Shown here: positions 1-64,000 of the stretch, piece by piece | Layout: each line of letters begins with the position of its first letter | How positions within the stretch are numbered: the stretch's first letter is position 1 | Origin: Pedobacter ginsenosidimutans | GTDB taxonomy: Bacteria; Bacteroidota; Bacteroidia; Sphingobacteriales; Sphingobacteriaceae | Reading direction: 5' to 3' | DNA: 64,000 nucleotides | Assembly: GCF_001442625.1 (NCBI RefSeq) | Contig: NZ_LMZQ01000005.1 | Location: 310,001 to 374,000, forward strand | Position numbers and translations under genes: made by a program | Notes under the pieces: generated by a model | The model's database searches: none | Told to the model about the DNA's origin: nothing | Seen by the model: only the letters and a program-made list of their open reading frames with translations

Positions 1-1
1 C

Positions 2-262
2 CACGTAGAGATCAACTTTATCCAATCTCTTGAAGATTTTGGCCTGATCCATACTACAGTTAAAAAGCAATCGCTCTTTTTGCCAGTTGATGAATTGACC
101 AAATTGGAGCAGTATCTTCGTCTAGCACACGATCTGGAAATCAACTTGGAGGGCATTCATGCTGTTTCGCATCTGCTTAATCAATTGCAAAATATGCAAG
201 AAGAAATAACCGCACTTCAGAACGAACTAAATTATTATAAGCAACTTAACCAGCACCATTAA
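2..262 (+). CDS. CbpM-like chaperone modulator, 5' end outside the window
   Basis: The frame is open from base 2 to the TAA at 260-262, so this is the last 86 residues of a gene that begins upstream. It has a short helical stretch (HVEINFIQSLEDFGLI), a middle helix, and a C-terminal coiled-coil-like segment rich in Q, L, E and N. This layout resembles CbpM, a small MerR-like protein that binds and modulates the DnaJ-type co-chaperone CbpA. The J-domain partner would lie just outside the window and cannot be seen. An internal TTG at base 80 could be mistaken for a start but would cut the fold in half. The family call is from pattern memory and is moderately sure. Confidence 0.6.
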   Translation, partial: HVEINFIQSLEDFGLIHTTVKKQSLFLPVDELTKLEQYLRLAHDLEINLEGIHAVSHLLNQLQNMQEEITALQNELNYYKQLNQHH

Positions 263-356
263 ACAACCGTTTGTGCAGTATTTTGCATTAAAAGTGGAAA
301 CAAAAACACAATCTTTTTAAGATATCTTTCTTAAATTGGCAATCTAATTTAAAAAA

Positions 357-1931
357 ATGAGCGATCTTTCTTCAAAATTCATCGAAAAAATAAAATCATC
401 CTATGCCCCTACGGGCTCGTACATTTATTTAGGCGCCGGAATTTTAGACGGTCAGGTTTATAGCGAGGCTGAGGTTAATTTGTCGTTAAAAATGATGAAT
501 AGACATGGTTTAATTGCTGGAGCAACCGGAACAGGTAAAACACGTACCCTGCAGTTATTGGCAGAACAACTGTCAGATGCCAGCGTTCCTGTTTTTATGT
601 TAGATGTTAAAGGCGATTTATCTGGCTTAAACCAGCCCGGTTCCGTTAATCCAAAAATTGAAGAAAGAGCACAACAGCTCAACAAACCTTTTTCTCCATC
701 TGGCTTTCCCATCGAAATTTACTCCCTTTCGGGTAAAATGGGTGCTCAGATGCGGGCAACGGTATTAGAATTCGGGCCAACGCTTTTATCGAAAGTATTA
801 GATTTAAATGATACCCAGTCGGGCGTTATGGCGGTAATATTCAAATACGCTGATGATAACAAAATGCCGATTATCGACTTAAATGATTTAAAGAAACTGG
901 TTTCTTATTTATCAGAAGGTGCCGGAGCCGCCGAAATAAAAAGCAGTTATGGTACCATTTCTACTGCTACTTCTGGCACTATATTAAGAAAAATTGTCGC
1001 TATAGAGCAACAAGGATTAGCAGGCATGTTTGGCGAAAAATCTTTTGACATTGAAGATCTTTTCGAGCGTGTTGATGGCAAAGGAACTATAAGTTTGTTA
1101 AATATTGCCGATGTTCAAAATCAGCCCGTATTATATTCTACATTTTTATTGAGCTTACTGGCTGAGTTATTTAATACCATGCCCGAGGTTGGCGATTTAG
1201 ACAAACCAAAACTGATCTTCTTTTTTGATGAAGCACATTTATTGTTCAAAAATTCTTCGAAAGCATTTTTAGAGCAGATTGAAACCATCATCAGGTTAAT
1301 CCGTTCAAAAGGAATTGGTGTTTTCTTCTGCACCCAGGCACCTACCGATGTACCTGAAAGTGTTTTAGGACAATTAGGTAACCGCGTACAACATGCATTA
1401 AGGGCATTTACGCCTAATGATGTAGATGCTTTGAAAAAAACAGTTAATACCTATCCAAAATCAGATTTCTACGAGATCGATAAAATATTAACTTCGCTGG
1501 GAACAGGTCAGGCATTGGTTACCGTATTAAATGAAAAAGGTATACCAACGGAGGTATCTGCTACCATGCTTACCCCACCAAGGGCTGTAATGGGGCCACT
1601 TACCGCTGCTGATTTCGATCAGCTTGTTCATGCCAGTTCGAAGTATACTAAATATAAAGATCCTATCGATCCTGAAAGTGCTTATGATATTTTAACTAAA
1701 CGCATTAATGAGCAAACTGTAGCAGCAGAACAAGAGAAGCAGGAAGCTGAAGCTCAAAAACAGGCCGAACAAGAAAGCAAGCCTAAACCAGGTGAAAAAA
1801 GCCTTGTTGAACAGGTAATGGGCGCAACAATAACGCGCCAAATTGGTAAAGAAATTGTTCGCGGTATTTTTGGCATGCTTACAGGAAAGAAAACACGCTC
1901 AAAAACTGGTGGTGGACTTTTTGGATTTTAA
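357..1931 (+). CDS. HerA-like P-loop ATPase, DUF853/YjgR family
   Basis: This 524-residue cytoplasmic ATPase has a Walker A motif GATGTGKT at residues 55-62 and a Walker B motif FFFDEAH at about 288-294, the arrangement of HerA/FtsK-like motor ATPases. Length and motif spacing fit the DUF853 (YjgR) family, whose cellular role is unsettled; related HerA proteins act in DNA translocation and end processing. Residues about 455-480 are a charged E/Q/K-rich low-complexity segment, and the tail is Gly-rich. No NurA-type nuclease gene lies next to it, so a HerA-NurA pairing is not supported here. The gene stands alone, with 94 bases to the CbpM-like gene upstream and 122 to the next gene. Confidence 0.85.
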   Translation: MSDLSSKFIEKIKSSYAPTGSYIYLGAGILDGQVYSEAEVNLSLKMMNRHGLIAGATGTGKTRTLQLLAEQLSDASVPVFMLDVKGDLSGLNQPGSVNPKIEERAQQLNKPFSPSGFPIEIYSLSGKMGAQMRATVLEFGPTLLSKVLDLNDTQSGVMAVIFKYADDNKMPIIDLNDLKKLVSYLSEGAGAAEIKSSYGTISTATSGTILRKIVAIEQQGLAGMFGEKSFDIEDLFERVDGKGTISLLNIADVQNQPVLYSTFLLSLLAELFNTMPEVGDLDKPKLIFFFDEAHLLFKNSSKAFLEQIETIIRLIRSKGIGVFFCTQAPTDVPESVLGQLGNRVQHALRAFTPNDVDALKKTVNTYPKSDFYEIDKILTSLGTGQALVTVLNEKGIPTEVSATMLTPPRAVMGPLTAADFDQLVHASSKYTKYKDPIDPESAYDILTKRINEQTVAAEQEKQEAEAQKQAEQESKPKPGEKSLVEQVMGATITRQIGKEIVRGIFGMLTGKKTRSKTGGGLFGF

Positions 1932-2053
1932 AAAAACTTATTAATTAACACAATAAACGCTCAAATAACTAATTTCGCAAGATGGAACCAAGATGGTGAA
2001 TTAATCGTTCCATCATCAAGGTATTCACACCCACAAAAAATAATAAACAATAG

Positions 2054-2953
2054 ATGAAACCTACCCTATTAATATTGGCTGCAGGTATGGCAAGCCGTTA
2101 TGGAAGTATGAAACAAATCGATGGTTTTGGCCCAAATGGCGAAACCATTATCGATTATTCAATATATGATGCAATTAACGCTGGCTTTGGCAAAGTTGTA
2201 TTTATTATTAAAGAAGAGTTTGTAAATGAATTTAAAGCCATTTTCGAACCTAAACTTGCTGGCAGAATTGAAACAGAATATGTTTTCCAAAACTTCGATC
2301 TTAAACAATTTGGCATAGAAGAAGAAATATACAGGGAGAAACCCTGGGGTACTGCACATGCAATCCTTTCGGGTAGAAATGTAATTAAAGAACCATTTTG
2401 CGTAATAAACGCTGATGATTATTATGGTTACGATGCCTTTAAAAAAATGGTCGATTTCTTAACCACCGAAGTAACAGATAGCAATTATTCTATTATTGGT
2501 TACGAAATTGGTAAAACTTTATCGGAGTTTGGAGCCGTTTCCCGTGGTGTTTGCCAGGTAGATGAATCTGGTAACTTAAAAGAAATTGTAGAACGTACAA
2601 AGGTTTACCCTAAAGATGGTAATATTTTTTACGAAGAAAATGGCGAAGAGTTCCCTTTAGCCTATGAAACGCCTGTTTCAATGAATTTCTGGGGGTTTAC
2701 ACCAGCAGTTTTCAAAATTACTGAAGAATTGTTCAGAAAATTTGCTGAAGCGAACAAAGATAAGCCTAAAGCAGAATTTTTTATTCCATTAATTGGTGAG
2801 AACTTAGTAAAAAGTAATACCGCAACCTTCAAAGTAGTGCCAACCTCAAACAAATGGTTTGGTGTTACATATAAAGAAGACAAACCTTATGTTCAGGATA
2901 GTATTGACCAATTGGTTAAAAACGGAACATATCCAGAAAAACTATGGAACTAA
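2054..2953 (+). CDS. Sugar nucleotidyltransferase (NTP_transferase fold)
   Basis: The 299-residue protein begins with the nucleotidyltransferase signature LAAGMASRYGSMKQID at residues 8-23 (G-x-S-R-Y-G and the substrate-contacting Lys), and has an NADDYYG motif where this fold usually places its metal-binding Asp residues. Such enzymes join a sugar-1-phosphate to an NTP to give an NDP-sugar. Its stop codon overlaps the start of the downstream kinase gene by 10 bases (ATGGAACTAA), so the two are translationally coupled. A kinase making a sugar-1-phosphate followed by a nucleotidyltransferase resembles salvage pairs such as AmgK-MurU, but the substrate cannot be read from the sequence. Confidence 0.85.
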   Translation: MKPTLLILAAGMASRYGSMKQIDGFGPNGETIIDYSIYDAINAGFGKVVFIIKEEFVNEFKAIFEPKLAGRIETEYVFQNFDLKQFGIEEEIYREKPWGTAHAILSGRNVIKEPFCVINADDYYGYDAFKKMVDFLTTEVTDSNYSIIGYEIGKTLSEFGAVSRGVCQVDESGNLKEIVERTKVYPKDGNIFYEENGEEFPLAYETPVSMNFWGFTPAVFKITEELFRKFAEANKDKPKAEFFIPLIGENLVKSNTATFKVVPTSNKWFGVTYKEDKPYVQDSIDQLVKNGTYPEKLWN

Positions 2954-4020
2954 ATTTAGATTCCGAAGTTTTAAAAGCCTACGGATACGCTAAAGAAAAT
3001 ATAAAAATTACACAAATAGGTACGGGTTTAATTAACCGTACTTATTTGCTTTCTCCCCTATCCGAAAAGAAGAAATACATTCTTCAAAATATAAATACTT
3101 CGGTTTTTAAATCGCCCCAGGCTATTGCCAACAACCTACGGTCTATTGCCGATTACCTCACTTTCACTTACCCGGAATATCTTTTTATTAAGCCTGTTTC
3201 TACAACAAATAGTGAAGAAATGGCGCACATTCATCATGAATATTGGCGGATGCTTCCTTTCGTGCCAAATACCGTCTCGCTAGACGTTTTAGCCGATCCT
3301 AAGCAGGCATATGAAGCTGCAAAACAATTTGGTAAACTGAGTAGATTATTAAATGATTTTGATGCAAAAACACTTCAGCCTACTATCCCAGGTTTCCACG
3401 ATTTAGGCTTAAGGTACGAACAGTTTGCTTTGGCATTAAGCCAGGCAGAAGAAACACTCAAGGATGAGGCAAAAGCACAAATTGAAGATGCTTTAGCACA
3501 TAAATATATTTTGGATTATTATACATCATACTCGCACAGAACTGATTTCCCTGATCGTGTAATGCACCACGACACTAAAATAAGCAATGTTTTATTGGAT
3601 ACTGAAACTTATGGGGGTATCTGCGTAATCGATTTAGATACCATTATGCCTGGTAAATTCATTTCCGACCTGGGCGATATGATGCGCACTTATCTTTGTG
3701 CCTTCTCTGAAAATGAAACCGATTTAGATAAGATTAAGATACGCTTACCTTACTTTGAGGCCATGATAAAAGGTTATTTATCCGAAATGAAAAGTATTTT
3801 GACAGAAACAGAAAAAGAGCTCATCTTATTCTCAGGCAAATACATCATTTATATGCAGGCCCTGCGCTTCTTAACTGACTTTTTAAGTGGCAATAAGTAC
3901 TATCCTATTAGTTACCCCACACAAAATTTAGACCGGACCAGGAATCAGTTTAAACTATTGCATGAAATTGCTGCAAACGAAAAAGAATTACAAGATATTA
4001 TTGAAGAGAATTTGGTTTAG
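2944..4020 (+). CDS. APH-fold small-molecule kinase, probably a sugar kinase
   Basis: This 358-residue protein belongs to the aminoglycoside-phosphotransferase/choline-kinase superfamily. The catalytic loop HHDTKISNVL is at about residues 208-217 (H209, D210, N215), and the metal-binding segment IDLDTIMPG follows at 229-237. The N-terminal part has a loop TGLINRTYLL typical of the nucleotide-binding lobe. Because it overlaps a nucleotidyltransferase gene, phosphorylation of a sugar or amino sugar at C1 is more likely than antibiotic resistance. Homologues of this type are often annotated only as phosphotransferase or hexosamine kinase (NahK-like). The function inference rests on gene coupling. 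Confidence 0.75.
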   Translation: MELNLDSEVLKAYGYAKENIKITQIGTGLINRTYLLSPLSEKKKYILQNINTSVFKSPQAIANNLRSIADYLTFTYPEYLFIKPVSTTNSEEMAHIHHEYWRMLPFVPNTVSLDVLADPKQAYEAAKQFGKLSRLLNDFDAKTLQPTIPGFHDLGLRYEQFALALSQAEETLKDEAKAQIEDALAHKYILDYYTSYSHRTDFPDRVMHHDTKISNVLLDTETYGGICVIDLDTIMPGKFISDLGDMMRTYLCAFSENETDLDKIKIRLPYFEAMIKGYLSEMKSILTETEKELILFSGKYIIYMQALRFLTDFLSGNKYYPISYPTQNLDRTRNQFKLLHEIAANEKELQDIIEENLV

Positions 4021-4085
4021 TTCTTTGCTAAATAAACCTAGTTGTAGCGTCCCGCTACAATATGCAGAACATTAAAAAGAACAAC

Positions 4086-4376
4086 ATGAAAAGAAATAAT
4101 TTTAAAGTTTGGCTTTTTATTTCTGCAACAATCATTTTTTGTGCTTTCACTTTTATAACGCTTATTGCCGCTGCAGCTGTTGAAGAAGGTACGGATGGAA
4201 ACAGCTCTACAACAAGAGCAATAGCCAAATTATATTATATTTTTCGTTTTCCTACGCACAGCTTATTCTTTAGCTTTATGGATGGACATTTCTTCTTTCT
4301 AGGGCTAGGAATAAATTGTTTATTCTACGGTTTTATAATGGAAAGGGTCGTTTCTGCGTTTAGTAAAAGAAATTAA
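4086..4376 (+). CDS. Small membrane protein of unknown function
   Basis: A 96-residue protein is read from the ATG at 4086 (MKRNNFKVW); an ATG at 4062 would add eight Lys/Asn-rich residues. There are two hydrophobic segments, near residues 8-31 (WLFISATIIFCAFTFITL) and near the C terminus (FFFLGLGINCLFYGFIM), separated by a polar loop, so an inner-membrane protein with two spans is expected. I do not recognise a family. It stands alone between the kinase gene and a repeat-filled gap. Confidence 0.5.
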   Translation: MKRNNFKVWLFISATIIFCAFTFITLIAAAAVEEGTDGNSSTTRAIAKLYYIFRFPTHSLFFSFMDGHFFFLGLGINCLFYGFIMERVVSAFSKRN

Positions 4377-4465
4377 ACAATATCCCTATATTTAGGCGTT
4401 TAAGGAACACATAAGTCAACCTTATTGCTATTCAACCCTTCCGAAAAGCACTAAAATTCCTTTCT

Positions 4466-4560
4466 AAACCCGACAGTAGCGGCAGCCCCGTCACCATTTT
4501 ACATCGGGATCATGAGGGCTAAAGCGAATGGCGGGACTGTACCGGCCGAAAAGCACTGAG
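4466..4560 (+). repeat. Dispersed repeat, AAACCCGA family (copy 1)
   Basis: The segment begins AAACCCGACAGTAGCG, continues to AAAGCGAATGGCGGGACTG and ends CCGAAAAGCACTG. Related copies lie at 6864-6955, 34916-34989 and 46404-46504 (minus orientation) and at 35323-35396 (plus orientation). All are intergenic with no open frame. The 12-mer CCGAAAAGCACT also occurs at 4441-4452, just before the element. The copies vary between the conserved ends. Confidence 0.6.
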
Positions 4561-4588
4561 CGTTAATTTCCAAAATATTAATTTTATC

Positions 4589-4680
4589 TTCATTGCGAAA
4601 CACAAAGCAATACAATTGCGATTTAAACTCATCTTAGGAAGATTGCTTCTTCGGCTGAAAAAGCCTTCTCGAAATGACGA
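4589..4680. repeat. Imperfect inverted repeat, CATTGCGA/AAATGACG family
   Basis: The left arm CATTGCGAAACACAAAGCAA and the right arm GATTGCTTCTTCGG...TTCTCGAAATGACG form a degenerate long inverted repeat. It resembles the GTCATTGCGAGG-type palindromes common between genes in many bacteria. A related copy is at 46287-46340. No coding potential is seen. Confidence 0.5.
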
Positions 4681-4689
4681 TTTTGCAAA

Positions 4690-4725
4690 AAAAAGCGTCC
4701 CTGAACTTAATCAGAAACGCTTTTT
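4690..4725 (-). terminator. Intrinsic terminator of dnaK
   Basis: Bases 4690-4698 (AAAAAGCGT) pair with 4717-4725 (ACGCTTTTT), and an inner CTGA/TCAG extends the stem. Read on the minus strand, the hairpin is followed by a run of U. It lies 42 bases beyond the dnaK stop codon. Confidence 0.8.
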
Positions 4726-4766
4726 ATATTCTCCCGAGACTCTCGACTCAGGAATCAGACTCAAGA

Positions 4767-6677
4767 TTATTTCTTATCGTCTTCTTTTACTTCTTCAAAA
4801 TCAACATCAGTAACGTTATCGCCACCACCTTGAGGCTGACCATCAGCTTGTGGCTGTTCGCCACCCTGAGGTTGCTCACCAGCTTTGTACATTTCTTCTG
4901 ACGCTACGTTCCATGCAGCTTGCAATTCAGCTTGTGCTGCATCGATATCAGCAAAGTTACGTGATAGATGCGCTGCTTTCAATTTCTCTAAACCAGCTTC
5001 GATCGGTGCTTTTTTATCAGCAGATAATTTATCACCAAACTCTTTTAATTGTTTCTCAGTTGAGAAAATTAAAGCATCAGCACCGTTGATTTTATCAGCT
5101 TCTTCTTTCTGCTTAGCATCGTCTGCTGCATTAGCTTCAGCTTCTTCTTTCATTTTTTTGATCTCAGCATCAGTTAAACCTGAAGATGCTTCGATACGGA
5201 TTTTTTGCTCTTTACCGGTCGCTTTATCTTTAGCACTAACGTGTAAGATACCGTTGGCATCAATATCAAACGATACTTCTACCTGAGGCACACCACGAGG
5301 TGCTGGTGGAATACCATCTAAAATAAAACGGCCAATTGTACGGTTTTGAGCAGCCATAGGACGCTCACCCTGTAAAATATGGATCTCTACCGAAGGCTGG
5401 TTATCAGCAGCAGTTGAGAAAGTCTCAGATTTTTTAGTAGGGATAGTTGTGTTAGACTCGATTAATTTAGTCATTACACCACCCATAGTTTCGATACCTA
5501 ATGATAAAGGCGTAACGTCTAATAACAATACATCTTTTACATCACCAGTTAGCACACCACCTTGAATAGCAGCACCGATTGCCACAACCTCATCAGGGTT
5601 AACACCTTTACTTGGCTCTTTACCGAAGAAAGCTTTAACCGCTTCCTGAATAGCAGGGATACGTGTAGAACCACCTACCAGGATAATCTCGTCGATATCG
5701 CTTGTGCTTAAACCAGCATTTTTCAAAGCAGATTTACAAGGATCGATCGTACGTTTAATCAAACTATCAGCCAATTGCTCAAATTTAGCACGAGATAATG
5801 TACGTACTAAGTGTTTAGGGCCGCTGGCATCAGCAGTAATGTATGGTAAGTTAATTTCAGTTGAAGTTGTGCTCGATAACTCAATTTTAGCTTTCTCAGC
5901 AGCTTCTTTTAAACGTTGTAAAGCCATTGGATCTTTAGCTAAATCCATGCTGTTTTCAGCTTTGAATTCGCTTGTTAACCAATCGATAATAATGTGGTCA
6001 AAGTCATCACCACCTAAGTGAGTATCGCCATCAGTAGATTTTACTTCGAAAACGCCATCACCTAATTCTAAAACAGAAACGTCATGCGTACCACCACCAC
6101 AGTCAAAAACAACGATTTTCATGTCTTTGTGTGCTTTATCCAAACCATAAGCTAAAGCAGCTGCAGTAGGCTCGTTAATGATACGTTTTACAGTTAAACC
6201 TGCAATCTCACCAGCTTCTTTAGTAGCCTGACGTTGTGCATCGTTAAAATAAGCTGGTACAGTAATTACTGCTTCAGTTACTTCCTGACCCAAGAAATCT
6301 TCAGCAGTTTTTTTCATTTTCTGTAAAATCATTGCAGAAATCTCTTGTGGAGTATATTTTCTGTCGTCGATTTCAACACGTGGTGTATTGTTATCACCTT
6401 TAACTACTTTATATGGTACACGTCCAGCTTCTTTCGCACTTTCGTCGTAGCTGTTACCCATAAAGCGTTTAATCGAATATATCGTTTTTGTTGGGTTGGT
6501 TATAGCCTGACGTTTAGCAGGCTCGCCAACCTTACGCTCACCGTTTTCTGCAAAAGCAACAATAGACGGTGTAGTACGTTTACCCTCACTGTTTGCGATA
6601 ACTACAGGCTCGTTGCCCTCCATTACGCTTACGCAAGAGTTTGTTGTTCCTAAGTCTATTCCAATAATTTTTCCCAT
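4767..6677 (-). CDS. dnaK: Molecular chaperone DnaK (Hsp70)
   Basis: The 636-residue protein starts [15 protein letters not shown], the universal DnaK N terminus. It continues with the ATPase domain ([38 protein letters not shown]), the linker [16 protein letters not shown], and the substrate-binding domain. The C-terminal tail is Gly/Gln/Pro-rich ([12 protein letters not shown]) and ends EEVKEDDKK, close to the usual EEVxD-type ending. The open frame extends 22 codons upstream, but that stretch contains promoter-like DNA and the conserved start is at 6677. DnaK folds nascent and stress-damaged proteins with DnaJ and GrpE, neither of which is adjacent. In the phosphate-loop motif one Thr-Gly position reads GGTHDVS instead of the common GGTFDVS. 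Confidence 0.97.
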
Positions 6678-6728
6678 TGTATTTTTAATTTCTCTTTTTA
6701 AAGTATTATAATTTCTACTGCTATTAAA

Positions 6729-6742
6729 CAATGCTTGTGCCA
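6729..6742 (-). promoter_or_regulatory. Sigma-54-like -24/-12 element upstream of dnaK
   Basis: On the minus strand the sequence reads TTGGCACAAGCATTGTTTA, that is TGGCAC-N5-TTG followed by T. This matches the sigma-54 consensus TGGCAC-N5-TTGC at all but the last position (GG-N10-GT instead of GG-N10-GC). A start about 12 bases downstream would give a leader of about 40 bases before the dnaK ATG. No CIRCE-type inverted repeat is visible. The assignment is by motif only. Confidence 0.5.
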
Positions 6743-6863
6743 ATTGGTTTTTGGCAGATAATATGGGTAAAAGACTGATAAAATGTAAAAAAAGAGCCTA
6801 TAGTTTACTGACAGCATGACAGAAATAAGCTGAAAGACAAATGATTTGAAAATGAAAGTCGGC

Positions 6864-6955
6864 AGTGCTTCGGAGGCAGCAGTCCGTCCTAAAGGGACTC
6901 CTTTGGAGCTAATCGCTTTACTTCGTTTCACTCGTGCACGCTATTATCGGGTTTA
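6864..6955 (-). repeat. Dispersed repeat, AAACCCGA family (copy 2)
   Basis: Read on the minus strand it runs from TAAACCCGATAATAGCG through GTAAAGCGATTAGCTCC to CCGAAGCACTG, matching the ends of the copy at 4466. It fills most of the gap between dnaK and the DUF1304 gene. The rest of that gap (6956-7057) is AT-rich with nothing else I can support. Confidence 0.55.
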
Positions 6956-7057
6956 TTGAACAGCGTTTTTTTTTTCGCATCGGTGATTAAAACACAGGCA
7001 GAAATAATGAGTGATCATCTAAATGCCCTTAAAGTTTTATATCTTTAAATTACAATC

Positions 7058-7089
7058 AATCGGTGCAATCATTTAAATCTGTATAATCC
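7058..7089 (+). repeat. AATCGGTGCAATC / AAATCTGTATAATCC tandem motif
   Basis: Two related 13-15 base motifs stand in tandem just before the DUF1304 start codon. The same motif type occurs four times in the fusA-rpsG spacer at 45121-45191. It may be a dispersed repeat or part of a leader. Confidence 0.35.
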
Positions 7090-7097
7090 AATCTATA

Positions 7098-7457
7098 ATG
7101 CAATTAGCAGCTCAAATCGTAATCGGCTTAGTAGCCTTCATCCACATCTATATCCTTTGGTTAGAAATGTTTGCCTGGACCACCAAGGCACCGAAAGTAT
7201 TTAAAACCATCCCTAAAGATTTATTTGTGCCAACAAAAACATTGGCGGCAAACCAGGGATTGTACAATGGCTTTTTAGCAGCAGGTTTAATTTGGTCGTT
7301 ATGCATAACCGATCATCACTGGAAATTTTATGTGGCCATATTCTTTTTAACCTGTGTCATTATCGCGGGCATTTATGGCGCTGCTACGGCCAGTAAAAAA
7401 ATTCTTTACGTACAATCGATACCTGCATTAATTGCGTTGATTTTGTTGCATCTGTAA
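7098..7457 (+). CDS. DUF1304 family membrane protein
   Basis: A 119-residue integral membrane protein with four hydrophobic segments (residues about 5-25, 52-70, 75-95 and 100-118). The loop after the first span, WLEMFAWTTKAPKVF, and the motif ANQGLYNGFLAAGL are typical of DUF1304 proteins, a family of uncharacterised small inner-membrane proteins. The gene is monocistronic, lies divergent to dnaK and convergent to the methyltransferase gene. No function can be assigned. Confidence 0.85.
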   Translation: MQLAAQIVIGLVAFIHIYILWLEMFAWTTKAPKVFKTIPKDLFVPTKTLAANQGLYNGFLAAGLIWSLCITDHHWKFYVAIFFLTCVIIAGIYGAATASKKILYVQSIPALIALILLHL

Positions 7458-7464
7458 GTTCGAT

Positions 7465-7545
7465 ACGATCCTATCGGTAGGTGTCTCACCGACTGAAAAC
7501 ACGCGGTTGATTTGATAGATCCTGAAATAAGTTCAGAATGACGAT
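7465..7545. repeat. Degenerate palindromic repeat in a convergent gap
   Basis: CGGTAGGTGTCTCACCG forms a small hairpin, and a second arm AGATCCTGAAATAAGTTCAG is followed by AATGACG. Both resemble the dispersed intergenic palindromes seen elsewhere in the window. It lies between two convergent genes and could also act as a weak terminator. Confidence 0.4.
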
Positions 7546-7628
7546 AACATCAATGGGCAAATTTTGCATCATAATTTAGTCATGGCTTTGCGTTTCTTTG
7601 CAAAAAACCCAGCGTTCTTTGCGGTTAA

Positions 7629-8834
7629 CTACAACTCCAACAATCTTTCCAAATGATGGTAACCAATTCCAAAATATTCTTTACTGGCTTTAATCTTCTC
7701 CAAAATCGCTTTCTGCTCTTCAATCTTCGGACTTCCGACTAAAGACTTCAGACTTTTCTTAACCCCCACCACAAGCACATTTTTAGGTGTATGTGCATCC
7801 GAAATAAATTCGAAAACTTTGGTTTTATATCCGAAGTATTCTAAGATCAAGGCACGAATCCCATCTGTAACCATTTCGGCCTGGCGTTCTAAAAAGATGC
7901 CATATTTAGTTAAAAATGAAACATCATTCTTTACTTTATGTTGCTCAATTTCCCTGCGAATCTGTTTATGGCAACAAGGTGCAACAACAATTAGTTCGGC
8001 ATTGGCTTTAATCCCTTTAAAAATAGCATCATCGGTAGCGGTATCACAGGCATGTAACGCAATTAAGAGATTCACATCCTCAGCATTATAATCTTCAATC
8101 GTTCCCTGAACAAAATTTAATCTATCGAAAGCAGATTTGGCAGCAACCTGATTACACAAATCAACCATATCCTGACGATACTCTACACCTACAACTTCAG
8201 TTTCCAATTTTAAAACCGAGTGAAGGTAATCGTACAATGCAAAAGTTAAATAGCCCTTGCCCGAGCCCATATCAGCCACCTTTTTAATACTACCCTCTGG
8301 TAATTCTTTAATTAAAGAGCTTAAAATTTCAATGTAATGGTTAATCTGGCGGAATTTATCCTGCGCGTTTTTAAATACCTTACCTTCTGCATCGGTGATT
8401 TTCAACTCCGTTAAATAAGACTTCGCATCAGGTTTAATCAACCTTGCTTTCTCTTTGTCGTGAGTGGCAGATGGGACTGCTGCACTTGATGCTTTACCTT
8501 CTCTAAAAACAACTTTGCCATTGTTCAGCTCCTCCAAAATCAGATCTTTTTCGGCAGTAAACAAAGTACCGATTTTAAAACCTTTTTCCAGATAATCAGT
8601 AATCAAATCTATTGCTTCATCAATTGCATAGTTTTTCACTACATCGCGGGTTTTATAGCGATAAGTAAAGGCCAGTTTATCTTCACGTTTAATCACAACT
8701 TTGCGGATAAGAATTTGCTTTAATGCTTCTTCTTCACCTTTGTAGTTCCCTAAAGATACCTTTACAAAAGTTGCTGCATTCAAACTTTCTTTTAAAGCTG
8801 CAGTAAATTGTTCTATATATTCTGACACTGGCAT
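7629..8834 (-). CDS. SAM-dependent methyltransferase, Methyltransf_32-like
   Basis: The protein has 401 residues. The SAM-binding motif I is VADMGSGKGYLTFAL at residues 186-200, followed by the acidic end of the second strand, VGVEYRQDM. The later motifs LHACDTATDDAI (about 260-271) and APCCHKQIRREI (about 285-296) are features of the Methyltransf_32 group (METTL25/RRNAD1-like). The N-terminal 130 residues form a separate domain with a Lys/Arg-rich strand region, possibly for RNA contact. The substrate is unknown. The ATG at 8834 opens the conserved frame, and the gene is monocistronic. Confidence 0.75.
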   Translation of the reverse strand: MPVSEYIEQFTAALKESLNAATFVKVSLGNYKGEEEALKQILIRKVVIKREDKLAFTYRYKTRDVVKNYAIDEAIDLITDYLEKGFKIGTLFTAEKDLILEELNNGKVVFREGKASSAAVPSATHDKEKARLIKPDAKSYLTELKITDAEGKVFKNAQDKFRQINHYIEILSSLIKELPEGSIKKVADMGSGKGYLTFALYDYLHSVLKLETEVVGVEYRQDMVDLCNQVAAKSAFDRLNFVQGTIEDYNAEDVNLLIALHACDTATDDAIFKGIKANAELIVVAPCCHKQIRREIEQHKVKNDVSFLTKYGIFLERQAEMVTDGIRALILEYFGYKTKVFEFISDAHTPKNVLVVGVKKSLKSLVGSPKIEEQKAILEKIKASKEYFGIGYHHLERLLEL

Positions 8835-9079
8835 TGATAAATTTTAACGACAAAGATAATCAAGTTTATCCGGAGCAGAACATACCCTTGATAATGTAAC
8901 AATAGAGCGACCATACAAAGGTTTATTTGATTAAAAACGGCTAATCCAGCGCTGACGTAATACGATTTAGAAATACGTATGAGCAATATTATCTATATTG
9001 ATTCCAAAATAGCCGAACACTTTTATTTCAAAAAATTAAGCTTTAGATTAGAGTATATAAAAATAGCTAACCACAATTC

Positions 9080-10816
9080 ATGAGTGACTTTCAGATAAAA
9101 AAATCGCCTACTGTTTATGATGCCATTGTTGTTGGCTCAGGTGCGGGTGGTGGAATGGCTGCATATGTTCTGGCACATGCAGGTCAAAAGGTTTTAATGC
9201 TCGAAGCTGGTCAAAATTTCGATCCGCGATTAGATTCACATCAATTAAAATGGCCTTGGGAATCTCCCCGTCGCGGTGCCAGTACTACGCGTCCATTTGG
9301 AGATTTTGATGCTTCTTATGGAGGATGGGAATTAGAGGGCGAGCCTTATACACAGAAAAACAAAAGCGAATTCGAATGGTTCCGTTCGCGGATGCTCGGT
9401 GGCCGTACCAATCACTGGGGACGAATTTCTTTACGGATGGGGCCGGACGATTTTAAACCTAAAGATGGTTTAACCGATGCCTGGCCCATTACCTACGCGG
9501 ATGTAAAACCATTCTACGATAAAGTTGATCGTATGATCGGTATTTATGGAACAGCAGAAGGTTTAGAGAATGAACCTGATGGAATCTTTATGAAACCGCC
9601 AAAACCAAGATTAAACGAACTTTTCATCAAAAAAGGCGCAGAAAAAGCGGGAGTAAAAGTAATTACTGGTCGTGGGTCTGTACTTACCGAAGCCTTACCC
9701 AATAACAGCGATCGTGCACCTTGTTTCTACTGCGGTCAGTGTGGAAGAAGCTGTAAGGTTTATGGCGATTTTTCATCATCATCATGCTTGGTAAACCCTG
9801 CTGTAAAAACAGGAAACCTGACTGTGATTACTGATGCAATGGTGCGCGAAGTAATTACTGATAAAGATGGTACTGCAAAAGGCGTTTCATACGTAAACCG
9901 AAAAGACCTGCAAGAATACCAGGTAAATGGCAAACTCGTTATTTTAGGTGCGAGTGCCTGCGAATCTGCACGTATATTATTAAATTCAAAATCAACTTCT
10001 CACCCAAATGGCCTGGCCAATAGCAGTGGCGTGGTTGGAAAATACCTGCACGATTCTACGGGAGCAAGTGTTTCGGGCTTTCTTCCTCAGTTAATGGACA
10101 GAAAACGTTACAATGAAGATGGTTTGGGCAGTGTGCATATCTATTCACCCTGGTGGTTAGATAACCGTAAACTAAACTTCCCACGTGGTTACCATATCGA
10201 ATATTGGGGTGGCATGGGTATGCCTGCATATGGCTTTGGCGGCGGTGTAGCCCAAATGAACGGAATGGTGCCCGGCAGAGATGGCAAAATGAAAGAAGCC
10301 GGAGGTTATGGGAAATCGTTAAAGGATGATTATCGCCGTTTCTATGGTACCGGTGTTGGCATGGCTGGTCGTGGAACAGCAATTGCCAGAGAAGGCAACT
10401 ACTGTGAAATTGATCCGAACACGGTGGATAAATATGGTATTCCGGTTTTAAGGTTTAACTACAAATGGGACAAAGACGAAATCCTACAGGCTAAGCACAT
10501 GCAAGAAACTTTCCTTTCGATAATGAAAGAAATGGGTGCCGTGGTTACCTCCGAAATTCAGGGCGCAGATACCAATTATGGTTTGCTTAACCCTGGAAAA
10601 ATTATTCACGAAGTTGGAACCATCCGCATGGGCGACGATCCTAAAAAATCGGCTTTGAATAAATATTGCCAGGCGCACGACTGTAAAAACCTGTTTGTGG
10701 TTGATGCGGGTCCGTTTGTTCAACAAGGCGATAAAAATGCTACCTGGACTATCCTGGCACTATCGATGCGTACCGCAGAATATATTTTAGCTCAAAAGAA
10801 AAAACAAAATATTTAA
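9080..10816 (+). CDS. GMC-family FAD oxidoreductase, catalytic subunit
   Basis: The 578-residue flavoprotein has the FAD-binding motif [19 protein letters not shown] at residues 17-35, with the ribose-binding Glu in MLEAG at about 42. The family motif GGRTNHWGR is near residue 110, and a C-terminal GMC_oxred_C segment contains [10 protein letters not shown] Cys-rich loop [11 protein letters not shown] is near residue 215. It has no signal peptide of its own. The gene 12 bases downstream encodes the small subunit with a twin-arginine-like leader, so the pair probably leaves the cytoplasm together. Related complexes oxidise gluconate, glucosides at C3 or alditols; the substrate is not readable here. 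Confidence 0.9.
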
Positions 10817-10827
10817 AGAATTACCAT

Positions 10828-11460
10828 ATGAACAGACGTGATTCACTAAAAGCATTAGGTTTAACGGCCATCAGCACAACTGTGCTGCTCGATGCCTGTA
10901 AACAACCTGAAACAAAAACCGAAGTAGCCGCACCAGAAGAAACTGCAAAAGAAGCCGGAAGAGAACAGTGGGAAATAGACCGTGATAAGAAATTAAAAGC
11001 TGAAACCTTTTTCACTAAACATGAAATGGCTACCATTACAGTGCTTGCCGACATTATTATTCCTAAAGATGATGTATCAGGCAGTGCATCTGATGCTAAA
11101 GTGCCAGAGTTTATTGAATTTATTGTAAAAGATATTCCGGAACATAAAGTACCTATGCGTGGTGGCCTTAAATGGCTAGATGTATACAGCTTTAATAAAT
11201 TTCAAAAATCATTTATTGAGGCATCGGAAGATCAACAAATTTCGATTGTAGATGAAATTGCATACCCTAAAAAAGCCAGACCGGAAATGCAGGCGGGTGT
11301 AACTTTTTTCAATAGAATGAGGAACTTAACAGCATCAGGTTTTTACACTACAGAAATTGGTGTAAAAGATATTGGTTATGTTGGTAATGCACCAAACCAG
11401 TGGGCCGGTGTTCCAGCAGACGTGCTAAAACAGTACGGAATGGAAAATGTGAAGGTATAG
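10828..11460 (+). CDS. Gluconate 2-dehydrogenase subunit 3-like protein (small subunit)
   Basis: A 210-residue partner of the GMC oxidoreductase. It begins MNRRDSLKALGLTAIS, a twin-arginine-type leader, followed by LLDAC (Cys 24), which could also be a lipobox. The mature part matches the subunit 3 family: FFTKHEMATITVLADIIIPKDD and a C-terminal helical region with VTFFNRMRNLTASGFYTTEIG. In studied complexes this subunit carries the Tat signal that exports the flavoprotein by hitchhiking. Whether this one ends as a lipoprotein or is cleaved is uncertain. It shares an operon with the upstream gene and is followed by a repeat-rich convergent gap. Confidence 0.88.
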   Translation: MNRRDSLKALGLTAISTTVLLDACKQPETKTEVAAPEETAKEAGREQWEIDRDKKLKAETFFTKHEMATITVLADIIIPKDDVSGSASDAKVPEFIEFIVKDIPEHKVPMRGGLKWLDVYSFNKFQKSFIEASEDQQISIVDEIAYPKKARPEMQAGVTFFNRMRNLTASGFYTTEIGVKDIGYVGNAPNQWAGVPADVLKQYGMENVKV

Positions 11461-11473
11461 TCTCTTAAAAAAA

Positions 11474-11566
11474 TCGTCATCTCGACTGGAGCTCAGTCCC
11501 GAACTTTCGGGAGAGAGATCTATAATAGATTTCTCGACTGCGTTGCACTCCGCTCGAAATGACGAT
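11474..11566. repeat. Long imperfect palindrome (GTCATCTCGAC / CTCGAAATGACG family)
   Basis: The outer arms CGTCATCTCGACTGGAGC and GCTCGAAATGACGA are inverted relative to each other. Inner arms GAGATCT and AGATTTCTCGACTG close the centre, and a small nested hairpin CCCGAACTTTCGGG lies inside the left arm. A half copy of the same type is at 35471-35516. It sits in the gap between two convergent genes. Confidence 0.6.
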
Positions 11567-11580
11567 ATAATATTTTCGCC

Positions 11581-11633
11581 TCGATACGTATCCTCACGTA
11601 TCGAAATACGATGGTTCGTGAAGACACGAACCA
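11581..11633. terminator. Two consecutive hairpins between convergent genes
   Basis: TCGATACG (11581-11588) pairs with CGTATCGA (11597-11604), and TGGTTCGTG (11612-11620) pairs perfectly with CACGAACCA (11625-11633) over a four-base loop. No long U run follows on either strand, so a termination role for the flanking convergent genes is possible but not proven. They could equally be another dispersed hairpin repeat. Confidence 0.45.
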
Positions 11634-11645
11634 CGGCTTATAGGA

Positions 11646-14615
11646 TTACTCCACTATCAAAATCAAACCTTTTCCTTTTTCAATAGGGATAGATTTTCCA
11701 TCAGGATAACTTCCCGAAGTTTGAAACTTATCAATTGCAGGAGCTGCTATTTTTACTTTACCGGCATCTAAACCCAGTTTGGCCCAATCGATGGTTAAAT
11801 TAACGTTTACATCTCCTTCTGCCCAACTTGCCAATGCAATCATTGTTTTACCTTTTTGTTTGTAAACAGTTGCCAATACTTTAGGGTTATCGGTTTTAAC
11901 CGGGCAGTTTTCGCTCCAGTAACCGATCATTTCAGATCCTTTTATGCCGAAATTGTCCCAAGCTCTCCACAATGGTTTTGGATCACTTTTGTCAGACCAG
12001 CCCAAGCGGCTTGTCATGCCATAAATCATACCACGCCAAGGGTTTCCATCATCCTGTAACATCTCTCCCATTAATCCAAAAGGGATTCCACTTACTTCTG
12101 TTAAAAAGAAATCGGGATTGTTTTTCTGGTAATCGAAATATTCGCCAAACCATAAACGGTTTAAATAAGGAAAATGCTCCAGGTATAAAATGGCACTGTT
12201 GTTAAAGCCATCACTTTTGTTGTACTGATTAGCAGAATGCAGGTCGATAATACCTGGGTGATTATCCTGTGTCAACACACGTTTTATGCGCTTCATGGTT
12301 ACCCGATCGAAAGCTACATCATCTAAGTATACGCCGTCAATCCCGACATTGTTTACCAACCAGTTCATTCCTTCTACGTAATAGTTGTGCCAACGGTTCA
12401 TTCCGCTGTTAATTACAGCCGCATCTTTAATTTCGGGTACAAACCAGGCGGCAATATAATTAGAATCTAAATGCTCCTGTAACCAGCTAAATCCTCCTCC
12501 TTTACCCGGAGAATATACTTCAGTTCCCAAACTTCTTAAAGCTGGCCACTCGTAAGCATGGTTCGAAAGCTCGCGAACAGTATTGTAAATTTTAACTTTT
12601 AAACCTTTCGAGTGTGCATTACCAATATAGTCTTTCATCTTTTTCCATTCTATAAATGGATAGTTGATCCAAGGGTTGATCGGTGTGGCATGGTGAATGT
12701 TCACTACTGTTGCGCCTTTAGCTTTGATCGTATCTAAATCACCATATTTATGATAGAAACGGTTATCCCATTGAAAATCGGTGTTAAGTAAATGGAAAGG
12801 TGTGATCAGTAAATTGAAATTATAATAAAGCACATCGCCTTTTTTCATGCTTCTTGCACCAGTAAAATTGTCGGCAAGCATCGAACTGCCTTTAACATTG
12901 ATCTGGATACCACCTTTATCTCCATTACCCCACGATTTAGGCAATAATAAAGGCTTTTGAAGATAGAAATTAGTATTAAGCGGGCGAACATAGTTTTCGT
13001 CTCTTAAGTTGTAATACAGGCCCGCATTTACGTTCCCAATCCAAACAGCATCCTGGTTTTTATTCGCTACGTCCCATTTCCATTTTACGGTATCTGGTCT
13101 AACGCCGCCTTTTTCGCCTAGGCCCATCAAATACTTCGTAGACCCCTTATCAAATGGGATATGAAAATCGACATTACTGAATTCGACATCTTTTAAAGCG
13201 ATTACTTTAACTACATAATGTACATAGCCATCAAACTCTAAAGCACCTTCTAAATCCATTTTCAGGTTTTCAGAAGTATTGGTTGCTTTCCATTTTACCG
13301 TTCCAGCTTCTTTACTGGTAATCTGGAAATTACTTGGTACAAATTTCTCCTGCGTTTTCGGGGTATTAAAAAAGTGAAAATGAATAGGTTCTGCCAGGAT
13401 ATTATTAGGTTTTTCGCTGTAAGCTGTCATCTCAGCATTAAAAAAGGTCTGAATCTGCTTAGGAAAACCATCGCTATTAATTTCGAATTTTCTACCTAAA
13501 AGCGAAATTACATTCCCATCAACAATTAGCGGTGTGTAAGGAGCTACAACTGTATTTGCTTGTGCTAAAGTAGAATTTAACCAGGTTAAGCGAGTCTGTT
13601 TATCTGGAGTTCCTACACCTGCATCGGATAAAACTTGATTACCTACTGTAATTTTGACATCGATTACTTTCGATTTTCCATTGGCTTTAACTGTAAATTT
13701 TCCGGCATAAATACCTGCAGCTGTATTTTTAGGAATGTTAACCGTAATCCACATTGGCTGAATTTTGCCAGAGGCTACATTTACGGTTTCAACCAAAGGT
13801 TTGTTATCATAACTTGTTCCATTGGTATTTAAGCAGTTGATATATTTTGAAGCAATTACTTTTCCAGCTGCATTTTTTAAATCACCGAAGCTAACCACTA
13901 CATTTTTCAGATCTTTCAAAGCAAATATGCCTAATTGAAAAGCATAGTTTTCACCTTTGCCAGCCGAGCCTGTAAAAGTATTTGCAACACCTTTTTGCAC
14001 CCAACGATAAGGTAAATCGTTCTGCATTTTGATTGGAAACATTCTGTCCTCTGGAAAAACGACAAAAGCTTCTGAAGCATATTTGGTCTTTATTGCAGCC
14101 GTTTCTTTATCCGTTGCAATTATTTCCATTGGATAAAAAGAGTTGAAAGCATCGATAGACTGGATCTCTACAACAGAAGCATTCACTTTAACCTGCTTTG
14201 CTGCCGTTAACCATGCCTGGTCAGGCTGTTTTGGTTTTAAGTAAACTCCTTTCGGATAATTACTTCTTCCCTCATTTTTATAAGCGAGGTAATATACGTA
14301 ATACTTTCCTACTCCAGTTGCTTCGAAATAAACATCAGCACTTTCTCTTGTCAGTTTATCCGTACCTACAACAGAAACAGTTTTGCCATTGGCATCTTGT
14401 ACAATGATTCCTTTTAATTCCGGATGTTCATCCCTCCGGCGCCAATCGATTTTAGCATGGGCAATTTTGCCTGTGCCAGCAAACTGCACAACAACTCTAT
14501 GGTTACCTAACGAATCAGGGTTCCATGTATTATTACCATTGGTGTATTTTAGTGTTTGCGCATTAAGAGATAGCTGTCCGAAAAGACAGAGTAATAGAAA
14601 AAGCCTAAATTTCAT
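11646..14615 (-). CDS. Secreted glycoside-hydrolase-like protein (GH123-like N-terminal region)
   Basis: The protein has 989 residues from the ATG at 14615, which opens a clear signal peptide (MKFRLFLLLCLFGQLSLNAQ). The frame extends 42 codons further upstream, but those residues precede the signal and are not credible. The first 400 residues include beta-sandwich-like stretches similar to those of DUF6067/GH123_N-type proteins. The later part looks like a TIM-barrel hydrolase, with VKIYNTVREL, the strand DGVYLDDVAFDR carrying two candidate catalytic or binding Asp residues, and LYLEHFPYLNRLWFGEYFD. It is probably periplasmic or surface-attached and acts on a glycan. The enzyme family is a moderate-confidence call and the substrate is unknown. 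Confidence 0.65.
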   Translation of the reverse strand: MKFRLFLLLCLFGQLSLNAQTLKYTNGNNTWNPDSLGNHRVVVQFAGTGKIAHAKIDWRRRDEHPELKGIIVQDANGKTVSVVGTDKLTRESADVYFEATGVGKYYVYYLAYKNEGRSNYPKGVYLKPKQPDQAWLTAAKQVKVNASVVEIQSIDAFNSFYPMEIIATDKETAAIKTKYASEAFVVFPEDRMFPIKMQNDLPYRWVQKGVANTFTGSAGKGENYAFQLGIFALKDLKNVVVSFGDLKNAAGKVIASKYINCLNTNGTSYDNKPLVETVNVASGKIQPMWITVNIPKNTAAGIYAGKFTVKANGKSKVIDVKITVGNQVLSDAGVGTPDKQTRLTWLNSTLAQANTVVAPYTPLIVDGNVISLLGRKFEINSDGFPKQIQTFFNAEMTAYSEKPNNILAEPIHFHFFNTPKTQEKFVPSNFQITSKEAGTVKWKATNTSENLKMDLEGALEFDGYVHYVVKVIALKDVEFSNVDFHIPFDKGSTKYLMGLGEKGGVRPDTVKWKWDVANKNQDAVWIGNVNAGLYYNLRDENYVRPLNTNFYLQKPLLLPKSWGNGDKGGIQINVKGSSMLADNFTGARSMKKGDVLYYNFNLLITPFHLLNTDFQWDNRFYHKYGDLDTIKAKGATVVNIHHATPINPWINYPFIEWKKMKDYIGNAHSKGLKVKIYNTVRELSNHAYEWPALRSLGTEVYSPGKGGGFSWLQEHLDSNYIAAWFVPEIKDAAVINSGMNRWHNYYVEGMNWLVNNVGIDGVYLDDVAFDRVTMKRIKRVLTQDNHPGIIDLHSANQYNKSDGFNNSAILYLEHFPYLNRLWFGEYFDYQKNNPDFFLTEVSGIPFGLMGEMLQDDGNPWRGMIYGMTSRLGWSDKSDPKPLWRAWDNFGIKGSEMIGYWSENCPVKTDNPKVLATVYKQKGKTMIALASWAEGDVNVNLTIDWAKLGLDAGKVKIAAPAIDKFQTSGSYPDGKSIPIEKGKGLILIVE

Positions 14616-14777
14616 TTCAAATTTGTTTTTGGCTAATTTATAGATACCTAGCTGAAATAAAGCTATGTAATGAAAAAATGAGACAAACGTTTGCTTGATT
14701 TCGTTTGGTTCATTGGTCAATAGTTCATTAGTGGCTATCATGTACCTAATGGAGTTATGTCATAGATTCATAGTGGT

Positions 14778-14797
14778 GTCAGATGTTTCCATCTGAC
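14778..14797. repeat. Mini-hairpin GTCAGATG-N4-CATCTGAC (copy 1)
   Basis: A perfect 8-bp stem with a four-base loop. The same arms with a different loop occur at 57401-57420. Both are intergenic and flanked by GTGG/GCAC-type bases. Confidence 0.55.
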
Positions 14798-14827
14798 GGC
14801 ACAAAAAAGACAGAAAGAAAAGCCAAA

Positions 14828-14861
14828 AAAAAAGTCCTGCTCTTTCGAACAGGACTTTTTT
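14828..14861 (-). terminator. Terminator of the alpha (rplQ-end) operon
   Basis: Bases 14828-14839 (AAAAAAGTCCTG) pair with 14850-14861 (CAGGACTTTTTT) around a loop containing TTCGAA. Read on the minus strand, the stem ends in a long U tract 20 bases after the rplQ stop. It also has A and T runs on both sides and could work in both directions. Confidence 0.9.
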
Positions 14862-14880
14862 GATCTTAAGGTGAATAAAA

Positions 14881-15405
14881 TTATTCTCCTTTTGGTTCTT
14901 CAGTAGCAGGAGCTTCTTCAGCAGGAGCAACTTCTTCGGCAACTTCAGCTTTCGCTTCAGCAGCTTTAGGTGCAGCAGTAGCTTTACTTCTACCACGACG
15001 AGTTGTTTTCTTCTCTTCTTTAACCTCTGCATCTTTACCGTAAACTGTATTGTAGTCTACCAATTCAATTAAAGCCATTTCAGCGTTATCACCTAAACGG
15101 TTGTTTAATTTAATGATACGAGTGTAACCACCTGGACGGTTTGCAACTTTCTCAGCAATTTCGCGGAATAAGATTGTTACTACTTCTTTATCTTGTAAAT
15201 AAGCAAATACTGTACGACGTGAGTGAGTAGTATCATTTTTTGATTTAGTGATAATTGGCTCAACATAAGTACGTAAAGCTTTAGCTTTAGCTAAAGTTGT
15301 TGTAATTCTTTTGTGCAAAATAAGTGATGAAGCCATGTTAGCTAACATCGCCTTTCTGTGGCTTGCGGTTCTACCTAAGTGGTTTACTTTTTTACCGTGT
15401 CTCAT
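14881..15405 (-). CDS. rplQ: 50S ribosomal protein bL17, with C-terminal extension
   Basis: The conserved L17 core begins [24 protein letters not shown] and ends near residue 125 ([10 protein letters not shown]). A 45-50-residue tail rich in Ala, Glu, Lys and Pro follows, giving 174 residues against roughly 120 in E. coli. Such acidic/Ala tails are common on Bacteroidota ribosomal proteins and are probably disordered on the ribosome surface. It is the last gene of the minus-strand cluster, directly before the terminator, and follows rpoA. Confidence 0.97.
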
Positions 15406-15485
15406 TGTTTTTTAATTGAGTGTATACCGTCTCTTTGCAATTAAGCTGAGGGAATTATACACTGTGAAAAATTATTTATTTTTCT

Positions 15486-15512
15486 AAGTCCCCTTTAGGG
15501 GATTTAGGGGTT
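15486..15512. repeat. AAGTCCCCTTTAGGGGA-type repeat abutting rpoA
   Basis: TCCCC (15489-15493) and GGGGA (15498-15502) form a small hairpin, followed by a third TTAGGGG unit that touches the rpoA stop codon. I recall this motif as a frequent intergenic element in Bacteroidota. Here it is transcribed between rpoA and rplQ. Confidence 0.45.
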
Positions 15513-16503
15513 ATTCTTCGTCTAATTTAAATTTAGACAGGTTCATACCAAATGATAAACCTTTTGATTTTACTAATTCCTGGATCTCTGTTAAAGATTT
15601 TTTACCGAAGTTTCTGAATTTTAACATATCAGCCACATCGTAAGAAACCAAATCAGCTAAAGTACGGATATCAGCAGCTTTTAAGCAGTTTAATGCTCTA
15701 ACTGAAAGATCCATATCTACTAACTCAGTTTTAAGGATTTTACGCATGTGTAAAATTTCCTCGTCAACTTCTTTAGTTTCTTCTTTAGCTTGAGATTCTA
15801 ATACTAAATTCTCATCAGAGAATAACATAAAGTGTTGGATAAGGATCTTAGCCGCTTCTTTTAATGCTTCTTCTGGATGAATTGAGCCGTCAGTAGAGAT
15901 ATCTAAAACCAATTTTTCATAATCCGTTTTTTGCTCAACACGAAAGTTTTCGATCGTGTATTTTACATTTTTCATTGGAGTATAAATCGAATCGATTGCG
16001 ATTACACCTACAACAGCATCAGCAACTTTATTTTCTTCAGCAGGTACATAACCACGTCCTTTATTGATGGTTAATTCCACTTCCAAAGTAACAGATTTAT
16101 CCATGTTGCAAATTACATGCTCAGGGTTTAAAACTGTAAAGTTGTTAGAGAATTTAGTGATATCACCAGCTTTAAACTGATCTTGACCATTAACGATGAT
16201 GAAAACTTTTTCAGAATCACCTGAATCACCTGTTTTCTTAAAACGAACTTGTTTTAAGTTTAAGATAATATCAGTTAAATCTTCTACAACACCTTTCATG
16301 GTAGAAAACTCGTGAGAAACGCCTGAAAAACGAATAGTAGTAATAGCATAACCTTCTAATGAAGAAAGTAAAATTCTTCTTAAGGCATTACCAATTGTTA
16401 CACCGAAACCGGGCTCTAAAGGACGAAATTCAAATGTGCCATCGAAATCGGTTGATTTCTGCATGATCACTTTGTCTGGTTTCTGAAATGCTAAAATTGC
16501 CAT
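15511..16503 (-). CDS. rpoA: RNA polymerase alpha subunit
   Basis: The 330-residue protein has the alpha-NTD dimerisation motifs ([26 protein letters not shown] at about 25-50, with [17 protein letters not shown]) and the alpha-CTD with [20 protein letters not shown] and [18 protein letters not shown]. The CTD contacts UP elements and activators. It sits between rpsD and rplQ, the usual alpha-operon order. Length is normal. Confidence 0.98.
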
Positions 16504-16588
16504 TTATATTTTTTTAAATTCGTTATTGAATATATAGTAATATGAAAAAAGTTAATTACCCTTTTGAGGTAATTAACCAGATCATTTA

Positions 16589-17197
16589 TTACTTTGAGTA
16601 CAACTCGATGATTAAGTTTTCCTTGATGTTTTCAGGAATCTCATCACGTTGAGGGTAGGTTAAGAATTTACCAGTTAATTCACTAGCGTTCCACTCTAAC
16701 CAAGCAAACTTATTAATCGTTCTACCTGCAACTGAGTTACTAATTGATTCTAAAGATTTAGATTTTTCACGAACAGCAACCACATCACCAGCTTTTAACT
16801 GATATGAAGGGATATTTACAACTTCACCATTCACGGTAACGTGTTTATGGCTAACTAACTGGCGTGCACCAGAACGGGTTGTTGAAATACCTAAACGGTA
16901 AACTGTGTTATCTAAACGTGCTTCTAATAACTGAAGTAAGTTATCACCGGTAATACCAGCACGAGAAGATGCTTTTTTAAACAAGTTACTGAATTGTTTT
17001 TCTAATACACCATAAGTATATTTTACTTTTTGTTTCTCCATTAACTGGATAGCATATTCAGATTGTTTTCCTCTTCTTTTTGATGAGCCATGTTGCCCAG
17101 GAGGATAATTTTTTCTGTCTAACACCTTATCAGGACCGAAGATTGGTTCTCTGAATTTACGGGCGATTTTTGATTTTGGGCCTGTATATCTTGCCAT
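16589..17197 (-). CDS. rpsD: 30S ribosomal protein uS4
   Basis: A 202-residue primary 16S rRNA-binding protein and, in many bacteria, the translational repressor of the alpha operon. It starts [21 protein letters not shown] and has the S4 RNA-binding domain [34 protein letters not shown]. No Cys-type zinc site is present in the N-terminal region. It lies between rpsK and rpoA. Confidence 0.98.
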
Positions 17198-17258
17198 TTT
17201 TTTTCTGTTTTAAAGTATCATCCAACCTGAAGCTGGAGATTCTTAGCTTTAAAATTAA

Positions 17259-17648
17259 TTAAACTCTTCTCTTTTTAGGAGGACGACATCCGTTGTGAGG
17301 AAGTGGAGTAATATCTTTAATAGATGTTACTTCGATACCTGCTACTTGCAATGTTCTGATTGCAGATTCACGACCTGAACCCGGACCTTTTACAAATACT
17401 TCAACTTTACGTAAACCTAAATCAAACGCAACTTTACCACAATCTGAAGCTGCTTGACCAGCTGCATATGGTGTATTCTTTTTAGAACCTTTAAAGCCCA
17501 TTTTACCAGCAGAAGACCATGAAATAGTCTGTCCGTTGTTGTTTGTTAAGGTAACGATAATGTTGTTGAAAGTAGCATTGATATGCGCCTGACCAACAGA
17601 CTCAATTACAACGATACGTTTTTTTGTTACTTTTTTACTCTTAGCCAT
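17259..17648 (-). CDS. rpsK: 30S ribosomal protein uS11
   Basis: A 129-residue platform protein of the small subunit. It has the conserved core [28 protein letters not shown] and the C-terminal signature [16 protein letters not shown]. It follows rpsM after an unusually long spacer that contains inverted repeats. Confidence 0.98.
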
Positions 17649-17657
17649 TTTATCTTT

Positions 17658-17796
17658 TAGATTTTAGATATGAGACTTGAGATATGAGACTTTCTCTACC
17701 CCGACACTCAGTATCCTACTTTTTATCTTTTATTCCAGATTTGAGCAGATTTTAAAGATATGGTGCTCACATCTAAAATCTCATATCTCATATCTA
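17658..17796. repeat. TAGATATGAGA inverted repeats in the rpsM-rpsK spacer
   Basis: The left arm (about 17658-17690) has two copies of AGATATGAGAC and a TTAGATTTTAGA block. The right arm (about 17767-17796) has ATCTAAAATCTCATATCTCA, the inverse complement with the units in a different order. They are separated by about 76 bases. The spacer between these two ribosomal genes is 152 bases, much longer than most junctions in the cluster. Confidence 0.65.
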
Positions 17797-17800
17797 TCTA

Positions 17801-18178
17801 TTACTTAGTAGCTTTTTTCTTGTTAGCAACTGTTTTTCTCTTACCCTTACGAGTACGTGAGTTGTTTTTAGTACGCTGACCACGAGAAGGTAAACCTTTT
17901 CTGTGACGTAAACCACGGTAGCAACCAATATCCATTAAACGTTTGATGTTTAACTGAACCTCTGAGCGCAAAGCACCTTCTACTTTAATCTCATCGTTAA
18001 TCATTGTACGGATTGCTGATAACTCATCATCAGACCAGTCTTGTACTTTTTTGTTTAAATCGATACCTGCCGTAGTTAAAATACGTTGAGCAGTTGTTCT
18101 ACCAATTCCGTAGATATAGGTTAAACCGATCTCTCCTCTTTTGTTTCTTGGTAAATCAATACCTGAAATCCTTGCCAT
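17801..18178 (-). CDS. rpsM: 30S ribosomal protein uS13
   Basis: The 125-residue protein begins [30 protein letters not shown] and ends with the basic stretch [24 protein letters not shown]. It contacts the P-site tRNA and the 23S rRNA bridge. It is the first gene of the alpha part of the cluster, after rpmJ. Confidence 0.98.
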
Positions 18179-18246
18179 ATTTGTTTATGTTTTAAGTAAT
18201 TCCGAACGGCGGGCCACCGTTGTGCGGTTTATTACAATATTCTTAA

Positions 18247-18363
18247 TTACCCTTGACGTTGCTTGTATTTAGGATTTTTCTTGTTGATTACGTAAAGTTT
18301 ACCTTTACGGCGAATAATCTTACAATCAGCGCTACGTTTTTTAATTGATGATCTAACTTTCAT
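18247..18363 (-). CDS. rpmJ: 50S ribosomal protein bL36, zinc-ligand-poor form
   Basis: A 38-residue protein read from the minus strand, beginning [20 protein letters not shown] and ending KYKQRQG. Only one Cys (Cys 14) remains. The positions that hold the other zinc ligands in C+ forms carry Ser 11, Asn and Tyr, so this is the non-zinc type. It starts 1 base after the infA stop, the usual infA-rpmJ-rpsM order. Confidence 0.95.
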
Positions 18364-18364
18364 T

Positions 18365-18583
18365 TTATTTGTATCTATAAGTAATGCGTCCCTTTGTTAA
18401 ATCATAAGGAGACATTTCCAATTTAACTTTATCTCCAGGAAGAATTTTGATGTAGTGCATCCTCATCTTTCCTGAAATATGCGCAATAATCTCATGCCCG
18501 TTCTCGAGTTCTACCCGGAACATCGCATTGGATAATGCTTCTCTTATTACTCCGTCTTGTTCAATTGAGGCTTGTTTAGCCAT
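18365..18583 (-). CDS. infA: Translation initiation factor IF-1
   Basis: A 72-residue S1/OB-fold protein ([20 protein letters not shown], then [20 protein letters not shown] and [23 protein letters not shown]). It binds the A site of the 30S subunit with IF-2 and IF-3 during initiation. It lies between map and rpmJ, and its length is standard. Confidence 0.98.
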
Positions 18584-18654
18584 ATTTTATTGATTGTTAC
18601 TTAATTAGCTGCTTCTAAACAGGGTTGCAAAATTAAATAAAAAATTTTAATTAT

Positions 18655-19440
18655 TTATTTTTTTTGTTGTAAAACTTCTTCTATTATAGAAAACGTTGAT
18701 AAAACATCTGCTTTGCCCTTTTTTACGGCTACTGTGTGTTCAAAATGTGCCGATGGTTTATTGTCTTTACTGGTTACTGTCCATCCATCGTTATGGAATT
18801 TAACACCGGCTACGCCTGCATTGATCATGGGTTCTATCGCAATTACCATTCCTTCTTCAAGTTTTGGTCCTGCACCACGTTTCCCATAATTCGGAACTTC
18901 TGGTTTCTCGTGAAGTTTTACACCAACACCATGTCCAACAAGCTCTCTTACTACCCCAAATCCATTAGCTTCTGCATATTGCTGAACAGCGAAACCGATA
19001 TCACCGATACGCATACCAACAACAGCTTTTTCTATACCCAATTCCAGGCAACGTTTAGTAACCTCAATCAATTTCTGTTTTTCGGCATCAATTTCCCCGA
19101 TAGAGAAAGTGTAGGCCGAATCGCCAAAATAATTGTTTTTAATTACCCCACAATCAACTGAAATTAAGTCGCCCTCCTGGATTACGTACTCGCTTGGAAA
19201 ACCATGAACAACCTGTTCATTTGGCGAAATACATAAAGAATTAGGGAAACCATTATAGTTTAAAAATGCTGGAATCGCTCCGTGGTCACTTATAAACTCG
19301 TAGGCTAGTTTATCTAATTGGATAGTAGTCATGCCTGCTTTTATCACCTTGGCCACTTCGGCTAAAGTTTTAGAAACAAGCATGGAACTTTCTCTTATTA
19401 ACTCGATCTCCTCAAGAGATTTGTAATAAATTTTAGACAT
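18655..19440 (-). CDS. map: Type I methionine aminopeptidase
   Basis: The 261-residue metallopeptidase removes the initiator Met from nascent proteins. The five metal ligands are visible in SVDCGV (Asp), GDSAYTF (Asp), VGHGVG (His), EPMI (Glu) and the late Glu in SAHFEHTV. The substrate-contacting HGF motif is VVHGFPS. It sits between secY and infA, in a translation/secretion context. Confidence 0.97.
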   Translation of the reverse strand: MSKIYYKSLEEIELIRESSMLVSKTLAEVAKVIKAGMTTIQLDKLAYEFISDHGAIPAFLNYNGFPNSLCISPNEQVVHGFPSEYVIQEGDLISVDCGVIKNNYFGDSAYTFSIGEIDAEKQKLIEVTKRCLELGIEKAVVGMRIGDIGFAVQQYAEANGFGVVRELVGHGVGVKLHEKPEVPNYGKRGAGPKLEEGMVIAIEPMINAGVAGVKFHNDGWTVTSKDNKPSAHFEHTVAVKKGKADVLSTFSIIEEVLQQKK

Positions 19441-19448
19441 CCGTTACA

Positions 19449-20789
19449 CTACAACGCTGCGTTGCTACTTGCAGCAGGAACACCTGTTCTGCCAGTAACT
19501 CTACCCGTTTTCATCAAACCATCATAATGGCGCATCAATAAATAACTTTCGATCTGCTGTAAAGTATCCAATACAACACCAACTAAAATCAATAAAGAAG
19601 TACCACCGAAGAAGTGCGCAAACTCTTGTTTAATGCCGAACTTAACCGCCAACGAAGGTAAAATAGCAATGATCGCTAAAAATACTGCACCTGGGAAAGT
19701 AATTTTAGAAATTACATCATCAATAAAAGTTGATGTTGCAAAACCTGGTTTAACACCTGGGATAAAACCACCGTTTTTCTTCATATCATCACTCATTTGA
19801 GTTGGATTAACTGTAATTGCAGTATAGAAGAAAGTAAATGCGATAATTAAAAATGCGAACGTTAAGCTATAAGCCAACGAAGTGGTATTGCTGAACTGGA
19901 TTAACCAAGAACCTTGTAATGAAGGAACAAACTGCATTAAAGCACCTGGAATAAACATTAACGCTTGAGCGAAAATGATCGGCATAACACCGGCAGCATT
20001 TACCTTTAAAGGAATGTACTGACGAACACCACCAAACTGGCGGTTACCAACAATTTTCTTTGCGTATTGTACAGGTACTTTACGTACACCTTGAACAATT
20101 AAGATGGTAAACATTACCACAGCAAATAATGCAACGATCTCTAAAACCAATGCAACCGGGCCTCCACCTTCACTAGATGAACCCACACGTGCACTAAATT
20201 CTTGAGAAATTGCAACTGGTAAACGGGCAATAATACCAACCATGATGATTAGTGATGTACCGTTACCAATACCTTTATCAGTAATTTTTTCACCCAACCA
20301 CATTACAAATAATGTACCTGCTGTTAATACAAACGTAGATAACACTAAGAATAAAGTATTTGGTAATAAAATAGCTTCTGCCGGAACTTGCGTTTTAACG
20401 TAACCAACAGATTGAACGATTGTGATCGCTACCGTTAGGTAACGGGTAATCTGGTTCATTTTCTTTCTACCACTTTCGCCCTCTTTCTGCATTTTTTGGA
20501 AAGAAGGAACAGCAATACCCAATAGTTGCACCACAATCGATGCAGAGATATAAGGCATTACCCCCAATGCTAAAATAGACACACGAGAGAAAGAACCTCC
20601 GGCAAACATATCTAGTAAGCCTAAGATTCCTGATTTTTCGTTATTGCCTAAAGCAGTTGGATCTACACCTGGTAAAACCACGTGAGATACGAAACGGTAT
20701 ACCAAAAGAATTAAGAGCGTAAACAATATACGCTCTTTTAATTCCTGAATTTTCCAGATATTACTTAAAGTAGTAAATAGCTTCTTCAT
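19449..20789 (-). CDS. secY: Preprotein translocase subunit SecY
   Basis: The 446-residue polytopic channel subunit has about ten hydrophobic segments. The plug-region motif GLLDMFAGGSFSRVSILALGVMPYI is at about 55-79, and the cytoplasmic loop motif QGVRKVPVQYAKKIVG is also present. It forms the inner-membrane translocon with SecE and SecG. It follows rplO by 7 bases; adk, which often sits between secY and map in other phyla, is absent here. Confidence 0.98.
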   Translation of the reverse strand: MKKLFTTLSNIWKIQELKERILFTLLILLVYRFVSHVVLPGVDPTALGNNEKSGILGLLDMFAGGSFSRVSILALGVMPYISASIVVQLLGIAVPSFQKMQKEGESGRKKMNQITRYLTVAITIVQSVGYVKTQVPAEAILLPNTLFLVLSTFVLTAGTLFVMWLGEKITDKGIGNGTSLIIMVGIIARLPVAISQEFSARVGSSSEGGGPVALVLEIVALFAVVMFTILIVQGVRKVPVQYAKKIVGNRQFGGVRQYIPLKVNAAGVMPIIFAQALMFIPGALMQFVPSLQGSWLIQFSNTTSLAYSLTFAFLIIAFTFFYTAITVNPTQMSDDMKKNGGFIPGVKPGFATSTFIDDVISKITFPGAVFLAIIAILPSLAVKFGIKQEFAHFFGGTSLLILVGVVLDTLQQIESYLLMRHYDGLMKTGRVTGRTGVPAASSNAAL

Positions 20790-20796
20790 TTAATAA

Positions 20797-21243
20797 TTAC
20801 AATTTTACAATAGAACCACCTGCAGCTTCAATAGCTTTTTGTGCGGTTGCAGAGAACGCATGTGCTGTAATTTCTAGCTTTGCTTTAACTTCACCACGAC
20901 CTAAAATTTTAACTAAGTCGTTTTTAGAAGCTAAACCATGTGCTTGTAAAGCAGCGAAATCGATAGTTGTTAAGCTGTGTTTTTCAGCTAAAGCTTGTAA
21001 AACATCTAAGTTTACACCAACATATTCTGTACGGTTGATTGGTTTGAAACCAACTTTAGGCACACGACGTTGTAAAGGCATTTGACCACCTTCAAAACCG
21101 ATTTTGGTTTTGTGACCTGAACGAGAACCCGCACCCTTGTGACCACGAGTTGAAGTACCGCCACGACCAGAACCTGTACCACGACCAATTCTTTTGCTGT
21201 TTTTTGTAGAACCTACTGCAGGTTTTAAATTACTTAAATTCAT
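20797..21243 (-). CDS. rplO: 50S ribosomal protein uL15
   Basis: The conserved start is at 21243 ([20 protein letters not shown]), giving 148 residues. A frame extending 15 codons upstream has no homology. The Gly/Arg-rich N terminus ([18 protein letters not shown]) is typical. It lies between rpmD and secY. Confidence 0.97.
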
Positions 21244-21347
21244 TTCTTTGAATTTGTGTTGCCCTTCGCTTTCACTAAACAGGTACAACGATTAAACATA
21301 TATAAAGGTAGTACAGGCTTTTACCCATACTACCTTTAAAACTTTTA

Positions 21348-21527
21348 CTAAATTGCTTCGATTGCTACCAAATGGTTCACTTTGCGAACCATACCGATAA
21401 TTTGTGGAGTAGCTTCAACCTCAACACTTTGGTTCATTTTAGATAAACCCAAAGCCTGAACGGTTCTTTTTTGGCGCTCGCTTCTGTCGATAACGCTTTT
21501 TACTTGTGTTATTTTGATCTTAGCCAT
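21348..21527 (-). CDS. rpmD: 50S ribosomal protein uL30
   Basis: A 59-residue protein encoded on the minus strand from the ATG at 21527 to the TAG at 21348-21350. It begins MAKIKITQVKSVIDRSERQK, continues ALGLSKMNQSVEVEATP, and ends VNHLVAIEAI. It starts 4 bases after the rpsE stop. Size and sequence are standard for L30. Confidence 0.97.
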   Translation of the reverse strand: MAKIKITQVKSVIDRSERQKRTVQALGLSKMNQSVEVEATPQIIGMVRKVNHLVAIEAI

Positions 21528-21531
21528 GATA

Positions 21532-22050
21532 TTATCCGTTAAATACTTTGTTTAAATCTATACCACGAGTTTGAGCTACTGTATAAGCATCACGCATTTT
21601 GGTTAATGCATCAACAGTTGCTTTTACCACGTTGTGTGGGTTAGATGATCCTTTAGATTTTGCCAATACGTTATGCACGCCAGCACTCTCTAATACAGCA
21701 CGCATCGCACCACCAGCAATTACTCCGGTACCTACTGCAGCTGGTTTGATTAAAACAAAACCACCTGAGAATTTACCAATTTGCTCGTGAGGAACAGTAC
21801 CGTTTAAAATTGGAACTTTTACCAAGTTCTTTTTAGCATCATCCACACCTTTAGCGATTGCTTCAGTTACCTCTTTCGCTTTACCCAAACCGAAACCAAC
21901 AACACCGTTTTCATCACCTACAACAACAATTGCTGAGAAGCTGAAAGTACGGCCACCTTTGGTTACTTTGGCAACGCGTTGTATACTAACCAAACGATCC
22001 TTTAATTCGATATCGGTGGTTTTTACTCTTTTTATATTAATAGTTGACAT
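21532..22050 (-). CDS. rpsE: 30S ribosomal protein uS5
   Basis: The 172-residue protein has the N-terminal double-stranded-RNA-binding domain ([24 protein letters not shown]) and the C-terminal domain ([22 protein letters not shown]). It helps translation accuracy at the mRNA entry tunnel. It lies between rplR and rpmD. Confidence 0.98.
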
Positions 22051-22067
22051 CTTACTTTTTCTTCAGA

Positions 22068-22421
22068 TTAAAATACTAAACCAGCTTCGCGGGCACCCTC
22101 TGCCAACGATTTTACACGACCGTGGTATAAATAGCCATTTCTATCGAAAACAACTTCTTTAACACCTGCAGCGATTGCTTTTTCGGCAACTAATTTGCCT
22201 ACTGCTACCGACTGATCGCTTTTGTTTCCAGTACCAGTAAAATCTTTCGATAATGATGATGCTGATGCTATTGTTTTACCGGTTACATCGTTAATTACCT
22301 GCGCATAAATCCCTTTATTGCTTCTATATACAGATAACCTTGGACGTTCTTCCGAACCGGTAAGTCTTTTTCTGATCCCTTTTTTAATACGATCTCTTCT
22401 TGATAATTTTTTACCTGCCAT
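22068..22421 (-). CDS. rplR: 50S ribosomal protein uL18
   Basis: The 117-residue 5S rRNA-binding protein begins [20 protein letters not shown] and ends [16 protein letters not shown], the family signature. It starts 5 bases after rplF. Confidence 0.98.
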
Positions 22422-22426
22422 GATTA

Positions 22427-22984
22427 CTATTTTTTAGATGCTGATTTACCTGCTTTTCTTCTTAACACTTCACCTACAAACTTGATACCTTTACCTTTAT
22501 ATGGCTCTGGTGCACGTAACGAACGGATTTTCGCTGCTACCTGACCGATCAATTGTTTGTCAATACTTTCTAAAATGATTTTAGGCGTTTGACCTTTTTC
22601 TGAAGATGTAGTTACTTTAATCTCTTCTGGTAATTGGAATACATAGTGGTGAGAATAACCTAAAACCAGATCTAGTGTGTTACCTTGGTTTGTAGCACGG
22701 TAACCAACACCTACTAATTCTTGAGTTAATTTATAACCTTCTGTAACACCAACAACCATGTTGTTAAGCAATGAGCGATATAAACCGTGTAATGCTTTGT
22801 GTTTCTTTTGTTCTGAAGGACGTTGAACTGTTAAAATTCCGTCTTCCTGACTTACAGTGATATCTGAATCTACTGCTTGTGTTAATTCACCTTTAGGACC
22901 TTTTACAGTTACTACGTTATCTTTTGATACGGTAATTGTAACACCTGCAGGGATTGTAATTGGGGCTTTTCCTATTCTTGACAT
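22427..22984 (-). CDS. rplF: 50S ribosomal protein uL6
   Basis: The 185-residue protein begins [17 protein letters not shown] and has the C-terminal signature [23 protein letters not shown]. It lies near the factor-binding site of the large subunit and follows rpsH. Confidence 0.98.
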
Positions 22985-23002
22985 TGTGCTGTTCTCCTAA
23001 TA

Positions 23003-23401
23003 TTAATAAACGTGACACAATACCTCACCACCAATGTTTAATTTGGCTGCTTCTTTATCGGTCATTACACCTTTAGAAGTAGATAAGATTGCGATACCTA
23101 AACCGTTTAATACTCTTGGCATATTTTCAACACCAGCATAGTTTCTCAAACCTGGTTTACTTACTCGCACTAATGTACGAATAGCAGGAACTTTAGTAAT
23201 CGGATTGTATTTCAAAGCGATTTTAATGGTGCCTTGAACTGTAGTATCTTCAAACTTGTAGTTCGCGATGTAACCTTTGTCAAAAAGAACTTTAGTAATT
23301 TCTTTTTTAAGGTTTGATGCAGGAATTTCTACAACACGGTGGTTGGCCTTAATGGCATTCCTTACTCTTGTTAAATAATCTGCTATTGGATCTGTATTCA
23401 T
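23003..23401 (-). CDS. rpsH: 30S ribosomal protein uS8
   Basis: The 132-residue protein begins MNTDPIADYLTRVRNAIKA and ends LNIGGEVLCHVY. In E. coli S8 represses the spc operon; whether it does so here is unknown. A 160-base spacer with a strong hairpin separates it from rpsN. Confidence 0.98.
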   Translation of the reverse strand: MNTDPIADYLTRVRNAIKANHRVVEIPASNLKKEITKVLFDKGYIANYKFEDTTVQGTIKIALKYNPITKVPAIRTLVRVSKPGLRNYAGVENMPRVLNGLGIAILSTSKGVMTDKEAAKLNIGGEVLCHVY

Positions 23402-23495
23402 TTTTTATTGTTTTTGATAGTGGTTTCCTTTCCCGATCTCACATCGGGATGGGACCTGCTACCGGTTAAAATTCTTTTTTTAGTATATAGACATA

Positions 23496-23540
23496 AGTAT
23501 CAAGTATCAAGACCAGATTGGTTTCTTGATACTTGATACT
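23496..23540. repeat. 17-bp hairpin with 11-nt loop in the rpsN-rpsH spacer
   Basis: AGTATCAAGTATCAAGA (23496-23512) and TCTTGATACTTGATACT (23524-23540) are perfect inverse complements around an 11-base loop. No U tract follows on the minus strand. A near-identical stem with an 11-base loop occurs in the fusA-rpsJ spacer (42891-42934). A smaller hairpin CCCGAT/ATCGGG lies at 23432-23448 in the same spacer. Confidence 0.85.
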
Positions 23541-23561
23541 AAATACTTTATACTAGTTGCA

Positions 23562-23831
23562 TTACCAAGATGCTTTTTTAACACCTGGTATTTTACCGTC
23601 TAGTGCCATCTGGCGGAACGTTACCCTTGAAATACCAAAGGTACGCATATATCCACGAGGGCGACCAGTTAATTTACAACGGTTGTGTAAACGTACCGGA
23701 GATGAGTTTTTAGGTAATTTATCTAAACCCTCGAAATCTCCTGCAGCTTTTAATACTGCACGTTTTTCAGCGTATCTAGCTACCAATTTTTGGCGCTTAA
23801 CTTCGCGTGCTTTTACACCTTCTTTTGCCAT
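23562..23831 (-). CDS. rpsN: 30S ribosomal protein uS14
   Basis: The 89-residue protein begins [18 protein letters not shown] and contains the conserved [20 protein letters not shown] block. Only one Cys is present in that block, so it is the zinc-free form. Its ATG shares one base with the rplE stop. Confidence 0.98.
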
Positions 23832-24394
23832 TATTCTGCTGTTTTTTGATTTTTAAATGGTAATCCGAATTGTTTCAATAACTCAAGCGCCTCAACGTCA
23901 GATTTTGCCGAAGTTACGAAAGTTATATCCATACCTAAAATTTTATTGATTTTATCGATATTAATCTCAGGGAAGATGATTTGCTCAGTAACACCTAACG
24001 TATAGTTACCTTTTCCATCAAATCCTTTATCATTAATACCTTTGAAATCGCGGATACGAGGCAAAGCTACAGAGATCAAACGATCTAAGAACTCGTACAT
24101 GTTGTTATCGCGCAATGTAACACGTACACCTACTGGCATACCTTTACGTAATTTAAAGTTAGAGATATCTTTCTTTGAATTAGCCGGAACCGCTTGCTGA
24201 CCAGTAATGGTAGTCAACTCAACGATAGTGGTATCCATAATTTTCTTATCAGTAACAGAAAAACGACCAACACCCTGATTGATACAGATTTTTTCCAATT
24301 TTGGAACCTGCATTACAGTTTTGTACTGAAATTTTTCTTTTAGTGCATTTACAACTTCTTCTTTGTATTTGCTTTTTAATCTAGGTGTAGCCAT
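23831..24394 (-). CDS. rplE: 50S ribosomal protein uL5
   Basis: The 187-residue 5S rRNA-binding protein has the signatures [17 protein letters not shown] and [26 protein letters not shown], and [14 protein letters not shown] near the C terminus. It overlaps rplX and rpsN by one base each, so translation is coupled. Confidence 0.98.
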
Positions 24395-24735
24395 TATTTA
24401 ATCTCCTCTCCTGAAATTTTAGCAACTCTAACTAATTTACCATCTGCGTTAAGTTTACGACCTACGCGGGTAGCTTTACCAGATTTTGGATCAACCAACA
24501 TCAAGTTAGAAATGTGAAGAGCAGCTTCTTTTTTAATAATACCACCGTTAGGATTAGCAGCATTTGGTTTAGTATGTTTAGATACTAAGTTAATGCCTTC
24601 TACAATGGCTCTGTTTTTATCTATAAGTACTGAAAGTACTTTTCCTTGTTGACCTTTTGAATCGCCAGCAATGACTTTAACTAAATCTCCTGTGCGGATT
24701 TTAAGTTTTGATGGTGTATTTACTTTGTTTCCCAT
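24394..24735 (-). CDS. rplX: 50S ribosomal protein uL24
   Basis: The 113-residue protein contains the KOW motif [22 protein letters not shown] and the core [14 protein letters not shown]. It is an assembly-initiator protein of the large subunit. It follows rplN by one base. Confidence 0.98.
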
Positions 24736-24736
24736 T

Positions 24737-25105
24737 TTATAATACCTCCGGTGCTAATGATACAATTTTCATGAATTGTTTTTCACGTAGTTCTCTCGCA
24801 ACCGGGCCAAAGATACGTGTACCTCTTGGCTCATCCTGTGCGTTCAATAATACAGCAGCATTATCGTCAAAACGGATATAAGAACCATCTTTACGACGGA
24901 TTTCTTTTTTAGTTCTTACAACAACTGCTTTAGAAACTGTACCTTTTTTAATGTTACCTGATGGTAACGCGCTTTTTACGGTAACAACTACTTTATCACC
25001 AATTGAAGCATAACGTTTGCCGGTTCCACCTAGCACGCGAATTACCAATACTTCTTTTGCGCCGCTGTTATCAGCAACGTTTAATCTCGATTCCTGTTGT
25101 ACCAT
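24737..25105 (-). CDS. rplN: 50S ribosomal protein uL14
   Basis: The 122-residue protein begins [20 protein letters not shown] and has the conserved block [25 protein letters not shown]. It lies at the 30S-50S interface and is encoded between rpsQ and rplX. Confidence 0.98.
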
Positions 25106-25106
25106 C

Positions 25107-25361
25107 TTATTTAGCTCTTTCTAAAATTTGTACCAATCTCCAGTTCTTGTTTTTACTCAAAGGACGAGTTTCCATAATCAATACTGTATCACCGATACCG
25201 CATTCGTTTTTCTCGTCGTGAGCCATAAATTTGGTAGTTTTCTTTACGAACTTACCATAAATCGGGTGTTTTACTTTACGCTCCACGCTCACTACAACAG
25301 ATTTATCCATCTTGTTGCTTACCACTAACCCGGTTCTTGTTTTTCTTAATTGTCTTTCCAT
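25107..25361 (-). CDS. rpsQ: 30S ribosomal protein uS17
   Basis: The start at 25361 ([20 protein letters not shown]) gives 84 residues, the usual size; four more codons upstream are open but have no conserved content. The OB-fold core [20 protein letters not shown] is present. It lies between rpmC and rplN. Confidence 0.97.
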
Positions 25362-25374
25362 GTCGACTCTCAAA

Positions 25375-25587
25375 TTATTTAGTTTCAGTAGCTGACTCAG
25401 TGTTTTTCACTTTAGTCAACGCAGTGTTTAAACGGGCTATGTCTTTCCTTACTTTTGCAATGCGTGAAGGATTTTCGATAGCTGAAATAGTGTGAGCGAA
25501 CTTCAATTTTGATAAGTTCTCTTTTTCTTCCGCAATCTTAGCTACTAATTCTTCTTTTGAAAGCCCTGTGATTTCTGAATTTTTCAT
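25375..25587 (-). CDS. rpmC: 50S ribosomal protein uL29
   Basis: A 70-residue two-helix protein ([20 protein letters not shown], then [23 protein letters not shown]). It lies at the exit-tunnel rim, where it helps form the binding site for trigger factor and SRP. It is encoded between rplP and rpsQ. Confidence 0.97.
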
Positions 25588-25660
25588 TTTTCTTTTTCTT
25601 TTACGTTGAGTGTAGCGGTTATAATAAACAAGTATTTACAACATTCACCTCAACACTTTA

Positions 25661-26083
25661 CTATGCTTCTACGTAATCTCTACGTACTACGAATTTGGTT
25701 TGGATCGGTAATTTCTGAGCTGCTAAACGCAATGCTTCTTTAGCAACTTCTAAAGGCACACCTTCAGCTTCGAAAATTACACGTCCTGGTCTTACAACTG
25801 CTACCCAATACTCAGGAGCACCTTTACCTTTACCCATACGTACCTCAGCAGGTTTTTTAGTTACCGGTTTGTCCGGGAAGATCCTGATCCATACTTGGCC
25901 TTCACGTTTCATGAAACGAGTTACGGCAATACGGGCAGCCTCTATCTGACGACTTGTGATCCAAGTAGCTTCTAGAGATTTGATACCGAAAGATCCGAAT
26001 GCTAACTCAGCTCCACGAGAAGCTAAACCCTTCATTCTGCCTTTTTGCATCTTCCTGAACTTCGTTCTTTTTGGCTGTAACAT
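25661..26083 (-). CDS. rplP: 50S ribosomal protein uL16
   Basis: The 140-residue protein begins [19 protein letters not shown] and contains [25 protein letters not shown], the family signature. It helps position tRNAs in the A site. It follows rpsC after a 40-base spacer. Confidence 0.98.
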
Positions 26084-26123
26084 TTTATTTTGTTCTAATC
26101 GTTAAACGATGTTAATAAATCAA

Positions 26124-26969
26124 TTATTTACGAGGACCTCTGTTAGCGCCTGCGCCACCACCTCTGTTTGCACCACCTTGGCCTGGACCACGACCACCGC
26201 CTTGGTTTCCACCACGTCTGTCGTTACCACCGCTACGTCTGTCGTTACCACCACCACGGTTATCTCTTCCACCGAAAGCTGGTTTATCTGATTGGCCTTT
26301 TGGACCGTTGTTTGCTGCACCAATGTTTGGAGACAAATCACGTTTTCCATAAACCTCACCTTTACAGATCCAAACTTTAACACCTATTTTACCATAAGTA
26401 GTTAAGGCTTCAGCTAAAGCGTAGTCGATATCAGCACGGAATGTATGCAAAGGCACTCTTCCTTCTTTGTACTGCTCAGTACGTGCCATCTCAGCACCAC
26501 CTAAACGACCAGAAGTCATGATTTTGATACCTTCAGCACCCATACGCATGGTTGATGCGATAGAAGATTTCATTGCTCTACGGAATGAGATCCTTGCTTC
26601 TAATTGTTTTGCAACACCTTCTGCAACTAATTGTGCATCAAGCTCTGGGCGTTTAATTTCGAAGATGTTAATTTGAATTTCCTTTTTAGTTAATTTCTTT
26701 AACTCTTCTTTAATTTTATCAACCTCAGCACCTGCTTTACCGATTACGATACCTGGACGAGCTGTGTGGATAGTTACCGTGATACGTTTTAACGTACGCT
26801 CGATTACTACTTTTGCAACACCGCCTTTAGCGATACGGGCAGAAAGGTATTTTCTTATTTTCTCATCTTCAACTAATTTATCGGAGTAGTTGTTGCCACC
26901 GAACCAGTTAGAATCCCATCCTTTGATGATACCTAACCTGTTACCTATTGGATTTGCTTTTTGTCCCAT
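26124..26969 (-). CDS. rpsC: 30S ribosomal protein uS3, with Gly/Arg/Asn-rich C-terminal tail
   Basis: The 281-residue protein has the normal N domain and KH domain ([19 protein letters not shown]) and the C domain up to [16 protein letters not shown] near residue 213. About 68 extra residues follow, almost entirely Gly, Arg, Asn, Asp, Ala and Pro, with repeated NDRRGGN-like units. S3 forms part of the mRNA entry helicase site, so this RGG-like tail lies where it could touch mRNA. It is encoded between rplV and rplP. Confidence 0.97.
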
Positions 26970-26978
26970 TTCCTAAAA

Positions 26979-27341
26979 TTAGTTTTGAGTTGTTTCTGTA
27001 CTTTTACTATCTACAATCAGCGTTACGTGGTTAGAACGTTTACGAATTCTATATCCACGGCCTTGAGGAGCTGGACGTAAGCGTTTTAACTGACGGCCAC
27101 CATCAACCATAACTGTTTTTACAAAAAGTTGGTTTTCTTCAGGGCGGGCACCTTCATTTTTAGATTCCCAGTTTTTGATAGCAGATAATAATAATTTCTC
27201 AACTCTTATTGCTGCTTCTTTATTGGTAAACTTTAAAATGCTTAATGCTTTTTCTACACGTTCACCTCTGATAAGATCTACAACCAAACGCATCTTACGC
27301 GGTGAGGTTGGACAATTGTTTAATTTTGCTATTGCTTCCAT
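26979..27341 (-). CDS. rplV: 50S ribosomal protein uL22
   Basis: The 120-residue protein starts [20 protein letters not shown] and has the long beta-hairpin [20 protein letters not shown] that lines the exit tunnel at the macrolide-binding region. It is encoded between rpsS and rpsC. Confidence 0.98.
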
Positions 27342-27348
27342 TGTCTAA

Positions 27349-27615
27349 TTATTTTTTCTTTTCAGCGTGTCCTCTGAATGTTCTGGTTGGAGCAAATTCT
27401 CCCAACTTGTGACCAACCATGTTTTCTGTTACGTACACAGGGATAAATTTATTTCCGTTGTGTACAGCAAATGTATGATTCACGAAATCTGGTGATATCA
27501 TTGATCTGCGAGACCAAGTTTTGATTACAGACTTTTTGCCTGAATCATTCATAGAGTTTACTTTTTTCTCTACGTTATGGTCAATATAAGGTCCTTTTTT
27601 TATCGAACGAGCCAT
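27349..27615 (-). CDS. rpsS: 30S ribosomal protein uS19
   Basis: The 88-residue protein begins [19 protein letters not shown] and contains [22 protein letters not shown] and [15 protein letters not shown]. It shares one base with the rplB stop, indicating coupled translation. Confidence 0.98.
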
Positions 27616-28439
27616 TATTTCTTCCTTCTCTCTATGATGTAACGATTAGAATATTTTTTAAGTTCTCTGGTTTTAAAGCCTTTAGCTAAAACACCATTTC
27701 TTGAACGTGGGTGACCACCTGATGATCTACCTTCACCACCACCCATTGGGTGATCGACAGGGTTCATCGCTACCGGTCTAGTTCTCGGACGACGGCCCAA
27801 CCAACGTTTACGACCTGCTTTACCTAATACTTCGTTTGCGTGATCTGAGTTAGATACTGCACCGATAGTAGCAAGACAAGTAGTCAAGATTAAACGGGTT
27901 TCGCCTGAAGGCATTTTTAAAGTAGCATATTTACCATCGCGGGCAGCTAATTGTGCGTAAGCACCTGCACTACGAGCTAATTGTGCTCCTTTTCCAGGGT
28001 GGATCTCTACGTTGTGTACGATAGAACCTAATGGAATGTTCGATAATTTTAAAGTGTTACCTACTTCTGGTGCTGCTTTGTCGCCCGATAATAATACCGA
28101 ACCAACTTGCAATCCTTCAGGAGCGATGATATAACGCTTCTCGCCATCTGCATAGTGTAATAATGCGATGCGGGCAGTACGGTTTGGATCGTATTCAACA
28201 GTAGCTACTGTTGCAGGAATATCGAATTTATCGCGTTTGAAATCGATTAAACGATATGATTTTTTGTGACCACCGCCCATGTAGCGCATAGTCATTTTTC
28301 CTGTGTTGTTACGTCCACCAGACTTTTTTGATGATACAACCAATGATTTTTCGGGCTTGGTTGCTGTAATCTCCGTAAAACTAGCACCAACTCTGAAGCG
28401 GGTACCTGGAGTAACTGGTTTAAATTTTCTTAAGCCCAT
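27615..28439 (-). CDS. rplB: 50S ribosomal protein uL2
   Basis: The 274-residue protein has the N-terminal fold ([22 protein letters not shown]) and the C-terminal signature [21 protein letters not shown] with the His needed for peptidyl-transferase assembly. It is encoded between rplW and rpsS. Confidence 0.98.
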
Positions 28440-28459
28440 AGTTATAATGAATTATTAAA

Positions 28460-28750
28460 TTAAAGGGTTGCGTAATAATCTATTGTTTCGCCGTCTTTTA
28501 ACGTTACGATTGCTTTTTTGTATTTCGGGCTACGGCCAGATACAAAACCTGCTTTAGTGTAACGAGATTTAGCTTTTCCATCAACAACCATAGTGTTAAC
28601 TGCAACGATGGTTACACCGTACAATTTCTCAATTGCTTGTTTAATCTGGATTTTGTTAGCCTTGTGGTTAACGCTAAATGTGAAACGGTTAGATTTCTCA
28701 GTTAAAGCTGAAGCTTTTTCGGTTAATATTGGTTTTTTTAAAATTTCCAT
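28460..28750 (-). CDS. rplW: 50S ribosomal protein uL23
   Basis: The conserved start MEILKKPILTEKASALTEK at 28750 gives 96 residues and leaves one base after the rplD stop; a start 4 codons upstream would overlap rplD. The core KLYGVTIVAVNTMVVDGKAKSR is normal. L23 is the main docking protein for trigger factor and SRP at the exit tunnel. Confidence 0.97.
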   Translation of the reverse strand: MEILKKPILTEKASALTEKSNRFTFSVNHKANKIQIKQAIEKLYGVTIVAVNTMVVDGKAKSRYTKAGFVSGRSPKYKKAIVTLKDGETIDYYATL

Positions 28751-28751
28751 A

Positions 28752-29381
28752 TTATTTGGCAAACGCCTCCTCCAAAGTTTTAACAGAATCAGCAGTTAAC
28801 ACAAGTACACCAGCGTTTAATACATCATAAGTATTTAAATCTGCTGCCGAGATTACTTTAGTTTTCTGAATGTTTCTGCTTGATAAATAGATATTATTAT
28901 TTTGCGCAGGTAAAACCAATAAAGTTTTTTGAGTACCTACGTTTAACGCAGCCAATAAACTTGTATAGTTTTTAGTTTTAGCTGTATCGAAGTTGAAATC
29001 TTCTAAAACTACCACGTTGTTGTCTTTTGCTTTATAAGCCAAAGCAGATTTACGTGCTAATGATTTTAATTTCTTGTTCAATTTAAAGCTATAATCACGT
29101 GGCTGAGGACCGAAAACACGACCACCACCGTTAAATAACGGAGATTTAATGCTACCAGCACGGGCACCACCTGTACCTTTTTGTTTGTATAGTTTGCGAG
29201 TTGAACCAGCAATCTCATTACGTTGTTTAGATTTGTGAGTACCTTGACGTTGATTAGCCAAATACTGTTTTACATCTAAATAAATCGCGTGGTCGTTAGG
29301 CTCGATACCAAATACCGATTCAGGAAGCTGCACCTTGGCACCTGTTTCTTTACCTGAAATGTTTAATACTTTAACTTCCAT
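28752..29381 (-). CDS. rplD: 50S ribosomal protein uL4
   Basis: The 209-residue protein has the exit-tunnel loop [26 protein letters not shown] and the block [15 protein letters not shown]. In E. coli L4 represses its own S10 operon by attenuation and translational control; here its gene is second, after rplC, because rpsJ lies elsewhere. Confidence 0.98.
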
Positions 29382-29385
29382 CTGA

Positions 29386-30003
29386 TTACTTGTCTAAGAT
29401 TACGTAAGAACCTTTAGCTCCTGGAATGGAACCACTAACTACTAATAAGTTTTGCTCAGCATAAACTTTCAAAACCTGTAAGTTCTGAATTTTTACCCTG
29501 TCTCCACCTGTTCTTCCAGCCATGCGCATTCCTTTGAATACACGTGAAGGGAATGATGATGCTCCCAATGAACCTGGGGCACGTAAACGGTTATGCTGAC
29601 CGTGAGTCTGCATACCAACACCGGCAAATCCGTGGCGTTTTACAACACCTTGAAAACCTTTACCTTTTGAGGTACCTACAACATCAACAAAATCGCCTTC
29701 TGCGAATGCGTCAACGGTTACTACATCACCTAAATTAAGTGAAGTTGTAAACGAATCGAATTCTACCAGCTTGCGTTTCGGAGTTGTGTTTGCTTTCGCG
29801 AAATGGCCTTTTAACGGTTGAGTTGTGTTTTTCTCTTTTTTCTCATCGTAACCCAACTGGATTGATGAATACCCGTCTTTTTCTTCGGTCTTTACTTGTG
29901 TAACTACACAAGGCCCAGCCTCGATTACCGTACAAGGAATGTTTCTTCCTTCGGCATCAAAGATACTGGTCATTCCTACTTTTTTTCCAATAATTCCTGA
30001 CAT
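29386..30003 (-). CDS. rplC: 50S ribosomal protein uL3
   Basis: The start [16 protein letters not shown] at 30003 gives 205 residues. The frame extends 30 codons upstream, but those codons overlap the mRNA leader and promoter. The family block [26 protein letters not shown] is intact, including the Gln that is methylated by PrmB in some bacteria. It is the first gene of the S10-type operon here; rpsJ, normally upstream, is at 42510. Confidence 0.97.
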
Positions 30004-30080
30004 TTTATCTTTTCTTTTTAACACCCATCGAAGCAGTAGGGCTTCGTTCAAGGTGGTTGTACATCCCCCGAAAGGGACGG
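30004..30080 (-). promoter_or_regulatory. 5' leader of the rplC operon with two small hairpins
   Basis: Between the promoter and the rplC start, the minus-strand RNA would contain CGAAGC-N6-GCTTCG (30029-30046) and CCC-TTTC-GGG (30067-30076) right after the likely start site. Ribosomal-protein leaders are often autoregulatory, but no binding motif is recognised and the function is unproven. Confidence 0.45.
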
Positions 30081-30111
30081 CAAAGATAGACAAGAATTAT
30101 TAATTTTCAAA
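30081..30111 (-). promoter_or_regulatory. Promoter of the rplC (S10-type) operon
   Basis: On the minus strand, TTTG (complement of 30108-30111) is followed after 19 bases by TATCTTTG (complement of 30081-30088). This matches the Bacteroidota -33 TTTG and -7 TAnnTTTG boxes recognised by the primary sigma factor. The inferred start gives a leader of about 70 bases. Confidence 0.8.
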
Positions 30112-30175
30112 TAGTTAGCGAAATATTTTTTCAAATAAATTGCTGATATGATGGGATTTAACTAAAAAAGAGATG

Positions 30176-30571
30176 TTAATGTGCCAAACCGCCATTTAAA
30201 CTGATGGTTATAATGGCCAAAATGATAAATCCAATGAGTACATATAGGTAATCGCGCTCAATTAAAAAGCTGAAAATAGCAAAAACAATACGTGCAATTG
30301 GTGTAAAAATGAGCATCAGGATACCAAATTGCACAATGGCATCGCCCTGAAAACTAGATACTCCCTTAAAAATGGCCACTATGGATGAAAACTTGCTCAG
30401 CTCAGGTTTAAAAACTTTATAGTCAGTAACGGCCCCACTATTATGGATTAGAAAAATGGCGCCACCTATTAATACAATGCTCATCGAAATAATTACACCT
30501 GCGCGCAGAAGCGTACCCAAAATTACCTGAATATCTTTATCGTTTAGGTTTTCTTTTCCTCTAATACTCAT
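30176..30571 (-). CDS. DUF1634 family membrane protein
   Basis: A 131-residue membrane protein with three hydrophobic segments (VIISMSIVLIGGAIFLI, IVQFGILMLIFTPIARIVFAIFSFL and YVLIGFIILAIITISL). It fits DUF1634, small proteins often encoded beside TauE/SafE transporters. Its start overlaps the transporter stop by one base, so the two are translationally coupled. A role as an accessory subunit is inferred from this linkage. Confidence 0.8.
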   Translation of the reverse strand: MSIRGKENLNDKDIQVILGTLLRAGVIISMSIVLIGGAIFLIHNSGAVTDYKVFKPELSKFSSIVAIFKGVSSFQGDAIVQFGILMLIFTPIARIVFAIFSFLIERDYLYVLIGFIILAIITISLNGGLAH

Positions 30572-31404
30572 TATAATCCGCTTATTCCTTTATAAATCAT
30601 CTGCAAAGCCAAGAATACAACAACTACGGCAAATATCATTTTGAGCTTATCGGTTTTTGCTCTTAATAAAATTTTTGAGCCAATAGTTGCGCCTGTCAGC
30701 ACCCCAATACAAACGGGCATGGCAATACCCGGATCTATCTGGCCACGATGTAAGTAAACCACCGCACTGGCTGCTGCCGTAACCCCCATCATAAAATTAC
30801 TGGTTGTTGTTGATACCTTAAAAGGCAAACGCATAATGTTATCCATCGCGATTACTTTTAATGCTCCACTCCCAATACCCAGCAAGCCCGATAATGTTCC
30901 GGCAAAAAGCATCATTAAAAAACCTCCCGGAACATGTTTTACCGCATATGGATGATCTATACCTTTATCCGGATAAGATCCATTGAGTTTAAAAAAATTG
31001 GCCCATTTATCGGTATTATCTAAAGTAGTATGATCTACCTTTTTTTTTAGCGTCATGATGGCCGAAAAAATCAGGATGCAGCCAAATAGAATAGCAATAT
31101 AGTTGGCATTAAGATAAACAGCTACAATTGCACCGCACACCGCACCTATTGTGGTCGCGATCTCTAAAAACATCCCAATCCGGATATTGGTAATCCCTTC
31201 TTTTACATAAGCTGCTGCCGAACCCGAAGAGGTTGCAATAACAGAAACAATTGATGCACCTATAGCATAATGGATGTCAACCCCTAAAGCTAAAGTGAGC
31301 AATGGAATAATAATTACTCCCCCACCCAGGCCCGTTAGTGAACCCAATAATCCGGCTAAAAAAGCACCTAATAAAATGATAATGGTAAACAGCAATACCG
31401 ACAT
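30571..31404 (-). CDS. TauE/SafE (TSUP) family transporter
   Basis: A 277-residue polytopic membrane protein with about eight spans in two repeats. The first half has the motif GLLGSLTGLGGGVIIIPLL near the N terminus, and the second half has the matching GTLSGLLGIGSGALKVIAMD, the two-fold signature of the TSUP family. These proteins move small anions such as sulfite, sulfonates, thiosulfate or organosulfur acids. The substrate is not identifiable. It forms an operon with the DUF1634 gene. Confidence 0.9.
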   Translation of the reverse strand: MSVLLFTIIILLGAFLAGLLGSLTGLGGGVIIIPLLTLALGVDIHYAIGASIVSVIATSSGSAAAYVKEGITNIRIGMFLEIATTIGAVCGAIVAVYLNANYIAILFGCILIFSAIMTLKKKVDHTTLDNTDKWANFFKLNGSYPDKGIDHPYAVKHVPGGFLMMLFAGTLSGLLGIGSGALKVIAMDNIMRLPFKVSTTTSNFMMGVTAAASAVVYLHRGQIDPGIAMPVCIGVLTGATIGSKILLRAKTDKLKMIFAVVVVFLALQMIYKGISGL

Positions 31405-31537
31405 GCGGGCAAATATAATGCACTCTTTTTGGGTAAACGAAGAATTAAGTGAATAAAATAAAGTCTATATGTTATATGGATGATGTAAGATGGAAGGAGG
31501 AAAACGGAAGATGTAGGAGGATAACAGATGATTAAAT

Positions 31538-31831
31538 TTACTTATAATATAAAGGCGATTTACTTGTATGGCGTAAGCGCACTACTCGTATTTGGGTAGC
31601 AGTGATTTTATATGACACCCTGTAATGATATTTTTCGAAGGCTCTCCAACTACCATCATTGTCGATCTTATATTTATCAAGAGCATATTTTTCAGAATGC
31701 TCACTAAGGGCTATGGTTAGATCAATAATTTCATCGCGAACCAATATTGCGTGTTTTAAAGAATCTAAAGCAATGTAGTTAAAAACTTTTTTTAATTCTA
31801 ACCTTGCTTTTTTACTCCAAACAACTACCAT
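31538..31831 (-). CDS. RelE/ParE-family toxin
   Basis: The 97-residue protein starts MVVVWSKKARLELKKVFNYI and has the ParE/RelE features WSKKA, EKYHYRVSYKI and RVVRLRHTSKSP near the C terminus. ParE members poison DNA gyrase and RelE members cut mRNA; which applies here cannot be told. It overlaps its antitoxin gene by 7 bases, the usual type II arrangement with the antitoxin first. Confidence 0.85.
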   Translation of the reverse strand: MVVVWSKKARLELKKVFNYIALDSLKHAILVRDEIIDLTIALSEHSEKYALDKYKIDNDGSWRAFEKYHYRVSYKITATQIRVVRLRHTSKSPLYYK

Positions 31832-32052
31832 TTACTAGCCTCAGCTTTTAGTTGAGTTGCTGAAATAAAATCACCCCGTTCTATTTCTGAATTTCCATCT
31901 TCAAGATCTGCATTATATTCTTCCAAGGTCTGCTCTTCATCAACTAACCTCTCTGATTTATCAATATTATAATTTAAACCCAACGCATCCAAAACAGCCT
32001 TAACAGCTTTTTCTGATTTTTTATTGTCAATATTTACAGTTAAAGTTATCAT
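31825..32052 (-). CDS. Antitoxin partner of the RelE/ParE-like toxin
   Basis: A 75-residue acidic protein (MITLTVNIDNKKSEKAVKAV...), predicted to have a short beta/alpha N-terminal fold and an acidic C-terminal tail that would wrap the toxin. It resembles DUF2683-type proteins rather than a clear RHH or Xre antitoxin. The assignment follows from its position directly upstream of, and overlapping, the toxin gene. Confidence 0.7.
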   Translation of the reverse strand: MITLTVNIDNKKSEKAVKAVLDALGLNYNIDKSERLVDEEQTLEEYNADLEDGNSEIERGDFISATQLKAEASKW

Positions 32053-32141
32053 AATAATAAAGTTAAAAAATAATAGGCAGAAATTTTCGGTTGTTTAAGC
32101 TATTAAAACTGTTTAATTGTAAAATTGTTGCCAAGCCCTAA

Positions 32142-32735
32142 TTACAATTTATAATATAGCTTACTTTCTTTATTCAAATCAACACCACTAAAACTTTCAA
32201 GTAGTTCAAAAGCAATTTGCCGAACAGTTTCAGGAATTGGGTTAATGGCCGATTTATTACCTTTTGCATCCTTTACTGTCCAGCCCGAAGTACTTAGCAC
32301 CAAAGGCTCAGTATTGGCTAATGATTTAATTATTTTAGCTCTTGTAAAAGCAACCCCATCCGAATCGATAATCACTTTTTTATTGTTCCACCAGTTTTCT
32401 TGTGATACTCTTTTTAATTCCGAATGATCTAATTTAGCAGAATAACCCCAACCTTTCCCGGTTTGATGAGCCAGTTTTAATAAACCGATAAAATTGGTAA
32501 GGCTTTTAGGGTTATAGATTTCTGAACTACAGTACATTTCGAGGTGGCTGAGTTTAAGTTGCCCTAGCAATGCTTTCGAATGATCGGTGTTATGAAAAAT
32601 TACTCCTGTCTTTTCAGCAATTAGGCGGATAGCAGTTTCATTCCCATTATCGTACTCCCCACAAAGTATTTCTATCTCTCTTAATTGTTGTTGCAACAGC
32701 GAAACCAGTTCAGGTTTATTCAGAATGGTCTTCAT
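32142..32735 (-). CDS. Protein of unknown function
   Basis: A 197-residue, probably cytoplasmic protein with no signal peptide or membrane span. It contains the stretches SKSLANTEPLVLSTSGWTVKDAKG-like and KVIIDSDGVAFTRAKII, which I do not recognise as a family. It lies 9 bases downstream of the prephenate dehydrogenase-like gene on the same strand, so they may be cotranscribed. No function is proposed. Confidence 0.6.
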   Translation of the reverse strand: MKTILNKPELVSLLQQQLREIEILCGEYDNGNETAIRLIAEKTGVIFHNTDHSKALLGQLKLSHLEMYCSSEIYNPKSLTNFIGLLKLAHQTGKGWGYSAKLDHSELKRVSQENWWNNKKVIIDSDGVAFTRAKIIKSLANTEPLVLSTSGWTVKDAKGNKSAINPIPETVRQIAFELLESFSGVDLNKESKLYYKL

Positions 32736-32744
32736 CCCTAATCG

Positions 32745-34001
32745 TTACTTGCCTAATCGCTTAATCATCTCCGCACTTAAATCCCGTCCATCATTTAAAC
32801 GGTTCGCGAAGAATGATTTGGCAGCTTCAAAATGTTCTTTATAACCTTTTAAATCTCCATAACCAATAATCGATGCCCATTCGTGCACAGCTGTATGAAA
32901 CTCTAAATCGTCTCCACGGATAGATTTATCATACAAAGCAGTATTAATCGACTCTTCTAACATTTCTTCGTTTTTGAAAAGATATTCGGCAATGCCCAAC
33001 CTCAATTTAAAAGGTGGCGTTTGGCAGATCAGGTTATCGTAAGGGTTTACGCCCATTTTATACCAGGCATATACCATGCTCAGCAAACTTAAATGCGAAT
33101 TTGGTTTCTGTTTATGGCTCGCATCCGATAGGCTGAATTCTTTCATGATGTTATCATCCAACAGTAAAAGCGCACGACTTTCGTGAAAAACGAAATCGCG
33201 GGCCGCATAGATCTTTTCCCTAAACGCTGCTTCATCTTCACAGATCATCAGTTTAAACAGTTCAGATTCGGCCTGCGCATAATATTTTACCTGTTTCTGG
33301 GCATAGGGATTTAAAATGGCCAAGCCAGCATAAATGTGTGATTTATAGCTAAAAATCCTCAGCGTGGTCAAAATTTTCACATTATCTATTCCACCTGCAT
33401 ATGCTGGGTTATCCCAGGGGAAAAAACCTGCATTTTTCCATGCTGAGCCCATGCTTTCGAACCCCATGTGTGTTACTGCCTGTGTATCGGCCACAATGCG
33501 GTCGTGTTCCCTATAATCGTCCATTTCAATAATGTTCGATTTTAAAGATTTATAAATTTCTAAAGCTTTGGCATAAATAGCATCGGTAGCACGGTGACGT
33601 ACCACCACAAGTGTTTGCCCTTCCGGACTAAAAGCCGGACCATGTAAAGAATGGCAGGTTACAATCTGGGTATCTTCAGGAAGATGTTTTTCGAAAGCTG
33701 CAATTTCTGGATGTTTAACCGAGGTTTGCCCGGCAACTATGGCACCATATTTTGTTGAGCGGGCAAAAGCAGCTACCACCTCATCAATTTTTTCGGCTTC
33801 AACGCAATAGATAATAAAGTCTGATTTACGGGCAACCTCATGGCCATCAATTAAAACTTCGATTCCTTTAGGTTCCAGCTCATTTTTTAAATCTGTAAAA
33901 CGTAAGGGCATATCTGCCCCACATACCTTATAACCAGCGTTTACAAACGATAGTGCATACAATTTGCCCATATCGCCTAAACCAATAATTCCTATTTGCA
34001 T
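32745..34001 (-). CDS. Prephenate dehydrogenase of the fungal TYR1 type
   Basis: The 418-residue protein begins with a Rossmann motif MQIGIIGLGDMGKLYALSF and then shows GQTSVKHPEIAAFEKHLP, CHSLHGP, REHDRIVADTQAVTHMGF and PNSHLSLLSMVYAW. These blocks match the yeast prephenate dehydrogenase Tyr1 as I remember it, along the whole length, whereas bacterial TyrA is shorter and has different blocks. The enzyme would oxidatively decarboxylate prephenate to 4-hydroxyphenylpyruvate for tyrosine synthesis. It is not beside other aromatic-pathway genes. The family call is strong; the specific substrate and NAD/NADP preference are inferred. Confidence 0.82.
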   Translation of the reverse strand: MQIGIIGLGDMGKLYALSFVNAGYKVCGADMPLRFTDLKNELEPKGIEVLIDGHEVARKSDFIIYCVEAEKIDEVVAAFARSTKYGAIVAGQTSVKHPEIAAFEKHLPEDTQIVTCHSLHGPAFSPEGQTLVVVRHRATDAIYAKALEIYKSLKSNIIEMDDYREHDRIVADTQAVTHMGFESMGSAWKNAGFFPWDNPAYAGGIDNVKILTTLRIFSYKSHIYAGLAILNPYAQKQVKYYAQAESELFKLMICEDEAAFREKIYAARDFVFHESRALLLLDDNIMKEFSLSDASHKQKPNSHLSLLSMVYAWYKMGVNPYDNLICQTPPFKLRLGIAEYLFKNEEMLEESINTALYDKSIRGDDLEFHTAVHEWASIIGYGDLKGYKEHFEAAKSFFANRLNDGRDLSAEMIKRLGK

Positions 34002-34173
34002 GAAACAAATGTAACCTATCGCAAATAAATTTATAATAAAACTTAGATAAAATTGTTATTTAGAATGTTAAACCAGAACAATTTTATCGATTTGCCAAAA
34101 CCTTAAACAAATTTTATTAACCGGAAAAATAGATAAAAATGTAGTTTTACATTCTAACACCTATATTTAAACT

Positions 34174-34785
34174 ATGCAGAAAATTAAACACACCCTATTG
34201 TTTTTAGGCGCTATGCTATTTTTAAACGTTGCGTTTGGGCAAGCTTTACCTGACACTACGAAAAATACCGACCCATCTCTAAATGGCCAGTATCAGTTCA
34301 TGTTAAAAAAATCTAAAAGCTTCAACGGCGCAAGGCTGATCAATCCATCACGGTTATCGTCCTTATGGAAAAGTGTTAGTGATACGCTAAGAAAAGAACG
34401 TAAGCAGCTGCAGGAAGCCCGTCAGGAAATTAAAGCACAGGCCGGTAACATTTCGAGCTTAAAAGGCGAAGTAAATGGAAAAGAAAGTTCCTTGGCCAAT
34501 GCCAATGCTGCTGTTAATGAAATTAAATTTTTAGGCATATCCTTCAATAAAGGTACCTATAATACTATTGTTTGGGCCATTATTATTGTACTCGGAGTAG
34601 GTTTGGCCTTTGTAATTTTCCAATCAGGTAAATTAAGGCACGAAGCAAAATATAGAACGGAACTTTACCAGGAAGTGGCTGATGAATTTCAGGCACACAA
34701 AGTAAAGGCAAAAGATAAAGAAATGAGACTTGCCCGTGAGTTGCAGGATGAGCGTAATAAATGGGATGATGGCCGGGGAAGATAG
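34174..34785 (+). CDS. Signal-peptide, coiled-coil membrane protein of unknown function
   Basis: A 203-residue protein. It has a signal peptide (MQKIKHTLLFLGAMLFLNVAFGQ), a polar N-terminal domain, a charged coiled-coil segment (SDTLRKERKQLQEARQEIKAQ and beyond), one strong membrane span (NTIVWAIIIVLGVGLAFVIF at about residues 129-148) and a second charged helical tail after it. Similar small Bacteroidota proteins are sometimes mislabelled as tRNA methyltransferases; no methyltransferase motif is seen. Function unknown. Confidence 0.6.
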   Translation: MQKIKHTLLFLGAMLFLNVAFGQALPDTTKNTDPSLNGQYQFMLKKSKSFNGARLINPSRLSSLWKSVSDTLRKERKQLQEARQEIKAQAGNISSLKGEVNGKESSLANANAAVNEIKFLGISFNKGTYNTIVWAIIIVLGVGLAFVIFQSGKLRHEAKYRTELYQEVADEFQAHKVKAKDKEMRLARELQDERNKWDDGRGR

Positions 34786-34813
34786 TCTAAACTAATATCA
34801 TTAAATATAATAC

Positions 34814-34891
34814 TGTCAGTCTGAGCTTGTCGAAGACTTTTCAATAGTTGAAAACAAATAATATTTGTCCTTCGACAGGCTCAGGATGACA
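34814..34891. repeat. REPIN-like pair of palindromic half elements
   Basis: The half TGTCAGTCTGAGCTTGTCGAAGAC (34814-34837) is followed 28 bases later by the inverse half TGTCCTTCGACAGGCTCAGGATGACA (34866-34891). The same two-half arrangement occurs at 59168-59272. The poly-T after the second half may let it work as a terminator for the upstream gene. Confidence 0.7.
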
Positions 34892-34915
34892 TTTTTTTTT
34901 AGAAAAGCAGGGCTA

Positions 34916-34989
34916 GTAGTGCTTCGGTTCCGCTAGCCCCGCCATTCGCTTTACCTCACTGCGTTCAGTGTCCGCTACTGTCGGGTTTA
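34916..34989 (-). repeat. AAACCCGA family repeat (copy 3), minus orientation
   Basis: Read on the minus strand, it runs AAACCCGACAGTAGCGGACAC ... GTAAAGCGAATGGCGGGGCTAG ... CCGAAGCACT, the same order and ends as the copy at 4466. It forms the left border of a hairpin-rich stretch. Confidence 0.6.
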
Positions 34990-35040
34990 TGGAATATGGG
35001 TTTGTGGTTATGGAAACCAACCGATGCCTAAAACACGAAA

Positions 35041-35361
35041 CGTTCCTACGGAAAAAAAACACTTTTTTCTACCGAGGCGCCGTCCCGATGGGACGAATAA
35101 TTAATTATACGAGACAAAAAGGATGGGTGGTAGCTAAACACACGTGTTTTCTTCTTAGCTTGATGACATTGCCCGATTGGACGGAAGACAAGGAGGCAAC
35201 TTTATCAACACAAATCGTCCCATCGGGACGTCTCTTGGGTAGCCAATTTATAATTGGCATTTTTCGTTCCATAGGAACGTTTGGTGGTAAACCATTAATA
35301 GACGTACACCATTTGGCCACCTAAACCCGATCGAAGCGAGATGCCAATTCCTTTAATTGGC
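35041..35361. other. Hairpin-dense non-coding segment
   Basis: Within about 320 bases there are at least six short perfect hairpins: CGTCCC/GGGACG (35081-35095), AAACAC/GTGTTT (35136-35149), CGTCCC/GGGACG (35216-35230), GCCAATT/AATTGGC (35242-35258), CGTTCC/GGAACG (35265-35279) and GCCAATT/AATTGGC (35343-35361). CGTTCCTACGGAA at 35041 looks like a seventh, decayed one. The 736-base gap 34786-35521 holds no believable gene; one frame in it is an artefact of this structure. It looks like a dispersed non-coding element. Confidence 0.6.
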
Positions 35362-35396
35362 AGAAGCGGGAGCGGGACTGCTCTTCGCCAAAGCTA
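35323..35396 (+). repeat. AAACCCGA family repeat (copy 4), plus orientation
   Basis: It starts AAACCCGATCGAAGCGAG and reaches AGCGGGACTG, matching the family start and middle, with a GCCAATT hairpin nested inside. It is inverted relative to the copy at 34916-34989, so the two frame the hairpin-rich segment. Confidence 0.55.
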
Positions 35397-35470
35397 ATAG
35401 AACTGCTTTCCAAAAAAATAACGGTTTAAAAAACAATTAAATTATGGGATAAATCTGTAGCTACATTTAA

Positions 35471-35516
35471 TAATAGATTTCTCCATTCCGTTACACGTCA
35501 GTCGAAATGACGATAA
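35471..35516. repeat. Half element ATTTCTC...TCGAAATGACG
   Basis: AATAGATTTCTCCATTCCG followed by CAGTCGAAATGACGATAACA matches the right half of the palindrome at 11474-11566. It lies just downstream of the PorP/SprF gene and has no coding content. Confidence 0.5.
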
Positions 35517-35521
35517 CACGT

Positions 35522-36400
35522 TTAATTCTTAATGCTATATTTCAAGCCTACTTCAAATTCGCCATTGCTATAACTTTGCATTTTTGAAGTATTGGTGGTG
35601 TACTGGAACAAAATTGAAAACTGATTTTTATAGTTTGCGCCAAAACCCGCGGTAAAACTGTTAGTGCTATGATATATACCGTTCAGCATCAATTTATTCC
35701 CTAAGAACTGAAGGTTTACACCTGCATCAAAAATACCATCATAATTCTGCACCCCCCTATACACCAATTTCGGCTCAATACTGTTGATTACTTTATCAGT
35801 TGTGAATTTATAACCCGCTGCGATAAAATAAATCGATCGGTCTACTACGTTTCTCAGTACATCTCTTTTAAAAAACCGTTTAAGATTAGGCAAAGCAGCC
35901 TGTAGTGTTAATTTATCGGAGCGGTAAGCAACTCCAAAATCGCCATCAAGATACAGCCTGCGATCGTTAAAACTATTAAGCACATCGTCGTCTAAATCAC
36001 CTTTGGCTTTACCAAAGTCAATCCATTCATTCATTAAGCCAGCCGACAAGCCGAAATCCAAAAAGTTAGTCTCACCGTTTAAAGGCAAATGATAAGCATA
36101 AGTTACAGTAGCCCTTGTACGGTTAATGGCTCCTGCACCTTCATTGTAAAAAAGGAATCCCAGGCCTACTTTAGTATTCGCTAAACCATAGTCGCCAGTT
36201 AAGTACTGGATCTTTGGTGCTCCGTCTATCCCCGTCCACTGTGTTTTAAATGCCGCATTTAAATTTAGTCCGGTCTCTAAACCAGCCATTGCCGGGTTGG
36301 CCAAAAACTGGTTCTGATAGTAGATGCTCCCCATGGGGTTAAGCTGAGCAAATGCTGGTGTAACAAACAAAAACAACAGCCCGGCCATATAACATTTCAT
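35522..36400 (-). CDS. PorP/SprF-family type IX secretion membrane protein
   Basis: The start at 36400 opens a signal peptide (MKCYMAGLLFLFVTPAFAQ); the frame extends 41 codons upstream over the previous gene's end, which is not credible. The 292-residue mature protein is an outer-membrane beta-barrel with the family signature PMGSIYYQNQFLANPAMAG and strands such as KVGLGFLFYNEGAGAINRTR. Proteins of this family help secrete or anchor large type IX cargo such as SprB. It follows the CHU_C gene and a collagen-like surface protein in one operon, so they probably work together. Confidence 0.9.
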   Translation of the reverse strand: MKCYMAGLLFLFVTPAFAQLNPMGSIYYQNQFLANPAMAGLETGLNLNAAFKTQWTGIDGAPKIQYLTGDYGLANTKVGLGFLFYNEGAGAINRTRATVTYAYHLPLNGETNFLDFGLSAGLMNEWIDFGKAKGDLDDDVLNSFNDRRLYLDGDFGVAYRSDKLTLQAALPNLKRFFKRDVLRNVVDRSIYFIAAGYKFTTDKVINSIEPKLVYRGVQNYDGIFDAGVNLQFLGNKLMLNGIYHSTNSFTAGFGANYKNQFSILFQYTTNTSKMQSYSNGEFEVGLKYSIKN

Positions 36401-36413
36401 TTTTTTCACGCCG

Positions 36414-36917
36414 TTATTTTTTATATAAGATTGATATAAAACCTTTAATAGAACCATCTCCCCCCAAATCGAGCATATAATAATAAGTATCTTCTGTAAG
36501 CGGCTTTCCGTTAAGATAGCCATCCCAGTTATTTTGGTAACTCAGGGTAGTATAAATCAACCTTCCTCCTCTATCAAAAATGGATAATTTGTTGTTCGGA
36601 TACTTTTCCAAGCCCTTAGTTACAAAAAAATCATTTTTCCCGTCTCCGTTTGGGGTAAGGATATTATTTACAATGGCTACGTCGGCTGTGGTCTGTATAG
36701 TTAGAAAAGGCTGCAAAAATCCTTGGGTCAAGGTGATATTGGTAGATTGAAAAGTTTGCACCAGGGCCATTTCTCCAATACTGAAATCATATAATTGATT
36801 ATTAATCTTACCACTGCCACTGGCCGAATTAACCACATAAGGCAAACTTTGCGCAGTAGCGTTTGTCGCGAAAAACATCAACAGCAAGAAAACAAATAAA
36901 TAGGATATTTTTCTCAT
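36414..36917 (-). CDS. Secreted protein with gliding-motility CHU_C-type C-terminal domain
   Basis: The start at 36917 opens a signal peptide (MRKISYLFVFLLLMFFATNATAQ), giving 167 residues. The C-terminal part has NNILTPNGDGKNDFFVTKGL and LSIFDRGGRLIYTTLSYQNNWDG and ends FISILYKK, the type B C-terminal domain (CHU_C) that sends proteins through the type IX secretion system. The N-terminal region has FSIGEMALVQTF, seen in short surface proteins of this kind. It starts 5 bases after the large collagen-like gene and precedes PorP/SprF by 13 bases. Confidence 0.88.
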   Translation of the reverse strand: MRKISYLFVFLLLMFFATNATAQSLPYVVNSASGSGKINNQLYDFSIGEMALVQTFQSTNITLTQGFLQPFLTIQTTADVAIVNNILTPNGDGKNDFFVTKGLEKYPNNKLSIFDRGGRLIYTTLSYQNNWDGYLNGKPLTEDTYYYMLDLGGDGSIKGFISILYKK

Positions 36918-36922
36918 CGTGT

Positions 36923-39151
36923 TTAGTTTAAAGAAATCCATGTCGAACCATCGCTTTGAATGGTGAAAGTTTTTGCTCCTGTAATGGTGGTTACATTAGA
37001 ATCATCATTCAACAAAACAGGATTGTTTAACATAACATCGCCTGATGATAAAGCCTTTACAATTACATAAATCCTTCCTTTACAGCTCGAGGCTGTTGGA
37101 AGATTAACACTTACCGCTGAACCAGCATTTTTTATCCGTACCGTGTAATGGCTGGCATCGAGCGTTAATGCGCCTGTGGCCGTATAGGTTAAAACACTTG
37201 CTGCAACAGAACCATTAATGTTTAAAGTACTGGCATTTGCTGGGGCATAAGCCACAGAAGATGCAGCAGCAGTTCCATTAATGGTTAATGCGCCACCATT
37301 CGCTGCAAAATCGCCAGCTATTAAAGGGTATGAGGTATTGGAGTTAGCGACTACCAGGGTATTATTTACGTTTGTGCTATTAGCGGCAGCATTGCTTCCG
37401 ATAAAAACATTCCCTGCCCCATTATTTTTCGAACCGGCGGCATAACCAAGTGCTGTATTATTGTCGCCATTACTGGCTTCAAGTGCCAAACTTCCGATAG
37501 CTGTGTTTGAGATACCAGTTCTATTGGCCATTAGGGTATGTGTACCAATTGCAGTGTTATTAGAGCCTACCGTATTAATGGCTAAGGCCTGCGAGCCAAA
37601 GCCGCTATTGTTAATAGCACTAAAACTCTGCTGTAACACCAGGTAACCAAAAGCACTGTTTTCGTAACCTGAAATGTTAACAGATAATGCTTCGCGGCCA
37701 AATGCACTGTTGTAAAAGCCAGATACATTAGCAGTAAGTGTTTTATAACCGTAAGAAATATTGTTTTCGGATGAATTGCCTAAACGGCCAGATTTTAAAC
37801 CGTTAACCAAAAAGTTAATGGCTACGTCATCTGTATTGCCCAGGAAATTATTATTTTGATCGGTACTACCCGTATTCCCTTTTAATGCCCAGGCATTGGC
37901 ATTTGCAAATAATGTCCTGCTGATTAATTCGGGCTTACCGGTTACTGCATTGGTGATATATACTTTGTTTGCATCGCTTACCCCATCAGTAGTTAATTTA
38001 GCCACCGTAACCGAAGCATCAGCAAGCTTTGGTGTAGTTACTGATCCATCGGCCAGTTGAAGCGTATTTACGGCCAAATTGTCTATATTAATATTCTTAA
38101 CTTCCTTGTTCCCGATTTTTATAGAGGTTACTGCAGCGTCGGCTAATTTTGCCGTTGTTACTGCCCCGTCTGCCAGTTTAAGTGTGCTAACCGCCCCTGC
38201 ATTGATATCAATTACCACATCTTTCAATAAAGCCGTAGCGCCATTAGCACTGATACTCAAATCAGTTGAGGTTAATGCCTTAGCTCCCGACAGTTGGCTT
38301 ACATCCAATGTTACTGGTTTCCATGCTGCCCCATCGAATAGGAGCACCTGATTATTGACTGGCGAAGTGGCATTTAATGTCTTTCCCTGAAGATTAGCCA
38401 ATGTAGGATTTGGATAATTCCCCGTTAAATCGCCACCAGCTACTCCTGTTGAAGGACCAACTGGCCCTATATCACCTTTATCTCCCTTATCACCTTTTAT
38501 GCCGGGTATGCCCTGCAGACCTTGTAATCCGGTAGCGCCAGTTGCTCCTATATCTCCTTTTGCTCCTTGTGGTCCTGTTGCACCCACTGCTCCTTGTGCA
38601 CCGGCAGCACCAGTTAAGCCAATTGGCCCCTGAGCACCTGTTGCTCCTGCAGCTCCCGCCGGGCCTTGCGGACCTGCAACGCCCGCAATGCCTTGTGCAC
38701 CAGCAGGACCAGCTACACCCGGATCGCCTTTGGCTCCGGTTGGCCCATTTGCTGCATAAAGTGCGTATGGAACACTTAGTAATTGTGCAGTACCAGCCAA
38801 ACTAAAATTTGTACCGTTATCAGGATCAATTTCGACCTTAACAAACTTTAATCCACTTGCCCAGGTTACTCCAGCTATTGTGCCGTTAACCGAGCTTGCA
38901 CCTGTAGCCCCAATTGCCAATGCATATAAACCTAAAGCATTGGTTGTTACATTTCTTACTTCCGAATACTGAACAGTTCCCGTTGAAGATCCATCTAAAA
39001 TACTAATCCGCAATGTTATATTTTTATTGGCCAGTGCAGTACCATTAGTATTTCTTGCTGCTCCTTGATAGTTAAATTGTTGTGGGGCTTGTGCTTTAAC
39101 AGCCAAGGTGAAGCCCATGCTTAACAAAGCAATTAGTAAAAGTTTTTTCAT
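36923..39151 (-). CDS. Collagen-like and YadA-head-like secreted surface protein
   Basis: The 742-residue protein has a signal peptide (MKKLLLIALLSMGFTLAVKA), a beta-sandwich-like domain to residue 135, then about 33 Gly-X-Y collagen triplets (residues about 136-234). Next come repeats of the LADGxVTTxKLADAxVT type (about 310-400) and YadA/Hep_Hag-like head repeats (NNSGFGSQALAINTVGSNNTAIG region). The C terminus ends GSTWISLN without a CHU_C domain. Such proteins usually form trimers and act in attachment. The operon with CHU_C and PorP/SprF genes suggests the other two help place it on the cell surface. Confidence 0.85.
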   Translation of the reverse strand: MKKLLLIALLSMGFTLAVKAQAPQQFNYQGAARNTNGTALANKNITLRISILDGSSTGTVQYSEVRNVTTNALGLYALAIGATGASSVNGTIAGVTWASGLKFVKVEIDPDNGTNFSLAGTAQLLSVPYALYAANGPTGAKGDPGVAGPAGAQGIAGVAGPQGPAGAAGATGAQGPIGLTGAAGAQGAVGATGPQGAKGDIGATGATGLQGLQGIPGIKGDKGDKGDIGPVGPSTGVAGGDLTGNYPNPTLANLQGKTLNATSPVNNQVLLFDGAAWKPVTLDVSQLSGAKALTSTDLSISANGATALLKDVVIDINAGAVSTLKLADGAVTTAKLADAAVTSIKIGNKEVKNINIDNLAVNTLQLADGSVTTPKLADASVTVAKLTTDGVSDANKVYITNAVTGKPELISRTLFANANAWALKGNTGSTDQNNNFLGNTDDVAINFLVNGLKSGRLGNSSENNISYGYKTLTANVSGFYNSAFGREALSVNISGYENSAFGYLVLQQSFSAINNSGFGSQALAINTVGSNNTAIGTHTLMANRTGISNTAIGSLALEASNGDNNTALGYAAGSKNNGAGNVFIGSNAAANSTNVNNTLVVANSNTSYPLIAGDFAANGGALTINGTAAASSVAYAPANASTLNINGSVAASVLTYTATGALTLDASHYTVRIKNAGSAVSVNLPTASSCKGRIYVIVKALSSGDVMLNNPVLLNDDSNVTTITGAKTFTIQSDGSTWISLN

Positions 39152-39205
39152 GTATCGGGATGAGATCTAAAGCGTCAGGCGTAAAAAATAAGGGAGCCTA
39201 ACGAT

Positions 39206-39213
39206 CAAATCTA
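39206..39213 (-). promoter_or_regulatory. Possible -7 box for the collagen-like operon
   Basis: The minus strand reads TAGATTTG, matching TAnnTTTG, 55 bases before the ATG at 39151. No convincing TTTG box is found at the correct distance upstream, so this is weak. The surrounding gap 39152-39432 is AT-rich, with no other element. Confidence 0.3.
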
Positions 39214-39432
39214 ACAATTAGTACAAGTTACTGCATTCGCTTTACACAAAAAGCTAATTACAAATACTAAAACGATTTTAAAGAACTACAAATCAACAAC
39301 TTAAATAAAATTAAATTTTATAATTTTACACAAACAGCCAATTTAAGGCTGATTTAACCCCTCAAATCAGAAGAAAAATAGGATCAATTAGCAATTAACC
39401 TCACATAAAAAGTAAAAGTCAGAAAATTATTT

Positions 39433-40791
39433 TTAGGTTTCTGAAGGGAAGGATATTCCCTTAATATTACGGTATAAATCAACAGCGTACAAATCAGTCA
39501 TACCCGAAACGAAATCCAATACGCTCTGTATTATAGAATAAATATCAGTCAAATCAGTATGATATTGTTTAGGAATAAGTTTAACCAGTTTTTTGTAATA
39601 GTGTGTATTGTTGTGGATCAATGCAGGAACAAACTCTTCCAATAAACCAGCCATGATTTTATATCCAGCCACTTCTTTTTGTATTACCGATGAGAAATTG
39701 TAGATACGCTCAACAGAAATTTTTTCTACGGCTTTCCAGGCAGAAATATAGGGGTCGGGCAATAAATCGGTTAAACTTTGATTAAGCTCGCCTTTCAATA
39801 ATTTTTCTTGTTCCCTAAAAAATATACCTGCGCATTGGTTCGTTAACGTATTAATTGCCTTTGCCCTTAACAGACCGATTTTTGCATCGTCGTCTTCATA
39901 ATCATTTTTTAAACGATCTTCGATGCTGGCAGAATTGGCAAAAGGCAACAGATAACTTTTTACTTCTTCGTAAGAAAGTATCTTTAAACGGTGTGCATCT
40001 TCCAAATCGATGATGCTGTAACAGATATCATCGGCAGCCTCCACGAGATAAACCAGAGGGTGGCGCTTGTAAATGAGGTATTCGCTTTCTTCTTTTTCCA
40101 GATGAAGCTCGCCCGCGATCTTTTTAAAAGTTTCTTCTTCCGATTGAAAGAAACCGTATTTCTTACGGTGCAGCACCCCCTTTTGTTTACCAGCAATTGA
40201 GGCGCAAGGATATTTTGCAATCGATGCCAAAGTAGAATAGGTCAAAGCATAAGCATCGTTACCTTTTCCTTTTAATGGATGGGTAAGAATCCGGATAGCA
40301 TTTGCATTACCTTCAAAATTAATTAAATCGTGCCACTGCGATTCGTTCATTTCTTTCTGATAAACTTTCCCGTCACCATCGGTAAAATACCTTGAAATAG
40401 CTGCTTCGCCTGAGTGCCCAAAGGCTGGGTTTCCCAAATCATGCGCTAGTGCAGCGGCAGCCACTATATTACCTACTTCATTAATTAAAGGAACATCTTT
40501 AATCAGTTGTGGTTGCAGTTCTTCTACACTTTTTAAAAAAATATTAGCCATAGAGCGGGCCACACTGGCAACCTCCAAACTATGCGTTAAACGGTTATGT
40601 ACAAAAACACTTCCTGGCAATGGGAAAACCTGGGTTTTATTCTGCAATCTTCTAAAAGGAGACGAAAAAATCAACCGGTCATAATCACGCTGAAAATCAG
40701 ACCGTGCCCGATCTGTGCTGGCACCATATTGTTCTTGTCCGTATCTCTTGTTCGAAAGTAAATATTTCCACTCCATTTGTCCCGTTGGCAT
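39433..40791 (-). CDS. dGTPase-like HD-domain dNTP triphosphohydrolase
   Basis: The 452-residue protein has the dGTPase signatures FRRLQNKTQVFPLPGSVFVHNRLTHSLEV at about 46-74 and AAALAHDLGNPAFGHSGEAAI at about 111-131, giving the metal ligands His 70, His 117 and Asp 118; a later Asp is in EAADDICYSI. Family members cut dGTP or other dNTPs to the nucleoside and triphosphate and influence dNTP pools. A nearby ATG at 40776 is an alternative start. It is monocistronic and divergent from the small gene at 40920. Confidence 0.9.
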   Translation of the reverse strand: MPTGQMEWKYLLSNKRYGQEQYGASTDRARSDFQRDYDRLIFSSPFRRLQNKTQVFPLPGSVFVHNRLTHSLEVASVARSMANIFLKSVEELQPQLIKDVPLINEVGNIVAAAALAHDLGNPAFGHSGEAAISRYFTDGDGKVYQKEMNESQWHDLINFEGNANAIRILTHPLKGKGNDAYALTYSTLASIAKYPCASIAGKQKGVLHRKKYGFFQSEEETFKKIAGELHLEKEESEYLIYKRHPLVYLVEAADDICYSIIDLEDAHRLKILSYEEVKSYLLPFANSASIEDRLKNDYEDDDAKIGLLRAKAINTLTNQCAGIFFREQEKLLKGELNQSLTDLLPDPYISAWKAVEKISVERIYNFSSVIQKEVAGYKIMAGLLEEFVPALIHNNTHYYKKLVKLIPKQYHTDLTDIYSIIQSVLDFVSGMTDLYAVDLYRNIKGISFPSET

Positions 40792-40919
40792 TTAAAATTT
40801 GGCGCAAGTTAAACAAAACGCGAAAATGGTTAAGCATAAAAATTTAGGTAAATTTTACCATTAAAATTGTGCTCCAAACTATTTCTAACCTTATCTGTTT
40901 AGTGTAAATAAACAATACT

Positions 40920-41282
40920 ATGAAAACGAACATATATAACAAGGAAGAGCATATTGAAGGTTATGTAGGATCAGGTGATGAGCAATCAGAAAAATCTGAT
41001 GTACAAAAAGCTTACGAAGAAGCTAACAACACCGACGTAGTAACCAGTTATGGCAAAGAACCGAGCGAATTGATTAAGGGAAATCCTTTAGCCAAAGACG
41101 GCCTGGATAATTCTGGCACGCAAGGTAAAGATTCTCTTAGCGACGACGCTTACAACAGTTCGGATAAAAACCCAACCATACAGAGCGCTGCAAGCCATAC
41201 CGGAAGTTCTTCCGACGATTTTAAAACGAATACCAGCATTAATGAGGCTGATGAAAACCATGCTTTAAATACAGGAATATAA
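40920..41282 (+). CDS. Small hydrophilic disordered protein
   Basis: A 120-residue protein, almost entirely polar (Asp, Glu, Lys, Asn, Ser, Gly) with few hydrophobic residues, no signal peptide and no recognisable domain. Composition suggests an intrinsically disordered, hydrophilin-like protein. It stands 10 bases upstream of the YtxH-like gene and may be cotranscribed. No function is proposed. Confidence 0.5.
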   Translation: MKTNIYNKEEHIEGYVGSGDEQSEKSDVQKAYEEANNTDVVTSYGKEPSELIKGNPLAKDGLDNSGTQGKDSLSDDAYNSSDKNPTIQSAASHTGSSSDDFKTNTSINEADENHALNTGI

Positions 41283-41292
41283 ACAGATAATT

Positions 41293-41487
41293 ATGGGACT
41301 ATTAAAATATGCCATTTTAAGTGCAGCAGCCGTATATGGTTTTAAGTATGCCACAAAAAAGCGGGTAACTGATGGTAAATCCTTGATTGATGACTTTAAG
41401 GAAAAAGCCCCCGAATACGTAGATAAGATTAAGAATTATTCTGAAAAAATAAGACAGGATTATCGGCAAACAAGTGATTTATACTGA
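41293..41487 (+). CDS. YtxH-like small protein
   Basis: A 64-residue protein with a short hydrophobic N terminus (MGLLKYAILSAAAVYGFKYA) and a charged helical tail (FKEKAPEYVDKIKNYSEKIRQ). This plan fits small YtxH-like or general-stress proteins but is not diagnostic. It follows the hydrophilic gene on the same strand. Confidence 0.5.
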   Translation: MGLLKYAILSAAAVYGFKYATKKRVTDGKSLIDDFKEKAPEYVDKIKNYSEKIRQDYRQTSDLY

Positions 41488-41763
41488 CAATTAATCGAGT
41501 GTAGAAATACACATTAGATTGACATATATCAATATATTAATACCTAACATCTTGTAAATTGACGATAAGTTCTTGAAATTTGCAGCGCTGTAGGATTCGC
41601 GACAAAGATTAACTAAAAAAAAATCAGAGACTAACGATTTAAGGGCATTTGCTTCTTGATTAACGCATTTCAGTTGTGGAATCCTAATTAATTTCCATCT
41701 ACCGGAAAATGCATAAATTTTATAAAGGGATTATTCTATATGGATAGTCTCTTTATAACTGGA

Positions 41764-42045
41764 TCATAAATCTTTTCCCTTCAAACCTTTCTCGTTATTC
41801 TTGTTTCTGTTTCCAATGTCTTCACCCTGACTTAAATTCGAATTATTTAAATTTTCATTTACGGCATGCGTAGGATCATTTTCTGTTTTCAATAAATGCG
41901 CTTCATCTGGCTGATCTTTACGCTTAAAATCAGCTCGTTTATGCCCGTAAGTAGCCTCTCCATTATCCCATTCAATATCCTCCTCATTGCGGTTAATCTC
42001 CGAATTAGGATCTATGTTTTTATTTTCATTCATCTCCATAGCCAT
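41764..42045 (-). CDS. Small acidic/Asn-rich disordered protein
   Basis: A 93-residue protein (MAMEMNENKNIDPNSEINRN...) dominated by Asn, Glu, Asp and Lys, with no signal peptide, no membrane span and no known motif. It ends NEKGLKGKDL. It is one of four small hydrophilic genes clustered at 40.9-42.5 kb. Whether it is expressed cannot be read from the sequence, but the frame and composition match the neighbours. Confidence 0.45.
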   Translation of the reverse strand: MAMEMNENKNIDPNSEINRNEEDIEWDNGEATYGHKRADFKRKDQPDEAHLLKTENDPTHAVNENLNNSNLSQGEDIGNRNKNNEKGLKGKDL

Positions 42046-42163
42046 TTTTCTGTAAATACTTCTTATTTAACAACAATTAGTACAATAAAAAAGTTTAATC
42101 GGGCATTAATATATAAATCGCAGCCTTTTGCCTTTTTAACCGAATCCTACCACCAATTTGTGG

Positions 42164-42409
42164 TTACTGTACGCCTTTACTTTGATCTATCTCTGTGCTA
42201 CTATCCAAATCATCTTTAGATGATCCATTTTCATCACGATGCTTTGGTGGATTCTCCATTCTACTTTCTTCCAGTTCAGAAAAATCTCCATCTTTTTGAT
42301 TGGCTACTTCGCCATGTGAAGATGGGGTTTCTTTCAATTTTTCTTTAGGATCCGCAAAATCCTGTCCTTCAACTGGTAATCCTTGTTGCGTTTTATCTTC
42401 CTTAGCCAT
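42164..42409 (-). CDS. Small hydrophilic disordered protein
   Basis: An 81-residue protein from the ATG at 42409 (MAKEDKTQQGLPVEGQDF), rich in Lys, Asp, Glu, Ser and Pro. A longer frame to 42457 would begin only 4 bases from the rpsJ terminator and add a Cys/Gly stretch, so the shorter start is preferred. No domain or signal is seen. Confidence 0.45.
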   Translation of the reverse strand: MAKEDKTQQGLPVEGQDFADPKEKLKETPSSHGEVANQKDGDFSELEESRMENPPKHRDENGSSKDDLDSSTEIDQSKGVQ

Positions 42410-42460
42410 ACCAGTACAACCAGCTAACGTTGCTTTTGTTTTAGAATTTGGATGCATAAA

Positions 42461-42492
42461 AAAAAGGTCTCGATTTGCATCGAGACCTTTTC
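42461..42492 (-). terminator. Terminator just after rpsJ (end of the str operon)
   Basis: AAAAGGTCTCG (42462-42472) pairs with CGAGACCTTTT (42481-42491) in an 11-bp stem with an 8-base loop. On the minus strand it is followed by eight U. It begins 18 bases after the rpsJ stop, so the str transcript ends here and does not continue to rplC. Confidence 0.92.
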
Positions 42493-42509
42493 TGTTCTTT
42501 TAAAATCAA

Positions 42510-42815
42510 TTAAACTTTGATTTCAACTTCAACACCGCTAGGTAATTCAAGTTTCATTAAAGCATCAACTGTTTTAGAGTTAGAGCTATAAATATCCAAT
42601 AAACGTTTGTAAGCGCATAATTGGAACTGCTCTCTAGCTTTTTTGTTTACGTGTGGAGAACGTAAAACAGTAAAGATTTTTTTCTCTGTAGGAAGTGGAA
42701 TTGGTCCACTTACAACTGCACCCGTAGGCTTAACAGTTTTTACGATTTTCTCAGCAGATTTATCTACTAAGTTGTAATCGTAAGATTTTAATTTAATTCT
42801 GATTCTTTGGCTCAT
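42510..42815 (-). CDS. rpsJ: 30S ribosomal protein uS10
   Basis: The 101-residue protein begins [20 protein letters not shown] and contains [29 protein letters not shown], the S10 signature. S10 also binds NusB in antitermination complexes. It normally heads the S10 operon immediately before rplC; here it ends the str operon and is followed by a terminator. Confidence 0.98.
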
Positions 42816-42890
42816 CTTATTTTTAATTATGGTTTCCTGTTAGAGCTATTAACAACAGAAACCGGATTTATCTTTTTAGTAGCAAGTATT

Positions 42891-42934
42891 AGTATCGAGT
42901 ATCAAGACTGATAATCCATCTTGATACTTGATAC
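42891..42934. repeat. 16-bp hairpin with 11-nt loop in the fusA-rpsJ spacer
   Basis: GTATCGAGTATCAAGA (42892-42907) pairs with TCTTGATACTTGATAC (42919-42934), with one mismatch, around an 11-base loop. The stem is nearly identical to that at 23496-23540, and the loop has the same length but a different sequence. No U tract follows. Confidence 0.8.
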
Positions 42935-42951
42935 CTTTATCTTAATACTAA

Positions 42952-45066
42952 TTAATCTTCAGATTTTACTCTTCCTTTAGATTTAGCAACTACTTCATCC
43001 TGTACGTTTTTAGGCGCAGCTTCATAGTGGTCAAATTCCATTGTAGAAGTTGCACGGCCTGAAGTGATTGTACGTAACTGCGTTACATAACCAAACATTT
43101 CAGAAAGTGGCACAGTAGCTTTAATTACTTGAGATCCATTACGGGTATCCATACCTAATAATTGACCACGACGACGGTTCATATCACCGATCACATCACC
43201 CATGTTTTCTTCAGGGGTTAAGATTTCGATTTTCATGATTGGCTCCATCAAAGTAGGTTTACATTTAGGTAAAGCTTCACGATATGCCATACGGGCAGCA
43301 AGCTCGAATGATAAAGCATCTGAATCGACTGCGTGGAATGAACCATCAATCAAACGTACTTTCATATCAGGAAGCGGATAACCAGCTAATACACCATTAG
43401 CCATTGCAGCAGCAAATCCTTTTTCTACTGAAGGAATAAATTCACGTGGAATTGAACCACCTGTAATTTCGTTTACGAACTGTAAACCACCTTTTTCGAA
43501 ATCAGCATCAATTGGTGAAATAACAACTTGGATATCGGCAAATTTACCACGACCACCAGATTGTTTTTTATATGTTTCACGGTGTTGAGTAGTACCAAAA
43601 ATAGCTTCTTTGTATGCAACTTGTGGCGCACCTTGGTTAACCTCTACTTTAAATTCGCGTTTTAAACGGTCAATTAAAATATCTAAGTGTAACTCACCCA
43701 TACCAGAGATAACAGTTTGACCAGTTTCCTGATCAGTCTGAACCCTGAATGTAGGATCTTCTTCAGCTAATTTAGCTAAGCCCATACCTAATTTATCAAC
43801 ATCAGCTTGAGTTTTAGGCTCAATAGCTAAACCGATAACTGGCTCAGGGAAGTTCATAGACTCAAGAACGATTGGGTTTTTCTCTTCACAAAGTGTATCA
43901 CCAGTTTTGATATCTTTAAATCCTACTACCGCAGCAATATCACCGGCAGCCACATTAGGCACAGGGTTTTGCTTGTTAGCGTGCATTTGGAAGATACGGG
44001 AAATACGCTCTTTACTTTCTGAACGTGTGTTATACACGTAAGAACCAGCTTCTAAGTTACCCGAATAAACGCGGATAAAACATAAACGGCCTACGAATGG
44101 GTCAGTTGCAATTTTAAATGCTAAAGCTGCAAATGGCTCATTGATACTTGGTTTTAATAAAACTTCGGCACCTGTATCTGGGTTAGTACCTGTAACACCT
44201 TCTGAATCAAGAGGTGAAGGCAATAATTCCATCACGTAATCCAACATGGTTTGAACACCTTTGTTTTTGAAAGATGAACCACAAACCATAGGAACAATTT
44301 TAGCATCTAAAACAGCTGCACGTAAAGCATCTAAAATTTCGCGCTCGGTGATTGAATTTGGATCTTCGAAGAATTTCTCCATTAAAGACTCATCATAATC
44401 AGCAACTGATTCTAGTAATTTCTCTCTCCACTCAGCAACTTCGTCTAACATATCTTCTGGGATTGGCACTTCAGTAAAGGTCATACCTTTATCATGCTCA
44501 TTCCAAACGATACCACGGTTGTTGATCAAATCAACCACACCTTTAAAGTTATCTTCAGAACCGATAGGTAATTGTAATGGAACTGCATTACTACCTAACA
44601 TATCTTTAACTTGTTTAACAACTTTTAAGAAGTCAGCTCCAGAACGGTCCATTTTGTTAACGAAACCGATACGGGCAACATTATAGTTGTTAGCCAAACG
44701 CCAGTTGGTTTCTGATTGAGGCTCAACACCATCAACTGCAGAAAACAAGAACACTAAACCATCTAATACACGTAACGAACGGTTTACCTCAACGGTAAAA
44801 TCCACGTGTCCTGGTGTATCGATAATGTTCATGTGGTAAGCCTGACCTCTGTATTTCCACTCAACCGTAGTTGCAGCAGAAGTGATCGTGATACCACGCT
44901 CTTGCTCTTGTGCCATCCAGTCCATTGTTGCAGCACCTTCGTGCACTTCACCAATTTTATGACTTACACCAGCATAATAAAGAATACGCTCAGTTGTTGT
45001 AGTTTTACCCGCATCAATGTGAGCCGCGATTCCAATATTTCTTGTAAATTTTAAATCTCTTGCCAT
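42952..45066 (-). CDS. fusA: Elongation factor G
   Basis: The 704-residue GTPase has G1 [11 protein letters not shown]2/G3 ([19 protein letters not shown]) and G4 NKMD, plus the domain IV/V features [22 protein letters not shown] and RRRGQLLGM. It drives translocation and, with RRF, ribosome recycling. It lies between rpsG and rpsJ; a tuf gene is not present in this cluster. Confidence 0.98.
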
Positions 45067-45097
45067 GTTATGTTTTTGATTTATCTGATTTTAAATG

Positions 45098-45191
45098 ATT
45101 ACACCGATTATGTTAAAACAAATCGGTGTAATTTATCTAATCAGTATAATCTTCTAATTAAATCTGTGTAATCTTACTAATCTGTTAATCC
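45098..45191. repeat. Hairpin and AATCnGTnTAATC repeats in the rpsG-fusA spacer
   Basis: ATTACACCGATT (45098-45109) and AATCGGTGTAAT (45121-45132) form a perfect 12-bp stem with an 11-base loop. Three further direct copies of a similar 13-16-base motif follow at about 45139, 45160 and 45178. The same motif type appears at 7058-7089. Confidence 0.75.
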
Positions 45192-45195
45192 TAAA

Positions 45196-45663
45196 TTAGA
45201 ATCTGAAGTGAGAGAACGCTTTGTTAGCCTCAGCCATTTTGTGCGTATCTTCTTTCTTCTTAACAGCAGCACCTTCACCTTTAGCAGCAGCTACGATTTC
45301 ACCAGCTAATTTCTCTTTCATGGTTTTTTCGCCACGTTTACGAGCGTATAAAATTAACCATTTCATACCTAAAGCTGTTTTACGCTCTGGTCTAACCTCA
45401 GTTGGAACCTGGAAGTTAGCACCACCAACACGACGAGATTTAACCTCTACAGCTGGCATAATGTTAGTTAAAGCACGTTTAAAGATCTCTAAACCGTTTT
45501 CACCTGCTTTTTTCTCAGCAATTTCAACAGCATCGTAAAAAATTGAATAAGCGATAGATTTTTTTCCATCGTACATCATATTGTTTACAAAACGAGTTAC
45601 CTGAACATCATTAAATTTTGGATCAGGAAGAATAATTCTCTTTTTTGGTTTTGACTTTCTCAT
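45196..45663 (-). CDS. rpsG: 30S ribosomal protein uS7
   Basis: The 155-residue protein begins [20 protein letters not shown] and contains [26 protein letters not shown] and [21 protein letters not shown]7 starts assembly of the 30S head and in E. coli controls the str operon. It follows rpsL by 17 bases. Confidence 0.98.
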
Positions 45664-45680
45664 TTCTTATTTCCTCCCGA

Positions 45681-46094
45681 TTATTTCTTTTTACCTTTTG
45701 TTGGTGCCGCAACTACCTGTCCTGGTTTAGGACGTTTAGTACCATATTTAGAACGACGTTGGTTACGACCAGCTACACCTGATGTATCTAATGCACCACG
45801 GATGATGTGGTAACGTACACCTGGTAAATCTTTAACACGACCACCACGGATCAATACGATTGAGTGCTCCTGTAAGTTGTGACCTTCCCCAGGAATGTAA
45901 GCATTCACCTCTTTACCGTTCGTTAAACGAACACGGGCTACTTTACGCATTGCTGAGTTTGGTTTTTTAGGGGTAGTGGTGTACACACGTGTACATACAC
46001 CTCTTCGCTGTGGACAGCTGTCCAACGCTGGAGACTTACTCTTGAACTCCAGTGCTACTCTACCTTTTCTAACTAATTGTTGAATGGTTGGCAT
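45681..46094 (-). CDS. rpsL: 30S ribosomal protein uS12
   Basis: The 137-residue protein has the decoding-centre motifs [21 protein letters not shown] and [18 protein letters not shown]. The two Lys positions most often changed in streptomycin resistance are unchanged, so the sequence looks wild-type. It is the first gene of the str operon. Confidence 0.98.
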
Positions 46095-46171
46095 TGTGCT
46101 TTTTTATGTTTTTTTATTAAAAAATTTACCGCTCCCCCGGCATCCTTGCAGATAGCCCATAAAACGGACTG

Positions 46172-46203
46172 CAAAAGTAGAACAATTCTTTTTAAAAATC
46201 AAG
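46172..46203 (-). promoter_or_regulatory. Promoter of the str operon
   Basis: On the minus strand, CTTG (complement of 46200-46203) is followed after 20 bases by TACTTTTG (complement of 46172-46179), a match to the Bacteroidota TTG / TAnnTTTG pair. It lies about 80 bases before the rpsL start. Confidence 0.75.
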
Positions 46204-46286
46204 GGGTTAGCGTAAAAAGTTTTGAGTTTGCAATTATCAGTTTTCAGCTGAAGATTAAGGAGTTGCAAATTTTCTTTCCGGTCATC

Positions 46287-46340
46287 GTCATTGCGAACCG
46301 AAGCGGGAGAAATGGTGGTGGCGTGAAGCAATCTTTCTCG
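46287..46340. repeat. GTCATTGCGA family repeat, copy 2
   Basis: The arm GTCATTGCGAACCGAAGCGGG with GTGAAGCAATCTTTCTCG 20 bases later resembles the inverted repeat at 4589-4680. It is intergenic, between the str promoter and the SPFH gene. Confidence 0.5.
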
Positions 46341-46403
46341 CCATAATATTCGGGCCTCTTAACATCATTCCATAATTATAAACTGTTATTTGGAAAGCAA
46401 CCT

Positions 46404-46504
46404 CAGCCATCCTTAGGCTGGGTTCGGCCCCGTTCCAAAGGAACTCCTTCGGAGCTAATGTTACAAGCTCGTAAAGAACTCGCTTTCCACGTATATCGGG
46501 TTTA
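46404..46504 (-). repeat. AAACCCGA family repeat (copy 5)
   Basis: On the minus strand it runs AAACCCGATATACGTGGAAAGCG ... ATTAGCTCCGAAGGAG ... ending in CCGAACCCAGCC, similar to the copy at 6864-6955. The rest of the gap to 46647 is AT-rich with no other feature seen. Confidence 0.5.
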
Positions 46505-46647
46505 GTTAACAAAGTAAATCGATCCTATTAACGTTATAATTTTCTCCAGCCCATTTCTATATGCTTTAAAAAGCCTAAAACCACACATGCTTTAATTCTA
46601 TAAAAGATTGTATTAAATACTTTATCTTTAATAAAAATCTAAATTAT

Positions 46648-47553
46648 ATGTTCTTAAGTATCATCGGGATTATTATCATTTTTGTTGGTTTTGCAGTATC
46701 AAACCAGAATAACGTTATTGGCCGCTACAGCAGTATTACCAAAATTATTGGTGTGGTACTGGTCATCATTGGCCTCTCTTTCTCCATATTTAAAGTTATT
46801 GATGCTGGCCAGGTTGGCGTTAAAACAGTTTTTGGAAAAGTAGATAACGACGTTTTATATAGTGGTTTAAACGTAATTAACCCCATTGCGGTAATTACGC
46901 CTTTTGATGTTAAAACCCAAAACTACACCATGTCTGGCGTGCATGATGAAGGCAATAAACAAACCGATGATGCGCTACGTGTTTTATCTGCAGACGGACT
47001 AGAAGTCATTATTGATCTTTCGGTACTATTCAGGGTAAAGGGAAGTGCCGCTCCAAATATTTTACGGGAAATAGGAACTGATTATCTGGAGAAGATTGTC
47101 CGCCCCGTTTCACGTACCGCTATACGCGATAATGCTGTTGCTTACGATGCCGTTGCATTGTACTCGAGCAAACGGGATGAATTTCAATCTAAAATATTTA
47201 ATACCATTGAAAAGAGCTTTGCCAAAAGAGGTTTAGAACTCGAGCAGCTTTTGGTTCGTAACATCACTTTACCTGCATCGGTAAAAGCAAGTATCGAATC
47301 GAAAATAAACGCAGAACAAGATGCACAAAAGATGACTTTTGTACTCCAAAAAGAACGCCAGGAAGCAGAACGGAAAAGAGTAGAAGCACAAGGGATAGCC
47401 GATTATCAGCGTATCCTTTCAACAGGTTTAAGCGATCGCCAGCTCCAATACGAATCTATATTGGCTCAAAAAGAAATTGCAAAATCAGCCAACACCAAAG
47501 TTATTATTATGGGTAATGGCAAAAGTACACCAATTATTTTAGGTGGAAATTAA
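46648..47553 (+). CDS. Prohibitin-family SPFH-domain membrane protein
   Basis: The 301-residue protein has two N-terminal hydrophobic segments (MFLSIIGIIIIFVGFAVS and IIGVVLVIIGLSFSIFKV), an SPFH/Band 7 domain (GQVGVKTVFGKVDNDVLYSGLNVINP), the prohibitin segment VRPVSRTAIRDN, and a C-terminal coiled coil (KERQEAERKRVEAQGIADYQ). Prohibitin-type proteins oligomerise as membrane scaffolds and often protect or regulate proteases such as FtsH; no protease gene is adjacent. It shares a strand with the next gene. Confidence 0.88.
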   Translation: MFLSIIGIIIIFVGFAVSNQNNVIGRYSSITKIIGVVLVIIGLSFSIFKVIDAGQVGVKTVFGKVDNDVLYSGLNVINPIAVITPFDVKTQNYTMSGVHDEGNKQTDDALRVLSADGLEVIIDLSVLFRVKGSAAPNILREIGTDYLEKIVRPVSRTAIRDNAVAYDAVALYSSKRDEFQSKIFNTIEKSFAKRGLELEQLLVRNITLPASVKASIESKINAEQDAQKMTFVLQKERQEAERKRVEAQGIADYQRILSTGLSDRQLQYESILAQKEIAKSANTKVIIMGNGKSTPIILGGN

Positions 47554-47571
47554 TATTCAAGTGTTCCAAAA

Positions 47572-48144
47572 ATGAAAACAAAAATCCTCACCATCGTATT
47601 CTGCAGCATCGCATACCTATGTAATGCACAAACTTCTTCAACAATTAAAAGAAAGGCTATTGTAGATTTTGATGCTTACGAAAAGCTCTTGCCCGAGGTT
47701 AAAGCCCATCGCAAAGGTAGGCTCGTAGATTTACCAACATTTTTAAAAATGGCTCAAGAGAAAGGCACCATTATTTTAGATACACGTTCTGATAGTCTAT
47801 TTAAACGCAAACATGTTAAAGGTGCTATTCATTTAAATTTTTCTGATTTCACACAACAAAACCTATTAAGGATTATGCCAAGTGCAGATACCAAAATATT
47901 AATCTATTGCAATAATAATTTTATAGATGACCAGGCAAATTTTGCCAGCAAAGTAGTTTTGCCTGTTTTAATAAAGAAAAAAATAGCCCCAATTTCATTG
48001 GCCTTAAATATTCCTACTTATATTAATCTATATGGTTATGGGTACAGAAATGTATATGAGCTCTCCGAACTGGTAAGCACACGGGATAAACGAATAGCCT
48101 TCGAAGGAACTGAAATCAGAAGTGCTATTGCTAAAGCACGATGA
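47572..48144 (+). CDS. Rhodanese-like protein, exported
   Basis: The 190-residue protein has a signal peptide (MKTKILTIVFCSIAYLCNA) and a rhodanese-type domain: TIILDTRSDSLFKRKHVKGAIHLNFSDF and the active-site region ILIYCNNNF with the predicted catalytic Cys. Its position 18 bases after the SPFH gene suggests an operon. A sulfur-transfer role in the periplasm is possible but not demonstrated. Confidence 0.75.
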   Translation: MKTKILTIVFCSIAYLCNAQTSSTIKRKAIVDFDAYEKLLPEVKAHRKGRLVDLPTFLKMAQEKGTIILDTRSDSLFKRKHVKGAIHLNFSDFTQQNLLRIMPSADTKILIYCNNNFIDDQANFASKVVLPVLIKKKIAPISLALNIPTYINLYGYGYRNVYELSELVSTRDKRIAFEGTEIRSAIAKAR

Positions 48145-48156
48145 TAAAGCTAAAAA

Positions 48157-48615
48157 TTAATTACAATCCTTAAAACTATCTTTCAGAACCTTCAGCCGTG
48201 CAACTGCGGCTTCTAATTCTTTTGGTGCTTTACCATACTCGTAAGTAATTTTATATTGTTTGCCATCGGCATTAATAGCAATCCACTCTGCTCCTCCATC
48301 AGCACAATCAGGGCAGCCAATTACTTCCGGCAAAGCCGAAATCTTCTCCAAATTCAATTCTTTTTTGATTGCGTTTATATCAGCTTCAGAAATTGTTTTG
48401 CTACAGGTTTTGGTATCAGCTGTTTGTCCGTTTTTTGATTTAGAAAAAGTAAGTTTCAGATCGCTAATAAGTAAATTATTGGAACAATAGCCCACACACA
48501 TCCCAAATGACGATCCATAACCAATACTGTTTAGGGTTTTAATGTCGCCTTTTTTACACGCCGAAAAGGACAGGGTTATTAAAATTGTAAAAATGAGTGG
48601 TAAAGTTTTCTTCAT
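48157..48615 (-). CDS. Lipoprotein of unknown function
   Basis: The 152-residue protein has a lipoprotein signal (MKKTLPLIFTILITLSFSAC, lipobox SFSAC, Cys 20). Beyond the leader, it has several Cys residues (for example GMCVGYCSNN, IGCPDCADGG), so disulfide bonds are likely after export. No family is recognised. It converges with the rhodanese-like gene. Confidence 0.6.
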   Translation of the reverse strand: MKKTLPLIFTILITLSFSACKKGDIKTLNSIGYGSSFGMCVGYCSNNLLISDLKLTFSKSKNGQTADTKTCSKTISEADINAIKKELNLEKISALPEVIGCPDCADGGAEWIAINADGKQYKITYEYGKAPKELEAAVARLKVLKDSFKDCN

Positions 48616-48741
48616 ATATTAAGCCTAATTCTATCCGAAGATACAAATATCGCGCTACATAGAAACAAACTAATCTCCACAACAATTGTATCAACATCAG
48701 GTAAAAATGAGCTGTATAATAGGGTAATTATTTTTAGTCCC

Positions 48742-51558
48742 CTAATTAACGGTATTACGTGGGTTGCTCCGTTGATTGTTTGCGCCTACCTTGGTTAACT
48801 TGTAATTTAGTGATAAATAAAAATACCGGGTGATGTTATTATACCTTACATCTTCAATCCGGCTACTATTTACAATTCTATCAATACTGGTATTCTGGTT
48901 TAAAATATCAAAGCCCTTTAAGCTTAAGGTTACCCTTCGTTTCATCAAATATTTATTGATACCTGCATTAAGCAAAAAGTAATTGTTATTAAACCCGTCA
49001 GCGCGGCCTGCTGAGCCAATATGATCCAAATCAGCTTCTATCCTTAAATCTTTAATGAATTCGTAACTCAGATTCAGAGAATTGTTTAGCGTAAAATATT
49101 TATTGTCAATCGCCGATTCGGCCGTATTATTTACTTTGGTATAAGCTACATAAGCATAAATACCAGCGTTAAATTTATCATCAATATCGTAGCTCCAGTT
49201 AATATTAGGACCGATTTCAAATCTGTTGGTGATGTTTTTAGCGCCACTGATAAAGTTTGTTCTATGTTCGGTAAAGAAATTTGCACCATAATTCATCCTT
49301 AAACCTTTAAGTTTTGATGGCATCCCAAAAAATGTTCCGGCACGCAGGTAATAATTACCATTTACGTTAATTGGCTTCACCGTTTGGATACCATTGTTAT
49401 AGGTAATATCATTTCCGGTATCATCAAAAGATAGGTTGTAGAGGAAATATCCATTCCAATAGCGGTTATTATCAGGGCTAAAGGTATTAAAGTTCACCGA
49501 TAGGCGATGGTTTTTCCGGGCTTCGAGATCAGGGTTTCCGATTCTTTGATATAATGGATTAGTATTGTTCTGTACAGGTTGCAGATCGGTAACCGAAGGC
49601 AGATTAACGCTTGCCCGATAATTGATCGCAATGGTTTGATTCGCTTTATTTTTAAAATTGACCGTTAAACGCGGCAATAAGTTGTAATACGATTTTTCAA
49701 TATTGCCAATATTTGCACCAACATTATTAAATACATTGGCATTTAATAAACTTTCCTGTGCATTGAACCCGAAATTATAGGTCCAATCCTTTCCGGTGTA
49801 GATAAAACCTAAACCGGCAACTTGCTGACTGTTATGATTATCGAAAGTATTGGTTAAGGATGGCACAATGGTTTCGTAGCGATCGGTAGTCGGATTATAA
49901 TCAAAGGTAATCTGCTGCGCATCAACAATGCTTCTTGTATAACCGTAAGCAAGGTTGGCACTCCACTTTTGATTTAACTGCCTGGCATAATTTCCGTTGA
50001 TGGTATAGGTTTTTGAGGCATTTTCCTGATTCGCCTGCTGATTGATATTGGTAACCGAAGTATCACCACTTACATATTGATGAAGCAGTGATTGATTTAA
50101 CCAGTCAGAATTAAAGGTATTCTGTGTGCCATTTAACCGGAGCGAAACCGAGCCTTTTTTATTGGCCAATCTCCTCAGCACGGTAAACTCGCCAAATAAG
50201 GATGGGGTGAAATTATGCTGATTGTAATACTGGCTTCCATCATTTGCTTTTCCGGTAGCATCAAAATTAGCATTGAATGCACGGTTGTTGATGTTGGTGG
50301 TACTGTTGAGGATCACATTTGGCCGAAATACCATGTCTGTTAACGAATCGGGATGGTATTCTGCCTTAAAATTAAAGCGGTGTGCCTGGTTATTACTATT
50401 GCGGTCGGTATTATCCAATGTGCGTAAAATATCGCCAGAGCTTAAGTCCTGAATATTGGATAGTTTATTACCTAAACCAGAAGAAAAATAAGTAAAATAA
50501 CTTCCGCTAATGGCCAACTTATTATTTTTGCCCCAGGAGTTACTGTAATTTACCCCACCACTATGTGTGGTAAACAATCCGATAGCATTGTTATCAAAAA
50601 CACCACTGCCGCCAATGGTGGTTTTACCATTGTTGTTATTGATGGAGAAACTTCCCCCCGCTGGTGGTGCGAAAATATTGCCAATGTTGCCTCCACTAAA
50701 ACTGCTGAGGTCGTCGTAACCGAAACTGGCATCATTGGTATTGTTGCTCATGCCCAGAACAGCAAACTGCAGGTTTTTATTAAAGTGGTTGGCACTTAAA
50801 TAACTTCCATATTTATCGGTTGTTCCCCCAGCAAGATTGGCGTTACCGAACCAGCCGTTTTTCTTATCTTCTTTAATGGTGAGGTTCAATACTTTTTCGC
50901 GCTGACCATCGTCAATGCCAGTGGCTTTCGCTTCCAGTGTTTTGCTGTCAATCAGCTGTACTTTGGCGATGGCATCTGCAGGGAGGTTTTTTGTTGCCGT
51001 TTTAGGGTCAGTGCCAAAGAAATCCTTACCGTCGACAGTTAAGCGCGTAACTTTTTGTCCCTGCACCAAAATACTTCCATCTTTATCAACGGTTACACCT
51101 GGAAGCTTCTTCAATAAATCTTCTACGGCGGCATTTGGCCTGGTTTTATAAGCATCGGCATTAAATTCTATGGTATCTTTTTTTACTGTGGCTGTAGCAT
51201 AGCGGCCGCTTACAGCTACATCCTTTAGGGCAATAGCATCTTCTTCCAATTTTAAAGTACCAATGTTAACAGCCTTTCCGCTCAAATTGATGTTTTTGGT
51301 GATGGAATTATATCCCAACGCCGAAATCCTGATTTTGTAATCGCCATTGGCAACCGCATTAAAAGAAAATTCTCCGGCTTTGTTGGTTACCACACCTACT
51401 TTTTTGGTCGAATCAGTTTTACCCGATAAAATAATACCCACATATTCAATGGGCCGATTTGTTTTCCCATCAATAATTTTTCCATTTATATTACCTGCCT
51501 GTTGTGCGAAGACTTTCGTAGATAATACGCACAGGAACATCCATAAATAGGTTTTCAT
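48742..51558 (-). CDS. TonB-dependent outer-membrane receptor, OMP_b-brl_3-like
   Basis: The 938-residue protein has a signal peptide (MKTYLWMFLCVLSTKVFA), a CarboxypepD_reg-like domain (GKIIDGKTNRPIEYVGIILSG, about 25-105), a plug region (KTRPNAAVEDLLKKLPGVTVDKDGS) and a long beta-barrel rich in alternating aromatic strands. This is the pattern of OMP_b-brl_3 family proteins, close to TonB receptors, which import ligands too large for porins. No SusD partner is adjacent, so the substrate is open. Confidence 0.88.
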   Translation of the reverse strand: MKTYLWMFLCVLSTKVFAQQAGNINGKIIDGKTNRPIEYVGIILSGKTDSTKKVGVVTNKAGEFSFNAVANGDYKIRISALGYNSITKNINLSGKAVNIGTLKLEEDAIALKDVAVSGRYATATVKKDTIEFNADAYKTRPNAAVEDLLKKLPGVTVDKDGSILVQGQKVTRLTVDGKDFFGTDPKTATKNLPADAIAKVQLIDSKTLEAKATGIDDGQREKVLNLTIKEDKKNGWFGNANLAGGTTDKYGSYLSANHFNKNLQFAVLGMSNNTNDASFGYDDLSSFSGGNIGNIFAPPAGGSFSINNNNGKTTIGGSGVFDNNAIGLFTTHSGGVNYSNSWGKNNKLAISGSYFTYFSSGLGNKLSNIQDLSSGDILRTLDNTDRNSNNQAHRFNFKAEYHPDSLTDMVFRPNVILNSTTNINNRAFNANFDATGKANDGSQYYNQHNFTPSLFGEFTVLRRLANKKGSVSLRLNGTQNTFNSDWLNQSLLHQYVSGDTSVTNINQQANQENASKTYTINGNYARQLNQKWSANLAYGYTRSIVDAQQITFDYNPTTDRYETIVPSLTNTFDNHNSQQVAGLGFIYTGKDWTYNFGFNAQESLLNANVFNNVGANIGNIEKSYYNLLPRLTVNFKNKANQTIAINYRASVNLPSVTDLQPVQNNTNPLYQRIGNPDLEARKNHRLSVNFNTFSPDNNRYWNGYFLYNLSFDDTGNDITYNNGIQTVKPINVNGNYYLRAGTFFGMPSKLKGLRMNYGANFFTEHRTNFISGAKNITNRFEIGPNINWSYDIDDKFNAGIYAYVAYTKVNNTAESAIDNKYFTLNNSLNLSYEFIKDLRIEADLDHIGSAGRADGFNNNYFLLNAGINKYLMKRRVTLSLKGFDILNQNTSIDRIVNSSRIEDVRYNNITRYFYLSLNYKLTKVGANNQRSNPRNTVN

Positions 51559-51753
51559 AGTTAAAATTGTCTTTTTTGTTGGTTTGTTTGATTAACCTTT
51601 TTTTAAGGTTTCGACTATAAGACACCAAAAACTGAAAAGTGTGACAGAAAAAAATATTTTTTTTTAAAAATAACCCTGAGGTGGGCCGAATTCCAAAGTT
51701 CGCCCCTACGTAGGTCTTAGAAACTTCGGTAGTCTGAGGGTTTTGATTATTAA

Positions 51754-51787
51754 CAAAAAAAGCCTTCCAGTTTACCTGAAAGACTTT
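51754..51787 (-). terminator. Terminator downstream of the small secreted His/Lys-rich gene
   Basis: On the minus strand, the stem AAAGTCTTTCAG / CTGGAAGGCTTT (51759-51787 with a five-base loop, two G-U pairs) is followed by a U run. It lies right after the stop at 51795. Confidence 0.8.
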
Positions 51788-51794
51788 CCCTTTT

Positions 51795-51962
51795 TTAAGC
51801 TTTAGCTACTTTTTTTGTGTGCTTTTTATGATGTGTTTTATGACCTTTTTTAGTCTGTGATTTTTCGGTGCCTGCTTTTGCCGGAGTTGTGGTTTGAGCG
51901 CTTACGGCATTAATGGTAAAAGCTGCTACTAGTGCGATTACTAAAACTTTAATTGCTTTCAT
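51795..51962 (-). CDS. Small secreted His/Lys-rich protein
   Basis: A 55-residue protein on the minus strand from the ATG at 51962. It has an N-terminal signal (MKAIKVLVIALVAAFTINAV, then SAQ) and a short mature part rich in Lys, His and Thr (KKGHKTHHKKHTKK). No fold or family is recognised; the charge suggests nucleic-acid or metal binding. The rest of the 51559-52040 gap is AT-rich with a short degenerate palindrome (CCCTGAGG...CTGAGGG). Confidence 0.55.
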   Translation of the reverse strand: MKAIKVLVIALVAAFTINAVSAQTTTPAKAGTEKSQTKKGHKTHHKKHTKKVAKA

Positions 51963-52040
51963 TTTCAAATAGATTAATGATGAATAAACCTTGTTATTTT
52001 GTTTATTAAATCTCGAAATTCTAGATGAAGATTCTATGAA

Positions 52041-52439
52041 TTAAGGCAAGTCGAAAGCGAAGGTATATTTTAGCTTTTTTCCACTCAATACATACTCAGA
52101 AACTACCTTTCCGTCAACGAGGATTTTATATTCGCCTTTAGATTTATGTTTAGCAGTGGCAAAAGTTGTAAGCTGAACATGTGTTCCTGATTTTAAGGTT
52201 ACGGGCTTTTCCCATGCACCGTTAATTTCTTTTAGTTCTGTCTGTTTTCCACTTTCATTGGTGTAAGCTACATCAGCTTTTAAACCATCGCCAAAGCTAG
52301 CCTGATAAACAACATTGTAACTTTCTTTTTTAGGAGTATCTATTTTGCCTTTCGACATGGAATAGAACGTTGTCATGGTTGAAATAGCGCAACTGCCCAG
52401 TACAAGCATCAGCAAAAAACAATAAAAAATATTCTTCAT
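52041..52439 (-). CDS. Small lipoprotein of unknown function
   Basis: The 132-residue protein has a lipoprotein signal (MKNIFYCFLLMLVLGSC, lipobox LGSC) and a mature part with beta-strand-like segments (SKGEYKILVDGKVVSEYVLSGKKLKYTFAF). No family is recognised. It is a single gene on the minus strand. Confidence 0.55.
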   Translation of the reverse strand: MKNIFYCFLLMLVLGSCAISTMTTFYSMSKGKIDTPKKESYNVVYQASFGDGLKADVAYTNESGKQTELKEINGAWEKPVTLKSGTHVQLTTFATAKHKSKGEYKILVDGKVVSEYVLSGKKLKYTFAFDLP

Positions 52440-52587
52440 TAGATAGGGTTTAGATCAGGATGACGAGCGTTTTAAAGGAAGGGTTGCAAGATGAGATAAT
52501 TATCAATGAGAGAATGATTGAATGAACTGAACAAATGCTGAGTTTGATCACTAGCACATTCAAATTCACTTATTCAATCATTAGATC

Positions 52588-52809
52588 TTATTTATGAAAC
52601 GTATCAAGATATAATTCTTCTACCTTTTTACGGGCCCAGGGCATTCTTCTTAAAAATTTTAAGCTCGATTTTATAGTTTGATTATTGTTAAAACAATCAA
52701 TCTTAATTAGTGACCCCAGTTTTTCCCAGCCATAATGTAGCTGAAGATCGGTTACAATTTTTTCTAAGGTGATACCATGTAAGGGATTGTTTTTTTGCTG
52801 TTCGGCCAT
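52588..52809 (-). CDS. VF530/DUF2132 family small DNA-binding-like protein
   Basis: The 73-residue protein contains PLHGITLEKIVTDLQLHYGWEKLG and IKSSLKFLRRMPWARKKVEELYL, which match the VF530 (DUF2132) family, small proteins with a conserved basic helical fold and a proposed DNA-binding role. No transcription partner is adjacent. The family call is strong; the function is not settled. Confidence 0.85.
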   Translation of the reverse strand: MAEQQKNNPLHGITLEKIVTDLQLHYGWEKLGSLIKIDCFNNNQTIKSSLKFLRRMPWARKKVEELYLDTFHK

Positions 52810-52832
52810 GCTGCAAAGTTAAGGCAAAATTA

Positions 52833-53441
52833 TCAGGGTTTATATTGCGCCATCCAAACATTTGCGCCGCCACAATCAGGGTCGTTTATTTTATGTGTAA
52901 GCACCTCAAATTGATTCGATTCGAGCAACGATCGATATTCATCAGTAGCTAAAGAAGCATGAAACAAGTTTTCACCGCCGTTTACCCCCCAAACCTCTCC
53001 TCTATCCGTTCCCGAGGTAAACAACAAAACACCATTTGGTTTAAGGTGACGCCTTAAAATACTGAACATACCGGGCTGATCATCAGCAGGGAGATGAAAT
53101 AAACTGTGCCACGCAATTATCGCATCGAATTTTTCATCTAAATCAAGTTTACGCATATCCTTCAGCACAAATTGTGTGTCTGGAAAATTTAGTTTGGCCA
53201 ATTCTAACATCTGCTCACTGGCATCGATTCCGAGAACGTTTACATTTTGGCTGATCAGATATTCCAATATAGGTTTTCCACTGCCGCAGCCCAAATCTAA
53301 AATACTTGCATTTGGAGGCAACCGCTTAAGTAAATCATCCAAATAGGTTTTCTCCTCTAAACCCGCATAGCGGTTTTCGGCAAACCACTTACCCATCTTA
53401 TTGTAAGCTTTATAAGCGTTTTTGCGTTCTCCTTTTTCCAT
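52833..53441 (-). CDS. Class I SAM-dependent methyltransferase
   Basis: The 202-residue protein has motif I SILDLGCGSGKPILEYLI, followed by VLGIDASEQMLELA and FDAIIAWHSLFHLP, a standard small-molecule methyltransferase fold. The substrate is unknown. It follows the RidA gene on the same strand at a short distance (15 bases), so they may be cotranscribed. Confidence 0.85.
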   Translation of the reverse strand: MEKGERKNAYKAYNKMGKWFAENRYAGLEEKTYLDDLLKRLPPNASILDLGCGSGKPILEYLISQNVNVLGIDASEQMLELAKLNFPDTQFVLKDMRKLDLDEKFDAIIAWHSLFHLPADDQPGMFSILRRHLKPNGVLLFTSGTDRGEVWGVNGGENLFHASLATDEYRSLLESNQFEVLTHKINDPDCGGANVWMAQYKP

Positions 53442-53456
53442 CTTAAAGTTTTTGAA

Positions 53457-53864
53457 TTATCCAATGGCTGTGGCATCAATTTCTATTAGCATTCCACTTA
53501 AGGCCAATCTTTGTACCGGAATAAGTGTGTTTACCGGAAATTTCTGATCAGCCCATATTTTGTTCGATTCTTCAATCAGGATTTCGTGTTTCGCTTCATC
53601 ATAATCAACCACCAATGTTGTCAACTTTGCAATATTGGCCATACCTAAATTCTTACTTTTTAAGGCTAAAGCGATATTTTCGAAGACAGTACTTACCTGC
53701 GTCCTGAAATCATCACTCAGTACGCCATCGGTTCTGCTACCACCCTGACCTGCAACAAATACAAGTGAGGAATTGGCTGAAACTGAAGCAACGTGAGAAT
53801 ATCCATGCGAACGGGGATCGTATATGCCTTCAGGGTTACTGATTTCTAAATTAGTTTTTTCCAT
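53457..53864 (-). CDS. RidA family protein
   Basis: A 135-residue protein with the YjgF/RidA core: SLVFVAGQGGSRTDGVLSDDFRTQVSTVFENIALALK and VQRLALSGMLIEIDATAI. RidA proteins hydrolyse reactive enamine/imine intermediates, protecting PLP enzymes. The final Arg of the classic C-terminal signature (VEIEAIA) is not obvious, and the active-site Arg is replaced in this family variant (PVQRLALSG), so it may be a non-canonical member. Confidence 0.8.
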   Translation of the reverse strand: MEKTNLEISNPEGIYDPRSHGYSHVASVSANSSLVFVAGQGGSRTDGVLSDDFRTQVSTVFENIALALKSKNLGMANIAKLTTLVVDYDEAKHEILIEESNKIWADQKFPVNTLIPVQRLALSGMLIEIDATAIG

Positions 53865-53929
53865 TTGCTATAAATTAACTGGCGCTAAATTATTCGATAA
53901 GAATTAGTAAACCGTCGGTTGTTTGCAAT

Positions 53930-53961
53930 AAAAAACCTCCTGATTTTAAAAGATCAGGAGG
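53930..53961 (-). terminator. Terminator of the M1 peptidase gene
   Basis: CCTCCTGAT (53936-53944) pairs with ATCAGGAGG (53953-53961). On the minus strand it is followed by a U run. It sits 25 bases beyond the peptidase stop. Confidence 0.85.
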
Positions 53962-53985
53962 CTATAATGAATTATTCAGGCTAAA

Positions 53986-55971
53986 TTAGTTACCTGTAGC
54001 TGTCCAGGTATTATTATCAGTATTCGAATCGGGTAATACCTTGTTAGGATCTAAAGTAACTGACTCGATCTCTTCAGTTGTTGGATAACGTACCAACCAG
54101 GTCGCGTTTTTCATCCAAACATCAACCGGAACTTTTACAATATCCGTTTTACCGCTTTTGGTTTTAACCTGCAGGATAATTGGCATTGGCATTTTCTCCA
54201 GGTTTACAACTTTAATCAGGTAGCCCATCAATTTATCGTCTTGCTTAACGGCCTCAACACCAGCAATAGCCTGATCCATTTTCCAGTTGTTTAACCACCA
54301 GCTTCTCCAGAACCAGGCTAAATCTTCGCCGGCCCCATTTTCCATTGAACGAAAGAAATCAAATGGGGTTGGATGTTTAAATGCCCAGTTTTTGATATAT
54401 TGGCGGAAAGCATAATCAAAACGGTCTTCACCTAAAATCTGATTTCTCAAGATATCTAAGCCCCATCCTGGTTTATAATATAAATTAACGCCTATATTAC
54501 GTTCTGCCATACCATCAGGCATTAACATCATGTTTTCATAAACCGGATTTCCGATGGTGCTTTTACCAACTTTATTCATATCGGTTGGCTGAGCAGCATA
54601 CTCGCCTTTATTAAAACTACTTTTAGAAATACCATTGATAAAGGTATTGAAGCCTTCATCCATCCAACCATATTTACGTTCGTTAGAGCCTACAATCATA
54701 GGGAACCAGGTATGACCGAATTCGTGATCGATTACGCCCCATGCACCTGCTTTTTTAGCTTTCCAACCACAAAAAACAATACCAGGATATTCCATACCAC
54801 CAACATTGGTTGCGACATTAACCGCCATAGGATATGGATATTCGAACCATTTGGTTGAATAGTGCTCAATGGTAGATTTTACATATTCTACACCACGGCC
54901 ATATGCATCAACACCATTGCTTTCTACTGGTTGTGCAGAAACGGCCAGAGATTTTTTACCGCTTGGCAAATTGATTCTTGCTGCATCTAACACAAAAGAT
55001 TTTGACGAAGCCCAGGCTGCATCGCGTGCATTTAAGATTTTAAATTTCCAGGTTAATTTATCTTTCGCCGGACGGGATTTTGGATCTGTTACCTCCTCTT
55101 CTGTACGGATGTGAACGGTAGCATCACTAAGTTTAGCGGCATTCCATCTTTTTAATTGTTCTGGTGTAAAAACCTCGGCTGGGTTTAATAATTCACCCGA
55201 GCCCATTACGATATGGGTTGCCGGTGCAGTAATGGCAAAATTAATATCGCCATACTCGCAATAAAATTCACCCCCGCCCCAGTAAGGCAAAGTATTCCAT
55301 CCTAACACATCATCATATACACACATGCGTGGGAACCACTGTGCAATGGCAAAAATTTCACCATTTTTTGTGGTTAAATGTCCTGTTCTGTCCGATCCCT
55401 CTTTTGGTACAATAAACGAATAATCCATTTTAATCGTTACAATATCGCCATTGGCTGCCATTGGCTGGTCTAATCGGATCTGCATGCGCGTATCTTCTAC
55501 CAAAGAAGTAAATTTTACAGCAGCAGCTTTTTGCGATACACTGATGTTCTGAATTTTATAGCCACCATCAAACTTTTCACCTTGCGCCCCATAACGGCTA
55601 CGCGCTGGCGTAATGGCATAGCCACGTGAAGTTTCTTTAAAAGTATTCTGATCTAATTGCAGCCATAAATAGGGCAATTTATCGGGACTGTTATTTTTGT
55701 AAGTAATGGTAAGAGTACCAGTAACCGTGTTTTTTGTTTCATCGAGACTAGCTGTAATGTTGTAATCAACGCGGTTTTGCCAATATTTTGGCCCGGGTGC
55801 CCCAATTGCAGAGCGGAATTCATTCCCGTTTTGTGTATAAAATAGCGGTCCAAAGGCTTCAGCCGGGTTATAATTGGTAGCTGGCGCCGGTGTTGTAGCT
55901 TGCTGGGCCGATGCAGAAAAGGCAAAAACACAACAAACCAAACAAAAAGTTATTAGTTTAGTCAATTTCAT
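53986..55971 (-). CDS. M1 family zinc metallopeptidase, exported
   Basis: The 661-residue protein has a signal peptide ([22 protein letters not shown]), the exopeptidase substrate motif GGMEYPG at about 391-397, and the zinc motif HEFGH at 416-420, with the third ligand Glu at about 439 in WMDEGFNTF. This is the HExxH-X18-E arrangement of M1 aminopeptidases, which cut single residues from peptide N termini. A periplasmic or surface role in peptide use is likely. The gene is monocistronic with its own terminator. Confidence 0.93.
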
Positions 55972-56074
55972 GATAATAATAAGGTGTAATCAGGCGGTAA
56001 ATATAAAAAATAACCACATATAGATTTATATGTGGTTATAATGTTACCAATGATGGGTATAATGCTACAGAATA

Positions 56075-56815
56075 TTAATTCGCTTTTAATTTGGGTAGAT
56101 CCTGAAGTTTTCTTTCTTGGGGGGTTAATTTTTTCCACGCTGCAAAGGCACGGGAAATATAATAAGCATAACGGTATGGCCTTTCTGCCTTTACTGTCTC
56201 TACCGAAGGGCGATAAATAATCATGAAGTTTTTAAGTTCCTCACCCTCTAGCTTGGTCATATCCGTAATGGCCTTTGCGGTAAAATTCTCATCAATTTCC
56301 TGGAGATACATTTCTTTTTCCTCCAAATCGGCCTCTTTTCGTTGTTGTCTTCGATATTTACCATAGCCAAGGTTTAGGTTTAAGCCACCAACCTTATCGG
56401 TCATACGCTTACGGTTTAGGTTTCCACCTGTACTCAATAGTGTATATTTTTCAGCTAATGGATCTTTCGCATCTGTAACCTGACTATTCATCCGCACTGC
56501 TGTAATATCTACATCTTTTAGACTGTTCGATTTAACCGGAAGATATATCGTTCTATTTAACAGGTTGGTTAAGTACAGCGTATCGGTATGATAGCCAACG
56601 GCAGAAAACTCTAAAAGATCGCCAATATTCGCACCAATGGTATACTTACCTTCTCTATTTGTACTGGTTGATTTTTTACTGTTCAGATTTCTGATACTAA
56701 CACCAGGAAGAGAAAGCGTTTTTTTCGAGTAATCGAAAACCGTACCTGTAGTTACCGTTTGTGCAAAAACGCCAATTGGCAAGGCAAGCAATAGAAAAAT
56801 GATCAGTTTGTACAT
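56075..56815 (-). CDS. Secreted protein with CarboxypepD_reg-like domain
   Basis: The start at 56815 opens a signal peptide (MYKLIIFLLLALPIGVFAQ); the frame is open 15 codons further upstream, without a signal. The 246-residue protein has the CarboxypepD_reg-like domain (TGTVFDYSKKTLSLPGVSIRNL ... FSAVGYHTDTLYL) and a charged C-terminal helical part. This plan is common in Bacteroidota exported proteins of unknown function. Confidence 0.8.
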   Translation of the reverse strand: MYKLIIFLLLALPIGVFAQTVTTGTVFDYSKKTLSLPGVSIRNLNSKKSTSTNREGKYTIGANIGDLLEFSAVGYHTDTLYLTNLLNRTIYLPVKSNSLKDVDITAVRMNSQVTDAKDPLAEKYTLLSTGGNLNRKRMTDKVGGLNLNLGYGKYRRQQRKEADLEEKEMYLQEIDENFTAKAITDMTKLEGEELKNFMIIYRPSVETVKAERPYRYAYYISRAFAAWKKLTPQERKLQDLPKLKAN

Positions 56816-56883
56816 ACTCAAAAGTAACTTAGTTCGACATTTAAAAGCTGCATTTAACAAACTTTAACATTAGAACAATTGAA

Positions 56884-57231
56884 TTAGGCTAGTGTTTTTA
56901 AATAATTGTCATCATCAAATCCAATTAATATGGCTTTGTTGTTTTGCTCAATAATCGGACGTTTTATTGCGCTGGTATTTTCTTTTAAATAAGCTATTGC
57001 CAAATCTTGGTTATCAATTTTAGCCTGCTCTTCTTTAGTGAGTTTTTTCCAGGTTAAGCCTTTACGGTTTAATACCGTTTCCCAACCGAAGGTATTACAC
57101 CATTCATTTAATTTTTCAGTTGTAATGCCTTTTTTCTTGAAATCGTGAAATTCAAAATCAATCTGATGTGTTTTTAACCAATCGAGCGATTTTTTAACTG
57201 TATTGCAATTTGGAATTCCGTAAACGGTCAT
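56884..57231 (-). CDS. ArsC/Spx-family protein (arsenate reductase-like)
   Basis: The start MTVYGIPNCNTVKKSLDWLK at 57231 gives 115 residues; the frame is open 25 codons further upstream without support. Cys 9 in PNCNTVKK sits where the ArsC active-site Cys lies, but the classic second-site residues are not obvious, so it could be a YffB/Spx-type regulator rather than a true arsenate reductase. It stands alone. Confidence 0.8.
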   Translation of the reverse strand: MTVYGIPNCNTVKKSLDWLKTHQIDFEFHDFKKKGITTEKLNEWCNTFGWETVLNRKGLTWKKLTKEEQAKIDNQDLAIAYLKENTSAIKRPIIEQNNKAILIGFDDDNYLKTLA

Positions 57232-57400
57232 ATAAATTATTGAATTTTGAATGAGTGAAGTATAAATGGAAAAATGTAAAATGGATGATGGTAACCAATC
57301 CAACAATCCGTTTCAAAGATAATAAAATTTGAATGTGGTGTCAGATATTTCTATCCAATGCAAAGCTCAACTGTCAATCAATTTTCCGGATCCAACAACA

Positions 57401-57420
57401 GTCAGATGGTAACATCTGAC
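57401..57420. repeat. Mini-hairpin GTCAGATG-N4-CATCTGAC (copy 2)
   Basis: GTCAGATG and CATCTGAC with a GTAA loop repeat the arms at 14778-14797. The 330-base gap 57232-57561 around it is AT-rich; a degenerate GTCAGATATTTC arm at about 57336 suggests a second decayed copy. Nothing else is supported there. Confidence 0.55.
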
Positions 57421-57561
57421 TGCACAACTAACCCGAAACCTGATCTTAAAATCAAATAATCCTAAAAATTCTAATCATTCATCCCATTTTTTAGCTCATC
57501 CATCACATTTTAAATATAGATGTAAATTCTCTTCGTAAAATTGTGGTATAAACTAAAACAA

Positions 57562-59100
57562 ATGGTAATTCTATCAGGTAACCCATCTACAATAAAAACC
57601 AAAAGCATCAACCAGCTTGAATTTTGGATTTCTACAACACTATATGTGCTGGCCCTAATTGGTATCTGCTCATCCACAATCTATAACTCGGGCAATTCTT
57701 ATCGTTTTGAAGAAAGCGGTATTGATTACAGTGTAATGGCAAACTTCTTTATTCCAGAATTATTTAAGATCACCAGTTTATATATCAGCTTTTTATTGTT
57801 CAATTTTTGCCTCATGCCCCAACTTGCAAATAAGAATAACATAACACTTAATCTTATTCTTACGGTTTTGGTTACAGCGTTCTCTGTAGTTGCGTGGATG
57901 GTTTACAATACCTATTCTCAAGCATACCGATTGGTTGAATATGACAACATCGATAACGCTTACGGGATCTTTTTTGGCGAAGCTTTTACTTATATTTTCT
58001 TTTTATATCTACTCTTTAATGCGTATGCCTATTTTAATGAGCGGGGCTTAGAATTACTAAAAAGAATCCCGGTATTAAAAAACTACCATAATAACATCGT
58101 TCCAGAACTCTTTGTAAGTACCAAAATCTGGCTGATTTCGCTCATGATTTTTGCAGCCGTACTTTCGGTAAGAATAGATTACGAAATACTGATCGTTTGG
58201 GTAATTGTACCACCGGTAAATATCTTTCTGGCTTTTTGCTCTATTTATTACGTTATTCCAAACCTCAGAAAGGATTTTAAAGGTTTTGGCCGGTATTTTT
58301 GGGGAAATGTAGGTTTAACCATTATCCTCTCACTCCTGCTGTTGATTGTCCTTATCCCTTTTATGCGCAATGGTGCTGTAGTGCCGATTACCTTAATTTT
58401 AAACGCCATATGCTTAATCTGCATTACTACGCCATCTGCATGGTATATTTATAAACATAAATTTGAAAAACAAAGCGAAATCCAGATGCTCAAAACGGAG
58501 TTGGGCAAATCGGATGCGAACCTTAATTTCTTAAAATCGCAGATCAATCCACACTTCTTGTTTAATGCTTTAAATACCTTATTCGGAACAGCTTTGCAGG
58601 AAAATGCAGAAAGGACGGGCGAAGGGATCCAGAAACTGGGTGATATGATGCGTTTTATGCTCCATGAAAATACCCAGGATAAAATTTCGTTAACCCGCGA
58701 GGTAGAATACCTGAACAATTATATTGATTTGCAAAAGCTCCGTACCTCCCGCTCTGCAGATATCAGAATTGATACACATATTGAAGAACAGTTGAATAAC
58801 CTGCAGATTACACCAATGCTATTGATTCCGTTTATCGAAAATGCATTTAAACATGGTATTAGTTTGCAACAGCCTTCGTATATTAAAATTACCTTGCAAA
58901 CCAAAGAAAAAACTTTGTATTTTGATGTAAGCAACAGCATTTATATTAAGGCAGATAATGATCCCGAGAAATTAAAAAGTGGCATCGGACTAGAAAATGT
59001 TAAACAACGTTTATCATTGCTTTATTACGGAAAACATGAGTTAATTATCCGTGAAAGTGCTAATGAATTTTTTGTTCATTTAACTTTGCAATTGGATTAG
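57562..59100 (+). CDS. LytS-type sensor histidine kinase
   Basis: The 512-residue protein starts at the ATG at 57562 (MVILSGNPSTIKTKSINQLE); the TTG 21 bases earlier is also open. About eight hydrophobic segments fill the first 330 residues. The conserved His is in SQINPHFLFNALNTLF, and the ATP-binding region has LIPFIENAFKHG and SGIGLENVKQRL, typical of the His_kinase family (PF06580) that pairs with LytTR regulators. Its regulator is at 59686, 585 bases away, with a nuclease gene between them. The signal is unknown. Confidence 0.92.
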   Translation: MVILSGNPSTIKTKSINQLEFWISTTLYVLALIGICSSTIYNSGNSYRFEESGIDYSVMANFFIPELFKITSLYISFLLFNFCLMPQLANKNNITLNLILTVLVTAFSVVAWMVYNTYSQAYRLVEYDNIDNAYGIFFGEAFTYIFFLYLLFNAYAYFNERGLELLKRIPVLKNYHNNIVPELFVSTKIWLISLMIFAAVLSVRIDYEILIVWVIVPPVNIFLAFCSIYYVIPNLRKDFKGFGRYFWGNVGLTIILSLLLLIVLIPFMRNGAVVPITLILNAICLICITTPSAWYIYKHKFEKQSEIQMLKTELGKSDANLNFLKSQINPHFLFNALNTLFGTALQENAERTGEGIQKLGDMMRFMLHENTQDKISLTREVEYLNNYIDLQKLRTSRSADIRIDTHIEEQLNNLQITPMLLIPFIENAFKHGISLQQPSYIKITLQTKEKTLYFDVSNSIYIKADNDPEKLKSGIGLENVKQRLSLLYYGKHELIIRESANEFFVHLTLQLD

Positions 59101-59167
59101 TCCTTCGACTTTGCTTATGGCAACCCATAATTTGTCATGTCAGTATAAATGATAATTTATCTGCGAC

Positions 59168-59272
59168 TGTCACCCTGAGCGTAGTCGAAGGGTAGTAGAT
59201 CAAAAATATCTGTTGGGATTAATCTTGATTTTATTATATTTAAAATGTCCTTCGACTCCGCTCAGGATGACA
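59168..59272. repeat. REPIN-like palindrome pair upstream of the GIY-YIG gene
   Basis: The half TGTCACCCTGAGCGTAGTCGAAGG (59168-59191, extending to 59194) and the inverse half TGTCCTTCGACTCCGCTCAGGATGACA (59246-59272) are near-perfect inverse complements (24 of 26 aligned bases), separated by 51 bases. A third, cut half, TCCTTCGACTT, follows the kinase stop at 59101. Confidence 0.8.
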
Positions 59273-59323
59273 ACACGCATTAGTATAAAGCGAAGATGAA
59301 GTACCGACAAGTAAAATAAAAAT

Positions 59324-59638
59324 ATGAAAACCTACACTGTTTATATTCTAAAATGTGCTGATAATTCATATTACACAGGGGTTACCAACGATATAGACAG
59401 AAGGCTTTATGAGCATGAAAATGCAATAAACGTTAATTGCTATACTGCAGAAAGAAGACCATTGGCGTTAGTGTTTTGTGAGCACTTTGAAGATATAAAC
59501 GATGCGATAAGTTTCGAAAAACAAGTTAAAGGCTGGTCGAGAAAAAAGAAAGAGGCCATTATAAACGATAACTGGGATAAACTTAAAGCGTTATCCATTT
59601 GTAAAAACATTACAAGCCATACAAATTTCACAAAGTAA
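59324..59638 (+). CDS. GIY-YIG endonuclease-domain protein
   Basis: The 104-residue protein has the GIY-YIG catalytic core: VYILKCADNSYYTGVTND near the N terminus (the GIY-YIG equivalent here reads VYI and YYTG), the catalytic Arg in RRLYEHE, and a later Glu/Lys region EKQVKGWSRKKKEAI. This is a nuclease of the small YhbQ-like type with no second domain. It is inserted between the two-component kinase and regulator genes and is flanked on both sides by palindromic half elements. Confidence 0.85.
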   Translation: MKTYTVYILKCADNSYYTGVTNDIDRRLYEHENAINVNCYTAERRPLALVFCEHFEDINDAISFEKQVKGWSRKKKEAIINDNWDKLKALSICKNITSHTNFTK

Positions 59639-59640
59639 TA

Positions 59641-59668
59641 GGTTTCGACTACGTTCCGCCTGACATCC
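59641..59668. repeat. Half palindrome downstream of the GIY-YIG gene
   Basis: GGTTTCGACTACGTTCCGCCTGACATCC begins 3 bases after the nuclease stop. Its inverse complement, TGTCAGGCGGAACGTAGTCG followed by AAACC, resembles the half at 59168 (TGTCACCCTGAGCGTAGTCG then AAGG), with a changed middle. So the nuclease gene is bracketed by elements of one family. Confidence 0.6.
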
Positions 59669-59685
59669 AACAAGACAAATAAAAA

Positions 59686-60360
59686 ATGATTGCCATTGCT
59701 ATAGATGATGAACCAATTGCATTAGAGATCATAAAATCTCACGCCTCAAAAGTTCCATTTGTAACATTGCAACAAACTTTTACCGATGCCTTTGCAGCCA
59801 TCAGCTATCTTCAGCAGAACAAGGTTGATTTAATTTTTCTGGATATCAAAATGCCAGATATCAGTGGAATTGATTTTTTAAAGAGTTTGAGCAAACCACC
59901 AATGGTTATTTTTACAACAGCCTATACAGAGCATGCTGTGCAGAGTTTTGAACTCGATGCTGTAGATTATCTGCTAAAACCTTTTTCACTTTCGCGTTTT
60001 TTAAAGGCTTGCAATAAAGCCCAGGAACTCTTTAACCTGCGCAATCAGAAGCAGGAAACAAAAACAGAATATATTTTCGTAAAAGATGGTTACGAGCAAA
60101 TTAAGGTAGAGTTGGACGAAATTCTTTATGTAGAAGCCTCAGGCAATTACACCCAGATACAACTAAAAGATAAACTTTTAAGCTCAAGGATTACCATTAA
60201 CGATTTGGCCGAACTATTGCCAAAAGCAGATTTTATCCGTTGTCACCGGGCATTTATTGTAGCTAAAAATAAAATATCCAAATTTGACCGCAGCCAGATT
60301 TGGATTGGAGAAAAAATTATTCCTATAGGTGCAACTTATACCAGTATTAAACTTACTTAA
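59686..60360 (+). CDS. LytTR-type response regulator
   Basis: The 224-residue protein has a receiver domain (acidic residues Asp 7/Asp 8, phospho-acceptor Asp 53 in LIFLDIKMPD, and KPF at about 107) and a LytTR DNA-binding domain (YIFVKDGYEQIKVELDEILYVEASGNYTQI ... IRCHRAFIVAK). It pairs with the LytS-like kinase at 57562 and would bind direct repeats in target promoters. The start at 59686 is the ATG that opens MIAIAIDDEP. Confidence 0.93.
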   Translation: MIAIAIDDEPIALEIIKSHASKVPFVTLQQTFTDAFAAISYLQQNKVDLIFLDIKMPDISGIDFLKSLSKPPMVIFTTAYTEHAVQSFELDAVDYLLKPFSLSRFLKACNKAQELFNLRNQKQETKTEYIFVKDGYEQIKVELDEILYVEASGNYTQIQLKDKLLSSRITINDLAELLPKADFIRCHRAFIVAKNKISKFDRSQIWIGEKIIPIGATYTSIKLT

Positions 60361-60406
60361 TGTAATTTAAGTGGTTGTATCATATAGGCGATTTCACCTT
60401 AGATGA

Positions 60407-60496
60407 TGTCATGTTGAGCTTGTCGAAACACCTTAAAGAGTATTTAAGCAGGTCCGTCGACAAGCTCTCCGTAGGAGTCCTTTGGACAGGATGACA
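60407..60496. repeat. REPIN-like palindrome pair, third locus
   Basis: The half TGTCATGTTGAGCTTGTCGAAA (60407-60428) and an inverse half with an insertion, GTCCGTCGACAAGCTC ... GACAGGATGACA (60452-60496), are the same type as at 34814 and 59168. The insertion between the two parts contains CTCCGTAGGAGTCC, a nested hairpin. Confidence 0.6.
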
Positions 60497-60574
60497 AATC
60501 TATATTTATGATTCAACCACTTGTACTTCGTTAGTTAGCCCCCTGAAATAAATTACCTTCGGTGAGCTCGGTTT

Positions 60575-60613
60575 ACTCCGTAGCTTTCCGCTTCGCTCCA
60601 GGTCAGGGTGACG
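60575..60613. repeat. Degenerate half element GGTCAGGGTGACG
   Basis: CTCCGTAGC...CCGCTTCGCTCCAGGTCAGGGTGACG resembles the inverse of the REPIN half. It sits just before the end of the alpha-2-macroglobulin-like gene. Confidence 0.45.
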
Positions 60614-60622
60614 CCCAACATC

Positions 60623-63600
60623 TTAAGGTTTCACATTTACCCTTATCCCTGCTGAGTGTGTGGTAAACTCTGGTGCATACATACTTTGCAAGCTTGTAAT
60701 TCCATTTGAAAAATTTCCGGCATGCGTAACCCGCAATGGATATTCAAATACGTAGGTTCCTTTTGGCATATAACTGATAAAGAAATTGGTTGAAGCATCT
60801 TTTGTACTTTCGTAATAACCTAAACCATCCTGATATTTATACCTGGAGATTACGTTTACAGGTTCAAAACCCGATGAACGCATATCCTTCAAATGAATAT
60901 ATTCCATATCCCGATCGCAGTAAATTTCAATACGCACTTTCAATAAATCGCCAGGGGCCAAAATATTGGTTGCCGTAAGTGGTGTCAAAACATCGCCTTT
61001 AGCGCTAGCTTTTTGGACAAACAATTGTTTGTTGATTTTAATACCTGTGTTGGCCGGGGTAATTTTATCCAGTTGCTCAAAATATTGCCAGTACATTGCA
61101 CCCCAGGCTACAGTCTGGTTGTTGTTTTTAACCTGTACTTTCCCCATTTCTGGTTTTACATTAGCCGCTGCAATGGTTAATTTTTGATAACCCGTTCCGG
61201 CTTCTTTTAGGGCATTAGGCTGTAGCAGATCTGTTATTTTTTGACCGCCAATAGTTATTTCTGGCTCATTGCGCTCTGTCAGAAGGTTAGTACCTTTCAT
61301 TAGCAATGCATAACACGCCGCCGTGGTGGCTTTAGTTGTTTTCCAATCATTGGTCTGTTTGTTTTTGAGCAACCAGATTTTCATTTCCTCCACCGATTTG
61401 GCATCGTTAGTCACTTCGTCGAAAGCCTCTATTAGTAAAGCCTGTGTTTCTATCGGGCTTTGGTACCACCACCAGCCAGCTTTATTTGTAGCCCAGTACA
61501 TGCCGAGTTCATCACTTTGCTGAGCCGTTTGATTTAATAACGTAATGATTTTTTTGGCTTCTACCTCATTGCTGTTTCTATTTAAAACCAAGGCAGTTTG
61601 TGCCAACTGGTAAGTATCAAAGGTTTTCCAGCTTGCTATTAATTTTTTCAGATAGAAATCTTTAGCCTTTAAAAAATCTGCATTGTTATTTTTTTGATTG
61701 GTGTAGCTTCTGGCGAATAGATAGTGCAACGGCAAATAGGCAAAACGTTTTCCTTTCACTTCCTCCTTGTAATCCTTAACCAGCTGTGCATCTAAATAAA
61801 TAATGGCTTTGTTAAGCATTACATTAAAACTAGGATAAGCTTTTTCGTCAATCAGTTTTAATTTTTTTAACTGGCTCATTCCTAAAACAATGTGCTGTGT
61901 GATGTACCGATCTTCTTGCATGCCATTAAACCACGGAAAAGCACCGTTATTAAACTGCATTTTCTCTAACTTTTCGAAATTGTTTTTCAACTCGTAAGTC
62001 ATTCTGTTTAAATCGAAAAGTATGGCTAAACGTTTTTTACGCTCGTTTTCATTATCGGCATTACGTACCCAAGGTGTTTCTTCTAACAAGATTGATTTGA
62101 GCTCCTGGTTTTTCTCCAGGTTGGATAAGAGGGCTTCGCCATTATTTGTATTTTGCCATTGTTCGAAAACGGTTTTAATTTTTGGCGAGGAATTAATAAT
62201 ACCTGTGGCAAAACTATTGGCATAAAACCGGCTAAAAGTTTGTTCAGCGCACTCATAGGGGTATTCCATTAAATAAGGTAATGCCTGCACGGCATACCAG
62301 ATGGGATTTGAAGTAAACTCGAAAGTTAAGCTCTGGTTGCGTAAGGTTTTTGAAGCTCCTGATTTCTCCAGCTTCTCAAATTCGAAAGTTTTACTGGTAT
62401 TACCACGCACGTTTATGGGCATACTTTCGGTAACCAACATGGCATTTGCCAAAACCGGAATGGTATTTTCTTCACCATCGCTAAACTTGCCACTTTGGGC
62501 CAAAACTTTGTAGGTAATTGCATTAATTCCCGACGGAATAATTAATGTCCATTTTAAAACCGTATTGTCTGCATCATCAACTTCAAAAGTTTTTTCGTTT
62601 TTTTCGTTTGCTCCAAAAATCTGGATCGGTTTAGCCGTTAAGGCATCTGTGAGTGCTAAACTGGCATTGCCGATAAGTTTTTTGCCTGCCAGATTATTTA
62701 GTTTGGCGCTTAATAAAATGGTATCCCCTTCGCGGAAAAAACGCGGGGCATTAATGGCAATGGCCAATTGTTTCTGGGTAACCAATTCGTTGGTGATGGA
62801 TGCGGTTTTTAAATCTTTGGTATGTGCAAACCCCATCATTTTATAGCGTGTTAAACTTTGCGGGATGGTAAACTCGATCTTGATTTCGCCTTTAGCATCA
62901 GTTAACAATTGAGGATAAAAAAATGCAAGCTCGTTAAAGTTGGTGCGTGGGATAATATTTTTGTTTTTAAGGGATTCTATTTCCTGACCTGGTGTTGGAT
63001 CTTTCTGATCAATTGGCGCCCTAGCACTTGAGATTAAATCTTCAATTGCATTATTATCTGCAGCCCTACTGCCATAAATAGCTTCTGTAGCCACACCTGC
63101 TACCTTCCCTTGCAAGCTAGCTGAACCTCTGATCTGTATCGCTGCACTTGTCATCTCCTTTTTCTGCGCCCCATAGCCCACAACTACTACTTCATTTAAA
63201 GCATTCCCATCTTCTTTCAATATTACATCGACCCGTTTTTTATTGCCAATTTTTACAGCATATCTCTTATACCCTATAAAAGCGAAATTCAGTGTCTCCC
63301 CTATTTTAGCATCAATGGTGTAAATGCCAAAAATATTTGTACTTGTAGTAATCTTACCACATTTGATCTGTACACCTGGAACCGGCTCACGCTGACTATC
63401 GAACACCACCCCATAAATTAATTTACCTTTTTCCAGTTCAGCCAGTTTTTTTACAGCTTCGGGAGATAAGCCCTTTCTTTTAGGCCTTTGTAAACTGTTC
63501 ATATAATTACGGTAACCATTGTTGTAACCGCCGTAATAATTGTAACCGAATAAATTAAGATTTTCGTAACCACGTGCAATTACGCCATAATTATTTTCAG

Positions 63601-64000
63601 ACCTTAAAAACCATAAATAACCTGCGTTAGCGACATCATTTACATTGAAGTTCCAAGTGTAAAAATAATAGTTAAAGCCTGTTGGTAACTGCGTATTCCA
63701 ATCCATTCTTTTCAGGTCGTCCAAACTTGCGTCGTATAGCGTAGCCACCATTTCGGCCATCTGCTTTTCGCCATTTTTATTACTGATCTGTAGTTTCCAG
63801 CTTTCTTTTTCACCGGGCTGAAGCTTATTTCTAAAGGTTAAAAACTTAACATCTAACTCTTTTTTCGGATCTATAATTTTAACCTGTTGCATAGAACTGT
63901 AAACCATACCTTGATGTACCATGGTAAATTGTACGGCAAAACCATCCTCGTAATTACCTTTCGGTTTAATTTTAACAAAACTTTGTTTTGGCGATAGGTT
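60623..64000 (-). CDS. Alpha-2-macroglobulin-family protein with SusC-like plug signature, 5' end outside the window
   Basis: The frame is open from the edge (NLSPKQSFVKIKP in frame at 64000) to the stop at 60623, so at least 1125 residues are visible. From the first in-frame Met (63922) there is a CarboxypepD_reg-like domain at about 168-238, a plug-like EVVVVGYGAQKK at about 244-255, the macroglobulin domain (LLTDAKGEIKIEFTIPQSLTRY and beyond, about 340-500), and a thioester-type motif CAEQ (Cys 558, Gln 561) in YPYECAEQTF. The C-terminal part has alpha/alpha repeats and a final beta region. It would be exported and may trap proteases or act with surface systems. The SusC-type piece within an A2M protein is unusual. 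Confidence 0.85.
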   Translation of the reverse strand, partial: NLSPKQSFVKIKPKGNYEDGFAVQFTMVHQGMVYSSMQQVKIIDPKKELDVKFLTFRNKLQPGEKESWKLQISNKNGEKQMAEMVATLYDASLDDLKRMDWNTQLPTGFNYYFYTWNFNVNDVANAGYLWFLRSENNYGVIARGYENLNLFGYNYYGGYNNGYRNYMNSLQRPKRKGLSPEAVKKLAELEKGKLIYGVVFDSQREPVPGVQIKCGKITTSTNIFGIYTIDAKIGETLNFAFIGYKRYAVKIGNKKRVDVILKEDGNALNEVVVVGYGAQKKEMTSAAIQIRGSASLQGKVAGVATEAIYGSRAADNNAIEDLISSARAPIDQKDPTPGQEIESLKNKNIIPRTNFNELAFFYPQLLTDAKGEIKIEFTIPQSLTRYKMMGFAHTKDLKTASITNELVTQKQLAIAINAPRFFREGDTILLSAKLNNLAGKKLIGNASLALTDALTAKPIQIFGANEKNEKTFEVDDADNTVLKWTLIIPSGINAITYKVLAQSGKFSDGEENTIPVLANAMLVTESMPINVRGNTSKTFEFEKLEKSGASKTLRNQSLTFEFTSNPIWYAVQALPYLMEYPYECAEQTFSRFYANSFATGIINSSPKIKTVFEQWQNTNNGEALLSNLEKNQELKSILLEETPWVRNADNENERKKRLAILFDLNRMTYELKNNFEKLEKMQFNNGAFPWFNGMQEDRYITQHIVLGMSQLKKLKLIDEKAYPSFNVMLNKAIIYLDAQLVKDYKEEVKGKRFAYLPLHYLFARSYTNQKNNNADFLKAKDFYLKKLIASWKTFDTYQLAQTALVLNRNSNEVEAKKIITLLNQTAQQSDELGMYWATNKAGWWWYQSPIETQALLIEAFDEVTNDAKSVEEMKIWLLKNKQTNDWKTTKATTAACYALLMKGTNLLTERNEPEITIGGQKITDLLQPNALKEAGTGYQKLTIAAANVKPEMGKVQVKNNNQTVAWGAMYWQYFEQLDKITPANTGIKINKQLFVQKASAKGDVLTPLTATNILAPGDLLKVRIEIYCDRDMEYIHLKDMRSSGFEPVNVISRYKYQDGLGYYESTKDASTNFFISYMPKGTYVFEYPLRVTHAGNFSNGITSLQSMYAPEFTTHSAGIRVNVKP

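Follow-up and report, generated by a model that had tools for sequence, protein, structure and literature searches.

What is a small nuclease gene, hemmed in by palindromes, doing between the two genes of a bacterial two-component system? The question is raised by the window discussed here, a 64-kb stretch of a 6.5-Mb draft Pedobacter genome, in which a LytS-type histidine kinase gene (57541-59100, plus strand; PF06580, E 1e-23) and a LytTR response regulator gene (59686-60360, plus strand; PF00072 and PF04397) are separated by 585 bases. A first-pass annotation of this DNA held that such genes are usually adjacent, and comparison of the gap in 30 congeners bears this out, with a nearly empty gap of only 21-71 bp in nine of them. 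It also placed a 104-residue GIY-YIG nuclease gene in the gap, which we recover as an open reading frame at 59324-59638 (plus strand; PF01541, E 3e-18), here called type A1. The answer that we favour, with a probability of about 0.72, is that this small nuclease and the TGTCA-tagged palindromes around it are sequence-specific partners, the gene and its outward-facing halves making up a "master" locus of which the gene-less palindrome pairs (REPINs) would be targets or derivatives.

Upstream of the nuclease gene lies a full REPIN (59168-59272) made of two inverted, TGTCA-tagged halves with their tags outward (59168-59191 and 59249-59272), both without a mismatch to the half consensus TGTCAYCCTGAGCGNAGTCGAAGG and folding together into one long hairpin (z -5.9). 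Two bases past the nuclease stop codon begins a single half (59641-59668, minus strand, tag outward) that is decayed, with 3 mismatches in its 16-base core, and of which relatives keep better-preserved equivalents in our comparison of the locus among congeners. The flanking halves of the first-pass annotation are therefore real, exact upstream and decayed downstream, and to these can be added another decayed half that it overlooked, immediately 3' of the LytS stop (59102-59125, minus strand; 6 mismatches in 24) and intact at the same place in congeners G026 and G047. An Rfam search of the LytS-LytTR locus gave no match. The protein itself is a single-domain GIY-YIG protein of about 100 residues with its catalytic residues intact; 56 relatives share Y7, Y17, R27, H31, K66, K69, R73, K76 and W84 without exception, and E65 almost without exception. 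Its AlphaFold2 model (pLDDT 85, confident up to residue 93) has UPF0213 and Slx1 as nearest folds, and in sequence it is 42% identical to the UPF0213 protein BH0048 and 34% to a Neisseria gonorrhoeae homologue, to which a B-type nuclease of the same Pedobacter genome is 48% identical. We also considered a role in a defence system and found no support for it, as PADLOC and NCBIfam assigned the window protein to no family and PHROGs gave no match.

How common are these palindromes? Within the window there are seven matches to the 13-mer of this palindrome type against 0.6 expected, a number reached in 0 of 100 shuffles. Two nuclease-free REPINs of the type found at the nuclease locus lie at 60407-60496, with two ends of 2 mismatches each, and at 34814-34891. 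Both had been noticed earlier as palindromes lacking a nuclease gene; they are real, yet imperfect, their ends departing from the 13-mer at up to 2 positions. The genome-wide count of palindrome halves and GIY-YIG genes that the first-pass annotation had proposed as a check gave 156 near-exact halves of the 13-mer TGTCATCCTGAGC (one mismatch allowed) versus 1 for the reversed control, and seven GIY-YIG homologues. All genome-wide palindrome counts are pattern searches, and they distinguish four types, R1, R2, R3 and R4 (TGTCATCCTGAGC, CGTCATTGCGAGG, CGTCATTCCCGYG and CGTCAYCCTGAAT, respectively), R1 being the type of the window. Most of the palindromes are intergenic, and an unpaired CGTC or TGTC tag stands at one end; the stems of R3 and R4 are 8 bp long with a loop of 4-5 bases, while in the R1 half the stem is shorter, imperfect and weak alone.

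Five of the seven homologues are short and akin to the window gene, and all five bear tagged palindromes, of four different types: TGTCATCCTGAGC..GTCGAAGG at L001 and L002, GTCATTTCGAGCGGAGCG..GAGAAATC at L003, CGTCACCCTGAATTTATTTCAGGGTC at L004 and TGTCATCCTGAGTGCAACGAAGGATC at L005. A lack of palindromes at GIY-YIG genes elsewhere in the genome, which had been named in advance as grounds for dropping the link, is thus not what we see at genes of the window type. The two other short genes (L006 and L007) adjoin tRNA genes, belong to a different GIY-YIG branch and show little or no palindrome signal, with no palindromes on both sides. At L005 (1360-1660) the gene is without its 5' part and a palindrome half now occupies that place; a nuclease gene missing its 5' part beside palindrome sequence was seen at three separate loci, the others being L016 (G051) and L015 (G048).

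The association can be followed beyond this genome with 94 nuclease genes collected from the genus Pedobacter and a palindrome signature in which [ACT]GTCA precedes a hairpin, complemented by the R1 half pattern, which was added since the generic hairpin signature alone missed imperfect R1 stems and had no match at 12 of the 94 genes. A tagged palindrome lies within 300 bp of 90 of these genes, and on both sides in 72, and palindrome density is 6.4/kb near the genes versus 0.8/kb far from them, whereas by the same measure 20 RAYT-like transposase genes reach 0.5/kb and a longer GIY-YIG paralogue (16 copies) 1.0/kb; the enrichment beside nuclease genes that the first-pass annotation wished to see examined is therefore present, with little or none at either control. 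Among named Bacteroidota (including Pedobacter, Mucilaginibacter, Sphingobacterium, Chitinophaga, Roseivirga, Cyclobacteriaceae and Prevotella) tagged palindromes occur at 78 of 80 nuclease loci. One might take such palindromes for plain transcription terminators, or for intergenic clutter, that lie near a nuclease gene by chance, given their mostly intergenic position and the strong hairpin of the full REPIN, but we consider this hardly credible, as it is refuted by a palindrome density some 7 to 13 times higher at the nuclease gene than at distances of at least 0.7 kb, with negative controls, and by sequence-specific pairing at unrelated loci. Two further observations were made on the way: the RAYT-like transposase genes of Pedobacter (L281-L300) have quite different palindromes of their own, such as ACTCGTTTCTAACGAGCGCA and GTCGGGATTTGCAATCCCGAC, and at L073 (G047:C1:2463500-2467500) a B-type nuclease gene and its palindromes form a tandem duplication, with near-identical copies about 760 bp apart.

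If the nuclease is a specific partner rather than a general neighbour, its type should go with that of the palindrome, and this is what is found. Among non-syntenic loci, the more alike two nucleases are, the more alike their palindromes tend to be (Mantel 0.27 on identities, reached by 0 of 1000 permutations), and of 50 cases open to the test, 49 had a more similar palindrome beside a related nuclease of another genome than beside unrelated nucleases of the same genome. The copy numbers of the four palindrome types also track the presence of the corresponding nuclease clade once general abundance is taken out (double-centred association, reached in 1 of 5000 permutations, a test that carries no correction for the species tree). 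The clear single-nuclease cases are G021, where an R2-clade nuclease accompanies 352 copies of R2 and 2-7 of the other types, and G044, where an R4-clade nuclease accompanies 47 copies of R4 and 0-4 of the others; the counter-cases are G062 and G076, with 260 and 167 copies of R2 and an R2-clade nuclease found in neither. It is against these numbers that a purely local role should be judged, in which the nuclease would use the flanking halves as operators or processing sites to control its own gene only, the genome copies being by-products; the halves at a nuclease gene are indeed better conserved than the spacer, but type-specific copy number throughout the genome and many nuclease-free copies are left unexplained, and we regard this reading as improbable.

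One correlation we do not count as evidence. Across genomes, nuclease presence and palindrome number are associated (Spearman 0.79), and the median of R2 is 1 in nuclease-less species versus 80.5; however, Y1 transposases follow the same pattern (45/3/2/29), nuclease-less species being also without them, and the comparison is confounded. Could RAYT or IS200-type Y1 transposases then be mobilizing the palindromes, with the nuclease gene as a passenger? The set of Y1-bearing genomes is nearly identical to the set with nucleases and palindromes, as this reading would have it, but the Y1 genes are at background density (0.5/kb), the RAYT-like ones bear other palindromes, and an earlier survey detected no tyrosine transposase gene flanked by CGTC repeats (Di Nocera et al., 2013; PMC3733652), which makes it very improbable in our view. 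Likewise, flanking by the palindromes, as expected of the HUH tyrosine transposase gene of a REPtron, is not above background at the Y1_Tnp genes of the genus. The argument for the nuclease rests on the local controls and the type-specific tests, and from these comparisons of sequences we consider a specific partnership between it and these palindromes very probable.

Whether the pairing amounts to mobilization is a separate matter, on which the history of the loci has something to say. Apart from the nearly empty gaps, the LytS-LytTR interval of the 30 congeners holds another REPIN type without a nuclease in seven or more, and otherwise R1 palindromes together with the nuclease, in some genomes as an array or with a 5'-truncated gene, the 5' part being gone in G051 and G048. 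In G047 (L150) about seven head-to-tail R1 REPINs precede the nuclease gene and more follow it. Of 17 loci compared, 14 have the A2 gene next to one and the same fabG-like gene, and the half that flanks the A2 gene keeps 0.95 identity over 14 species while the nearby spacer falls to about 0.5. The nuclease genes are thus old and mostly inherited in place, and many are decaying; broken ones are found in G036, G024, L004 and L005, so that the system is dispensable. The nuclease-free REPINs are less settled, that at 60407-60496 being missing from the orthologous position of G057 and G009, and that at 34814-34891 being present in G057 and absent from G040, G042 and G009. At both, we found neither clean insertion with target duplication nor precise excision, only messy gain or loss among close relatives.

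The earlier proposal of a REP/RAYT-like pairing with a GIY-YIG enzyme therefore fares differently in its two parts: the pairing passes the local, non-syntenic, copy-number and half-conservation tests, whereas the claim that the enzyme "mobilises" the palindromes has behind it differing occupancy among close relatives, yet no clean insertion with a target duplication. A different reading is that nuclease and repeats are a fixed host function controlling DNA uptake or recombination, the repeats having spread otherwise. It is consistent with the same sites being kept over many species (A2 at the fabG-like gene, A1 at LytS-LytTR), with the conserved halves and with the missing transposition footprint at the two nuclease-free REPINs, and we take it seriously as a possibility, if not the one on which we would wager, since four palindrome types and several nuclease types coexisting in one genome, frequent decay, arrays and tandem copies look more like the turnover of elements than like a single host function. 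The pairing is old, largely inherited in place and subject to frequent gene decay, and so may also serve the host, for example by controlling recombination or DNA uptake.

Under the partnership that we prefer, the gene with its outward-tagged halves would be the "master" locus and the gene-less REPINs targets or non-autonomous derivatives. Most probably, once a palindrome turns single-stranded on the lagging strand, during recombination or in incoming DNA, the nuclease would bind and nick it at its hairpin and 5' GTCA tag, and cleavage could drive gain, loss and amplification of palindromes via repair or template switching; in this sense the nuclease may mobilize the repeats. Our tree joins types B, B2 and C to Neisseria and alphaproteobacterial proteins, and A1 and A2, including the window gene, to UPF0213 (99/99, from 99 columns only and with midpoint rooting), which places palindrome pairing on both sides of the split. 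It is tempting, though we think it rather doubtful, to extend the idea to GIY-YIG nucleases of two deep branches as the long-missing mobilizers of the whole CGTC REP superfamily, working via single-strand breaks and not HUH transposition, with gene and outward halves as the autonomous unit and REPINs as the non-autonomous one.

The association does extend through Bacteroidota, Alphaproteobacteria, Neisseria (dRS3), Aeromonas and Planktothrix. Tagged palindromes flank homologues in Azospirillum lipoferum, Sinorhizobium meliloti, Rhizobium, Shinella, Sphingobium, Aeromonas, Planktothrix and Spirosoma, and the N. gonorrhoeae homologue sits among dRS3 repeats (CGTCATTCCCGCGCAGGCGGGAATC); the inspected flanks of a Rhizobium phage relative and of Rhizobium tumorigenes held no clear tagged palindromes. 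Two of the settings are worth recording: on Planktothrix agardhii plasmid p1 (L242, 2486-2770) the palindrome-flanked gene has an MmeI-type restriction gene on one side and DISARM drmA on the other, and on Azospirillum lipoferum plasmid AZO_p3 (L238, 2501-2794) gene and CGTC palindromes are inside the suf operon, between sufB and sufC. As no dedicated enzyme had been reported in 2013 for CGTC-type REPs, dRS3 included, their origin and spread were left open, and a consistent, type-specific nuclease partner provides a concrete candidate enzyme together with many natural pairs, several of them within one genome, enabling cross-cleavage comparisons with built-in controls. Enzymes that turned out to cut single-stranded hairpins, each with a specificity of its own, would be useful reagents; should the nucleases drive the spread of repeats, bacteria would have a second, non-HUH route of palindromic repeat amplification.

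How does this compare with what is already known? UPF0213 (YhbQ-like; PDB 1zg2 and 1ywl) is nearest to the window protein in sequence and fold, and we know of no palindrome pairing for it. A homing endonuclease element has one insertion site and an empty site in relatives, and empty LytS-LytTR gaps exist, but the sequence associated genome-wide here is the palindrome, not the empty site. Our literature search, within a limited article collection, found no GIY-YIG nuclease paired with REPs, and the first-pass annotation knew of no description of such a pairing and saw in it a candidate for a new type of element; that was too strong, for the GIY-YIG nuclease Ssn (site-specific single-stranded nuclease), reportedly the subject of a 2025 article in Nature Communications, is said to act on the dRS3/NTS repeats of Neisseria, among which we also see a homologue, to cut the repeat only as single-stranded DNA and to control DNA uptake or recombination there. 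The pairing is thus not wholly new, Ssn/NTS being the nearest known system and, as in Pedobacter, a small single-domain GIY-YIG protein beside high-copy palindromes. It differs in that the window protein falls on the UPF0213 side in our tree, several nuclease/palindrome pairs share one Pedobacter genome and the palindrome sequences are others; the UPF0213-side branch, multiple pairs per genome, element-like bracketing and the link to CGTC repeats as a whole exceed what we can attribute to Ssn.

The CGTC REP superfamily, whose members have an 8-9 bp stem, a 4-5 base loop and a CGTC/TGTC tag and include dRS3 and Bacteroidetes repeats (PMC3733652), resembles the Pedobacter palindromes in its tag, its short stem starting with A, its short tail, its inverted pairs and its intergenic location, although the stem is longer or imperfect in some Pedobacter types. 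Several species with palindrome-flanked homologues, as well as dRS3, are named in the paper describing the superfamily, whose repeats "apparently lack a dedicated transposase" (Di Nocera et al., 2013; PMC3733652), whereas here a GIY-YIG gene is the consistent neighbour. REP/RAYT systems (REPtrons) are alike in that short palindromes in inverted pairs bracket the gene of a cognate enzyme that is inherited in place, with several types per genome, and RAYTs are described as old, inherited in place and decaying, much as the Pedobacter nuclease genes are; but the enzyme is an HUH tyrosine transposase there and a GIY-YIG nuclease here, and the tag is GTAG there and [CT]GTC here.
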